Positions 1-42,235 of a stretch of DNA of 42,235 nt are shown piece after piece (position 1 is the first letter of the stretch; each line of letters starts with the position of its first letter). This DNA comes from Microcoleus sp. LEGE 07076 (GTDB taxonomy: Bacteria; Cyanobacteriota; Cyanobacteriia; Cyanobacteriales; Microcoleaceae): contig NZ_JADEWV010000036.1 in assembly GCF_015207455.1 (NCBI RefSeq), forward strand, positions 1 to 42,235, written 5' to 3'. The notes beneath the pieces were generated by a model that had not been told where the DNA came from, ran no database searches, and was given only the letters and a program-made list of their open reading frames with translations. Made by a program: the position numbers and the translations under genes.

Positions 1-2
1 CC

Positions 3-1274
3 CTCAAAGCAGTCAACGTCACCCTAGAAACAATTCCAGATCCCGTACAGCTTCACTATCACCTACCCGACAGCTTGGATCTGGAAGTTCCCCAGCCTTA
101 TGACAAATACTTGCAAGAATTAATTGACAGATTCCCTCACGAGCGCCAAGGCATCCAGAAATTTTACGGCGAATGCTGGAACGTCTTCAACTGCCTCAAC
201 GGCATGGAATTGCTATCCCTAGAAGAACCCGGATATCTGGTGCGAGTCTTTTTTCAGAATCCTTTAGCCTGTTTGGGATTAGTAAAATATCTGCCTCAAA
301 ATACTGGCGACATTGCGCGTCGCTACATCAAAGACCCCACTTTGTTGAAATTTATCGATATGGAATGCTACTACTGGTCTGTAGTACCCGCAGACTTAAC
401 ACCGATGATTAACGCCGGAATGGTATTTTCCGACAGACATTACGGCGGCATAAATTATCCCAAAGGCGGAGTCGGTCAAATTGCCCAAAAATTAGTCGAA
501 GGATTAGAGAAATTCGGCGGCAAAATTCAATACAAAGCTAAAGCAAAAAAAATTATCACAGAAAACGGCCGCGCCGTCGGAGTTGAACTCGCAACGGGCG
601 AAGTTTACCGCGCCAAGCGGATAGTTTCTAACGCCACGCGGTGGGATACTTTCGAGAAATTGCTGCCTGCTGAAGAAATGCCAGCGAGCGAGAAGAAATG
701 GCAGCAGCGCTATCAAAAAGCCCCCAGTTTCCTGAGTTTACATTTGGGAGTGGAAGCAAGCGCAATCCCTGTCGGTACTGCCTGTCACCACATTTTGTTA
801 GAAGATTGGGAGAAAATGGAAGCACCAGAGGGAACTATTTTGGTGTCAGTTCCAACCGTGCTAGACCCGGATTTAGCTCCGGCAGGATATCACATTGTTC
901 ACGCTTTTACTTCGAGCTGGATGGAAGAGTGGGAAGGACTTTCCCAGCAGGAATATGAGGATAAAAAGGAAGAGGCTGCAGGGAGAATTATTGAAAGATT
1001 GGAAAAGATTTTCCCGGGTTTAGATGCTGGTTTGGATTATATGGAAGTCGGGACAGCGCGTTCTCACCGCCGCTTTTTGGGGCGCGAAGACGGAACTTAC
1101 GGGCCGGTGCCACGCCAGAAGTTAATGGGTTTGTTGGGAATGCCGTTTAATCGAACTTCTATGCCCGGTTTGTATTGTGTGGGCGATAGTACATTTCCGG
1201 GACAGGGTTTAAATGCGGTGGCGTTTTCTGGGTTTGCTTGCGCGCACCGAATTGCTGTAGATTTGGGTTTTTAG
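3..1274 (+). CDS. crtH: Carotenoid (prolycopene) isomerase, 5'-truncated by the window edge
   Basis: CrtH/CRTISO is a flavoprotein that isomerises poly-cis lycopene to all-trans lycopene at the thylakoid membrane before cyclisation. The frame is open from the first bases of the window, so about 423 C-terminal residues are visible. The family is near 500 residues long, so roughly 80 N-terminal residues, including the dinucleotide-binding GxGxxG, lie outside. Visible hallmarks are DPVQLHYHLPD near the left edge, the YPKGGVGQIAQKLVEGLEKFGG substrate-domain stretch, and the C-terminal FAD signature GLYCVGDSTFPGQGLNAVAF. An in-frame TTG at 75 is internal, because homology continues upstream of it. 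The gene ends with TAG, and a short hairpin element follows about 110 bases later. Family assignment is firm; the missing start cannot be judged here. Confidence 0.93.
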   Translation, partial: LKAVNVTLETIPDPVQLHYHLPDSLDLEVPQPYDKYLQELIDRFPHERQGIQKFYGECWNVFNCLNGMELLSLEEPGYLVRVFFQNPLACLGLVKYLPQNTGDIARRYIKDPTLLKFIDMECYYWSVVPADLTPMINAGMVFSDRHYGGINYPKGGVGQIAQKLVEGLEKFGGKIQYKAKAKKIITENGRAVGVELATGEVYRAKRIVSNATRWDTFEKLLPAEEMPASEKKWQQRYQKAPSFLSLHLGVEASAIPVGTACHHILLEDWEKMEAPEGTILVSVPTVLDPDLAPAGYHIVHAFTSSWMEEWEGLSQQEYEDKKEEAAGRIIERLEKIFPGLDAGLDYMEVGTARSHRRFLGREDGTYGPVPRQKLMGLLGMPFNRTSMPGLYCVGDSTFPGQGLNAVAFSGFACAHRIAVDLGF

Positions 1275-1383
1275 ATGTTCGGCATTTAACTGCCAAAAGT
1301 GGTTTGATATCAATTCCGGTAGCAAATGATCGATCGGCTTTTGAGCATTTAAATTGTCTGTTAACAAACGATCGAACCAATGT

Positions 1384-1450
1384 GTAAGGTGCATCGCACC
1401 AGATATCTGGCGTGAAATGCTCTGAATTGTTCTCGTGCGACGCACCCTAC
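1384..1450. repeat. Short inverted-repeat element, degenerate GTAGGGTGCG type
   Basis: The arms GTAAGGTGCATCGCAC and GTGCGACGCACCCTAC pair with two mismatches over 16 bases around a roughly 35-base centre. The ends resemble those of the longer elements at 25769-25899 and 42057-42189, and like those it lies just downstream of a plus-strand gene. It may be a decayed relative or a single-hairpin version acting as a terminator. Confidence 0.6.
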
Positions 1451-1452
1451 AA

Positions 1453-1845
1453 CTACTGTGGCAGGATTTTGGAAAAATCGTATAACTTGATTCCCAAATA
1501 CCTTTTAAGCTTGTCCGAAATCTGAGACTCGATACGTTCCCCTTTGCTTCTATATTTTGGTAATCTCAGTTTTGGGTTGAGTTTTCCCTGTTTTGCTAAT
1601 TTCTCTAAAGTTGCCAAACAACTAAAAGATTCAGCAACAGATTTCAGAGCTTTTTGGGCGACTTGGGAATAAAGCAATCCGTAATTTTCGGGGGTTTTGG
1701 TGATTTTTTACGGTTCGGGATACTTAACCGCACTTTTGTTGTTAAAGTATTGCAGCAGACTTTGGTAAGTCCCGACATCAAACAGGTTGTGAAAACAATT
1801 AACCAAAGCTTATTTTTCCGCTAACCAGACGATCACCAAGCCTTT
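1453..1845 (-). pseudogene. Decayed TnpB-like (IS200/IS605 OrfB) transposon remnant
   Basis: A minus-strand reading frame at 1453-1677 encodes LYSQVAQKALKSVAESF followed by a lysine-rich LPKYRSKGER stretch. This is the pattern of the N-terminal helical part of TnpB proteins, which often reads YSQVAQ..L..V..SF...KL..G......PKYR. Further upstream on the same strand, beyond a stop codon, FDVGTYQSLLQYFNNK fits the preceding part of the same family. The catalytic RuvC-like half is absent, so this is a non-functional fragment. It sits between crtH and the Crp-family gene. The family call rests on remembered motifs and is moderate. Confidence 0.6.
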
Positions 1846-1911
1846 ACCTTCGTGAGTTAGAGTTAAATCCATAGGTCTCAAACTACTGTTTTTTAGCTGG
1901 AAATAACGGAT

Positions 1912-2565
1912 ATGCCACCAACATCCAAAGCACTTTTAGCGGAAGTCCAGCATAACACGGGAGCGACTCGAAAATTGCATTTTTATGCCAAGGGCGAAAC
2001 CATTCCTTTGAGATCCCAAGGGCTTTGGCAAGTCTGTCAAGGTTTAGCACAACTGAGCACACTTTATCCAAACGGGGAAGAAGGACTTTTGGGTTGGGTA
2101 GGGCCTTCGATGTGCTTCGGTTTGTGGTTGACAAATTTGCAGACTTACCGAGTGGCCGCGACATCAGATGTTTATTTGATGTGGTATTCTATGGTGGAAA
2201 TCGAAGCTTCTCCTGAATTGGCTCACGAGTTGCTGCCTCAAATGGTACGGCGGTTGCGACAAATGGAATCAATTTTGGCGATCGCCGGAGTGCGCCGAGT
2301 AGAAGACCGTTTGTATCAGCTACTGCTATTGTTGCAGCAGGACTTCGGTCAGCCTGTGGTTGAGGGAACTCGTTTGAGCATCCGCTTGACTCATCAAGAT
2401 ATTGCTAATACTATTTGCACGACTAGAGTAACGGTAACGCGAATGCTGGGAAAATTGCAGCAGCAAGGGTTAATCAGTCGAGATGGCGATCGGCATTTAA
2501 TTTTTAACAAAGATGTTTTTGCCTCCACCTCCGATTTGTTTGGCTGCAATCCTCAAGGAGTGTAG
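1912..2565 (+). CDS. Crp/Fnr-family transcriptional regulator (NtcA-like HTH)
   Basis: A 217-residue protein with the Crp/Fnr layout: an N-terminal cyclic-nucleotide-binding-like beta domain (about residues 20-110), a dimerisation helix (about 110-145), and a C-terminal winged helix-turn-helix. The recognition region LTHQDIANTICTTRVTVTRMLGKL (about residues 160-185) closely follows the NtcA recognition helix (TRVTVTR). The N-terminal half, however, is divergent and lacks the usual PGD.A phosphate-binding cassette, so cAMP binding is unlikely. It is best described as an NtcA/Crp-like paralogue rather than NtcA itself. It stands alone: a TnpB remnant lies upstream and a small ORF downstream. 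Target and effector are unknown. Confidence 0.85.
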   Translation: MPPTSKALLAEVQHNTGATRKLHFYAKGETIPLRSQGLWQVCQGLAQLSTLYPNGEEGLLGWVGPSMCFGLWLTNLQTYRVAATSDVYLMWYSMVEIEASPELAHELLPQMVRRLRQMESILAIAGVRRVEDRLYQLLLLLQQDFGQPVVEGTRLSIRLTHQDIANTICTTRVTVTRMLGKLQQQGLISRDGDRHLIFNKDVFASTSDLFGCNPQGV

Positions 2566-2728
2566 CAAGCGACAGAAATTTGCATCTACATAACCCTGTC
2601 TAATATTAAAGCGAAAATCCCACTACATGAGAATTATTTGTGTTGCTATTGCTCCCGCTATCTAGAGCCATAGATTTGTCGCCGGAAAAGATATAATTAA
2701 GCGGTGCATCTATTGAGGACAAAAATTC

Positions 2729-2842
2729 ATGACTAATTCAACTCAAGAAACACCAAAACCAGACAAAAAAGAATTAATTGACATCACAGCTAAACCTCAG
2801 CAACAAGAAGAACCGCCAGATAAGGGTGACGGGCGGAAATAA
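2729..2842 (+). CDS. Small acidic/basic low-complexity peptide, 37 residues
   Basis: ATG at 2729 opens a 37-codon ORF with a purine-rich GAGGAC about 9 bases upstream, a plausible ribosome site. The peptide is hydrophilic, rich in K, E, Q, P and T, ends PPDKGDGRK, has no hydrophobic segment and is probably disordered. I recognise no family. It lies between the Crp-family gene and an AAACCGGG repeat element. A chance ORF cannot be excluded, but the ribosome site and single clean frame make it worth listing. Confidence 0.4.
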   Translation: MTNSTQETPKPDKKELIDITAKPQQQEEPPDKGDGRK

Positions 2843-2853
2843 ATATAGTCTTG

Positions 2854-2926
2854 GAGACAAAAACCGGGTTTTTCACCGAGATTGCAGTTTTAAGCAAATA
2901 TTTTGGTCAAAAAACCCGGTTTCTTG
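2854..2926. repeat. AAACCGGGTTT-type palindromic element, copy 1
   Basis: Two self-complementary blocks, AAAAACCGGGTTTTT and AAAAAACCCGGTTTC, lie about 50 bases apart and can also pair with each other. It occupies the gap between a plus-strand ORF and the convergent ftsW, a typical terminator position. Related copies are at 22590-22656 and 27847-27917; copies 1 and 3 also resemble each other between the blocks. Confidence 0.7.
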
Positions 2927-2958
2927 TGATCCGCGTTTCCCGGAAATAATTTGACAAA

Positions 2959-4179
2959 TTATTCGGTTTGTGCAGTACCGTCGGTCGATCGCAACTTCGG
3001 CTTTCCCGACACCTTTCTGCGTCCGTCGAGAGAAACAACATCGGCCTCAGAACTCTCCCTAGCCACCCGAATCAGCAAACCCGACAACAACAAACTCGCC
3101 ACCATCGACGAACCCCCGTAACTAAAAAACGGCAGCGGCAAACCCGTAGTCGGCAAAACCCCCGTCGCCACCCCAATATTTAGCATCGACTGTCCCACCA
3201 TCACCACCATTACCCCAATCGCCACCAACTGACTCTCAATATTCCGGGCCCTCATCGCCACCCTCAAAGCCACGGTAGCGTAAGCTGCCAACATCAGCAA
3301 CAGCGCAAACCCCCCCACCAAACCAAACTCCTCAGCAAACACAGCAAAAATAAAATCGCTGTACTGAATCGGCAAATAAAATAACTTTTGCTGCGACATC
3401 CCAAAACCAACACCCCAAATCCCGCCAGAACCAACAGCCAGCAGACTTTGAATCAACTGATAGCCATCCTGCATCGGATCTGCCCAAGGATTGAGAAAAG
3501 ACATAATCCGGCGGCGCTGATATTCCCGAAAACTAATACTTAAAACCGCCAAAAGCATTCCCCCCGCGGCCGTTGCGCCCAACTGCAAGTAAGGCAAGCC
3601 CGCCGCCAAAGCCACCAACCACAAAGTTATCCCGCACAAAGCCGTGGTGCTCAAATTGGGCTGCAACAAAATTCCCAACAGCATGGCGCCGAAAATTAAC
3701 AGCCAACTGAGGCGAACTTTATTCGTCAACCGGGGCCAGTTGCCAAAAATCCGGGCGCTTTGGAGAACGAAAAACGGCTTGATCAATTCCGAAGGTTGAA
3801 TAATCGGCACCGGGCCCAGAGATATCCAGCGAGTCGCCCCGTTGACGGTGGTTCCCACTCCCGGAATTAAGGTCAACCAGAGCAATCCCAGCAGCATCAG
3901 GATGCCTAACTGAGCTGTTTTCAGCAAGTAACGCAGGGGGGAGTATACCATTAAGTTAAAACCTGCCAGCCCGATCGCCACTGCGATTAGCTGTCGTTTA
4001 AAATAGTAAAGGCCGTCTCCAAATTGTGAATTTGCAATGGGATAGGAAGCCGAAAACAATGCTGTGAGCCCTACAAACAGCCACAAAAAAGTCAGCCACC
4101 TCAGCCACCGGGCTTCAGCGGCCCACTGCGACGCGCTGGGGTCTAAAAATGGAATGAAGCGTCGAATGTGATTAGTCAT
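2959..4179 (-). CDS. ftsW: FtsW-type lipid II polymerase / cell division protein
   Basis: A 406-residue SEDS-family polytopic protein that polymerises lipid II glycan strands at the division site with a partner class B PBP. Multiple membrane segments run from about residue 25 to 370. Family signatures are present: GDGLYYFKRQ in the first loop, IQPSELIKPF (the conserved SEDS Pro-Ser-Glu segment), QPNLSTT, VFAEEFGLVGG and the C-terminal LPFFSYGGSSM motif. Its length is near the family norm. RodA is the alternative; the FtsW reading rests on the overall motif set and the polar C-terminal tail. Start ATG at 4179 fits the short cytoplasmic N-terminus. It is transcribed alone, with transposase debris upstream. 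Confidence 0.88.
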   Translation of the reverse strand: MTNHIRRFIPFLDPSASQWAAEARWLRWLTFLWLFVGLTALFSASYPIANSQFGDGLYYFKRQLIAVAIGLAGFNLMVYSPLRYLLKTAQLGILMLLGLLWLTLIPGVGTTVNGATRWISLGPVPIIQPSELIKPFFVLQSARIFGNWPRLTNKVRLSWLLIFGAMLLGILLQPNLSTTALCGITLWLVALAAGLPYLQLGATAAGGMLLAVLSISFREYQRRRIMSFLNPWADPMQDGYQLIQSLLAVGSGGIWGVGFGMSQQKLFYLPIQYSDFIFAVFAEEFGLVGGFALLLMLAAYATVALRVAMRARNIESQLVAIGVMVVMVGQSMLNIGVATGVLPTTGLPLPFFSYGGSSMVASLLLSGLLIRVARESSEADVVSLDGRRKVSGKPKLRSTDGTAQTE

Positions 4180-4269
4180 CAGTCAGTTGGGGAGCATCTC
4201 AGTTATGCAATAATAAGTATTTCTACTCAGACAGAAACTATCAGAGAATAGCACAAAATCTACAAGGAA

Positions 4270-4625
4270 AAATAGATGACAGCCCAAGAACCCTAAAATC
4301 TTACAAAAACATTTGCAAGCTGTTGCCAGCATACTTCTCAAGAATACACCAAAAGAACAACTCAAAGACTTTGCCCTGATTGAACTAGCAGTCAGAGACC
4401 ATCTACTAAAACAAGTCGCGCCAGAAATCGGATTTTTTTTTTAAGCAGAAACAGCTCGCACAAGAGCAGGGAGACTAAGAGGGATTCAAACCTGTCTGGG
4501 AGTATGGCAAGTCAGTGAGAAACTCTCGCCAGAAACTGGGATTGAAGAAACGAACCCGATTGAGTCAACAACTCGAAGCAAGTTGCTTATTGCTCAGAAG
4601 TGTTGAACCCTTATTGATAGGATTT
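4270..4625 (+). pseudogene. ISKra4-like transposase N-terminal remnant
   Basis: Conceptual translation across frame changes gives HLQAVASILLKNTPKEQLKD, then ELAVRDHLLKQVAPEIGFFF, a frame break at an eleven-base T run near 4435-4443, then RLRGIQTCLGVWQVSEKLS, another frame change, and LGLKKRTRLSQQLEASCLL. This order matches the N-terminal region of ISKra4-family transposases (..VREQ.LE..S...G.., then LGLK.RTRLSP.LE.CCL). Only the first part is left and no catalytic domain follows. A 10-bp inverted repeat (GATAGGATTT / AAATCCTATC, 4616-4650) marks the junction with the next remnant. The family call is from memory of the motif pattern. Confidence 0.55.
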
Positions 4626-4661
4626 TGAAAATAGACATAGAAATCCTATCTACTGCTAATT

Positions 4662-5674
4662 TCAGTAATAGAAAACAAGTTCCTTAAACCAGTGAATATA
4701 GCTGACTATCTCACACATAAAAGTCTGTAAACATCGTAACTTATCTAACAGTTTATTGCCAATATAATCGGTAGCTTCAACCAACTGAAGCCACAAATAA
4801 CAAATTAAACAGACAGAGATTTGTATCCTAATTTCCTTGGTGTTTTTAATAATCAGACGAGCCAATTTTAAATGCACTTTTAAGAATTTCCACAGCAATT
4901 CAATCTGCCATCGTCTTCGATGAATTTCTTCAATTTCGACCTTAGTGTATGCTATTTCTCCTGATTCAGGCAAATTAGTCACTAACCTAAATTCACTCAG
5001 TGTTTTTAAATCCGAAAAAATCACTAATTTTACTTGAACTTTTGGTTGTTCACTCCACCGTTTATAAGTTCCATCCTCCTTAATGTTGATAGTAGTATTG
5101 TTGTTGATTCGTAGTAGAAAATATTGATTTTCGAGCAAGGCTTGAACGCGTTCAGAACTAGAAAAACCTCTATCCATTATGGCGACTTTATTTTGAGCTG
5201 TGGCTGCTATGGTTTCATTGACCTACTGACTGTCATGACCTTGTCCAAAATGAATGTACACTCCATCAATCATTACCCGTTCATTGTCCGTTCCAGCAAA
5301 TAATTTTACTTGCTGATATTCCTGTTGCCATAGTAATTTACTTGTTCAGGTAACTATCGTTGAATCTAATGCGAATAAAATCATCCTATCTCGCTCAATT
5401 AATTGACGTTTTACATCCGGTTGCAATCTTTCAAATATGTTTACAAAAATACCAGTATCTCTCTGTTTACTAGCCTTTGAAAACCTTGATATATCTAGGG
5501 AGATGTCTCGGCTGTTTAAACGGTGCAGGGCGATCGCATAGTATCGAGACTTTTGTCAAAACTAAACCCTAGCCAGCCGGAAACAAATGTGAAGCTATCT
5601 AAAACAGGATCATCATCTTTGGGTAAATGGGCGAGATATTGTTTGACAATTTTGGGGAAGTTATAAAATAGCAT
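4662..5674 (-). pseudogene. IS4-like DDE transposase, broken by stops and a frameshift
   Basis: The C-terminal 171 residues (4662-5177) are open, but the frame can be followed upstream to an ATG at 5674 (MLFYNFPKIVKQYLAHLPKDD). On the way there is one frameshift near 5520-5545 and two in-frame stops, at about 5346 (after ALDSTIVT) and 5226 (after FGQGHDSQ). The DDE triad is still traceable: D in ALDSTIVT, D in MDRGFSS and E in the signature RRRWQIELLWKFLK. The protein is therefore recognisable but inactive. The likely right end is TTTTTGCAAGAGGTCTA at 5728-5744; the same terminal sequence is found in a small element at 19852. The left end is not clear. Confidence 0.8.
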
Positions 5675-5959
5675 TTTAGTTAATTATTAATAATTTATAA
5701 CTCTGCAATTATACATTGCTCTGCCGATTTTTGCAAGAGGTCTAATTGAGTCAAAAAATCCGTTGTGAGTTAATGTCTGTGGGAGTAAAAGTTGCTATCT
5801 AGCACTTTTTTAGTATCACCGATAATTCATCAATTTATTCATTTTTCAATCTTTTCTATTATGCCATCAGCTTAGCTAGACAATTGTCTGAGTATTTGTA
5901 CTGATTGCCACAGTGAGATGCTCCCGCCGCTCCCATGCTCCGGATCAAGTAAGAAGCAA

Positions 5960-6535
5960 TGTCTAGACTTGTCTAGTATTTGTATAGCAGGGAAGATATG
6001 CACACACTTGTGCTAATTGTTCAGCGGCTTTACCGATTGGGTTGTCCCAACTGGTAATAGGTTCGTGTCTTAACCGCAGCGCCCAACTGTCACTGATCGA
6101 AGGAAAAGCGTGCGATCGTACTATATGCCTAGCCAATGCTGACAGGTATACCTGTGGGTTGATGTTCATAGGTAGGTTCTTTGAGGGTAGGTGCATGACG
6201 TCTCAACCCTCCCCTATGGTCGATCGCTAATACGCTCACGTTCCACTTGTGATAGTTGTTGGATGTATAGTTGCATCAATTGGTCTCGGTCTGGTCTACA
6301 ATCTTGCAGTGCCTCGTAGACGCTCAACCACTCGCGCCGAAACAAGGGATTGAGGGCAAAATCTCCTAAACATAATATCTGGCGGGTTGTCATCACCGCA
6401 TCTGCTAGTTCAAAGGTGGCATATGCATGCATGACCTAGACATCGATCGGCAGGTTGACGAAATTCCGGTAATTGTTCAAACTTGATTGGAGGTAGATTT
6501 GAGATTTTTGGTGAATTCTCCATTTTCTACCCGCT
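5960..6535 (-). pseudogene. Third decayed transposase (DDE-type)
   Basis: Pieces read on the minus strand line up in order: LPPIKFEQLPEFRQPADRCL, then ELADAVMTTRQILCLGDF with FRREWLSVYEALQDCRPDRD (6214-6432), then a frame change to TLKEPTYEHQPTGIPVSIG, then SWALRLRHEPITSWDNPIGK (5963-6196). I know this order from a cyanobacterial transposase family with conserved MTTR, YEALQDCRP, GYSTIAW and LPLRHERITSWENPI blocks. Several frameshifts and stops separate the pieces, and the C-terminal half is missing. It is distinct from the IS4-like and ISKra4-like remnants next to it. Confidence 0.65.
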
Positions 6536-6696
6536 CTGCTGTCTGTAGTTACGATCGCACACATTTGTTTTTCAACTTGATTTCTATGCCTGTCTCGCGC
6601 CTGGGGTAAAACCTTGCTCAAGTATTGCTATACCATCAGACAGTCCGTGTTAATTTTCTGGCAGCTCGTGACACAGGGAGCGTCGCAATCTCAAAG

Positions 6697-6770
6697 AGAA
6701 CGTCAACGGTCGCTGGCATCTATACTCATGGTTAACCTCATAGCTTGTCGCCAGTGACCGTTGCCGTTCT
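6697..6770. repeat. Imperfect 21-bp inverted repeat upstream of the cruP-like gene
   Basis: The arms at 6697-6717 and 6750-6770 (the first begins AGAACGTCAACGG) pair with only two mismatches around a 32-base loop, ending 84 bases before the start codon at 6854. It could be the end of a mobile element, a leader hairpin or an operator. Together with the transposase debris it fills the 6.54-6.85 kb gap, in which I see no gene. Confidence 0.65.
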
Positions 6771-6853
6771 TATATAAACGTTTGCCAGTTGAGTTGCGAT
6801 CGCATTTTTTGACGTGCTTAGTCTAAACTCCAATTCAATAATATTAAAACCCG

Positions 6854-8419
6854 ATGTCCCTCACCGAACAAATCCTCTCCCAAGTGCCGGGAGATGCCCT
6901 TCAAGGCCTGCAAAAGGTCGATCGACTCTGGGAAAACCTCAAACAAAACACCGCCCCAGCACCCCAAGCAGTCAAACACAGCCAACAACCCCTCGAAACC
7001 CTCGACTTCGACATAGTTATCAGCGGCGGAACCCTAGGAATATTAATCGGTACAGCCTTAGTCCTGCGGGGTTGGCGAGTAGCCTTGCTAGAACGCGGCA
7101 TCCTGCGAGGCCGCGACCAAGAATGGAACATTTCTCGCAAAGAATTAGACGTATTCTTAGAACTAAACTTGCTATCGCTTGCAGAGATAGACAAAGCAAC
7201 AGCCACCGAATACAACCCAGCACGAATCAGCTTTCCCAACACCCCAGACATCTGGGTGCGCGACGTACTCAACATCGGAATCGACCCAGTTTACCTCCTC
7301 GAAACCCTCAAACAAAAATTTCTCCAAGCCGGAGGAAAACTATTTGAAAAGACACCATTTAAAACAGCAACAATTCACCCTAATGGAGTCGCAGTTGCAT
7401 CAGAAAATACAGATTCACCAACTCTCAATAATTTATTTAAAACCAGATTGTTATTAGACGCAATGGGACATTTCTCACCCATTGTCCGCCAAGCAAGACA
7501 AGGCAAAAAACCCGACGCTGTATGTTTAGTAGTAGGCACTTGCGCCCGAGGATACCCCAAAAACGAAACCGGCGACATATTTGCATCCTTCACCTCAATG
7601 CAAAATCAGTGCCAATACTTTTGGGAAGCATTTCCAGCCAGAGACGGACGCACTACTTACTTATTTACCTACATAGACGCCGATACAGAAAGATTCAGTT
7701 TAGAAACATTATTTGAAGAATATTTGCGCTTGCTGCCCCAATATCAAAACATCGAACTCGAACAGTTAAAATTCCAAAGAGCACTCTACGGATTCTTTCC
7801 CTGCTATCGCCAAAGTCCTCTAAAAATGCCTTGGAATCGCATACTTCCAGTCGGAGACAGCAGCGGTAGCCAATCGCCCCTCAGCTTCGGCGGTTTCGGC
7901 GCAATGGTGCGCCACCTCAAACGCTTAACTCTCGGAATTGACGAAGCTTTAACCAGCGAAAGTCTAGACAAAAATTCCCTCGCAATTTTGCAACCGTATC
8001 AACCAAATCTATCAGTTACTTGGTTGTTTCAGCGTTCGATGAGTGCTGCGATGAATCAGAAAATAGACCCCAATCAAATCAATCAACTTTTGGCTGCCGT
8101 ATTTCAGGTAATGGAAGAGTTGGGAGAACCGGTTCTCAAACCGTTTCTTCAGGATATCGTGCTGTTTCCTGCTTTGTCAAAAACCTTGTTTAAAACAGCA
8201 ATTAGCCATCCCGGATTAGTTATGAAAATTATCCCGCAGGTGGGAATTGCTAATTTGGTCGATTGGATGGTTCATTATGTAAATTTAGGAATTTATACGG
8301 GATTGCAGCCTTTGGGGAAAGCTGTAGAACCGCAGGTAAAAAATTTAGCTCCGGAACAGCAATACTATTTTCACCGATTAGTTGAAGCGTGGAAATACGG
8401 CGCTGGAGGCGATTATTAA
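6854..8419 (+). CDS. cruP: CruA/CruP-type lycopene cyclase-like flavoprotein
   Basis: A 521-residue FAD-dependent protein. A Rossmann dinucleotide-binding start is visible at about residues 51-75 (DFDIVISGGTLGILIGTALVLRG, a relaxed GxGxxG). It is followed by ERGILRGRDQEWNISRKELD, the block typical of CruA/CruP, and a second conserved stretch LPVGDSSGSQSPLSFGGFGAMVRHLKRL at about 330-360. CruA cyclises lycopene; the paralogue CruP is reported to limit carotene epoxide/oxidative products and its cyclase activity is disputed. The length, nearer 520 than 600+, favours CruP. It is monocistronic, with an inverted repeat upstream. A gap of IS debris and ftsW separates it from crtH, so linkage to crtH is loose. 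Confidence 0.78.
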   Translation: MSLTEQILSQVPGDALQGLQKVDRLWENLKQNTAPAPQAVKHSQQPLETLDFDIVISGGTLGILIGTALVLRGWRVALLERGILRGRDQEWNISRKELDVFLELNLLSLAEIDKATATEYNPARISFPNTPDIWVRDVLNIGIDPVYLLETLKQKFLQAGGKLFEKTPFKTATIHPNGVAVASENTDSPTLNNLFKTRLLLDAMGHFSPIVRQARQGKKPDAVCLVVGTCARGYPKNETGDIFASFTSMQNQCQYFWEAFPARDGRTTYLFTYIDADTERFSLETLFEEYLRLLPQYQNIELEQLKFQRALYGFFPCYRQSPLKMPWNRILPVGDSSGSQSPLSFGGFGAMVRHLKRLTLGIDEALTSESLDKNSLAILQPYQPNLSVTWLFQRSMSAAMNQKIDPNQINQLLAAVFQVMEELGEPVLKPFLQDIVLFPALSKTLFKTAISHPGLVMKIIPQVGIANLVDWMVHYVNLGIYTGLQPLGKAVEPQVKNLAPEQQYYFHRLVEAWKYGAGGDY

Positions 8420-8618
8420 CTAGGTCAGAAATTGGGTTTGTAGTGAGGAATTTAGTCTGTATCAAAATCAGACGAATAAAATCCTCATATCGTTTCCGGT
8501 TGCATCCCAATAATAAAATCGAGTCAAGAGTTAACAATCAACCATTCAGTTTTTCGAGCCGCCCGTCAACAGTCAACAGTCATGTATGAGTGCAACCGGA
8601 ATTGATATCACTACAAAC

Positions 8619-9488
8619 TTATGAAGGAGCTATCACGGCTAAAGCTTGGGGAATCACGCGGAATTTTGCAGGCGTGTGAGTGGTGATTTCACCGTCGGTA
8701 TTAATCGGACGGCGTTTGCTAGTATTAATCTCAAATTCTTGAGCGCGCAAGGCGCGAACGTTAGGCCAACTCGTATGATTTCCTTGCTTCATCGCCGGGA
8801 GTAAAGCAATGATTTCCCACCAATGTTGTGTTTCTAAACTGTACAAATCCAGTCGCCTGTCGTCGATGGTGGCATCCTCAGCAACAGTCATGCCGCCGCC
8901 GTAGTAGCGACCGTTGCCGATCGCAATTTGAATGCTTTTAACATTAAAAGATTCGTTGTTAACCCTAATTTCTGCTCTGAACGGTCGCGATTTCCGAATT
9001 GTCTGCCAAGCAGTAAAAGCATAGGCAAAAACTCCCCAACGCTGCTTTACGTCTTTAGTCAGCCGCTGGGTAATTTGGACGCTCAATCCCAAACTTGCCA
9101 CATTTAAGAAATGCTGGTTGTTTACCAAACCTAAGTCTATGAGGCGAATTTTTCCGCTGGAAATTATTTGACAAGCTGTGGGTAAAGCTATAGGAATTCC
9201 CAGAGTGCGAGCTAGGTCATTAGCTGTTCCCATCGGCAAAATACCCAAGGGCAATTTAGTGTCAATCAAGCCTTCGATGGCGCAGTTGAGAGTGCCGTCG
9301 CCGCCGCCGATTATGACTAATTCGACTTGATTTTGGTAGCGCCGAATTGTGTCTGAAATTTGGCTGGCGCGATCGGTAGATTCTACAATTAATTCAAAAC
9401 CCAGTGCTTGTAGTTCTGCAATGGCTTGAGATAATAGTTCTTGCCCTTTTCGGGAGTGCTGGTTTACTAAAAGTAGAGCTTTCTTCAT
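8619..9488 (-). CDS. Diacylglycerol kinase-catalytic-domain lipid kinase (YegS-type)
   Basis: A 289-residue soluble or membrane-associated lipid kinase of the DAGK_cat family, which phosphorylates diacylglycerol or a related lipid with ATP. The ATP-binding GGGDGTLN lies at residues 61-68 and the conserved LGILPMGTANDLART at about 81-95. The C-terminal beta domain contains GNGRYYGGGMTVAEDATIDD and ends with NTDGEITTHTPAKFRVIP, the usual family order. Its length is normal. The ATG at 9488 is the first start, directly before the KKALLLVNQHSRKG strand. It diverges from the HEAT-repeat gene across a 360-base gap. The lipid substrate cannot be told from the sequence. Confidence 0.88.
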   Translation of the reverse strand: MKKALLLVNQHSRKGQELLSQAIAELQALGFELIVESTDRASQISDTIRRYQNQVELVIIGGGDGTLNCAIEGLIDTKLPLGILPMGTANDLARTLGIPIALPTACQIISSGKIRLIDLGLVNNQHFLNVASLGLSVQITQRLTKDVKQRWGVFAYAFTAWQTIRKSRPFRAEIRVNNESFNVKSIQIAIGNGRYYGGGMTVAEDATIDDRRLDLYSLETQHWWEIIALLPAMKQGNHTSWPNVRALRAQEFEINTSKRRPINTDGEITTHTPAKFRVIPQALAVIAPS

Positions 9489-9848
9489 GTATTAGCTTTT
9501 TATGAGCAATATTGAGTGTTGTTAATTACTGTATAAGCTGGATGGTTTAAGTGTATGAAATTAATTATTGAAAGTGGTTTTTTGTGATATGAGGTAGACT
9601 ATTAGAGGGGGAATTGGGGATTGGTAATTGGTAATTTGAGTTTGGGTTGGCTACCAGCTATGATTTAGGAGTGATTGCAGATTGCGGGAGCGTACCTGAC
9701 TTAACTGAGAAAGGTTATAGTTTCATTTTACAGGTTATGATGGATTGACAAAAATGTCAAAAAATGGATAATTGTAGCAAAATATTGCTAAAAAGTAGCT
9801 GCGGCTCTGGGCTAGCAGCAAACAATCTCGCTTCTCGATCGAAGCTAA
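9489..9848. other. Divergent intergenic region, lipid kinase / HEAT protein
   Basis: 360 bases without an ORF of note. It contains the promoter-like site at 9745-9772 and, just before the HEAT gene, an AT-rich stretch ending at the start codon. No tandem array is present, unlike most gaps in this window. Confidence 0.5.
9745..9772 (+). promoter_or_regulatory. Putative promoter with overlapping TTGACA-N4-TGTCAA palindrome
   Basis: TTGACA at 9745-9750 and GATAAT at 9767-9772 are 16 bases apart, a good sigma-70-type pair about 75 bases upstream of the HEAT-repeat gene. The -35 hexamer is the left half of a perfect inverted repeat TTGACA-AAAA-TGTCAA, so a repressor could bind there. The repressor is unknown. 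Confidence 0.5.
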
Positions 9849-11180
9849 ATGAAAATCATGTGTGATATTTTACAAAAAGCGCAGGTTGCTGCCGATCGCC
9901 AAAACTGGCCGGAGTTAGTCGAATGCTTGCAGCAAGTGACAGCTAACACTAGCAAGTCGCAGGAACAACAAATTTTAGAGCAATCTGTCAGTTTAGCAAT
10001 ACAAGCTTTAGAATGGGGCGATTTTCAAGACCGCTGGGAAATTGCTAAAGTATTGCCAAATCTGGGAAATGGCGCGATCGCACCTTTAATTGCCGTGCTC
10101 GAAGACGAAGACGGCGACACGGAACCGCGGTGGTTCGCCGCCCGCATTCTGGGAAAGTTCGTGAAGCCTAGCTATCCCGAAGGGAATCGCCCGGAAGTGA
10201 TTGCAGCTTTAGTAAAATTAGTCAAAAATACCGACGAAGAACTGAGTCAAATCGCGGCCCAAACCCTGGCGAATTTCGGCAGCGCAGCGATAGAATCCTT
10301 AGCAAATCTCTTGCAGCAAGAAGACTCGCGACTGTTTGCAACAGCAGCCCTCGCCCAAATTCGGCACCCCGAAATCATCGTACCGCTGTTGGGCGTAGTC
10401 AAAGATTCTCAAGTGGGAGTGCGGGTGGCTGCGATCGAGGCTTTGAGCAGCTTTCGCGACTCCCGCATTCCGCCGATACTGGTAGAAGCGCTCAAAGATG
10501 TGGCGGCAGCAGTCAGAAAAGAAGCAGTGCGAGCTCTGGGAGTTCGCGCTTATTTAGACGCAGAATTAGATTTAGTTAAGTTGCTCAAACCTTTGCTTTG
10601 GGACATCCGATTAGAAGTGTGCCAACAAGCGGCGATCGCGATCGGGCGAGTGAAAACCGATGCTGCGGCTGCTGCTTTATTTGAATTGCTGCGATCGCCC
10701 GCAACTCCAGTCGAGTTGCAAATTGAAACTGTGCGCGCCCTAAGCTGGATGGAAACTGCAACCGCTTTAGAATATTTGCACCAAACCTTAATTGCTGATA
10801 TCAATAACACAAAATCGGCTGTTTGTCAAGAGATTGTTAATGTTTTAGGTCGAGGGTCAAAGCCGGAATTAAAAGCGACAACTGCTGAAATGGCGATCGA
10901 TTTGCTTGCAAGCAATCATCCCGCCGTGCAGTCGGCAGAAATGAAACAATCTTTAGCTTTAAGCTTAGGGAAATTAGGAGACACCAGAGCGCTAGATGTG
11001 CTGATTCAACTGTTAGCAGATGCCGACAACAGCGTCAGGCTGCACAGTTTATCAGCGCTCAAACAGCTAGGTGCTGGGGAAGTCCGGCAGCAATTAGAGA
11101 GTTTAGCTAAGCAAGACAATCTGGAACCGGGATTGAGAGAGGGAATTGCGATCGCCCTGCAAGAATGGCAGGAAAATTAG
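9849..11180 (+). CDS. HEAT-repeat (PBS-lyase-like repeat) protein
   Basis: A 443-residue alpha-solenoid made almost entirely of HEAT-like repeats of about 30 residues, for example WFAARILGKF, IAAQTLANFGSAAIESLANLL, VRVAAIEALSSFRDSRIPPILVEAL, VRKEAVRALGV and VRLHSLSALKQLG. Similar solenoids occur in phycobilin lyases (CpcE/F type) and in NblB, and others are scaffolds. No phycobiliprotein gene is nearby, so a lyase role is not supported. There is no signal peptide or membrane segment. Starts at 9849 (MKIM) and 9858 (M) are both possible; neither has a strong ribosome site. The gene ends with TAG shortly before a long heptamer array. Confidence 0.85.
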   Translation: MKIMCDILQKAQVAADRQNWPELVECLQQVTANTSKSQEQQILEQSVSLAIQALEWGDFQDRWEIAKVLPNLGNGAIAPLIAVLEDEDGDTEPRWFAARILGKFVKPSYPEGNRPEVIAALVKLVKNTDEELSQIAAQTLANFGSAAIESLANLLQQEDSRLFATAALAQIRHPEIIVPLLGVVKDSQVGVRVAAIEALSSFRDSRIPPILVEALKDVAAAVRKEAVRALGVRAYLDAELDLVKLLKPLLWDIRLEVCQQAAIAIGRVKTDAAAAALFELLRSPATPVELQIETVRALSWMETATALEYLHQTLIADINNTKSAVCQEIVNVLGRGSKPELKATTAEMAIDLLASNHPAVQSAEMKQSLALSLGKLGDTRALDVLIQLLADADNSVRLHSLSALKQLGAGEVRQQLESLAKQDNLEPGLREGIAIALQEWQEN

Positions 11181-11184
11181 TCTT

Positions 11185-11352
11185 GTTGAGGGTTGACTGT
11201 TGAGGGTTGACTGTTGACGGTTGACTGACAACTAACAACTAACAACTAACAACTAACAACTAACAACTAACAACTAACAACTAACAACTAACAACTAACA
11301 ACTAACAACTAACAACTAACAACTAACAACTAACAACTAACAACTAACAACT
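11185..11352. repeat. Heptamer tandem array (ACAACTA)n, about 18 perfect units
   Basis: From 11228 to 11352 the sequence is an uninterrupted ACAACTA heptamer array of 125 bases. It is preceded by a 14-base unit (GTTGAGGGTTGACT) repeated two to three times. Such STRR arrays are known from filamentous cyanobacteria. The array overlaps the 3' end of the histidine kinase gene by 16 bases. Confidence 0.97.
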
Positions 11353-14300
11353 GGCTCAATTGGCAATCGCACTCCGAAAGTCGAGCCGAGTCCTTCCCCG
11401 GGACTTTCGACCCAGACAGTGCCGCCGTGGAGTTCGACCAGATGGCGGACGATCGCCAATCCCAGTCCCAGCCCGCCGTAATTGCGCGTAGAACTGCTGT
11501 CAGCTTGCCGGAAGCGATCGAACACAAACGGCAAAAACTCCTTGCTGATGCCAATTCCCGTATCGCTGACAGCGAGAGTCACAGAGTGAACCGGAGACAC
11601 AGACAAAATGGCACTACCAGCCGATCGCGGTTCCCCATCCTCCGAGATCCTGATTTCCACGCGACCCGACGGCGGCGTAAACTTAATCGCATTCGAGAGC
11701 AAATTCCAAACCACCTGCTGCAAGCGGATAGCATCGCCCCTCAGACTGGTCGCCCCTTCGCCGTAAAAACTTGCCAATTCAACTCCCTTAACTTCAGCAT
11801 CGGGGCCTAGCGCCTTGACTGCGGTTTCTGCAATCAATACCAAATTCACCGGGGACAGCTTCAAACACACTTTGCCGCTAACAATCCGGGAAATGTCGAG
11901 CAAATCCTCAATCATCTGAGTCTGCAACCGCCCGTTGCGCTCGATCGTCTCCAAAGCCACAGCCGTTTTTTCAGCACTCAACTTGCGCTGGCGCAGCATC
12001 TGAGCCCAGCCCACCACCGCGTTGAGAGGCGTCCGCAACTCGTGAGAAAGCGTTGCCAAAAACTCGTCTTTAATTCGGTTGGCTTCCGCCGCTTCCCGGT
12101 AAAGCCGCCCATTGTCGATCGCCACCCCCAAATCCCGCGCCAAATCCTCCAGCAATACCAAATCGCCTTGTCCGCAGCGGCGGCCGGACTCCCCGCACAG
12201 CAGCGAAATCGCTCCCAGCGTCCGCCCGCGAGCCATCAGCGGCACGCAGATTGCCGATAGCGGAGTCTGGGCTCGCAGCACTTCCTGCAGTTCCCTGTCC
12301 GGTATCACCGCCTCGATCGCCCAATTCGGTATTTCTGGGTAAAGCTTCGACTCCCCAGTCCGCAGCACCTTTGCGATTCCGTGGTGTGCGTGGGGGTCTA
12401 CGGGTAAGCGCTGGTCGATTTGCCACAGCAGAGAGACTTGGCTCGGATCTGAGTGAGCAAGTGCTTGCAGGCCGATCGAGCCGTCGGCCTCGATTAAATG
12501 CACGCAGCACCAGTCCCCCAACTCCGGCACTGCTAAATTTGCCAAACCTTGCAGCGCTTCCTGGTAATCCAAGGAAGCCGACGACGACAGCAAAGCCAAA
12601 GCTCTAGCGCGGAAATCGGCTGTTTGAGTCGCTCGCTGGCGATCGTCAATATCGGTACAAGTCCCGAACCACTTGATGATTTTCCCCTCAGCATCCAGCA
12701 CGGGCAATGCCCTGCCCAGATGCCAGCGGTAAGACCCGTCAGATGCGCGTTTAAAGCGGTATTCCACCTCATAAGTCCCCCCCGTCTGCACCGAGGTCTT
12801 CCAGCGTTCTAGGCAGTTTTCCACGTCATCTGGGTGCAAAACTGGCTGCCACCCCCAGCCTTGAGTTTCCTCCAGCGTCATGCCGGTATATTCAAACCAG
12901 CGCTGGTTGTAATAGTCGATCGCACCGTCGGGCAAAGCAGTCCAAACTATTTGCGGGATGGATTCAGCGAGGACGCGGTACAACTGTTCGCTGGCTTCTG
13001 CTTGGTGGCGGGCGGCTTGTTCCCGCGCCAATGCCAGATTCCGCTGTTCTTCGGCTTGTTTGCGAGCGGTGATGTCGCCGATCGCCCCGATCCACTTGCA
13101 GGGATTGCCTTGAGAATCAAGCACTGCTTTGCCCCGATCGATCCAGTGAAGCCAGCGGCCGCTTTGGCTCTGAACGCGGTATTCCTCAAAAAATGGTGTA
13201 GCAGAGATGTCTGGCGCGCTCAAATATCGATCGACCGCGGCCTGGACTCGATCTCGGTCTTCCGAATTCAAGATACTGTTCCAAGCTGCTCTCGTCCTCG
13301 GAAACCCACCTTTTTCGTACTCCAAATGTTTGTCTATCTGACCGAACCACAGGACGATCCCAGTCTCAATATCCCATTCGTAAATCAAATTGCTGGCACT
13401 TTCAGCAGCAATCCGAAACCGCTCTTCAGACTGTCGCAGCACTTCCAAAAAGTTCAAACGTTCCGTCACGTCCAGAACCAGGGACAGCACCGATATCAAC
13501 TGTCCCGAATCGCTGTAAAAAGCCGAATTATACCATTCACAGTGCAGCAACGAACCGCCCTTAGTATAATTGCTGTTGCGAACTACATTGCAGCGAGCTC
13601 CTGGTTTTTTTAAACTATAAATTGCCGCTTTTACATCTTCTAAATCGCCCTCATCGTTCGAGTTCCATTCACTAAAATGCTTCCCTAAAACTTCTGCTTC
13701 CTTCCAGCCAAAAATCTTCTCGGCTGCCGGCGACCACCCGCCGATCCGAAAGTTTTCATCCCACTCAATCACCGCTAGAGGAGTATTTTCAAAATGAGAA
13801 TTGAGTTTTTGCAGCGCCTCGCGCAGGGATGCTTCTACTTGTTTGCGCCTAGTTATATCGCTAAAAGAAATAGCAATGCCGTCCCCCAATTTAACAGTCA
13901 TAACCCGAAACCAGCCGACAATGCCTTCGCTGTTGTAAGAAATCTCGGTATCTAGAGGAATTCCTGTTTCAGCAACTTGCACGTAACGATCGAACAAATC
14001 GCTATTTTTATGGCCCGGCAGCACCTCCAACAATCGCTTTCCCACCAATTCTTCAGGAGCGATATGCTGAATTTTTGCCGCTGCGGGATTGACGTATTCC
14101 CATTCAAAATCCACAATTTTAGAGCCATCGCGAAGGCTGCGGAACACATTAAATCCGTCTAGAGATAATTCCTGAAAAACCCGGAAGCGTTCTTCGCTTT
14201 CTTGCAGCTTGCTTACAGTGTCGAGCAACAGTTCCTCGATTCGCTCGCGCTGAGCTATTACCGAGACCAATTGCTGGTTAATTTGCTGGAGTTGGGTTCC

Positions 14301-14747
14301 CGGGGAGGCGACGGAATTTTTAATCGCCCCGGAGGCTTGCCATTGAGGTTCGACCTTTTCAGTTTCCGGCGCTGTATTTGCTGGTAAAGAAGCCAAACCG
14401 CCCGAAGTCAATAGTTGAGAAAGCGATGGCATCAGTTCGGCCACAGCCCACAAAGAGATGACAGCGGTAACGGCGGCGAGCAAACTTGAGGGCTCGTAGC
14501 TGGGATGCACCAGCATCCAAACCTGCATCAGGTAAGTTGTCCCGCAGCAGAAAAACCAGGCTCCCAACAAAAGAAACCTCTTGCTCGAAGGCAACTTGCG
14601 GTGCTTCCACGCAAAGTATGTCAGAATTGCTGGAACTGAATAATCAGCCAGGGCAATTAACAAATCGCTGACCGCGTGCAGTCCCATCAACTGCAAAGGC
14701 CACCCTTCCCATCCACCTTGGGGAATAAAATTTTGGCTAAATGACAT
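11337..14747 (-). CDS. Membrane sensor histidine kinase: ethylene-receptor-like domain, PAS x3-4, GAF, HisKA, HATPase
   Basis: A 1136-residue kinase. Three hydrophobic helices (about residues 20-110) align with the plant/cyanobacterial ethylene-binding domain: SDLLIALADYSVP (Asp28, ETR1 Asp25) and GAWFFCCGTTYLMQVW. Cys68 matches copper-binding Cys65 of ETR1, but Tyr72 replaces His69, so classical copper/ethylene binding is doubtful. A coiled segment (about 150-185) leads to PAS-like domains at about 185-300, 310-430, 440-560 and 585-700, each of the last two ending in a PAC-type block, and then a GAF domain (about 715-880). HisKA has the phospho-accepting His902 in SHELRTPLN. The ATPase domain (about 1005-1132) has N, G1 (DTGIGI) and G2 (GGLGLGLAI) boxes. 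There is no receiver domain. The last codons (VVSC and stop) are encoded by the heptamer array. No response regulator is adjacent. Confidence 0.93.
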   Translation of the reverse strand: MSFSQNFIPQGGWEGWPLQLMGLHAVSDLLIALADYSVPAILTYFAWKHRKLPSSKRFLLLGAWFFCCGTTYLMQVWMLVHPSYEPSSLLAAVTAVISLWAVAELMPSLSQLLTSGGLASLPANTAPETEKVEPQWQASGAIKNSVASPGTQLQQINQQLVSVIAQRERIEELLLDTVSKLQESEERFRVFQELSLDGFNVFRSLRDGSKIVDFEWEYVNPAAAKIQHIAPEELVGKRLLEVLPGHKNSDLFDRYVQVAETGIPLDTEISYNSEGIVGWFRVMTVKLGDGIAISFSDITRRKQVEASLREALQKLNSHFENTPLAVIEWDENFRIGGWSPAAEKIFGWKEAEVLGKHFSEWNSNDEGDLEDVKAAIYSLKKPGARCNVVRNSNYTKGGSLLHCEWYNSAFYSDSGQLISVLSLVLDVTERLNFLEVLRQSEERFRIAAESASNLIYEWDIETGIVLWFGQIDKHLEYEKGGFPRTRAAWNSILNSEDRDRVQAAVDRYLSAPDISATPFFEEYRVQSQSGRWLHWIDRGKAVLDSQGNPCKWIGAIGDITARKQAEEQRNLALAREQAARHQAEASEQLYRVLAESIPQIVWTALPDGAIDYYNQRWFEYTGMTLEETQGWGWQPVLHPDDVENCLERWKTSVQTGGTYEVEYRFKRASDGSYRWHLGRALPVLDAEGKIIKWFGTCTDIDDRQRATQTADFRARALALLSSSASLDYQEALQGLANLAVPELGDWCCVHLIEADGSIGLQALAHSDPSQVSLLWQIDQRLPVDPHAHHGIAKVLRTGESKLYPEIPNWAIEAVIPDRELQEVLRAQTPLSAICVPLMARGRTLGAISLLCGESGRRCGQGDLVLLEDLARDLGVAIDNGRLYREAAEANRIKDEFLATLSHELRTPLNAVVGWAQMLRQRKLSAEKTAVALETIERNGRLQTQMIEDLLDISRIVSGKVCLKLSPVNLVLIAETAVKALGPDAEVKGVELASFYGEGATSLRGDAIRLQQVVWNLLSNAIKFTPPSGRVEIRISEDGEPRSAGSAILSVSPVHSVTLAVSDTGIGISKEFLPFVFDRFRQADSSSTRNYGGLGLGLAIVRHLVELHGGTVWVESPGEGLGSTFGVRLPIEPVVSC

Positions 14748-15483
14748 AATCTTAAGAGATAATTGCAGGATTTCGGCTTTCCTGTGCGATCGATCTTACT
14801 TGCAGTTGTGTTGCTGACCCGCTCTAGCAATCCTCACTGATTCGCGAAATTTGTAGGGGTAGTCCTAAGAGTTCCTACCCCACGGATTCGGAATCTTCAC
14901 GAGGGGAAGATCCCTACAATAAATTATACAAATGATGCGAGGCTCGCTATAATTCCTAGTTATACACAAAAAACACAAAAAAAACCGTAAATTTCAGCCT
15001 GGTTCAAAGTCGATCGCTCTTTTTTTCCGGGCGGAAATATTCGGACACTTATGGACGGATTTAGGGAACTCCAGGTACTGTAGTGTCCCTAAAACAGGAA
15101 ATTGAATGCTATTTCTAGAGGCTCAAAGTTATTATATAAAATCCCGCGTTTTAACGCAATCTATCAAGGGATTAGAACTGCTAAGTTGATTAAAATAATT
15201 GAGTTGCAAGCTGGCAAACTTATTTAAATATACCCTGACTTAATCGGTTATTTGATAATTTTGCCCGCTCAAAAATCTATTTAACATTAGAGAAGCGACA
15301 TTTACTGTACATGGATAAATCCTGTTCCCGCAAGTTGATTCGTAGAACCAAGCATCTCCGCATCTGGCTGCATCAAAACTAATCTGTAGTGTATCAAAAT
15401 CTACTAAATACTTCAACTAAATCGGTTAATGTGAGTGACGATCTTCGAGAAAAATGTCTGAAACCATCTAGAATGAAACATCC
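14748..15483. other. 736-base intergenic region, kinase / LysR gene
   Basis: Divergent gap with no convincing gene. At 14851-14919 there is a small element with perfect ends TTGTAGGG/CCCTACAA and an inner GGGGTAG/CTACCCC hairpin. The rest is AT-rich. A weak TAGAAT box about 14 bases before the LysR start could be its -10 element. Confidence 0.45.
14851..14919. repeat. Small palindromic element, TTGTAGGG ends
   Basis: The outer 8-base inverted repeat TTGTAGGG ... CCCTACAA encloses an inner stem GGGGTAG / CTACCCC and a GGGGAAGATCCC-like segment, 69 bases in all. The compact nested stems look like a MITE-like element. It lies between divergent genes, so it is unlikely to be a terminator of either. 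Confidence 0.5.
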
Positions 15484-16479
15484 ATGCGCTTAGAGCAGCT
15501 TCAAGCATTTCTTTCAGTTGCTGAAACCGGGAGCTTTCAGCAAGCAGCCCGGAAGTGCGGCGTTACTCAATCGACTATTAGCCGCCAAGTGCAGGGACTC
15601 GAAGCGGAAGTCGGTTTATCGCTGTTTCACCGCGCGGGAAGCGCGAAACTGACTGTGGGGGGGGAACGCCTATTACCTCACGCTCGGAAAATCTGTCAGA
15701 ATTGGCAAAATGCTGCTGAAGAATTGGGAGACTTGTTGGCGGGAAAGCAGCCGGAACTGTGCGTGGCTGCGATTCACTCGGTTTGCGCTGCTTATTTGCC
15801 GCCTGTGCTGCAAAGGTTTTGTCGCGACTATCCAGAGGTGCAGTTGCGGGTGACTTCCCTCGGGAGCGATCGAGCTTTGAAAGTTCTCAAAGACGGTTTG
15901 GTGGACATAGCGGTGGTGATGAACAACCGCTATTTTACTCAAGCCCCGGAAATGTTGGTTGAGGTACTCTACAATGAGCCGATCGAGGTGTTGATGGCCG
16001 CAAATCATCCCTTGGCCGAGTACGATCGAGTACCTTGGTCGGAATTGATTTGTTACCCGCAAGTGGTGTTTAAGGACGGGTACGGAATGCAGCGGATGGT
16101 GCAAGAACAATTTGGACGCATGGGTGCTAAACTTCATGCTGTTTTGGAACTCAACACTCTTGATGCTTTTCGGGGTGTGGTGAGACAGGGAGAATTGATT
16201 GCTTTGCTACCGCATTCAGCTTTGCTTGAGGCGGAGGGCGATCGCACTTTAGCAATTCGGCCGATCGCCAAACAAAACGCAAATTCCAAAGTTTCGGCGA
16301 TCCTCTTCGAGGGCTTCGCTAACGGTCAATCGGCGATCGATCCGATTTGGACTCGCGAAGTAGTGTTGGTGACAACTCACGATCGAATGCAAATTCCGCC
16401 GATCGCCCATTTCTGGAATCTGGTACGCGAACTTGTGCCACCATTAGATGTCATCAAGCTCGGAAAATTAGGGAATTAA
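15484..16479 (+). CDS. LysR-type transcriptional regulator
   Basis: A 331-residue LysR regulator. The N-terminal winged HTH (residues 1-62) reads MRLEQLQAFLSVAETGSF..AA...GVTQSTISRQVQ.LE...G..LF.R, with a linker helix to about 85 and a periplasmic-binding-protein-like effector domain (about 90-300). It is related to, but not clearly identical with, the cyanobacterial RbcR/NdhR/CmpR group; neither a neighbouring target nor the effector reveals its role. The C-terminus is longer than usual, with a tail PPLDVIKLGKLGN. LysR regulators commonly control a divergent neighbour, here the sensor kinase across 736 bases, but no binding site was identified. ATG at 15484 gives the canonical start. Confidence 0.9.
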   Translation: MRLEQLQAFLSVAETGSFQQAARKCGVTQSTISRQVQGLEAEVGLSLFHRAGSAKLTVGGERLLPHARKICQNWQNAAEELGDLLAGKQPELCVAAIHSVCAAYLPPVLQRFCRDYPEVQLRVTSLGSDRALKVLKDGLVDIAVVMNNRYFTQAPEMLVEVLYNEPIEVLMAANHPLAEYDRVPWSELICYPQVVFKDGYGMQRMVQEQFGRMGAKLHAVLELNTLDAFRGVVRQGELIALLPHSALLEAEGDRTLAIRPIAKQNANSKVSAILFEGFANGQSAIDPIWTREVVLVTTHDRMQIPPIAHFWNLVRELVPPLDVIKLGKLGN

Positions 16480-16637
16480 TACGATTTGATATTGTAAATT
16501 TTAGGCTTTATACTAGGTATATATGACAACATAAATATGGATAAATATCTACATCCTCCGGCTTTTTCAAAGAGCGTAGAATTCGAGAATATTGAATTGA
16601 CACTTGTAAAGTACAAATAAAAAACCGCTCAAATGTC

Positions 16638-16682
16638 ACCAACAACCACTAACCAATAACCACTAACCACTAACCAACTACC
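16638..16682. repeat. Heptamer array upstream of the TrpD-like gene
   Basis: Imperfect heptamers of the AACCACT/AACCAAT type run from about 16638 to 16682 and end 14 bases before the ATG at 16696. No Shine-Dalgarno-like sequence separates array and start. Confidence 0.8.
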
Positions 16683-16695
16683 AAATACAAGAATT

Positions 16696-17760
16696 ATGAG
16701 TGACGAATTTAGAGAATTGCTGCGAAAAATTGGCAGCGGAGTACACACAGGAGAAAACTTAACTCGCAAGCAAGCAGCAGCAGCCACGCGGATGATGCTG
16801 CTGCAAGAAGCCACACCAGCTCAAATCGGAGCTTTTATGATTTCCCACCGCATTAAACGGCCCACCGGCGAAGAATTAGCCGGAATGCTAGATGCCTATG
16901 AAGAATTAGGGCCCATGCTTGCTCCCCCAAACCGAGAAAAAGGGTTTGCAGTTTCTAGCGTCGCCGTGTTTGGCGTTGCTTACGACGGGCGATCGCGCAC
17001 CGCTCCAATTAGCCCCATAACCGCTCTAATTTTAGCCGCCTCTGGCGTGCCAAGCGTCATGCACGGGGGCGATGTCATGCCAACCAAAGAAGGCATTCCC
17101 CTGATAGAAATTTGGCGCGGTTTGGCAGTAGACTGGACAAAACTTAGTTTACAAAAAGTCCAGCAAGTTTTTGACAGTACCGGTTTGGGTTTTGTTTACC
17201 TTCCCAAGCATTTTCCTCAAGCCGCCGCTTTAGTCCCCTACCGCCGCGAAATCGGCAAACGGCCACCTTTTTCGACAATGGAATTGATGTGGTGTCCCTG
17301 TGCCGGCGACGTTAACGTCATCTCTGGCTACGTCCACCCGCCTACAGAAGGTATGTTTCAAACAGCCTTTGAATTGCGGGGAGTCAAAAATTATACCACA
17401 GTCAAAGGATTGGAGGGAAGCTGCGACTTGCCGCGCGATCGTACTTCGATTATCGGCATTGCTAAGCCGGACACTGAGTTTGAGCGAGTGCTTTTAGCCC
17501 ACGGAGATTACGGTTTTAGCAGCACAAATCCTGCCTTTGAATCAGCCTCTGAGTTACTCAAACAAATGCAGGAAGTTTTGCTAGGAAAACCCTCAGAATT
17601 GATGCAATCTGCTATTTGGAACGGCGGTTTTTATCTGTGGCGCAGCGGGGTTTGTTTGGATATGAACTCGGGTTTGATTGAGGCAGAAACTTTATTGAGC
17701 AGCGGTCAAGTCGTACAAAAACTTGAGGAAATTAGCAAAGCCGTTAGTGTCTTGAGTTGA
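16696..17760 (+). CDS. TrpD-like (anthranilate phosphoribosyltransferase family) protein
   Basis: A 354-residue protein with the nucleoside-phosphorylase/phosphoribosyltransferase class III fold. The N-terminal helical domain (LTRKQAAAATRMMLLQEATPAQIGAFMISHRIKRPTGEEL) is plainly TrpD-like. The PRPP-binding GTGGD motif of true TrpD is missing: the equivalent region reads FGVAYDGRSRTAPISP, and the usual phosphate-loop block is replaced by MHGGDVMPTKEGIPLIE. It therefore probably does not make tryptophan precursors; it resembles the YbiB/TrpD2 group, some members of which bind nucleic acid. A Cys-rich MWCPCAGDVN segment occurs at about 195-205. Its neighbours are a LysR gene and mobA, each separated by repeats. 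Confidence 0.82.
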   Translation: MSDEFRELLRKIGSGVHTGENLTRKQAAAATRMMLLQEATPAQIGAFMISHRIKRPTGEELAGMLDAYEELGPMLAPPNREKGFAVSSVAVFGVAYDGRSRTAPISPITALILAASGVPSVMHGGDVMPTKEGIPLIEIWRGLAVDWTKLSLQKVQQVFDSTGLGFVYLPKHFPQAAALVPYRREIGKRPPFSTMELMWCPCAGDVNVISGYVHPPTEGMFQTAFELRGVKNYTTVKGLEGSCDLPRDRTSIIGIAKPDTEFERVLLAHGDYGFSSTNPAFESASELLKQMQEVLLGKPSELMQSAIWNGGFYLWRSGVCLDMNSGLIEAETLLSSGQVVQKLEEISKAVSVLS

Positions 17761-17765
17761 GAATA

Positions 17766-17932
17766 ACTAACAACCAACAACTAACAACCAACAACTGAGG
17801 GCGGGTACGGGGACACCGCCCCTACCAACTAATAACCAATAACCAATAACTAATAACCAATAACCAATAACCAATAACCAATAACTAATAACCAATAACT
17901 AATAACCAATAACCAATAACTAATGACTAACC
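17766..17932. repeat. Heptamer arrays (AATAACC/AATAACT) with embedded GC hairpin, running into mobA
   Basis: ACAACCA/ACAACTA units (about 17766-17796) are interrupted by a GC-rich hairpin GAGGGCGGG...CCGCCCC (17797-17826) and followed by about thirteen AATAACC/AATAACT units up to the mobA start. The ATG of mobA lies inside the last degenerate units (ACTAATGACTAACC). A similar GC hairpin sits in the array at 35531-35562. Confidence 0.95.
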
Positions 17933-18528
17933 ATCAAATTGCTGTAATTGTCCTCGCAGGCGGTCAAAGTTCGCGGATGGGCAGGGATAAAGCTCTGTTG
18001 GAAATTGAGGGTAAAAGCCTATTGCAGCGAGCGTTGGAGGTTGCAGCATCTGTAACAACACAAGTGTATGTTCTGACTGCTTGGCCCGATCGCTATCGAT
18101 CGACCTTAACCGAACAATCCCAATTTCTGCTAGAGTACAATCCAGGCTCCGGGCCCTTAATTGCATTAACTCAGGGATTGACAGAAATTCCCGCCGACTG
18201 GATTTTGCTATTAGCTTGCGATTTACCTTTGTTGAATACCCAGATTCTTCAGAATTGGGCGACTCAGCTAACAGCCGTCCCCCCATCAACCTTAGCCGTT
18301 GTCCCTTATCAAAATTCCCGCTGGGAGCCTTTGTGCGGCTTCTACCACCAACAATCTCTGCCCAGTTTGCAAAGTTTTATTGACCGAGGGGGACGTTCCT
18401 TTCAAGTATGGTTAAATCAAATTCAAGCAATCCGTCTACCTATAGGAGAACCAGAAGCAATAATGTTATCGAATTGCAACACATTAGAAGAATTTGAGCA
18501 ATTAAAAGGTAAAATGAGTAACGGTTGA
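17923..18528 (+). CDS. mobA: Molybdenum cofactor guanylyltransferase
   Basis: A 201-residue cytoplasmic nucleotidyltransferase that attaches GMP to molybdopterin to give the guanine dinucleotide cofactor. The N-terminal GTP-binding signature LAGGQSSRMGRDKALLEIEG (residues 11-30) is intact, as are ACDLPLLN (about 105-112, metal/nucleotide binding) and the C-terminal domain with CGFYH. Its length is normal for the family. The ATG at 17923 gives the expected short leader MTNHQIAVIV. This start codon and the next three codons look like heptamer repeat sequence, with no ribosome site upstream. The stop TGA is also the first bases of the next repeat tract. CTP-type relatives are less likely, given the RMGxDKA signature. 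Confidence 0.9.
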   Translation: MTNHQIAVIVLAGGQSSRMGRDKALLEIEGKSLLQRALEVAASVTTQVYVLTAWPDRYRSTLTEQSQFLLEYNPGSGPLIALTQGLTEIPADWILLLACDLPLLNTQILQNWATQLTAVPPSTLAVVPYQNSRWEPLCGFYHQQSLPSLQSFIDRGGRSFQVWLNQIQAIRLPIGEPEAIMLSNCNTLEEFEQLKGKMSNG

Positions 18529-18529
18529 C

Positions 18530-18626
18530 AGTTGGCTGTTGACTGTTGACTAATAACTAACAACTAACAACTGCCAACTGCCAACTGCTTTCCTGTCAAC
18601 TAACAACTGCTTTCCTGTCAACTGAC
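18530..18626. repeat. Composite heptamer array with CTGCTTTCCTGTCAAC units
   Basis: GTTGACT-type and AACTAAC-type heptamers are followed by AACTGCC units and two copies of CAACTGCTTTCCTGTCAACT, ending about 10 bases before the aminotransferase start. The same composite occurs inverted at 21866-21908. Confidence 0.9.
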
Positions 18627-18635
18627 TAATAACAA

Positions 18636-19811
18636 ATGAACTTAGAACACTGGTTACTCGATCGCAATATAACATTCCTCAATCACGGCTCCTTTGGTGC
18701 CTGTCCAATTCCGGTGCTGGAAGCGCAAACCAGTTTCCGAGAACAACTCGAAAGAGAACCTTTGCGCTTTTTAATGCGGGAATTTGAACCGCTGTTAGAT
18801 CATGCCAGAAATCAGTTAGCCGCATTTATCGGTGCCGGAGAAGAAGAATTGGCATTTGTGCCGAATGCGACAACAGGAATAAATGCAGTTTTGCGATCGC
18901 TCTTTTTTGCTCCGGGCGACGAATTGCTAACCACAAATCAGGAATACAACGCCTGCCGCAACACACTCGATTTTATAGCAGAGCGCACAGGTGCTAAAGT
19001 AATAGTAGCAGAAATCCCATTTACGATTGATTCGCCCGAACAAATTATTGAAGCAATAATTAAGTGCGTCTCACCCCAAACAAAATTAGCATTATTAGAC
19101 CACATTGTCAGTCAAACTGGGTTAATATTTCCCATCAAACAGTTAGTCGGCGAGTTAGAAAACCGCGGCGTGGATGTATTGGTAGACGGAGCTCACGCGC
19201 CCGGAATGGTAGCTCTAAATTTACAAGAAATTGGCGCGGCTTACTATACAGGAAATTGCCACAAATGGCTGTGCGCGCCTAAAGGTGCTGCCTTTTTGTA
19301 CGTGCGGCCAGACAAACAAAATGCCATTCGACCCACTACTATCAGTCACGGTGCTAACTCGCCCCGCACTGATAAATCGCGCTTTCAATTAGAATTTGAC
19401 TGGATGGGAACACTCGATCCCAGTCCTTATTTGTGCGTGCCTGTAGCTATTGATTTTATGGGTTCTTTGTTGAGTGGCGGCTGGCCGGAATTAATGGCAA
19501 AAAATCATACTTTAGCCTTAGCGGGAAGACAGATATTGGCGGAAAAATTAGATTTGCCACTGCCTTGTCCCGATGAAATGGTAGGTTCAATGGCAGTTGT
19601 GTCGCTGGCTGATGAAAAATCTGATGCGGTTGCAAAAGGAGGAATTGCACCTTTGCAAGATGCGCTGTGGCAGATTTTTCAAATAGAAGTGCCGGTGATT
19701 CCTTGGCCGGATGCTAGCAAGCGGTTGGTGAGGATTTCGGCTCAGTTTTACAATACTTTGCCACAATATGAATATTTGGCTAAGGCCCTGCTGGAGTTGA
19801 CTACGATTTGA
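18636..19811 (+). CDS. Class V aminotransferase (isopenicillin N epimerase-like)
   Basis: A 391-residue PLP enzyme of aminotransferase class V. FLNHGSFGACP near the N-terminus is the hallmark of the isopenicillin-N-epimerase-like branch. The cofactor-binding aspartate is in LVDGAHAPG (Asp184), and the Schiff-base lysine is Lys210 in YYTGNCHKWLCAPKG. The C-terminal PLP fold ends with VRISAQFYNT. Despite the annotation often used, no beta-lactam pathway is nearby; cysteine desulfurase or another amino acid lyase/epimerase activity is equally possible. ATG at 18636 is well placed for the family. Heptamer repeats fill the space before it and an inverted-repeat element lies after it. Confidence 0.88.
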   Translation: MNLEHWLLDRNITFLNHGSFGACPIPVLEAQTSFREQLEREPLRFLMREFEPLLDHARNQLAAFIGAGEEELAFVPNATTGINAVLRSLFFAPGDELLTTNQEYNACRNTLDFIAERTGAKVIVAEIPFTIDSPEQIIEAIIKCVSPQTKLALLDHIVSQTGLIFPIKQLVGELENRGVDVLVDGAHAPGMVALNLQEIGAAYYTGNCHKWLCAPKGAAFLYVRPDKQNAIRPTTISHGANSPRTDKSRFQLEFDWMGTLDPSPYLCVPVAIDFMGSLLSGGWPELMAKNHTLALAGRQILAEKLDLPLPCPDEMVGSMAVVSLADEKSDAVAKGGIAPLQDALWQIFQIEVPVIPWPDASKRLVRISAQFYNTLPQYEYLAKALLELTTI

Positions 19812-19851
19812 GCGGGATATTCCACCAAAAAACTTAGCACCTCACTACAAA

Positions 19852-19977
19852 TAGACCTCTTGCAAAAGTCCTTTTAATCAAATTTTGGGACGATGCTCGC
19901 GTGCCATCCCACAAGAAAAAAAGATTTTGTAGGATGGCACGCGAGCATCGTCCTAACTATTTTTGCAATTACGTCTA
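19852..19977. mobile_element. MITE-like element with a 22-bp perfect inverted repeat
   Basis: The ends read TAGACCTCTTGCAAAA and, inverted, TAGACGTAATTGCAAAA, and both ends carry TA, consistent with TA target duplication. Inside, a perfect 22-bp inverted repeat (19888-19909 and 19932-19953, beginning GGACGATGCTCGCG) is separated by a 22-base A-rich loop. There is no coding capacity. The left end is the same as the right end of the IS4-like remnant (5728-5744), suggesting a non-autonomous derivative. Confidence 0.7.
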
Positions 19978-20133
19978 ATAGTTCTAGGTTTTTAGTGAGC
20001 AATTTGGTTGTCTCCCCCAAAATGATTGAGGACTTGCATTCCGAACGATCGAACCAGTTTGTAGAATATAATATATCAAGACTTGGATTTCCCCAGCCCA
20101 AAACAACAGACGAAACGAAAAAAGGATAATTCA

Positions 20134-20382
20134 ATGTCTAATGCCATGATAGTAATTTATCCCGATCGCGAACAGTACACCTGGGTTTTTGACGACGAGC
20201 GAGTCGGACTTGTCCGAGAACCGTTTGTTCAGGGCGTACCCCAGATGATTGAAGCACTCGTCGCAGAGATTCCCAATGCCGATCGAGGTTTCCGACTTTT
20301 ATTCTGGGCAAATCCATTTCCCGGATATCAAGCAGAAATGGTGTGGTTTAAAACAGAATACGGCGGTAACTGGTATCGGTAG
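20134..20382 (+). CDS. Small conserved cyanobacterial protein (possibly DUF6717-like)
   Basis: An 82-residue protein starting MSNAMIVIYPDREQYTWVFDDE. The ATG at 20134 is preceded by AAAAGGA at 7-13 bases, a good ribosome site, so I prefer it over the longer in-frame TTG/ATG versions. Recognisable pieces are the WVFDDERVGLVREPFV block, MIEALVAEIPNA and a C-terminal FPGYQAEMVW...EYGGNWY. I recall this pattern as a small family of unknown function in cyanobacteria, tentatively DUF6717. It is soluble, with no catalytic motif that I can name. It lies between the MITE-like element and the LCP-family gene, same strand, with a 113-base gap to the latter. Confidence 0.7.
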   Translation: MSNAMIVIYPDREQYTWVFDDERVGLVREPFVQGVPQMIEALVAEIPNADRGFRLLFWANPFPGYQAEMVWFKTEYGGNWYR

Positions 20383-20495
20383 GAAACGAAAAATCTTGAA
20401 GGCTGGCTTTGTCCGGCTTTGTTCAAATACTTTCTAGAAGCACCGCCCAAGCTTTACTGCAAAGCAGAAAAACTGCAATAATCAACAGCAAGTCA

Positions 20496-21845
20496 ATGAA
20501 AAACTTGTCAATATTTAAACGAAACTTTGGTGAACCAGTCGATCGCAAAACTAGAAAAAAGCCAAAAATAGTCCTGTATATACTTTGGCTATTTTTCCTA
20601 ATTTTCACAGCCGCCATCTCCGCAGGAATCGGAGCAATTACCGCCCTCTTCGCCCCCGTGGAACCGGAACTTATTAGTAGAGTCCTAGATGCTGCGGGCT
20701 TTAACGACAGTTCGTCCAGTTCCTCTGGATACCGCCTGTCGCGACCTGTTAATATCTTGATTATGGGAATTGACCGCGTACCACAAACTGCTGCAAATTC
20801 CCCTAAAATTTTTGAAGGTCGCAGCGACACTATACTCGTATTTCACCTCGATCCTAGAGATAAATCTATTAGTTTGGTTTCAGTTCCGCGAGATACTAAA
20901 GTCCAAATTCCCGGAATTCGTTTCAGCAAAATTAACGAAGCTAATGCTAGAGGAGGTTCGGCTTTGGCGGTGCGATTGGTTAGCAGTATCTTGAACAATG
21001 TGACAATTGAAAGATACGTGCGAATCAGCAGCGGTGCGTTTCGGGAATTAGTCGATTTGTTAGGAGGAGTTGAGGTATTTGTACCTCGCCCGATGTCTTA
21101 TACAGATAGCGCCCAAAAGTTAAAAATAAACTTAGCACAGGGATGGCAAACTCTAGACGGAGAACAAGCAGAACAATTTGCTCGATTTCGTAATGACGGC
21201 TTAGGAGATATCGGCCGCATTCAGCGACAACAATCTTTAATTCAAGCTATTCGCAAGCGCTTCACAAGTCCATCTGTATTGGTGCGCTTGTCGCAAATTG
21301 TGCGATTGATGCAAAAATATGTTGATACAAACCTAAATTTTGAGGAAATATTGACGCTGACAAATTTTGGTTTGCAATTGGATCGAGATAATTTTAAAAT
21401 GGTGATGTTACCTGGACGTTCTAGCTCAAAACAAGGGGATTTGAGGAGTTATTGGATTTTAGATGTTGCTGGGCGCGATCGGATTATGACACAATATTTC
21501 CAGCAAGGAGTGCCGGATTTGGCGATCGGGCAATTTCCCAATTCCAGCGAGTCAGTTTCGCCCGCAAACCTCAAAATCTCCGTCCAAAACGCTTCTAGCA
21601 AACCGAAAACTGCCAAAACCGTTGCTGAATTTCTCAGAAAAAATGGCTTTTCTAATGTATCTCTAGTCAAAGATTGGCCCGACAAGCAGCGTCAAAGTCA
21701 AATTATTGTTCAGCGAGGCGATTTAGCAGCAGCAAATCTCCTGCAAAAAGCACTAGGCGATGGTAAAATTGAAGCATCTTCTACTGGTGAAATCGATTCT
21801 GACTTGACCATTCGCGTTGGCGAAGATTGGGTAAAGCGGTTTTAA
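20496..21845 (+). CDS. LytR-CpsA-Psr (LCP) family cell-envelope glycopolymer transferase
   Basis: A 449-residue type II membrane protein. A single transmembrane segment (about residues 22-45, IVLYILWLFFLIFTAAISAG) is followed by the extracytoplasmic LCP domain (about 85-290) with NILIMGIDR, GRSDTILVFHLDP, SLVSVPRDTKVQIPG, KINEANARGG and FARFRNDGLGDIGRIQRQQ. These Asp and Arg residues bind the polyprenyl-pyrophosphate substrate in the family. The C-terminal 90 residues form a LytR_C domain (LKISVQNAS..TAKTVAEFLRKNGF). LCP proteins attach glycopolymers to peptidoglycan or assemble exopolysaccharide. The ATG at 20496 is preferred over an upstream TTG because it gives the standard short cytoplasmic tail. 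Confidence 0.9.
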   Translation: MKNLSIFKRNFGEPVDRKTRKKPKIVLYILWLFFLIFTAAISAGIGAITALFAPVEPELISRVLDAAGFNDSSSSSSGYRLSRPVNILIMGIDRVPQTAANSPKIFEGRSDTILVFHLDPRDKSISLVSVPRDTKVQIPGIRFSKINEANARGGSALAVRLVSSILNNVTIERYVRISSGAFRELVDLLGGVEVFVPRPMSYTDSAQKLKINLAQGWQTLDGEQAEQFARFRNDGLGDIGRIQRQQSLIQAIRKRFTSPSVLVRLSQIVRLMQKYVDTNLNFEEILTLTNFGLQLDRDNFKMVMLPGRSSSKQGDLRSYWILDVAGRDRIMTQYFQQGVPDLAIGQFPNSSESVSPANLKISVQNASSKPKTAKTVAEFLRKNGFSNVSLVKDWPDKQRQSQIIVQRGDLAAANLLQKALGDGKIEASSTGEIDSDLTIRVGEDWVKRF

Positions 21846-21846
21846 T

Positions 21847-22030
21847 TAGTCAGTTGGTAGTTGGTAGTTGACAGGAAAGCAGTTGACAGGAAAGCAGTTG
21901 GCAGTTGTTAGGAAAGCAGTTGTTAATTGTTAGTTATTAGTTGATGGTTAACAGTCAACAGTCAACAGTCAACAGTCAACAGCTAACAGTCAACAGTCAA
22001 CAGCTAACAGTCAACAGTCAACAGTCAACA
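21847..22030. repeat. Back-to-back heptamer arrays of opposite orientation
   Basis: AGTTGACAGGAAAGC-type units (21866-21908) and GTTATTA-type units are followed, near 21950, by an AGTCAAC/AGCTAAC heptamer array reading the other way up to 22030, 20 bases before the pentapeptide gene. The two halves are partly complementary and can fold into a long hairpin. The left part is the inverted copy of 18567-18620. Confidence 0.92.
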
Positions 22031-22049
22031 ATTCCCCCTTCCCATCATC

Positions 22050-22559
22050 ATGAAAAGAGTATTCCGAATTTTCCTAAGCCTGATTTTAAGTTTGGTGTTG
22101 GCTTTTGGATGGGTGCTGCTGAGTGCTACTCCTGCATTTGCGTTGCCGAAACTTAATATTAATTACACAAATATTAATTTGTCCGATCGCGATTTCTCCA
22201 ATTCTGACTTAGCGGGCGGAACATTTGTCGCGGCCGAAATGCGGGGAACCAACTTTCAAGGCGCTGATTTGACTAATGCGATTTTGACTAAAGGAGTTTT
22301 GTTGAATGCCAACTTGTCAGGTGCTAACCTCTCCGGTGCTTTGGTAGATAGAGTTACATTCGACGGCGCTAATTTGACTAATGCTAATTTCACCGAAGCA
22401 ATTATGACACGAACTCGGTTTTTTGATGCTGCCATTTCCGGCGCTGATTTTAGTGACGCGATTATAGATGCTTATCAAGTAACAATCATGTGCGAAAAAG
22501 CAGATGGTGTCAATCCCGTGACGGGAGTTTCTACGCGAGAAAGTTTGGGATGTCCGTAG
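22050..22559 (+). CDS. Pentapeptide-repeat protein with signal peptide (probably lumenal/periplasmic)
   Basis: A 169-residue protein. A Sec signal peptide is visible (residues 1-31: charged start MKRVFR, long hydrophobic core, cleavage after AFA). Residues about 42-140 are pentapeptide repeats of the A(D/N)LXX type ([48 protein letters not shown]), forming a right-handed beta helix. The C-terminal part has two cysteines (148, 168) that could form a disulfide, as in thylakoid-lumen pentapeptide proteins. Molecular function is unknown in the family. ATG at 22050 follows the heptamer array by 20 bases. Convergent with the SLH gene. Confidence 0.9.
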
Positions 22560-22589
22560 AAAGTTAAGATTGCAGGAATTATGCGTTGG

Positions 22590-22656
22590 GGCGAGAAACC
22601 GGGTTTCTACGAGTTTGTTGGTTGAGTGACACAAAATGTACAAAGAAACCCGGTTT
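22590..22656. repeat. AAACCGGGTTT-type palindromic element, copy 2
   Basis: AGAAACCGGGTTTCT and AGAAACCCGGTTTCT are perfect reverse complements of each other, each also nearly self-palindromic, about 35 bases apart. They lie between the convergent pentapeptide and SLH genes. Probably a bidirectional terminator-like repeat. Confidence 0.7.
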
Positions 22657-22687
22657 CTAAATACCTCGTCGGGACTAACTTTTGCTT

Positions 22688-23941
22688 CTATCGAGCGCTA
22701 CAAATGCCTGTGTTCGCAGCAGCAAATACCAAGTCCGAATTCAACAGCAAATCTAAATCAGTGTCGGGATTAACAGCATACAAATCAACTTTATCTCGAC
22801 CCAAAAATACGCCGACTAAAGTCCCAATTCCCGCACCGCCGAGCACCTCTTCAGTGGCGATCGCCCGATCGCCCGTAACACCTGCAATCGCTGCCGCCGC
22901 TGCTGCACCCAAGGCCGTATTCTTAATCAGATTCCCCACATTCACGCCCTTAGTTACAGTTTCTTTCCGAGTAATCACTGACGAAGTAGCATTCAGAGGC
23001 ACTCTGCTACCGTTGATGATACTTAATTCTTGAGCCACAAACTGAACGCCCGCAGCAGTCGATCGCAATTCGCCACTAATTTTCGAGCCTTCGGGTATCA
23101 GCACTTTGCCATTATTCCCCGCGATATCCGCAGCCACCGTCAGCGTAATCGGAGACTTGTCATTGGGGGCGAGCAAAATCTTGCCTTTTGCGTACTCGAT
23201 GGGAATAGTCACCCCACTCGGAATTTTCACAGCAACACTCTGGCCAACATCAATCTTAGCAATGTAAGGAGAATTAATTGCTCTTGCTTGATTGCTGCTC
23301 ACTAATGTTTGATAGATAAAAGCCGCTACTTCAGCCCGCGTTGCTGACTGATTTGGTTTGAGAAATTTAGGATTGGGATAGCTGACAACTAACTGTTTTT
23401 CAGTAGCAGCAGCAACGCTTTTGACAGCATAACTTTGAATCTGACCCGCATCATTGTAGTAGCTGAGAACATCTTGAAAATTGCAAGTAGGCTCATAGCC
23501 AAGTCCGTTATTTAAAGCGACTACAACTTGAACGCGAGGAATCTGCTGCATCGGCCTGAAAACATTGCCGGGATAGCCAGACATCCATGCCATTTCGTAA
23601 GCTTCGGCGATCGCCCCGCTGGCCCAAAAATTGGATGGAACATCGGCAAATCTTACAGCATCGCGGGTTTTTGCCTTCTTCACAGAACGGATCATTGCCG
23701 CGAATTCAGCCCGCGTTACCAGTGCATCCGGGCGGAAACTGCCATCGGGAAATCCCTTGATAATCCCTCTTTCTGACAAATCTTGAATAAAGTCTTTGGC
23801 CCAGTAATTGTTATTAACATCCGAAAAAGCTGTCTGAGCAAAAGCAGGCGCGGGAGCTAGCATCGGCGCTGCGGTGCCGGCAACTGTTCCCAAGGTTAAT
23901 AAAACAGATGTGCCGATTTTAATGCGGTGAAATACAGACAT
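22688..23941 (-). CDS. SLH-domain surface/outer-membrane-associated protein
   Basis: A 417-residue exported protein. A signal peptide (about residues 1-35, ending APAFA) is followed by three S-layer-homology modules (about 38-95, 96-150, 160-220). The modules have FSDVNNNYWAKDFIQDLSERGIIKGFPDGSFRPDALVTRAEFA, RFADVPSNFWASGAIAEA and NQSATRAEVAAFIYQTL. SLH modules anchor proteins to cell-wall polymers. The rest (about 225-340) is a beta-rich domain (VGQSVAVKIPSGVTIPI). A glycine/alanine-rich stretch (NTALGAAAAAAIAGVTGDRAI...GGAGIGTLVGVFLG, about 340-385) resembles a glycine zipper. It lacks the C-terminal porin barrel of the large cyanobacterial SLH porins. Diverges from the amidase gene. Confidence 0.9.
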   Translation of the reverse strand: MSVFHRIKIGTSVLLTLGTVAGTAAPMLAPAPAFAQTAFSDVNNNYWAKDFIQDLSERGIIKGFPDGSFRPDALVTRAEFAAMIRSVKKAKTRDAVRFADVPSNFWASGAIAEAYEMAWMSGYPGNVFRPMQQIPRVQVVVALNNGLGYEPTCNFQDVLSYYNDAGQIQSYAVKSVAAATEKQLVVSYPNPKFLKPNQSATRAEVAAFIYQTLVSSNQARAINSPYIAKIDVGQSVAVKIPSGVTIPIEYAKGKILLAPNDKSPITLTVAADIAGNNGKVLIPEGSKISGELRSTAAGVQFVAQELSIINGSRVPLNATSSVITRKETVTKGVNVGNLIKNTALGAAAAAAIAGVTGDRAIATEEVLGGAGIGTLVGVFLGRDKVDLYAVNPDTDLDLLLNSDLVFAAANTGICSAR

Positions 23942-24286
23942 TTTTGATTCTCCAATTTACACAATCTTTTTATTGAGGAGAAGTAAGCTTTTGATAGGGT
24001 GATTGATTCTGACCTAACTTGCTCTTTCCCTCGGCTATGTCATCATTATTGAATGCTTTTATTTTTTGTGCGGGGAAGATACGGTCTTTAAAAATAAATA
24101 TCTTGAAACTCATTTCTGATTTTAAAAATCCTTAAAGTCCTTAAAATCCTGATGTTGCTTATCTGCCTGATCTACCTTGTGTCTGCAATTAACAGGATTT
24201 ACGGATCGAGCCGTGTGATATTAGTTAACTATATTAACTAAAAGTGAGTATAATAAACTCGATCGAGAACTACCTGTTTGTTGCTT
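23942..24286. other. Divergent intergenic region, SLH gene / amidase
   Basis: 345 bases without a gene. AT-rich; it contains the operator-like palindrome and TATAAT box described at 24221-24254. No tandem arrays. Confidence 0.5.
24221..24254 (+). promoter_or_regulatory. Operator-like palindrome and -10 box of the amidase promoter
   Basis: A perfect inverted repeat TTAGTTAA-CTATA-TTAACTAA (24221-24241) lies 7 bases before TATAAT (24249-24254), about 32 bases upstream of the amidase ATG. The palindrome covers the expected -35 region, a typical repressor position. No regulator gene is adjacent. Confidence 0.5.
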
Positions 24287-25762
24287 ATGAGTAGCCTGAC
24301 ATTTGCCTCTGCCCATCAGCTAGCGTGCATGATTCGCGATCGCCAAGTCTCTGCTGTCGAAGTTCTCGACGCTTATCTGACTCAAATCGCCAAACACAAC
24401 TCGAAATTAAATGCCATTTGTACGCTGGATGAAGACAATGCCCGTACTAGAGCAAGACTTGCGGATGAAGCCCTAGCCAGAGGAGAAAACTGGGGCGCTT
24501 TACATGGAGTTCCGATCACGATTAAAGACATTTTTGAAACAGCCCGACTCCGCACCACAGCAGGCTATATTCCCCTAAAAGATTATGTGCCTCAACAGGA
24601 TGCAACTGCTGTCGCGAGATTGCGGGCTGCAGGTGCTGTGATCGTGGGAAAAACAAACATGGCAGAATTGGCTGGCGATTATCAAAGCACAAATTCTCTG
24701 TTTCCACGGGTGAATAATCCTTGGCATCTTGACTATACTCCTGGTGGCAGTTCTGGGGGCAGTGCTGCTGCTGTTGCCGCCGGACTTTCACCGTTGGATT
24801 TGGGCAACGATTTTGGGGGATCGGTGCGTCAACCGGCTCACTTCTGTGGCGTATATGGTTTAAAGCCGACGGATCGCCGCATTTCAACAGCAGGGCAGAT
24901 TCCTGAAGTACCTGGAATGCCAGTTTGTATTCGGCAAATGATGACAGTGGGGTGTTTGGCGCGATCGCTCGAAGATATCCGGCTCTGTTTTGCGTTAATT
25001 GCAGGCGCTGATATTCGTCGTCCAGATGTGCCGCCGATTCCGCTCGATCGACCTTCTGGTAAGCCTTTACAGAATCTCAAAATCGCTTGGAGCGATCAAT
25101 GGGCGGATGTTCCCGTGGCGGCTGAAATTCGAGGCGCTATGCAGTTAATCGCGCAAAAACTCTCTGGCGCAGGTGTCCGAGTCGAACCCTGGCTTCCCAA
25201 AGACTTTGATCTTGCCAAAATATTCAATCTCTACGGGCGGCTTGCAGCATACCTTAATATCTACGCTCAACCAGTTGATCAATATAATATCCGTCGTAGT
25301 TTAGAGTTACTCTTCCGTACCGCTACCCAAGGCGACAAGGAGCTGCGAAAATTGGGTAACTTCAGCAACTTTCTACCTGAGTTTTTGAATCCTAGTTTGA
25401 AAGGATATTTCGAGGCACTCACAGAGCGCGATCGCTTTATAGCCCAGATGGATGAAGCATTAGAACCTTGGGATGTCTGGCTAACTCCTGTTGCAGCAAC
25501 TCCTGCCTTTACCCATTGTCCTCCTTGGAGTGCCGTTGATGTTGATGGCAAATCCTATCCTTATGCAGTGGCAAATGGTATGTATACAATACCTTTTAAT
25601 CTGAGCGGACATCCTGCGGTAGTAATTCCCATTGGACAAACGGAGAATGTACCAATTGGAATGCAAATTGTTGGTAAGCGCTGGTGTGAAATGGAGTTGT
25701 TGGCGATCGCAAGTGCGATCGACAAAGTGGTTGGTAATTTTCAACATCCACCTGGTTACTGA
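24287..25762 (+). CDS. Amidase signature family amidohydrolase
   Basis: A 491-residue amidase-signature enzyme that hydrolyses carboxamides. The Ser-cisSer-Lys triad is complete: Lys80 in VPITIKDIF, Ser156 in PGGSSGGSAAAVAAG and nucleophile Ser179 in NDFGGSVRQPA, with the family's usual spacing (76 and 23 residues). It is not a GatA candidate by context or by the divergent C-terminus (SGHPAVVIPIGQTENVPIGMQIVG is the general family pattern). Substrate is unknown; aryl or aliphatic amides and fatty-acid amides are all known substrates. ATG at 24287 is preferred to upstream TTGs. A promoter/operator lies just upstream and a repeat element begins 7 bases after the stop. Confidence 0.9.
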   Translation: MSSLTFASAHQLACMIRDRQVSAVEVLDAYLTQIAKHNSKLNAICTLDEDNARTRARLADEALARGENWGALHGVPITIKDIFETARLRTTAGYIPLKDYVPQQDATAVARLRAAGAVIVGKTNMAELAGDYQSTNSLFPRVNNPWHLDYTPGGSSGGSAAAVAAGLSPLDLGNDFGGSVRQPAHFCGVYGLKPTDRRISTAGQIPEVPGMPVCIRQMMTVGCLARSLEDIRLCFALIAGADIRRPDVPPIPLDRPSGKPLQNLKIAWSDQWADVPVAAEIRGAMQLIAQKLSGAGVRVEPWLPKDFDLAKIFNLYGRLAAYLNIYAQPVDQYNIRRSLELLFRTATQGDKELRKLGNFSNFLPEFLNPSLKGYFEALTERDRFIAQMDEALEPWDVWLTPVAATPAFTHCPPWSAVDVDGKSYPYAVANGMYTIPFNLSGHPAVVIPIGQTENVPIGMQIVGKRWCEMELLAIASAIDKVVGNFQHPPGY

Positions 25763-25768
25763 ATTGTG

Positions 25769-25899
25769 GTAGGGTGCGTCAGGTTTGAGATTTTCAATTT
25801 GCACCGAAAGTATGACTCTGATGCACCGTTTGTTGCGTGGTGCGTCAGTTGTGAGATTTTTGGTTTGTAGCGCAAATAATTCTAGCTGACGCACCCTAC
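25769..25899. mobile_element. Palindromic element with GTAGGGTGCGTCAG ends, copy 1
   Basis: 131 bases with perfect 14-base terminal inverted repeats (GTAGGGTGCGTCAG / CTGACGCACCCTAC). Internally a second GTGCGTCAG unit divides it into two successive stem-loops. It begins 7 bases after the amidase stop codon. A second copy is at 42057-42189. No coding capacity; MITE-like or a mobile terminator. Confidence 0.85.
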
Positions 25900-25907
25900 T
25901 TGATTGT

Positions 25908-26600
25908 TTAATGACTGATAGCGGCTAGCGGTTCCCAACTCGTCGCATCTTCAAATAAAGATTGATAGCCCGCTGCATTGGGATGGAGACCGTCCGCAGT
26001 CAGACAAGAACGCCACCAATCACTCCCGCGATCGAGCCATTTGTCAAAAATATCTAAATAGGGAATTCCCCGCAACTCACAAGCTAATTTCGTTGCTTCC
26101 TTATACCGATATTGATCCGCATGACTGTAGTACAAACAATCTTGAAAAGGCATTTTACTTTCATCCACCGGTACCATCCCGACAAATATCACCGGGCAAA
26201 GTTGTTGGGACAAATTTAACAAGTTATCCAAAACAGTTTTAAAATGTTCAAAATCAGTGTAGCTGCGCCCGGTAAACGACTGCACTCTCGCCGAATCGTT
26301 GAGACCGACGGAAAGTATCATAGCATCCGGGACGCGGTTTCTGAGCTCGCCCCGGTGGCGAAACTCGTTTTCGAGCCGCTGGGCGACTTGATAGGTACGA
26401 TCGCCCCTAACGCCCAAATTGTATAAAACGTGTCCTGCACTCTCCGGTAACATCCACTCGCGCCGCAATCTTTCCACCCAGCCACCACCTACACCGTCGC
26501 CAAAACCGTAGATTAAACTGTCGCCGAAAGCAACCAATTTGAGGGGATGAGAATTTACCCGATGCAAGTTACCAAACGAATAGGCTGTTGCTGCCTGCAT
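25908..26600 (-). CDS. SGNH/GDSL-family hydrolase (lipase/esterase-like)
   Basis: A 230-residue SGNH hydrolase from the preferred ATG at 26600; an in-frame TTG lies 6 bases upstream. Block I is LVAFGDSLIYGFG with the nucleophilic Ser28. Block III is VGLNDSAR (Asn of the oxyanion hole) and block V is DGLHPNAAGY with the catalytic Asp and His near residues 208-211. An RGDRTYQVAQRL block carries the conserved Gly of block II. There is no signal peptide, so it is probably cytoplasmic. Esters, thioesters or acetylated sugars are typical substrates; the specific one cannot be inferred. It diverges from rpoZ, with about 80 bases between the starts. Confidence 0.88.
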   Translation of the reverse strand: MQAATAYSFGNLHRVNSHPLKLVAFGDSLIYGFGDGVGGGWVERLRREWMLPESAGHVLYNLGVRGDRTYQVAQRLENEFRHRGELRNRVPDAMILSVGLNDSARVQSFTGRSYTDFEHFKTVLDNLLNLSQQLCPVIFVGMVPVDESKMPFQDCLYYSHADQYRYKEATKLACELRGIPYLDIFDKWLDRGSDWWRSCLTADGLHPNAAGYQSLFEDATSWEPLAAISH

Positions 26601-26680
26601 AAGCAATGATACTCAGTTAGTAATTTATGAATTTTGACATACTAGACTAGAATGTAACATTAGATAAAGTAGGTAATCTC

Positions 26681-26911
26681 ATGATTAAGCGTCCAACCTT
26701 CGATTCAACTCAGCTAACCCGTCGGGCGGAAGAGTTGATCGCTGCTGCATCCAACCGCTATCGGATTACGGTGCAGGTGGCGAACCGCGCCAAACGCCGC
26801 CGCTATGAAGATTTTGATAATGACGAGACTCAAATGATGAAACCTGTAATGCGGGCGATATTTGAGATGTCGGATGAAATGACTCAGCCGGAAATTATCG
26901 GAGATATCTAG
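26681..26911 (+). CDS. rpoZ: RNA polymerase omega subunit
   Basis: A 76-residue protein of the cyanobacterial omega type. After a short N-terminus ([20 protein letters not shown]), [26 protein letters not shown] is the conserved omega core that clamps the beta-prime subunit. The tail [25 protein letters not shown] is typical of cyanobacterial forms. The ATG at 26681 is unambiguous and the length agrees with other cyanobacterial RpoZ proteins. It forms its own transcription unit, followed by a perfect 15-bp hairpin. Confidence 0.93.
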
Positions 26912-26921
26912 AATTGGCAAT

Positions 26922-26976
26922 TTTTGAGTTTTGAGTGATGAATTGCCAGCAATTTTGGTCAACTCAAAACTCAAAA
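26922..26976 (+). terminator. Hairpin after rpoZ
   Basis: TTTTGAGTTTTGAGT and ACTCAAAACTCAAAA form a perfect 15-bp stem with a 25-base loop, starting 11 bases after the rpoZ stop. It is AT-rich and lacks a classical T tail, so either a terminator or a heptamer-like repeat palindrome. Confidence 0.55.
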
Positions 26977-27186
26977 TCTATCTCAATTTTGATGGGCGCG
27001 GTGGGAAAAATTAGGTTGGTTTTATATACGCAAGCTAGGGGTAATGCCGCACTCCTGAAAAATGCTTTTTACACTCGTCTGGAGGCTGCAAATCTGGTTG
27101 ATTTCCCTAAGTCATAAAGTTATAAACTAGAACTATGCTGGCGGGTAAAATTATGCAATTATTCTCTATTTGAAATTGTCAAAAAA

Positions 27187-27834
27187 GTGAAAAAACAATT
27201 AAAGCTGGGCTTGAGTTTTCTGTTCGTTACTTTGATTGTGGCGATTTTCACGCTTTTGAGTTGGGTATTGGAATCGGGCGAACTGAGTATCTCGGCTTTG
27301 GAACCTTTACTGCTGAGGAGTTCTGAGTATGCGTCTGCGGTGCGGGTTGCTCAACAATCTGCGCCGTTGCAGGTGAGGGCGCAAGATGCGTGGAAATTTG
27401 TGTATGAAAAATTGCCGGATTTGCCGATCGAGAATAACTACATTTCTAAGGAAACTGGAAAAGTAGATCCCAACAATACTTTAGTCGGCCGCTTGATTCG
27501 ATATCACGTGTTTGTCAAAGGAAGGCCGCCGAATTACCGCTTTGATTGGAAGTTGAGTTTAGCTGACTATCTGGGGGCGACTCCCGATTATTTGGTGGAA
27601 AGCGTGTATCCGGGAAACGACGTTTTGCGATCGAATCCGATGGAAGGCGATCGCGCTGCTATTCAAGGTTTAAATAAAGTACAGCGGGATGCTTTGGTTC
27701 AAGCTTTGGTTGATGTTTTTAGTGGGAATTCAGGACAAAAGCCCGTACCCGCGGCAGGGGAAACAAAAGATCGATCGACTTCTCCGGAAATACCGCAGCC
27801 GCAGCCGGGAGATGCGAAATTGCTGATACCCTAA
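27187..27834 (+). CDS. Conserved protein of unknown function with N-terminal membrane anchor
   Basis: A 215-residue protein starting at GTG (27187); no nearby ATG fits. A hydrophobic N-terminal helix (about residues 8-30, LSFLFVTLIVAIFTLLSWVL) is an uncleaved anchor or signal. The soluble part has a charged conserved core, VRVAQQSAPLQVRAQDAWKFVYEKLPDLPIENNYISKETGKVDPNNTLVGRLIRYHVFVKGRPPNYRFDWKLSLADYLG. The tail is Pro/Gln-rich and probably disordered. I recognise no named domain or catalytic motif, though the core looks conserved enough to be a real gene. It lies between rpoZ and the DUF1818 gene, same strand, and an AAACCGGG element follows. Confidence 0.75.
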   Translation: MKKQLKLGLSFLFVTLIVAIFTLLSWVLESGELSISALEPLLLRSSEYASAVRVAQQSAPLQVRAQDAWKFVYEKLPDLPIENNYISKETGKVDPNNTLVGRLIRYHVFVKGRPPNYRFDWKLSLADYLGATPDYLVESVYPGNDVLRSNPMEGDRAAIQGLNKVQRDALVQALVDVFSGNSGQKPVPAAGETKDRSTSPEIPQPQPGDAKLLIP

Positions 27835-27846
27835 TACTCAGGGATG

Positions 27847-27917
27847 CAGAAACCGGGTTTTTTACGGAAATACTGCTGTTGAGCCTTTAACAATGGTAAA
27901 AAAGTCGGTTTCTTTCG
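27847..27917. repeat. AAACCGGGTTT-type palindromic element, copy 3
   Basis: GCAGAAACCGGGTTTTTT at the left and AAAAAAGTCGGTTTCTTTC at the right (one base off the other copies) with a 35-base centre that resembles copy 1 (an ACGGAAAT..TGCTG../ACCGAGAT..TGCAG.. type centre). It begins 13 bases after the stop of the unknown gene. Confidence 0.65.
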
Positions 27918-27979
27918 TAATTTATGGGTAAGTCTTACTAATCAAAAATCCAAAATCTAAAATCTAAAATCCTTCAATT

Positions 27980-28345
27980 GTGGAACGTGTAATTAAGACT
28001 GGTAGCGGCTGGCGTTTGGGATGGAACCCGGAGGCGGAGGAGTTTCAGGGTTTGGTAGCTGGCGACGGTTGGGCGATCGAACTCACGGAGGCTGAGTTAA
28101 ACGATTTTTGCCGATTGTTAGGGCAATTAACCGATACAATGACTCAAATGGCCTCTGAGTTAATGGACGAGGAAAAAATCGCCATTGAAGCCGAAAGCGA
28201 CTTGCTGTGGGTGCAGGTAGAAGGCTATCCCCAAGCTTACAGCTTGCAGTTAATCTTGAATGCTGGCCGGAGGTGCGAGGGTTTTTGGCCGGCGGCTGCG
28301 GTTCCGAGTTTGGTGCAGGCTGCAAAAGTTTTAAAAGTTTTTTGA
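27980..28345 (+). CDS. DUF1818-family protein
   Basis: A 121-residue soluble protein of the cyanobacteria- and plastid-restricted DUF1818 type. It begins with VERVIKTGSGWRLGWNPEAEEFQGLVAGDGWAIELTEAELNDF and continues with IAIEAESDLLWVQVEGYPQAYSLQLILNAGRRCEGFWPAAAVP, which I recognise as the family core. Start is GTG at 27980, immediately after an AAATCTA-type heptamer stretch. No function is known for the family. It is followed after 37 bases by tRNA-Pro, so co-transcription is possible. Confidence 0.82.
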   Translation: MERVIKTGSGWRLGWNPEAEEFQGLVAGDGWAIELTEAELNDFCRLLGQLTDTMTQMASELMDEEKIAIEAESDLLWVQVEGYPQAYSLQLILNAGRRCEGFWPAAAVPSLVQAAKVLKVF

Positions 28346-28382
28346 CTTTTTCTGAGATTTCATGCTATGCTGTTAAAGCTGT

Positions 28383-28456
28383 CGGGGCGTAGCGCAGCTT
28401 GGTAGCGCACTACTTTGGGGTAGTAGGGGTCGTGGGTTCAAATCCCGCCGCTCCGA
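28383..28456 (+). tRNA. tRNA-Pro(GGG)
   Basis: A 74-base cloverleaf: acceptor CGGGGCG/CGCTCCG, D arm GCGC...GCGC with AGCTTGGTA, anticodon stem CTACT/AGTAG with loop TTGGGGT (anticodon GGG after U33), and T arm GTGGG-TTCAAAT-CCCGC. CCA is not encoded. The neighbouring hairpin and T-rich tract at 28464-28497 end the transcript. Confidence 0.95.
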
Positions 28457-28463
28457 TCGTGAT

Positions 28464-28497
28464 AAAACCTTCTCTTTGAGGAGGTTTTGTTGTTTTT
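28464..28497 (+). terminator. Rho-independent-like terminator after tRNA-Pro
   Basis: AAAACCTTCT / AGGAGGTTTT stem with a short CTTTG loop, followed by GTTGTTTTTA. It starts 8 bases after the tRNA. Confidence 0.75.
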
Positions 28498-28672
28498 ATG
28501 GGTTTTTGTGTTTTTTTGCCTATTTTTTAGTAGAAATGCGCTCGCGCGATCGAATTTTTGTATAAATCTGCGATCGATCGCAGATGTCAAACAAATAATT
28601 TCAAGATAATTTTGTGAATGCAATTCAAGTCTAAAAAACAAGCTGAATCAAGGCGAAGCACAGAAGCTAATT

Positions 28673-29356
28673 TTAGACCCAACCAGGAAATTTTTCGCTC
28701 AAACTTTGAGCAAAATAATACTGACACCAAAATTCTGCTATGTCTAACAACATCGGTACAGACTCAGGAGTTATACCTGTCCCATACTGCGGGGCATAAG
28801 ATTCTATATATTCTCTAGCTAGTTTATAAACCCAATAGGGAAAATCTATGTCTGAGAAACAACGCAGTGCATAGTCTAATTTTAATAAATCTCCGCTGCG
28901 GACAAAATGTACTGTTGTCCAGTGAACATTCCGGCGGTCATCTCCTTGTAAACTATCAATTATTCGCAATAAATTATAGATAGATTGCTTGCCTTCATTA
29001 CTAGGATTTTCTAAGTAAACTTCCATCAGCGCGATCGCCTCATCAACTACCTGTTTGTGCTGTTCCCACTCTGGCTCGGCGTAATGTTCGGGACAAGTAG
29101 CCTGATTCATCTGGTGTTGTAGTCTTCGAGCCATGTATAGCGCAAACTTTTCGGCGGCAGTTCGATCGTCGGCGCACAAACTTTTGATACTTGTCAGCCT
29201 GGTTATGGATATAGCAAATACAGTTGTTTCAGCTTCCTTGGCTGTTTTAACCCATTTTTTAATTTTATTGGCAATATTAGCTTCTGGACTTTTGGCTTTG
29301 ATGTCAATCAATATAATACACAAGTTTTCTCGTCTGTGTCTTGGTGTATTGTACAC
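28673..29356 (-). CDS. Unrecognised soluble protein, about 227 residues
   Basis: The frame is open from GTG at 29356, with no upstream ATG; an internal ATG is at residue 75. The sequence is helix-rich with a charged central block (DDRTAAEKFALYMARRLQHQMNQATCPEHYAEPEWEQHKQVVDEAIALMEVYL) and a C-terminal aromatic stretch DFPYWVYKLAREYIESY. I recognise no family. The N-terminal 60 residues are less convincing, so the true start is uncertain. It and the next two genes share a strand; a hairpin (29465-29496) separates it from its upstream neighbour. It could be a lineage-specific or accessory protein, or a partner/immunity-type protein; that is only a guess. Confidence 0.6.
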   Translation of the reverse strand: MYNTPRHRRENLCIILIDIKAKSPEANIANKIKKWVKTAKEAETTVFAISITRLTSIKSLCADDRTAAEKFALYMARRLQHQMNQATCPEHYAEPEWEQHKQVVDEAIALMEVYLENPSNEGKQSIYNLLRIIDSLQGDDRRNVHWTTVHFVRSGDLLKLDYALRCFSDIDFPYWVYKLAREYIESYAPQYGTGITPESVPMLLDIAEFWCQYYFAQSLSEKFPGWV

Positions 29357-29464
29357 AAAGTTATCCCAGAGATGCCGATCGCCCTAAAGCTTGTTTTTCG
29401 GGAATTTGGCTGTGAAAAGGCGATCGAAGTAGTAGTCGCGCGATCGAATCTGGCTGCTTCGAGC

Positions 29465-29496
29465 GACAAAACCCGGCTATTTAAGCGGGTTTTGTC
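29465..29496. terminator. Hairpin with GACAAAACCCG/CGGGTTTTGTC arms
   Basis: A perfect 11-bp stem with a 10-base loop, 17 bases after the stop of the 29513-30058 gene. On the plus strand it is followed by CTTTTCC. Probably terminates the minus-strand gene; may act in both directions. Confidence 0.65.
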
Positions 29497-29512
29497 CTTT
29501 TCCTAAATCTTT

Positions 29513-30058
29513 TCACTCGCGAGCAATAATCAAACAATCACTGTCAACTTTCGCCAGAAAATCTGGAAATGCTGATGTGGGCTTCCCATTCTTGTCTACA
29601 ACTCTGCGGAGTGTATAGCCTGGTTCAGGAGCTCTGCCGAAAAACGAGTTTGTGCGATTCCAGATATCTCCATTCGGAATGTTCGGATCTCGATCGATCA
29701 AAAAATCCATAATCCACGGCGGTACAGACAATCCAAACGCGATCGGCGTGATGTGCCCGTGCTGCAAAGTTGCATCCGAGAATTGGAACAAGTAGGTGAA
29801 GCGAGAAAATTTGACGGCATAAAGTAACATCCGTCCCGCCATTGATGAATGAAATGTCCAGACAACTGGTTCATAAATCCGCAGCAATAATGTTAGTTTT
29901 TCAGGATTCCATTCTGAATTGTACATCGTCAGACAATAGTCTGGCAAAATATTCCCGTCCATAAAGAAGATACCTTGCAGGGCTTCGGGGAATTCGGGTG
30001 GATGTTCTGCTTTCATCCAAGTTGCGATGTCTTTTAGTTTCTTTGTTTCGATTAACAT
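29513..30058 (-). CDS. Unrecognised soluble protein, 181 residues
   Basis: ATG at 30058, with GAGG 12-15 bases upstream. The protein has no signal or membrane segment and alternates hydrophobic strands with aromatic-rich loops: WNPEKLTLLLRIYEPVVWTFHSS, GRMLLYAVKFSRFTYLFQFSDATLQHGHI. A charged C-terminus follows (DFLAKVDSDCLIIARE). I know no family for it, and no catalytic motif is evident. It lies between the other unrecognised protein and the P450, all on the minus strand, but a 143-base gap with its own inverted repeat separates it from the P450, so it may be transcribed separately. Confidence 0.65.
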   Translation of the reverse strand: MLIETKKLKDIATWMKAEHPPEFPEALQGIFFMDGNILPDYCLTMYNSEWNPEKLTLLLRIYEPVVWTFHSSMAGRMLLYAVKFSRFTYLFQFSDATLQHGHITPIAFGLSVPPWIMDFLIDRDPNIPNGDIWNRTNSFFGRAPEPGYTLRRVVDKNGKPTSAFPDFLAKVDSDCLIIARE

Positions 30059-30117
30059 GATATTATTTAACCTCGAAAATACTTTTGATTTCCTAGATAG
30101 TTAGATAACCAAAATTA

Positions 30118-30184
30118 GGTTCCTAGTGAAAAATTTAGTTCTTTCTCAGACAAGGATAGAGGACTAAAGTCCTCACTAAAAACC
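30118..30184. repeat. Imperfect inverted repeat between unknown gene and P450
   Basis: Arms beginning GGTTCCTAGTGA and ending CCTCACTAAAAACC pair at 17 of 22 positions; the centre contains GAGGACTAAAGTCCTC, which is nearly palindromic. A similar TAGTGAGGA..TTTAGTC sequence occurs at 8438-8458. It lies in the gap downstream of the P450. Confidence 0.5.
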
Positions 30185-30200
30185 TGATTTCTTTGATTAA

Positions 30201-31559
30201 TTACTGCTGCGAATTAGGTGCCGATCGCCGAACTTTACCAACGGTACTAATGACATCCACCAGCATCTTCAGTGCGATATCTTTAGCGGGGCAAATCCGT
30301 CCCGCACTTCGATCGCCCACCGCATGAAAACCCATATGATAAGGACACAGATTCTCGCGCTTAGCGTTGAATTCGTACACCGTAGAACCCCAGAAACTGC
30401 CGTCTAGCAGCCCCAGACTGAGCGGTATCAGTACCTTGGTGCCGGCGGGGAAAGTGCGCTGTTTGCCCGCTACCGTTGCGGTGAAGGGCTCTGTGGCAAC
30501 TCGGTGCGTGGCGCTGACGGGAGCCCAGAGGCGGGCGCATTCCAGCAGGAAAAGCTCGATCGACTGGCGATCGTCCAAATCGAGCTCGTCCCAAAACTCA
30601 GTCGGATTAATTTGGGCCGTCTGTGTTCCTTTATACGCCGGGAGAGGGCGGTATCCCATAGCCGTGTAGCCTAGGTGCAGGGGGCCTTGCAGTCCCGCTA
30701 TCCCCATAATCGCTGTCATCAGCTTTGCCAATTCCCGCCTAGTCATCCCGTTATTTTCCGAACTTTCCTCGAAGTCGGCTAAGGCGGGAGAATTTTCGTA
30801 GATAGTCGCCGCGCGCTCGATTAAAGCCGACAAATCGCCGTGTCCAAACAGGTTCAGGCTTTGCAGCAGGCTGCCGGCGACGGCGAAGTAGTGCGCGGGA
30901 CTTTGGCGGATGTAATGTAAATCGGTGAGAAGTTCGATCGCAGACTTGTCATCTGGGTTAATCCCAAAAATTACGTAGTGCAAATATGGAACTAAAAATC
31001 CCATCCAACCGCGCCTGACATCGGTAAAAAATGTTCCCCCCGCACCGTGCGGCATCTCGGTATAATCTGATGCTAGGCGTTCGAGCAACCGCCTGCTGAT
31101 TTCGTCTTCCTGGCGATCGGTTGTGGCGCTGTTGAAGAGATATTTTTGCATACAGCTTCGGAAGGCTGCGTGGTTGCTGCTACCGTCTGGTTCGCGATCG
31201 GACAAAGACAGCAGAAAAAGGTTCCTACCGCCGACATCTTGATTGGGGGCGCGATCGGGATCGAGCACAGAAGTACCCAGCCGCCATCCCCGCGCCTGGG
31301 GCGATGTGAGTGCTTCTTCGAGTGTTGCAAATTCTCCCATCACCACTTGTCCCGCACAGCAAAAATTAGCCCCGAAAGCCAGCCGTTTTATTTGCAAATA
31401 GGTGGGTTCGTTGGCAATTAAACCCTCAACAAGACTAATCATCGGCAGCATCGTTTTGCTGAGGCTTTCTTCCGGGTTTTCCAAAGTCCAAGTCTGAAAC
31501 TCATGCAGTGCCGGGTTCATCAGCGGTGAGAAAATGCTATCTAAATTTAGGTTCATCAT
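30201..31559 (-). CDS. Divergent cytochrome P450 (CYP74-like heme loop)
   Basis: A 452-residue protein with the C-terminal hallmarks of a P450. The K-helix ExxR is Glu340-Cys-Ala-Arg343 in LLECARLWAPVSATHRVA. It is followed by FPAGTKVLIPLSLG (meander-side strand) and a heme-ligand segment GFHAVGDRSAGRICPAKDIAL, with Cys423 as likely thiolate ligand. The loop between the Phe and the Cys is about five residues longer than the usual FxxGxRxCxG, and C-P-A-K-D resembles the C-A-G-K-D of CYP74 enzymes (allene oxide synthase, hydroperoxide lyase). The I-helix AGxxT motif is not obvious (MGIAGLQGPLHLG), as in CYP74. A strong GGAGG ribosome site precedes tandem ATGs at 31559 and 31556. No lipoxygenase or redox partner gene is adjacent. 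Confidence 0.72.
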   Translation of the reverse strand: MMNLNLDSIFSPLMNPALHEFQTWTLENPEESLSKTMLPMISLVEGLIANEPTYLQIKRLAFGANFCCAGQVVMGEFATLEEALTSPQARGWRLGTSVLDPDRAPNQDVGGRNLFLLSLSDREPDGSSNHAAFRSCMQKYLFNSATTDRQEDEISRRLLERLASDYTEMPHGAGGTFFTDVRRGWMGFLVPYLHYVIFGINPDDKSAIELLTDLHYIRQSPAHYFAVAGSLLQSLNLFGHGDLSALIERAATIYENSPALADFEESSENNGMTRRELAKLMTAIMGIAGLQGPLHLGYTAMGYRPLPAYKGTQTAQINPTEFWDELDLDDRQSIELFLLECARLWAPVSATHRVATEPFTATVAGKQRTFPAGTKVLIPLSLGLLDGSFWGSTVYEFNAKRENLCPYHMGFHAVGDRSAGRICPAKDIALKMLVDVISTVGKVRRSAPNSQQ

Positions 31560-31684
31560 AATTCCTCCGAGAACCCCTCGCCATAACGCGCTTTGGCTTT
31601 AGCAGCAACAGGGTATTGAGCGGTAATGAAGCGGGATTGAATACCCGCTTCATTGCCAAAATCAGTAAGTATACCTACAGCCAT
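31556..31684 (-). CDS. Possible short upstream ORF overlapping the P450 start
   Basis: From ATG at 31684, 42 codons (MAVGILTDFGNEAGIQSR...GEGFSEEL) end in a TGA that overlaps the P450 ATG as ATGA, so translational coupling is conceivable. A perfect hairpin (31625-31654) is inside it. The codons over the hairpin are constrained by the palindrome, and the peptide is not recognised; it may be leader RNA rather than a gene. Confidence 0.25.
   Translation of the reverse strand: MAVGILTDFGNEAGIQSRFITAQYPVAAKAKARYGEGFSEEL
31625..31654 (-). promoter_or_regulatory. Perfect hairpin in the P450 leader
   Basis: AATGAAGCGGG / CCCGCTTCATT form an 11-bp perfect stem with an 8-base loop, 66 bases upstream of the P450 start. 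It may be an operator or an RNA hairpin controlling expression. Confidence 0.5.
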
Positions 31685-32092
31685 CTTTATTTGCGAACGC
31701 AGTGGCAGTATAGATATAGTTTTACTGAATATGTCTGCGTTCAAGTCTAGCCTCGTTCCGGAGATTGAGTACAATTTATAACTATTCCTGGTAAAAAATG
31801 AGAATTAAATAACTTGCATTTTTTGTAGGAAGTTATTTAATCCACGAGCCTAAGTAGATATACTTTCTGCATTTCAAGTATTAGCCCCAATTTCTGGGAG
31901 TCGCATATAAACTTTAGATATTAACAGAAACTCCCTTCTCAAAAATACTATTGTTTTGTTTTTGCTTAGATATTTAGAGAGATTTTATGCTTCTGTATGC
32001 TTCTGAATTTTATTGAATAAAATTAGATAATTAATTAGTGATCATTATTAATTTTTAGAGCTAAAAATCTAAAATCTAAAATCGCAAATAAA
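31685..32092. other. AT-rich intergenic stretch, P450 / petD
   Basis: About 400 bases with no gene that I can support. AT-rich; it includes a short AATAACTT...AAGTTATT palindrome near 31808-31839 and a CTAAAAT heptamer stretch at about 32061-32084. The P450 promoter should lie here. Confidence 0.4.
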
Positions 32093-32093
32093 A

Positions 32094-32154
32094 TGACGCC
32101 CGCTAAAGTTTCCCAGCAGTACAAAAGCACTTTACAGGAAACCCGCGAGCGTCA
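32094..32154 (-). terminator. Inverted repeat terminating the petD transcript
   Basis: TGACGCCCGCTAAAGTTTCC and GGAAACCCGCGAGCGTCA pair imperfectly around a 23-base loop. Read on the minus strand it lies 20 bases past the petD stop and is followed by TTTTATTTG, a T-rich tail. Confidence 0.65.
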
Positions 32155-32174
32155 AAATCAAGCAAGCGTGAATC

Positions 32175-32657
32175 TTAGAACAGACCCAGCGTGAAAGATT
32201 TGTCGATCGGGAAAATAGCACCAATACCCAACCACAAAGTTACCGCAGTTCCCAATAGGAAGACTGTAGTAGCAACAGGGCGGCGGAACGGATTTTGGAA
32301 CTTGTTAACGCTCTCGATAAACGGAATCAAAATCAAGCCAATGGGAACACCGGCCATGCAAGCAATACCCAACAATTTGTTAGGCAAAACGCGCAGGAGT
32401 TGGAACACAGGCCACAAATACCATTCCGGCAGAATTTCTAGCGGAGTAGCAAAAGGATTGGCAGGTTCGCCAACCAATGCCGGGTCTAGTACGGCCAAAC
32501 CCACGCACAGAGAAATTGTTCCCATGATGACTATAGGGAAAACATAGAGCAAGTCATTGGGCCAGGCTGGTTCGCCGTAATAGTTGTGACCCATGCCCTT
32601 AGCGAGTTTAGCGCGTAGCGCTGGATCGCTCAAATCTGGTTTTTTGAGAATAGACAT
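32175..32657 (-). CDS. petD: Cytochrome b6-f complex subunit IV
   Basis: A 160-residue thylakoid membrane protein, exactly the family length. With PetB it forms the quinol-oxidising core of the cytochrome b6-f complex that links photosystems II and I. The N-terminus [41 protein letters not shown] is diagnostic. The conserved [13 protein letters not shown] (the PEWY motif of the Qo site) is at about residues 77-89, and three hydrophobic segments are visible. It is 182 bases downstream of petB on the same strand, the usual petBD order. The ATG at 32657 is preceded by AAGGAGAA, a strong ribosome site. Confidence 0.97.
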
Positions 32658-32839
32658 AGTTAGAGTGTTCTCCTTTTAGTTTTACCCGGGCATGGCATTC
32701 CGCTGTACTCGTTTGTCTGAATCAGCGGCGCGATCGCAGGAAGTATTGCTCGTAAATAAATATCATGAGTGATGAATTCTGAAATTTCAACCCAAAATTC
32801 AGCAGAGGGGCAAAAAATGCCGCCCCCACAACTCAAAAC

Positions 32840-33508
32840 TTACAACGGGCCAGAAATGCCTTGCTTGCGAATCATCAAGAAGTGAGCCAGCATGAAGACT
32901 ACAATCAGCCAAGGCAACACAAAAGTGTGCAAGCTGTAGTAGCGAGTCAAAGTGCCTTGACCGACGCTGACACCGCCACGCAGCAGTTCAACAAGTGTAG
33001 AACCGACAAACGGGATGGCTTCGGGTACGCCGGAAACGATTTTAACTGCCCAGTAACCGATTTGATCCCAAGGCAGCGAGTAGCCGGTCACGCCGAAAGA
33101 AACAGTGATGACTGCCAAGATTACTCCTGTCACCCAGGTTAATTCGCGGGGCTTTTTGAAGCCGCCGGTCAGGTAAACCCGGAAAGTGTGCAAAATCATC
33201 ATCAGTACCATCATGCTGGCAGACCAGCGGTGGATGGAGCGGATCAGCCAGCCGAAGTTGACCTCGTTCATCAGGTATTGCACTGAAGAAAAAGCTTCTG
33301 CTACCGTGGGACGGTAATAGAAAGTCATGGCGAAGCCGGTAGCAAACTGGATCAGAAAGCAAACTAAAGTAATTCCGCCCAAGCAGTAAAAGATATTGAC
33401 GTGGGGGGGTACGTACTTGGTAGTTATGTCGTCGGCAAGCGCCTGAATTTCCAGGCGTTCCTCAAACCACTGGTAGGTTTTTGAGTCGGTGATTTGTTTA
33501 GAAAACAT
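32840..33508 (-). CDS. petB: Cytochrome b6
   Basis: A 222-residue four-helix membrane protein carrying the b-type hemes of the b6-f complex. The frame is open for 19 codons further upstream, but [20 protein letters not shown] is the canonical start, giving the family length. Heme-ligand histidines are His93 and His107 in the second helix ([11 protein letters not shown]...ILHTFRVY), with the second pair near the C-terminus ([10 protein letters not shown]...[10 protein letters not shown]). Cys42 (VNIFYCLGG) is the covalent attachment site of heme c-i in b6-f complexes. Upstream gene of petBD; divergent from ctpA across about 590 bases. Confidence 0.97.
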
Positions 33509-34101
33509 GGAGCCAGAATTCCTAAAAGAATATTGCTGTGGTTGAGGTAAGCGGGCTGCAGCCACAATGTTTTTTTGTCGCCCCGCCCCGAGCAGCTTGC
33601 TTGAACTCGCAAATGGCTGAGGCTATTTTTAAATGGGGAGCTGACGAAAGGAACTATATGCAGGCGATATTGCCCGCGAGCGATCGGAAACTGGGCTGTC
33701 GCTTGTTCCTGCTCGCTGGCATTGCCCGATCGAATTCCAGACTATGATAAAAAATGTAACATAATTGCAGTGCAATTTTCACGTGCGCGATCGCTTTTGG
33801 CTGCCTCTCAAATAGCATTTTCTGCAAGCTCAACATCCGCCCCAAGCAGGCAGACAGCCCAGAGCCGAACCCGATACCGCAGTCGGGGTCTGTCAGGGGG
33901 TTCCGGGGTGGTAAATTTTAATATTCATGATAAAACTTCACTAATTGGGCGATGTAATGTTAAGTTAAAAAAATTTTTGTTGGCGGCGGACATTTGACGA
34001 ATCCTGAATGTCTGGGCGAAAGTTGACAGCGCAAAAGCTTGAAAGCCTACAAATTAAAAATACACCTGATGCAATACTTGCGTATCTTTTACAGAAACAT
34101 C
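33509..34101. other. Divergent petB / ctpA regulatory region
   Basis: 593 bases with no supported gene. It contains AT-rich stretches around 33750-33780 (TATCAT-like box for petB on the minus strand) and 33920-33990, and a GC-rich imperfect hairpin region at about 33870-33915 (CCGATACCGCAGTCGGGG). Both promoters should lie here. Confidence 0.45.
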
Positions 34102-35352
34102 ATGCACAGACGAGTTTTCCAGATTGCTATATTACTTTTTCTCCAAGTCGCCCTAGTTCTAGGTGGGTGGGCGCAGCCGGCGGCGGCGCTAACTCCCGAA
34201 CAGCAGCTTGTGAGCGAAGCTTGGCGCATTGTCAACCGCTCTTACGTGGATGACAAATTCAACAATAAAAATTGGTGGTCGCTCCGCCAACAAGCTGTCA
34301 AGCAACCGCTCAACGACAGACAGCAGACTTACACGGCGATTCAGGGGATGCTGGCGAATCTGGACGACCCTTTCACTCGACTGCTGAAACCCGAACAGTA
34401 CCGCAGTTTGCAGGTGAATACTTCGGGAGAACTGACTGGTGTGGGGCTGCAAATTGCGATCGACTCGCAGACAAATACTCTGACAGTGGTGGCTCCTTTG
34501 GCCGATTCACCCGCAGATAGAGCCGGCATCCAACCGCTCGATCGCATCCTGAAAATTGACGGCACTCCCACCTCAGAATTGAGCCTAGACGAAGCGGCAA
34601 CTCGAATGCGCGGCCGCATCGGCACTGCTGTCACCCTCACCGTGGGGCGCGAAGGAAGAGACGCTCCTGAAGATATTGAGTTGGTGCGCGATCGCATTGA
34701 ACTCAACCCGGTTTACGCCGAATTGCAGTCGGGGCCAGACAATTTACCGCTGGGCTACATTCGCTTGAGTCAATTCAGCGCTAATGCGACTGAGGAAGTC
34801 GCCCGCGCGATCGACCGTTTGGAAAAACAAGGAGCCGCCGCCTACATTCTCGATTTGCGGAACAACCCGGGCGGACTGTTGCAAGCAGGGATTGAAATTG
34901 CCCGCCTGTGGCTCGATTCCGGGACGATCGTCTACACGGTGAACCGACAAGGCATTCTCGGCAGTTTTGAAGCCTTTGGAGGGGCTTTGACTGCCGATCC
35001 GCTAATTGTTTTGGTCAACAAGGGAACGGCCAGCGCTAGCGAAATTTTGGCTGGTGCGCTGCAAGATAACGGCAGAGCTCAATTGGTGGGACAAAAGACT
35101 TTTGGCAAAGGGCTGATTCAGTCTTTGTTTGATTTGTCTGACGGTTCCGGGTTGGCGGTGACTGTTGCTAAGTACGAGACACCGAACCACACGGATATTA
35201 ACAAATTGGGGATTTTACCCGATCGGGTAGTGCCGCTAGAACCGATTGCGCGCGATCGAATCGCTACCGAAGCCGACTTGCAATATCAAGCTGCACTCCA
35301 ACTGCTGAAGGAAAAAACCGTGATGGCCAAGTCAGTAGTCAGTAGTCAGTAG
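34102..35352 (+). CDS. ctpA: Carboxyl-terminal processing protease (D1 processing)
   Basis: An S41-family serine protease that removes the C-terminal extension of precursor D1 in the thylakoid lumen, allowing manganese cluster assembly. A signal peptide (HRRVFQIAILLFLQVALVLGGWAQPAAA) is followed by an N-terminal helical domain, a PDZ domain (about 110-185: GVGLQIAIDSQTNTLTVVAPLADSPADRAGIQPLDRILKIDG) and the protease domain. In numbering from this start, catalytic Ser311 is in KGTASASEI and Lys336 in GQKTFGKG, 25 residues apart as in the family. Other in-frame starts at 34069 (ATG) and 34039 (TTG) would lengthen the n-region. The last six residues (SVVSSQ) and stop are encoded by heptamer repeat sequence. 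Divergent from petBD. Confidence 0.93.
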   Translation: MHRRVFQIAILLFLQVALVLGGWAQPAAALTPEQQLVSEAWRIVNRSYVDDKFNNKNWWSLRQQAVKQPLNDRQQTYTAIQGMLANLDDPFTRLLKPEQYRSLQVNTSGELTGVGLQIAIDSQTNTLTVVAPLADSPADRAGIQPLDRILKIDGTPTSELSLDEAATRMRGRIGTAVTLTVGREGRDAPEDIELVRDRIELNPVYAELQSGPDNLPLGYIRLSQFSANATEEVARAIDRLEKQGAAAYILDLRNNPGGLLQAGIEIARLWLDSGTIVYTVNRQGILGSFEAFGGALTADPLIVLVNKGTASASEILAGALQDNGRAQLVGQKTFGKGLIQSLFDLSDGSGLAVTVAKYETPNHTDINKLGILPDRVVPLEPIARDRIATEADLQYQAALQLLKEKTVMAKSVVSSQ

Positions 35353-35395
35353 TCAGCAGTCAGTAGTCATTAGTCATTAGTCATTAGTCATTAGC
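35333..35395. repeat. Heptamer array at the ctpA 3' end (CAGTAGT/CATTAGT)
   Basis: GTAGTCA-type heptamers begin inside the ctpA coding sequence, provide its stop, and continue as GTCATTA units to about 35395. Confidence 0.92.
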
Positions 35396-35499
35396 TATGA
35401 CTTTTCACTTGTTGGTCACTAGAAGCAAAATTACAGATTGAGCGATCGATACACTTCGTATCAAAATTAACCAGACTGTCACTAAAAAGTGCCGGGATA

Positions 35500-35594
35500 C
35501 AAGCAACTAATGACTGCGGACTGCTGATTGAGAGGGCGGGCACTCACAGGCACCGCCCCTACTGACTGATGACTGCGGACTAATGACTGATGAC
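35500..35594. repeat. Second array with embedded GGGCGGG/CCGCCCC hairpin
   Basis: ACTAATG/ACTGCGG/ACTGATG-type heptamers flank the hairpin GAGGGCGGG...CCGCCCCTAC (35531-35562). It is close in sequence to 17797-17826. No gene in 35396-35604. Confidence 0.88.
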
Positions 35595-35604
35595 TCCCTT
35601 AAGG

Positions 35605-36024
35605 TTAAGGTTGCGGGGTAGATTCCTCGACCTCTGGTGTCTCTGATTCCTGCAAAATCACCGGACGCTGCTGGGGGTCAACTCGATTGCTTTGCTCTTG
35701 CATCACAGTTTTAGCAAGACTTGGGTCAAAGTAGCGGTTAAAGTCCGATCGCGACTTATCTACTCTTTCTTGGGTAAGATTGACTTCCGCTTGAATTTCC
35801 TGCAACTTTTCTTGCACGGCCTGGTAGTGAGGCCAAAGCTGAATCACAGCAGAAATTGCACAGACTGAAAGTACAATGTTGACTGCTAGCTTAACTCCTG
35901 TTTCGGCGGCGAGCGTTTGGTGAGGGTAGGAACGCTGGCGGCGGTTGCTGCTGCGACCAGAAGTAACCCGAGGGGGAGTTTTTACAGGACGCAGTGGGGT
36001 AACGGTGGGTTGAATCGCTTGCAT
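35605..36024 (-). CDS. Single-pass membrane coiled-coil protein, unknown function
   Basis: A 139-residue protein. A basic, Pro/Arg/Ser-rich cytoplasmic N-terminus (residues 1-42, RSSNRRQRSYPHQ) is followed by one membrane helix (about 43-65, GVKLAVNIVLSVCAISAVIQLW). A short coiled coil (about 70-97, QEKLQEIQAEVNLTQERVDKS) and a disordered acidic tail (about 110-139) come next. The TM-plus-coiled-coil layout resembles FtsL/DivIC-type division proteins, but sequence support for that is absent. I recall similar proteins as conserved hypothetical in cyanobacteria. It lies downstream of psaM on the same strand, 276 bases away and separated by a large hairpin, so probably an independent unit. Confidence 0.75.
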   Translation of the reverse strand: MQAIQPTVTPLRPVKTPPRVTSGRSSNRRQRSYPHQTLAAETGVKLAVNIVLSVCAISAVIQLWPHYQAVQEKLQEIQAEVNLTQERVDKSRSDFNRYFDPSLAKTVMQEQSNRVDPQQRPVILQESETPEVEESTPQP

Positions 36025-36169
36025 AATTTTTTTTCAAATACGTGAGACTGACGTTTTAGAGTACAAAGAGCAAATTCGGAGCTTAACGCACACCCGACTC
36101 GGTTCGTGACGGTGCCTTTCACCAAAATTTTTGAGACTGGGTGACGGCTGATGACGCAATTTCCCAATA

Positions 36170-36275
36170 AAAATGCCTGCCCTTGCAGTTTCCTCTTGCT
36201 GACCACAAACAATCTACCCCACTGCTGCTGCAATTGTCTGTAATTTCGAGATTTAACTGTAAAGGCAGGCATTTT
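36170..36275 (-). terminator. Long inverted repeat downstream of psaM
   Basis: Arms at 36170-36190 and 36255-36275 (AAAATGCCTGCCCTTGCAGT...) pair with two mismatches over 21 bases around a 64-base loop, starting 26 bases past the psaM stop. It probably ends the psaM transcript. The 276-base gap holds nothing else that I can support. Confidence 0.6.
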
Positions 36276-36300
36276 GCGGTTCGCGACTGGTGTCTCGAAA

Positions 36301-36396
36301 CTACTTGTACAGTTCGGTAGAAAGCCGGAAAGCCAAGATTCCAGGAATCAAAGCAATTACGAGCGCTACGTAGACTTGGGTATCTGTTAAAGACAT
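36301..36396 (-). CDS. psaM: Photosystem I reaction centre subunit XII
   Basis: A 31-residue membrane peptide, [20 protein letters not shown] followed by [11 protein letters not shown]. It has one transmembrane helix and the conserved C-terminal [10 protein letters not shown] that I recognise as PsaM, a small photosystem I subunit at the monomer interface in cyanobacterial trimers. ATG at 36396 is preceded by AAGGAG 10 bases upstream. It is too short for standard ORF cutoffs and easily missed. Minus strand, standing alone between the coiled-coil membrane protein and the divergent [2Fe-2S] protein. Confidence 0.95.
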
Positions 36397-36647
36397 AATT
36401 CGGAAAACTCCTTTTCGCGGGCACGAGCTTTCACTAATTTGAGACAAATTGGCGCTTTTGGGAATCATTTGTTACAACTTGAAATATATTTGGCGCGTTT
36501 GGGGAGATGGGGAGAGTGGGAGAAGATTTTTGATCGATCGTCGAAATATACAATTTAAATGCAGTACGGCTTATGGGAGATTTGGTGATGGGATGATGAG
36601 GTGATGGCTTTCGATCGCCCAAAAATTACTGTTGACGAGTGAATATA

Positions 36648-37073
36648 ATGACAGAAAATCAGGATGAATCTTGCAGCCAAGGCTTGAGCGCTTGTGTCAA
36701 AAGCCTGGGAATCGATCGAATGGAGCGACATATTTTTATCTGTGCCGACCAAACATTGCCCAAGTGCTGCGATCGAGAAACCAGTCTGGTAGCGTGGAAT
36801 TACTTAAAAAAACGCTTGCAAGAATTGGGGTTGGACAAGCCAAGTGCCGATCGGCCCACTTGCATTTTTCGGACTAAAGCCAATTGCCTGCGAGTGTGCG
36901 CGTCAGGCCCGATTATGGTAGTGTATCCAGACGGAGTGTGGTATCGCGATGTCACGCCCCCCGTCATTGAGAGAATTATTCAGGAACATCTGATCGGACA
37001 GCAGGTCGTTGAAGAATACGCTTTTTTAACTCATGCTTTGTCGCAGCCCGATCGGGGCAAACCAGGCATTTAA
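36648..37073 (+). CDS. Thioredoxin-like [2Fe-2S] ferredoxin domain protein
   Basis: A 141-residue protein whose second half matches the thioredoxin-like [2Fe-2S] ferredoxin fold. Cluster cysteines are Cys32 in [14 protein letters not shown] with Cys40/41, and the pair Cys80-x3-Cys84 in [15 protein letters not shown], followed by [13 protein letters not shown]. The fold matches the small subunit type of NADH dehydrogenases/hydrogenases, but this protein stands alone. An electron-transfer role is likely; the partner is unknown. ATG at 36648 is preferred over GTG at 36639. Two further cysteines near the N-terminus (9 and 16) are unexplained. Divergent from psaM. Confidence 0.85.
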
Positions 37074-37727
37074 ATGTATTTAGCACGGCGTTACAAGCAC
37101 GGCGTTACAAGCAAGGTGCTAAGTTTAAGGCTGTGAAGCTCAGAGCATTGGGGGCTAATGAGCGATCGCGAGCAAACAACTGTACTTTCTTTTCCAGTCT
37201 CAGGTAGTGTGGCCGGTCGCTTGAGTTTTTTCAGGAGGTTGCTACTGAAAAAGTTCGATCGGGGGACATTTTGCCCAAAAGTTTTTCAGTAGCAGACATC
37301 AGGCAGTTTGCCAAACTACACTATAAATAGTTAAATACGTAAGTAAGGAGTTTTGAGATTTTTCTAAATTTATAAAGTAACAATTAAAATCGGGGCATCA
37401 ACTTGCAATTGAACATCTCCAGATTAAATATCTCACACTAGGCTCTGCGAGCGGGTTTATCCCATAAATCAAAGTCCGACAACTTAATCGATGACAGTTA
37501 GCTTCTTGGAAGATAATTTTTGTTAACTTCAGCCGGATCGTCATGATTAAGGGAGCGATCGTCCGTCATAGGTTTTGGCTTTGTTCCTAGCGGTAAGGCA
37601 TTTACAAACAAAGTCCGATCGCTGGGAAAGGGAAGCGGTAACACCCGCCCCGCTTTCCCCTTAGCGCAACAGCATCACTCGCTTTCGCCCTCCGCCGCCG
37701 TCAAGCGGGGGTAGGTGTCAGCGGCGG
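37074..37727. other. 654-base intergenic region upstream of the response regulator
   Basis: No gene seen. It contains a direct repeat of 14 bases (GCACGGCGTTACAA twice, 37083-37110) within a TTAGCAC/GTGCTAA stem that may terminate the ferredoxin gene. A strong hairpin GCTACTGAAAAA/TTTTTCAGTAGC follows (37241-37293). The last 100 bases are GC-rich with GGGAAAG...CTTTCCC and CCGCCG...CGGCGG pairings, suggesting a structured leader for the regulator. A small RNA is possible. Confidence 0.5.
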
Positions 37728-38432
37728 ATGGCGAACAAACAAGAGTCAAAACAAGAAATTGTGCGGGGTACTGTAGCGGGAACAAACATGAAGGACAATT
37801 CAGGAGACCAAAAACGGCTGATGCTGGTTGACGACGACCCAAACTTGATCTTGCTAGTCAAGGATTACTTAGAGTTTCGGGGCTATAACGTCATCACAGC
37901 AGAAAACGGCAGACACGCCCTAGAAAAACTCGAAGAAGAAGTCCCCGATTTGATCATCTGCGATGTGATGATGCCGGAAATGGACGGGTACACTTTAGTC
38001 AAACACATCAGAGAAGACCCGCGCACGAACTGGATTCCAGTTCTTTTCTTGTCCGCAAAAGGTCAAAGTTCTGATCGAGTAAAAGGCTTGAGCACAGGGG
38101 CTGACGTTTATATAGTCAAGCCTTTTGAACCAGAAGAACTGGTAGCTCAAGTAGAATCTTCTCTGAAAGCAGCATCCCGTTTAATTCGCCACTCAACTCC
38201 CGGTATTGAGAGCGGCCCAAGAATTAAGGCGCGCCGCAATGTCGAATTGACTCCAACTGAATTAAAGGTGGTACAGTTGCTAGCGCAGGGTATGGCAAAC
38301 CGTCAAATTGCAGACGTGATGAATGTTAGCCAGCGGACTATAGAGAGCCACGTCAGCAATATGCTGGGCAAAACAGGTCTGCACAACCGAACAGAATTAG
38401 CTCGCTGGGCCCTTGAAAGCAAAAAGGCTTGA
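37728..38432 (+). CDS. NarL/LuxR-type response regulator (Ycf29/Rre1-like)
   Basis: A 234-residue two-component regulator. The receiver domain (about 30-150) has an acid pocket (VDDDP), phospho-acceptor Asp79 in LIICDVMMPEMDG and Lys131 in YIVKPFEPEEL. The C-terminal LuxR HTH (about 170-234) reads LTPTELKVVQLLAQGMANRQIADVMNVSQRTIESHVSNMLGKTG. In cyanobacteria this layout fits the Ycf29/Rre1 group, which responds to stress via several histidine kinases; the assignment is tentative. No kinase is adjacent. ATG at 37728 gives a 28-residue extension; an internal ATG at 37788 would remove 20 residues, and which is used is unclear. A long GC-rich leader lies upstream. Confidence 0.88.
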   Translation: MANKQESKQEIVRGTVAGTNMKDNSGDQKRLMLVDDDPNLILLVKDYLEFRGYNVITAENGRHALEKLEEEVPDLIICDVMMPEMDGYTLVKHIREDPRTNWIPVLFLSAKGQSSDRVKGLSTGADVYIVKPFEPEELVAQVESSLKAASRLIRHSTPGIESGPRIKARRNVELTPTELKVVQLLAQGMANRQIADVMNVSQRTIESHVSNMLGKTGLHNRTELARWALESKKA

Positions 38433-38764
38433 GCACTTCTACCCTCAGCTATGAAATTAGGGGAGTAAAAGGTACTGTAATGGCGTGGGCCTATGCCTGC
38501 TTGGCAGTAGTTTTAACCCCTATTAAGCTGACGCCGCAGCCGACGACTACTAACCATTGAGTTATGCGGCGTCAGGTTCGATCGCAGGTTTGGTCGATCG
38601 AAGGCAAGCAGGGTTAATATAACCCTCTGGCGGTAGAGCCGAAAATATGAAATACTGGGGGGATGGAGTTTTCTGAAGTTTAATCTATTGCCTCAGTTAG
38701 CTCCATATTGCTAAAATGTGATATTTAGATTAACTTCTTTCTACAATTATTAGGTCTAAGTTCT
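38433..38764. ncRNA. Structured intergenic RNA candidate
   Basis: Three stem-loops follow in a row: CTGACGCCGCA/TGCGGCGTCAG (38528-38585, perfect 11 bp), TTCGATCG/CGATCGAA (about 38577-38602), and AGGGTT/AACCCT (about 38608-38626). The first two overlap slightly and would be alternatives. No ORF is supported. They may be a terminator cluster of the response regulator or a small RNA; no known RNA family is recognised. Confidence 0.3.
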
Positions 38765-39286
38765 ATGACAAACTTAATGAACCGCCTTTCTATTTTTGTG
38801 GACGGGAACAATATGTTCTACGCTCAACAAAAGAACGGTTGGTTTTTTGATCCTCGCAGGGTGCTCGAATATTTCAAAACTTCGCAGCCAAATGTCATCT
38901 TGATCAATGCTTTCTGGTATACGGGTTTGAAAGACCCGCAAGATCAAAGGGGGTTTCGAGATGCTTTGATCAGTCTCGGTTACACGGTTCGCACTAAGAT
39001 TCTTAAGGAATATTATGATGATGCTTCGGGCAGATATTCTCAAAAAGCTAATTTAGACATAGAAATTGTGGTTGATATGTTTAATACGGTAGATCAATAC
39101 GACCAAGTTGTGCTGTTTAGCGGGGATGGGGATTTTGAGCGGGCGATCGAGCTACTACGATCTAAAAATACTCATATTACTGTGGTATCCACCGAAGGAA
39201 TGATTGCTAGAGAGTTACGAAATGCTACAGATAGGTATATAGACCTAAATGAAATTAGGGAACATATCGAAAAAATGGATTATTAG
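38765..39286 (+). CDS. LabA/NYN-domain putative nuclease-like protein
   Basis: A 173-residue PIN-like NYN-domain protein (LabA/DUF88 group). The acidic residues expected at the metal site are Asp13 in FVDGNNMFYA, Asp98 and Asp104 in NLDIEIVVDM, and Asp121 and Asp123 in LFSGDGDFERAIELL. LabA acts in negative feedback on circadian KaiC-dependent expression in Synechococcus, and NYN proteins in general are RNases or have lost activity. Whether this copy is LabA itself cannot be told; no kai genes are present. ATG at 38765. The stop TAG is the first of a run of TAG-containing heptamers. Confidence 0.88.
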   Translation: MTNLMNRLSIFVDGNNMFYAQQKNGWFFDPRRVLEYFKTSQPNVILINAFWYTGLKDPQDQRGFRDALISLGYTVRTKILKEYYDDASGRYSQKANLDIEIVVDMFNTVDQYDQVVLFSGDGDFERAIELLRSKNTHITVVSTEGMIARELRNATDRYIDLNEIREHIEKMDY

Positions 39287-39345
39287 TCAGTAGTTAGTAG
39301 TTAGTAGTTATTAGTTATTAGTTAGTAGTTATTAGTTATTAATTA
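39284..39345. repeat. Heptamer array (TAGTTAG/TAGTTAT) after the NYN gene
   Basis: AGTAGTT- and TTAGTTA-type heptamers start at the NYN stop codon and continue to about 39345. Confidence 0.9.
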
Positions 39346-39399
39346 TTGACATAATGCGTAATATCGTTTCCGGTTGGATCGGTATTGTTCAAAGAGTCA

Positions 39400-39430
39400 A
39401 CACTTAACAGTCAACAGTCAACAGTCAACT
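39400..39430. repeat. Short CAACAGT array before leuA
   Basis: Three or four CAACAGT units (39400-39429) end 11 bases before the leuA ATG. The same unit occurs at 21957-22030. A TATCGTTTCCGGTTG sequence 40 bases upstream is also found at 8488-8502. Confidence 0.85.
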
Positions 39431-39440
39431 TTTGAGACCT

Positions 39441-41075
39441 ATGAAAACTCAACCAAGTCAAGACCGAGTGATTATTTTCGACACGACTTTGCGGGACGGA
39501 GAACAATCTCCGGGTGCATCTCTGAATGTGGATGAAAAGCTAACTATTGCCCGCCAGTTAGCGAGATTGGGCGTGGATGTGATTGAAGCGGGTTTCCCTT
39601 TCACCAGCACGGGAGATTTTGAGGCAGTTCAAAAAATAGCCCGATCGGTTGGCACGGAAAATGGGCCGACAATTTGCGGTTTGGCAAGGGCGAGAAAGCC
39701 GGATATTAAAACAGCAGCAGAAGCTCTGAAACCGGCGGTAAATTCGCGAATTCATACGTTTCTGGCTACGTCTGATATTCACTTGGAGTATAAGCTGAAA
39801 AAGACGCGGGCAGAAATTCTGGAAATAGTGCCGGAAATGGTGGCCTACGCAAAATCTTTTGTGGATGATGTGGAGTTTTCGCCGGAAGATGCTTGTCGTT
39901 CGGAACCGGAGTTTTTGTATCGGGTTCTGGAACGGGCGATCGCAGCGGGGGCGACAACTGTAAATATTCCCGATACTGTAGGCTACACGACTCCGAGCGA
40001 GTTTGGGGCTTTGATTCGGGGAATTAAAGAAAATGTGCCGAATATCGATCGGGCAATTATTTCGGTTCACGGTCACAATGATTTAGGATTGGCTGTGGCT
40101 AACTTTTTGGAAGCGGTAAAAAATGGCGCCAGACAGTTAGAATGCACGATTAACGGGATTGGCGAACGCGCGGGAAATGCAGCTTTGGAAGAGTTGGTAA
40201 TGGCGCTTTACGTGCGACGGCAATATTTCAATCCTTTCTTGGGCAGACCTGCAGATTCCGAGGAACCGCTGACGAATATTGACTCGCGCCAAATTTACAA
40301 AACATCGCGCTTGGTATCGAATTTAACGGGGATGTTGGTGCAGCCAAACAAGGCGATTGTGGGAGCAAATGCTTTCGCCCACGAGTCGGGTATTCACCAA
40401 GACGGAGTGCTGAAAAATAAGCTGACATACGAGATTATGGACGCTGAGTCGATCGGCTTAACCGAAAATCAAATCGTACTCGGCAAATTATCCGGCCGCC
40501 ACGCTTTTCACACTCGCTTAAAAGAGTTGGGTTTTGAAATGGCAGACGATGAACTAAATAAGGCTTTTGTCAAGTTTAAGGATTTAGCCGACAAGAAAAA
40601 AGAGATTACCGATTGGGATTTGGAGGCGATCGCCAATAATGAAGCCCACCAAGCACCGGAACTTTTTCGCTTAGAATTGGTGCAGGTTTCCTGCGGCGAC
40701 AAATCTCGCCCGACAGCAACCGTCACTGTGCGGAATCCATCGGGCGAAGAATTGACCGATGCGGCGATCGGGACGGGGCCCGTAGATGCAATTTACAGGG
40801 CAATTAACCGCGTGGTAAATGTACCCAACGAGTTGATCGAATTTTCAGTACAGTCGGTGACATCGGGCATAGATGCGATCGGCGAAGTAACAATTCGCCT
40901 GCGCCACGAAGGCAAAGTATTTTCCGGTCACTCGGCAAATACCGACATCATAGTCGCCTCCGCAGAAGCATACATCAGCGCCTTAAATCGACTGTACGTG
41001 TCATTGCAGCCTGAAAAATCCTCCGAACAGCCAACTGCGATCGCAAATCAAGTTGTTGCACAAGCACAGCGCTGA
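39441..41075 (+). CDS. leuA: 2-isopropylmalate synthase
   Basis: A 544-residue cytoplasmic enzyme condensing acetyl-CoA with 2-oxoisovalerate in the first step of leucine synthesis. The HMGL-like TIM-barrel start [18 protein letters not shown] gives the catalytic Arg and metal-binding Asp. Other marks are [32 protein letters not shown] (metal-binding His) and [18 protein letters not shown]. The C-terminal part (about 410-520) is a LeuA allosteric domain ([22 protein letters not shown]). Its length matches the long LeuA form. The ATG at 39441 is preferred over the TTG at 39432. Heptamer repeats lie just before it; no attenuation leader peptide is seen. Confidence 0.95.
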
Positions 41076-41219
41076 TCAATTTGCAGTCAGCCATCTTGCT
41101 TAAACCAAACCGCAGGCGAACCCAGCTCGAAGCAGATCAAACTCAATTAATCTGCCTTAATCCGCGTTCATCTGCGGTTAACAAATTAACTTAATTACCT
41201 AAAAATAATCATGTAAAAA

Positions 41220-42020
41220 ATGCAAGAAGAAACCTTAAACAAAGAGCGACAATTCCACGATGCCTGGGCATCAACAATAGATATTGACGGCATTCGAGTC
41301 AATGATTACTTTGAAGCTTGTACTGCCCCAGAAAATAGATTTATCCTCAAACAAATAGGCGATATTACCGGAAAACGCCTCTTAGATTTAGGCTGCGGTG
41401 CTGGAGAAAACAGCGTTTATTTTGCCAAAAAAGGCGCGCAATGCGTAGCTGCAGACTATTCTCAGGGCATGGTAGATGTGGCCTTGAAATTAGCCGAAAA
41501 AAACGGCGTTATCGTAGAAGGTTGCACTGTCAATGCAATGGCGCTAGATTTTCCAGATAACAGTTTTGATATTGTTTACGCTTCTAATTTGCTGCACCAC
41601 TTGCCGGAACCGGAAAAGGCAATTCGCGAAATGTACCGAGTGCTGAAACCAGGGGGAAAAGCTTGTTTTTGGGATCCTATGAAGCACAATCCGGTGATTA
41701 ATGTTTACCGAAAAATGGCGACTGAGGTGCGGACTGAGGATGAAAGTCCTTTGGATATTAATATTGTGGATATTGTCAAATCTTTGTTTTCGGATACGGT
41801 TTACGATACATTTTGGCTGACGGCGCTGTGGATTTTTTTACGTTTTTATTTAATCGAAAAAGTGCATCCCAATCAGGAGCGTTATTGGAAAAAAATTATT
41901 ATCGAAGAAGAGAGATTGAAGGCGGAATACTCTCGGCTAGAAGGGTTGGATGGTTTTTTGAAGAAGTTGCCTTTGATGAAGCGGTTGGCTTGGAATTTGG
42001 CTGTGGTAGCAACGAAGTAA
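41220..42020 (+). CDS. SAM-dependent class I methyltransferase
   Basis: A 266-residue methyltransferase. Motif I is LLDLGCGAGENSVYFAKKG (about residues 54-72, SAM-binding); DYSQGMVDVA is the following acidic loop; FPDNSFDIVYASNLLHHLPEPEKAIREMYRVLKPGG is motif II/III. The last third has a hydrophobic helix (TFWLTALWIFLRFYL) and amphipathic tail, suggesting membrane association. The fold is close to UbiE-like and quinone/sterol methyltransferases, but the substrate is not evident. ATG at 41220; no clear ribosome site, and an AT-rich stretch lies upstream. A palindromic element begins 37 bases after the stop. Confidence 0.88.
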   Translation: MQEETLNKERQFHDAWASTIDIDGIRVNDYFEACTAPENRFILKQIGDITGKRLLDLGCGAGENSVYFAKKGAQCVAADYSQGMVDVALKLAEKNGVIVEGCTVNAMALDFPDNSFDIVYASNLLHHLPEPEKAIREMYRVLKPGGKACFWDPMKHNPVINVYRKMATEVRTEDESPLDINIVDIVKSLFSDTVYDTFWLTALWIFLRFYLIEKVHPNQERYWKKIIIEEERLKAEYSRLEGLDGFLKKLPLMKRLAWNLAVVATK

Positions 42021-42056
42021 TTAAAAGAAGGGGGAAGGAATAAGAAGGCTTTAGTG

Positions 42057-42189
42057 GTAGGGTGCGTCAGTTTTGAGATTCTTGCATCAGCGCCGAAAGT
42101 ATGATTTTGACGCACCATTTATTGGAGGAGTGCGTCAGTTTTGAGATTGTTTGTTTGTCGCAGAAATAATCCTAGCTGACGCACCCTAC
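42057..42189. mobile_element. Palindromic element with GTAGGGTGCGTCAG ends, copy 2
   Basis: 133 bases with the same 14-base ends as 25769-25899. It has two successive units, GGTGCGTCA...TGACGCACC and GTGCGTCAG...CTGACGCAC, each with TTTTGAGATT after the left arm. Non-coding. Located 37 bases after the methyltransferase stop. Confidence 0.85.
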
Positions 42190-42235
42190 TTTCAACTATA
42201 AAAGAAGTAGAATAAGTCAAAGTGTTTAATTAAGA

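Follow-up and report, generated by a model that had tools for sequence, protein, structure and literature searches.

In the stretch of DNA analysed here (the window, 42,235 nucleotides), an open reading frame on the reverse strand (30201 to 31559, 452 aa, ATG start) encodes a divergent cytochrome P450, one of a group that we call family A, whose members are linked to lipoxygenase genes in many lineages. We consider it likely that this protein is a P450 with a thiolate-bound heme that, having lost the oxygen-activating acid-alcohol pair, would need no reductase to act on the fatty acid hydroperoxides formed by lipoxygenase, with a 181-aa barrel protein as its partner. Four observations form the direct basis of this reading: the P450 features of the sequence, the existence of a sister P450 family, the lipoxygenase linkage and a conserved partner. 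From them we infer the substrate, the reductase independence, the chemistry and the role of the partner.

The earlier note on this frame had described an ExxR motif, a heme cysteine at position 423, a loop with five extra residues and the lack of an I-helix AGxxT motif, and all four features were confirmed. Specifically, the ExxR motif reads E340-C-A-R343 (30531 to 30542, reverse strand, as are all positions in this gene), and the heme-binding loop reads F411-HAVGDRSAGRI-C423-PAKD (F411 to C423, 30291 to 30329, with the C423 codon at 30291-30293; FHAVGDRSAGRICPAKD holds this heme cysteine). The spacing from Phe to Cys is 12 compared to 7 in F-x-x-G-x-R-x-C, an extension of five residues that gives the loop the length of that of CYP152A1. 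The pattern [AG]Gx[DE][TS] had no match anywhere in the 452-aa protein, and in the alignment Q291-G292 (30684 to 30689) stood where ordinary cyanobacterial P450s have the acid-alcohol pair of the I-helix. The other rows of a 15-member family A alignment shared 56-94% identity with the window protein, and E340, R343, C423, Q291, G292 and R401 were invariant in all 15. The motif combination is weak by itself because a loose version of it was reached by 20 out of 5000 shuffles of the protein. The dN/dS ratios were about 0.12, 0.16 and 0.18 in three close family A pairs, and it is this conservation and purifying selection, not the motif combination alone, that confirmed the P450 feature as real. 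Upstream of the P450, the window carries petD- and petB-like cytochrome b6f genes, recognised by eye (32175-33565, reverse strand), and several loci of the Microcoleus type show the same order before the P450 (clusters c3, c2, c0 and c1).

When scanned alone, the window P450 had no Pfam or NCBIfam match at an E-value of 1. PF00067 was matched weakly by 10 of the 15 family A members (best 6e-4) and by all 10 scanned members of a distant sister family, family B (best 1.5e-20). Family B comprises 11 members, one of which (L213) was left out of the Pfam scan and of the trees because its frame extends into the gene for the lipoxygenase. Using hhalign, family A was connected to family B with a probability of 97% (E 1e-11, 370 columns), and between family B and a set of 31 ordinary P450 ORFs from cyanobacteria the probability was about 99% (98.8, E 9e-17); when the profile of family A was compared directly with these 31 ORFs, the probabilities were 82 in one direction and 89 in the other. 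The AlphaFold model of the window P450 was of low confidence (pLDDT 55, pTM 0.57), and in a Foldseek search with this weak model the best 50 of 204 matches were all P450s (TM 0.24-0.40). The identity of the window protein as a P450 is well supported, mainly through family B and additionally through its relatives and the weak fold model. Profile searches did not place it in an ordinary CYP family, the outcome that the earlier note had set against its own reading: across 388 genomes, with up to four candidates scored per genome, no ordinary P450 of a cyanobacterium was retrieved by the family A profile at E 0.01, and the best E-value in an hmmsearch of the 31 ordinary ORFs was 73. PDB rows for CCR4-NOT and the IP3 receptor (E 0.002-0.29) were dropped as partial matches to unrelated proteins. 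Family A is a real, conserved P450 lineage without a name in the family libraries used.

The active site of this lineage departs from that of ordinary P450s. In the profile alignment (probability 82), the acid-alcohol E-T of the AGHET segment of ordinary cyanobacterial P450s corresponded to Q291-G292 in family A, and in the family B profile alignment to A-G; each replacement was present in every distinct segment printed for its family. In the P450 mechanism, the acid-alcohol pair serves to activate O2, and its absence therefore argues against an O2-activating monooxygenase. An ordinary monooxygenase, hydroxylating lipoxygenase products with electrons from ferredoxin, would be in line with membership of the P450 superfamily and with the ferredoxins that cyanobacteria have, but the lack of the pair from all printed segments of families A and B makes it quite unlikely.

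Family A genes were often found beside lipoxygenase genes. Outside family f1, to which the window belongs together with Microcoleus, Okeania and Trichodesmium loci, a lipoxygenase lay at most three genes from the P450 in 15 out of 19 loci and adjoined it on the same strand in 11 of the 19. The loci were L035, L036, L037, L038, L039 (same contig as L167), L168, L043, L165 (contig of L045), L166 (contig of L044), L095, L096, L097, L170, L161, L162, L163, L164, L169 and L171. The lipoxygenase label came from Pfam PF00305 in 13 of the 15 loci and from BLAST alone in L035, where the gene is split over two frames, and L037. No lipoxygenase was found near the P450 in L043, L163, L164 and L171, the last of which has a fragmented P450 at the end of a contig. 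Within f1, the lipoxygenase matches of 16 genomes of the window's genus and of six others lay on different contigs from the P450 or, in single-contig genomes, more than 1 Mb away; adjacency is possible in two f1 genomes because their P450 contigs are shorter than 5 kb. The genome of the window had one lipoxygenase match, a 567-aa ORF that contains HxxxxH and ends in Ile, located on a contig (C437) separate from that of the P450. Other lipid-related genes were present in some loci. A patatin-like phospholipase gene directly followed the P450 in L036 (7530-11657, BLAST) and L037 (7373-11179, Pfam) and is a possible candidate for the source of the free fatty acid substrate, and alpha/beta hydrolase genes were located between the P450 and the lipoxygenase in L162 (2562-3440) and L168 (8543-9439).

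The association extended to whole genomes. Lipoxygenase was present in all 36 genomes carrying more than a family A remnant (22, 3 and 11 in three sets). Family A was matched in 23 out of 98 genomes, and the 22 with more than a remnant all had a lipoxygenase, compared to 17 of the remaining 76 (39 of the 98 overall). Among 386 genomes of the phylum, nine matched family A and eight were kept; all eight carried a lipoxygenase, compared to 57 of the 386 overall. Similarly, lipoxygenase was found in 13 out of 13 further genomes, 11 with family A and two with family B; one of the 13, G630, has P450 pieces only. Fisher tests, all of which ignore phylogeny, gave 1e-11, 0.001 within the genus and 1.5e-7. 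In the incomplete genome G003, only part of the P450 is present, close to the end of a contig, and the lipoxygenase matches are weaker; a family A match in G064 was rejected as spurious (E 0.006, ten stops inside). In G034, a 50-residue P450 remnant was detected (locus L103, C217:223103-223252) and no lipoxygenase was found in the genome, a pattern that looks as if the P450 decays upon lipoxygenase loss. It is this gene context, in neighbourhood and co-occurrence, and not the motif, that supports the metabolism of fatty acid hydroperoxides proposed in the earlier note.

A second gene followed the P450. It lies 142 bases downstream on the same strand (29513 to 30058, reverse strand, cluster c1), encodes a 181-aa protein with a lipocalin-barrel-like model and is conserved with the lipoxygenase and P450 genes. 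In the window's genus, homologues were present in 15 of the 16 family A-positive genomes, with the G021 copy in two pieces and G003 lacking one, compared to none of the 13 negative genomes. In the 386-genome set, 18 genomes matched the 181-aa protein; 13 were left after dropping weak or broken matches (G044, G035, G301, G388 and G432), eight of them outside the genus, and in all eight the gene stood in a run of lipoxygenase, P450 B and 181-aa gene. The same order was found in 10 out of 10 family B loci (L159, L160 and L209-L216), with two P450 B genes in tandem in L211. The genomes with these loci belong to one other family, f33, which we presume to be Nostocaceae. Next to family A, the 181-aa gene adjoined the P450 in L043 and L161, and a match was found in 4 of the 13 further genomes, two of these being family B genomes and one (G543) matching through a fragment; family A is therefore often without the 181-aa protein. 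Judged by its conserved placement, we take the 181-aa gene to be a true partner of the P450.

For the partner, none of 20 members matched Pfam significantly, and a PDB profile search with its family found none at E 10. Its model (pLDDT 79, built from nine sequences) was nearest to lipocalins in Foldseek, including nitrophorin 4 and a leukotriene-binding lipocalin, with a best E-value of 0.012 (nitrophorin 4), none at 0.001, probabilities of up to 0.96 and a TM of about 0.4; low-probability rows for sliding clamps also appeared. From this predicted fold and the place of the gene, we guess that the protein may be a carrier or a cyclase. The suggestion that both neighbouring genes of no assigned function share the role of the P450 stood for the 181-aa gene, given the constant order in family B loci, and not for the next gene (28673-29356, reverse strand), which encodes a 227-aa protein with related ORFs in only three clustered loci and no sign of belonging to the pathway. 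Neither the P450 nor the 181-aa protein had a match in searches of plasmids. Promoter and terminator scans gave 10 hits against 6.0 (sd 2.6) expected and 5 against 4.3 (sd 2.2) expected, respectively, and no operon claim rests on these counts since they are near expectation.

Putting these elements together, family A P450s probably rebuild or cut fatty acid peroxides made by neighbouring enzymes. Lipoxygenase would make the fatty acid hydroperoxide, which the P450 would take over, splitting the O-O bond at its thiolate heme without a reductase. The resulting alkoxyl radical would rearrange to an aldehyde, as in a lyase, to an allene oxide or to an epoxyalcohol, and the 181-aa barrel protein may carry the unstable product or convert it further. 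More tentatively, a three-part cyanobacterial oxylipin pathway can be imagined, consisting of lipoxygenase, a non-CYP74 P450 and a calycin-like barrel protein by which the unstable product would be cyclised or protected. Such a pathway would have evolved separately from the plant route through lipoxygenase, allene oxide synthase and allene oxide cyclase, and would give jasmonate-like or volatile signals. If the hydroperoxide reading is true, family A would represent a further origin of hydroperoxide-metabolising P450s, outside CYP74, and families A and B would offer natural gene cassettes with an unnamed partner protein.

Two known P450 groups that act on peroxides were compared with family A. 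The CYP152 fatty acid peroxygenases (P450BSbeta, PDB 1izo) share with it the identical heme loop length and an expected substrate of the fatty acid type, and the family A loop aligned without gaps to that of CYP152A1. Family B reached an hhalign probability of 96% with CYP152A1, its profile retrieved CYP152A1 chains at 7.5e-6 among the best 60 of 91 PDB sequences, and one member matched the NCBIfam CYP152 model CypC at 2e-5, far under the cut-off and not as the best row. These similarities would fit a peroxygenase of the CYP152 kind that hydroxylates or epoxidises fatty acids with oxygen taken from H2O2 or from a fatty acid hydroperoxide. However, family A itself resembled CYP152A1 weakly over its whole length (45%) and occurs in a lipoxygenase context. 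CYP152 enzymes bind the carboxylate through an Arg of the I-helix, whereas no invariant Arg was present in family A residues 278-300. In addition, family B matched CYP74A just as well (96%) and ordinary P450s better (98.8%), and CYP152 was absent from the best 50 of the 204 Foldseek matches. Altogether, we regard this alternative as unlikely and retain the rearrangement or cleavage of lipoxygenase-made hydroperoxides as the preferred reading.

The CYP74 enzymes (allene oxide synthase, hydroperoxide lyase, divinyl ether synthase and epoxyalcohol synthase) resemble family A in lacking the acid-alcohol pair, in their extended heme loop and in working downstream of lipoxygenase, where gene context places family A. 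In the portion of PMC8124189 available, a catalytic Asn in the I-helix groove and a nine-residue insertion in the heme-binding domain are given as CYP74 features. Family A has IA(G/A)(L/M)QGPL as its I-helix segment, and no invariant Asn was present in residues 278-300, a helix covered by none of the computed alignments of family A with CYP74A; L164 alone has an Asn just before the IA. The insertion amounted to five residues, not nine, and the heme loop, called CYP74-like in the earlier note, has the length of that of CYP152A1. In the absence of the CYP74 Asn, another residue would have to support the hydroperoxide chemistry.

A genuine but highly diverged member of the CYP74 clan would account for the ERR triad (E340, R343 and R401), the PV kept after ExxR from the PPV motif (preceded by A, S, M, L or T), the CPGKD heme end resembling CAGKD and the presence of the Arabidopsis allene oxide synthase at Foldseek rank 9. 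Family B also matched CYP74A at 96% by hhalign, with CYP74A2 in PDB at 8.7e-6, although it was equally near to CYP152A1. In contrast, family A itself showed no significant profile similarity to the two plant CYP74A allene oxide synthases used (2.5 and 12%). Two quick trees were built with 17 or 14 of 37 family A members, 10 of the 11 family B members and part of the 31 ordinary ORFs, the second without CYP152A1 because the first, which included it, had long branches. Families A and B grouped together in both (SH-aLRT 96). Family A did not fall with CYP74A in the best tree, while the AU test, with two CYP74A sequences standing for the whole clan, did not reject that grouping (p 0.39); these trees left kinship with CYP74 unrejected without recovering it. 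By the features tested, CYP74 membership is not supported, family A is not filed there, and we consider a diverged CYP74 very unlikely. Most likely, family A works like the CYP74 enzymes, from which it also differs in being cyanobacterial, without being one by these features. The route looks separate from that of plants. The 181-aa partner has no sequence similarity to allene oxide cyclase (hhalign 0.13% with Arabidopsis AOC2).

Among the literature matches listed (titles and beginnings of abstracts, with subscription journals mostly outside the scope), no P450 beside a lipoxygenase was described in cyanobacteria, and the terms lipoxygenase, hydroperoxide, CYP74 and CYP152 were absent from the main text of a cyanobacterial P450 survey (PMC7014017) in a term search. 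A hydroperoxide lyase activity in Oscillatoria sp. (Andrianarison 1989, doi 10.1104/pp.91.4.1280) is cited in the part of PMC7570158 available; like the route proposed here, it belongs to a filamentous cyanobacterium and acts on lipoxygenase products. At a guess, a family A P450 may be the gene behind that activity, for which this P450 lineage would provide a direct candidate. To our knowledge, the gene for the 1989 activity has not been identified. According to the available parts of PMC8124189 and PMC13049297, Acaryochloris marina and Nostoc punctiforme possess an allene oxide synthase and a hydroperoxide lyase, which likewise are cyanobacterial heme enzymes acting on dioxygenase-derived hydroperoxides; those enzymes, however, are catalase-related, whereas the one encoded here is a P450.
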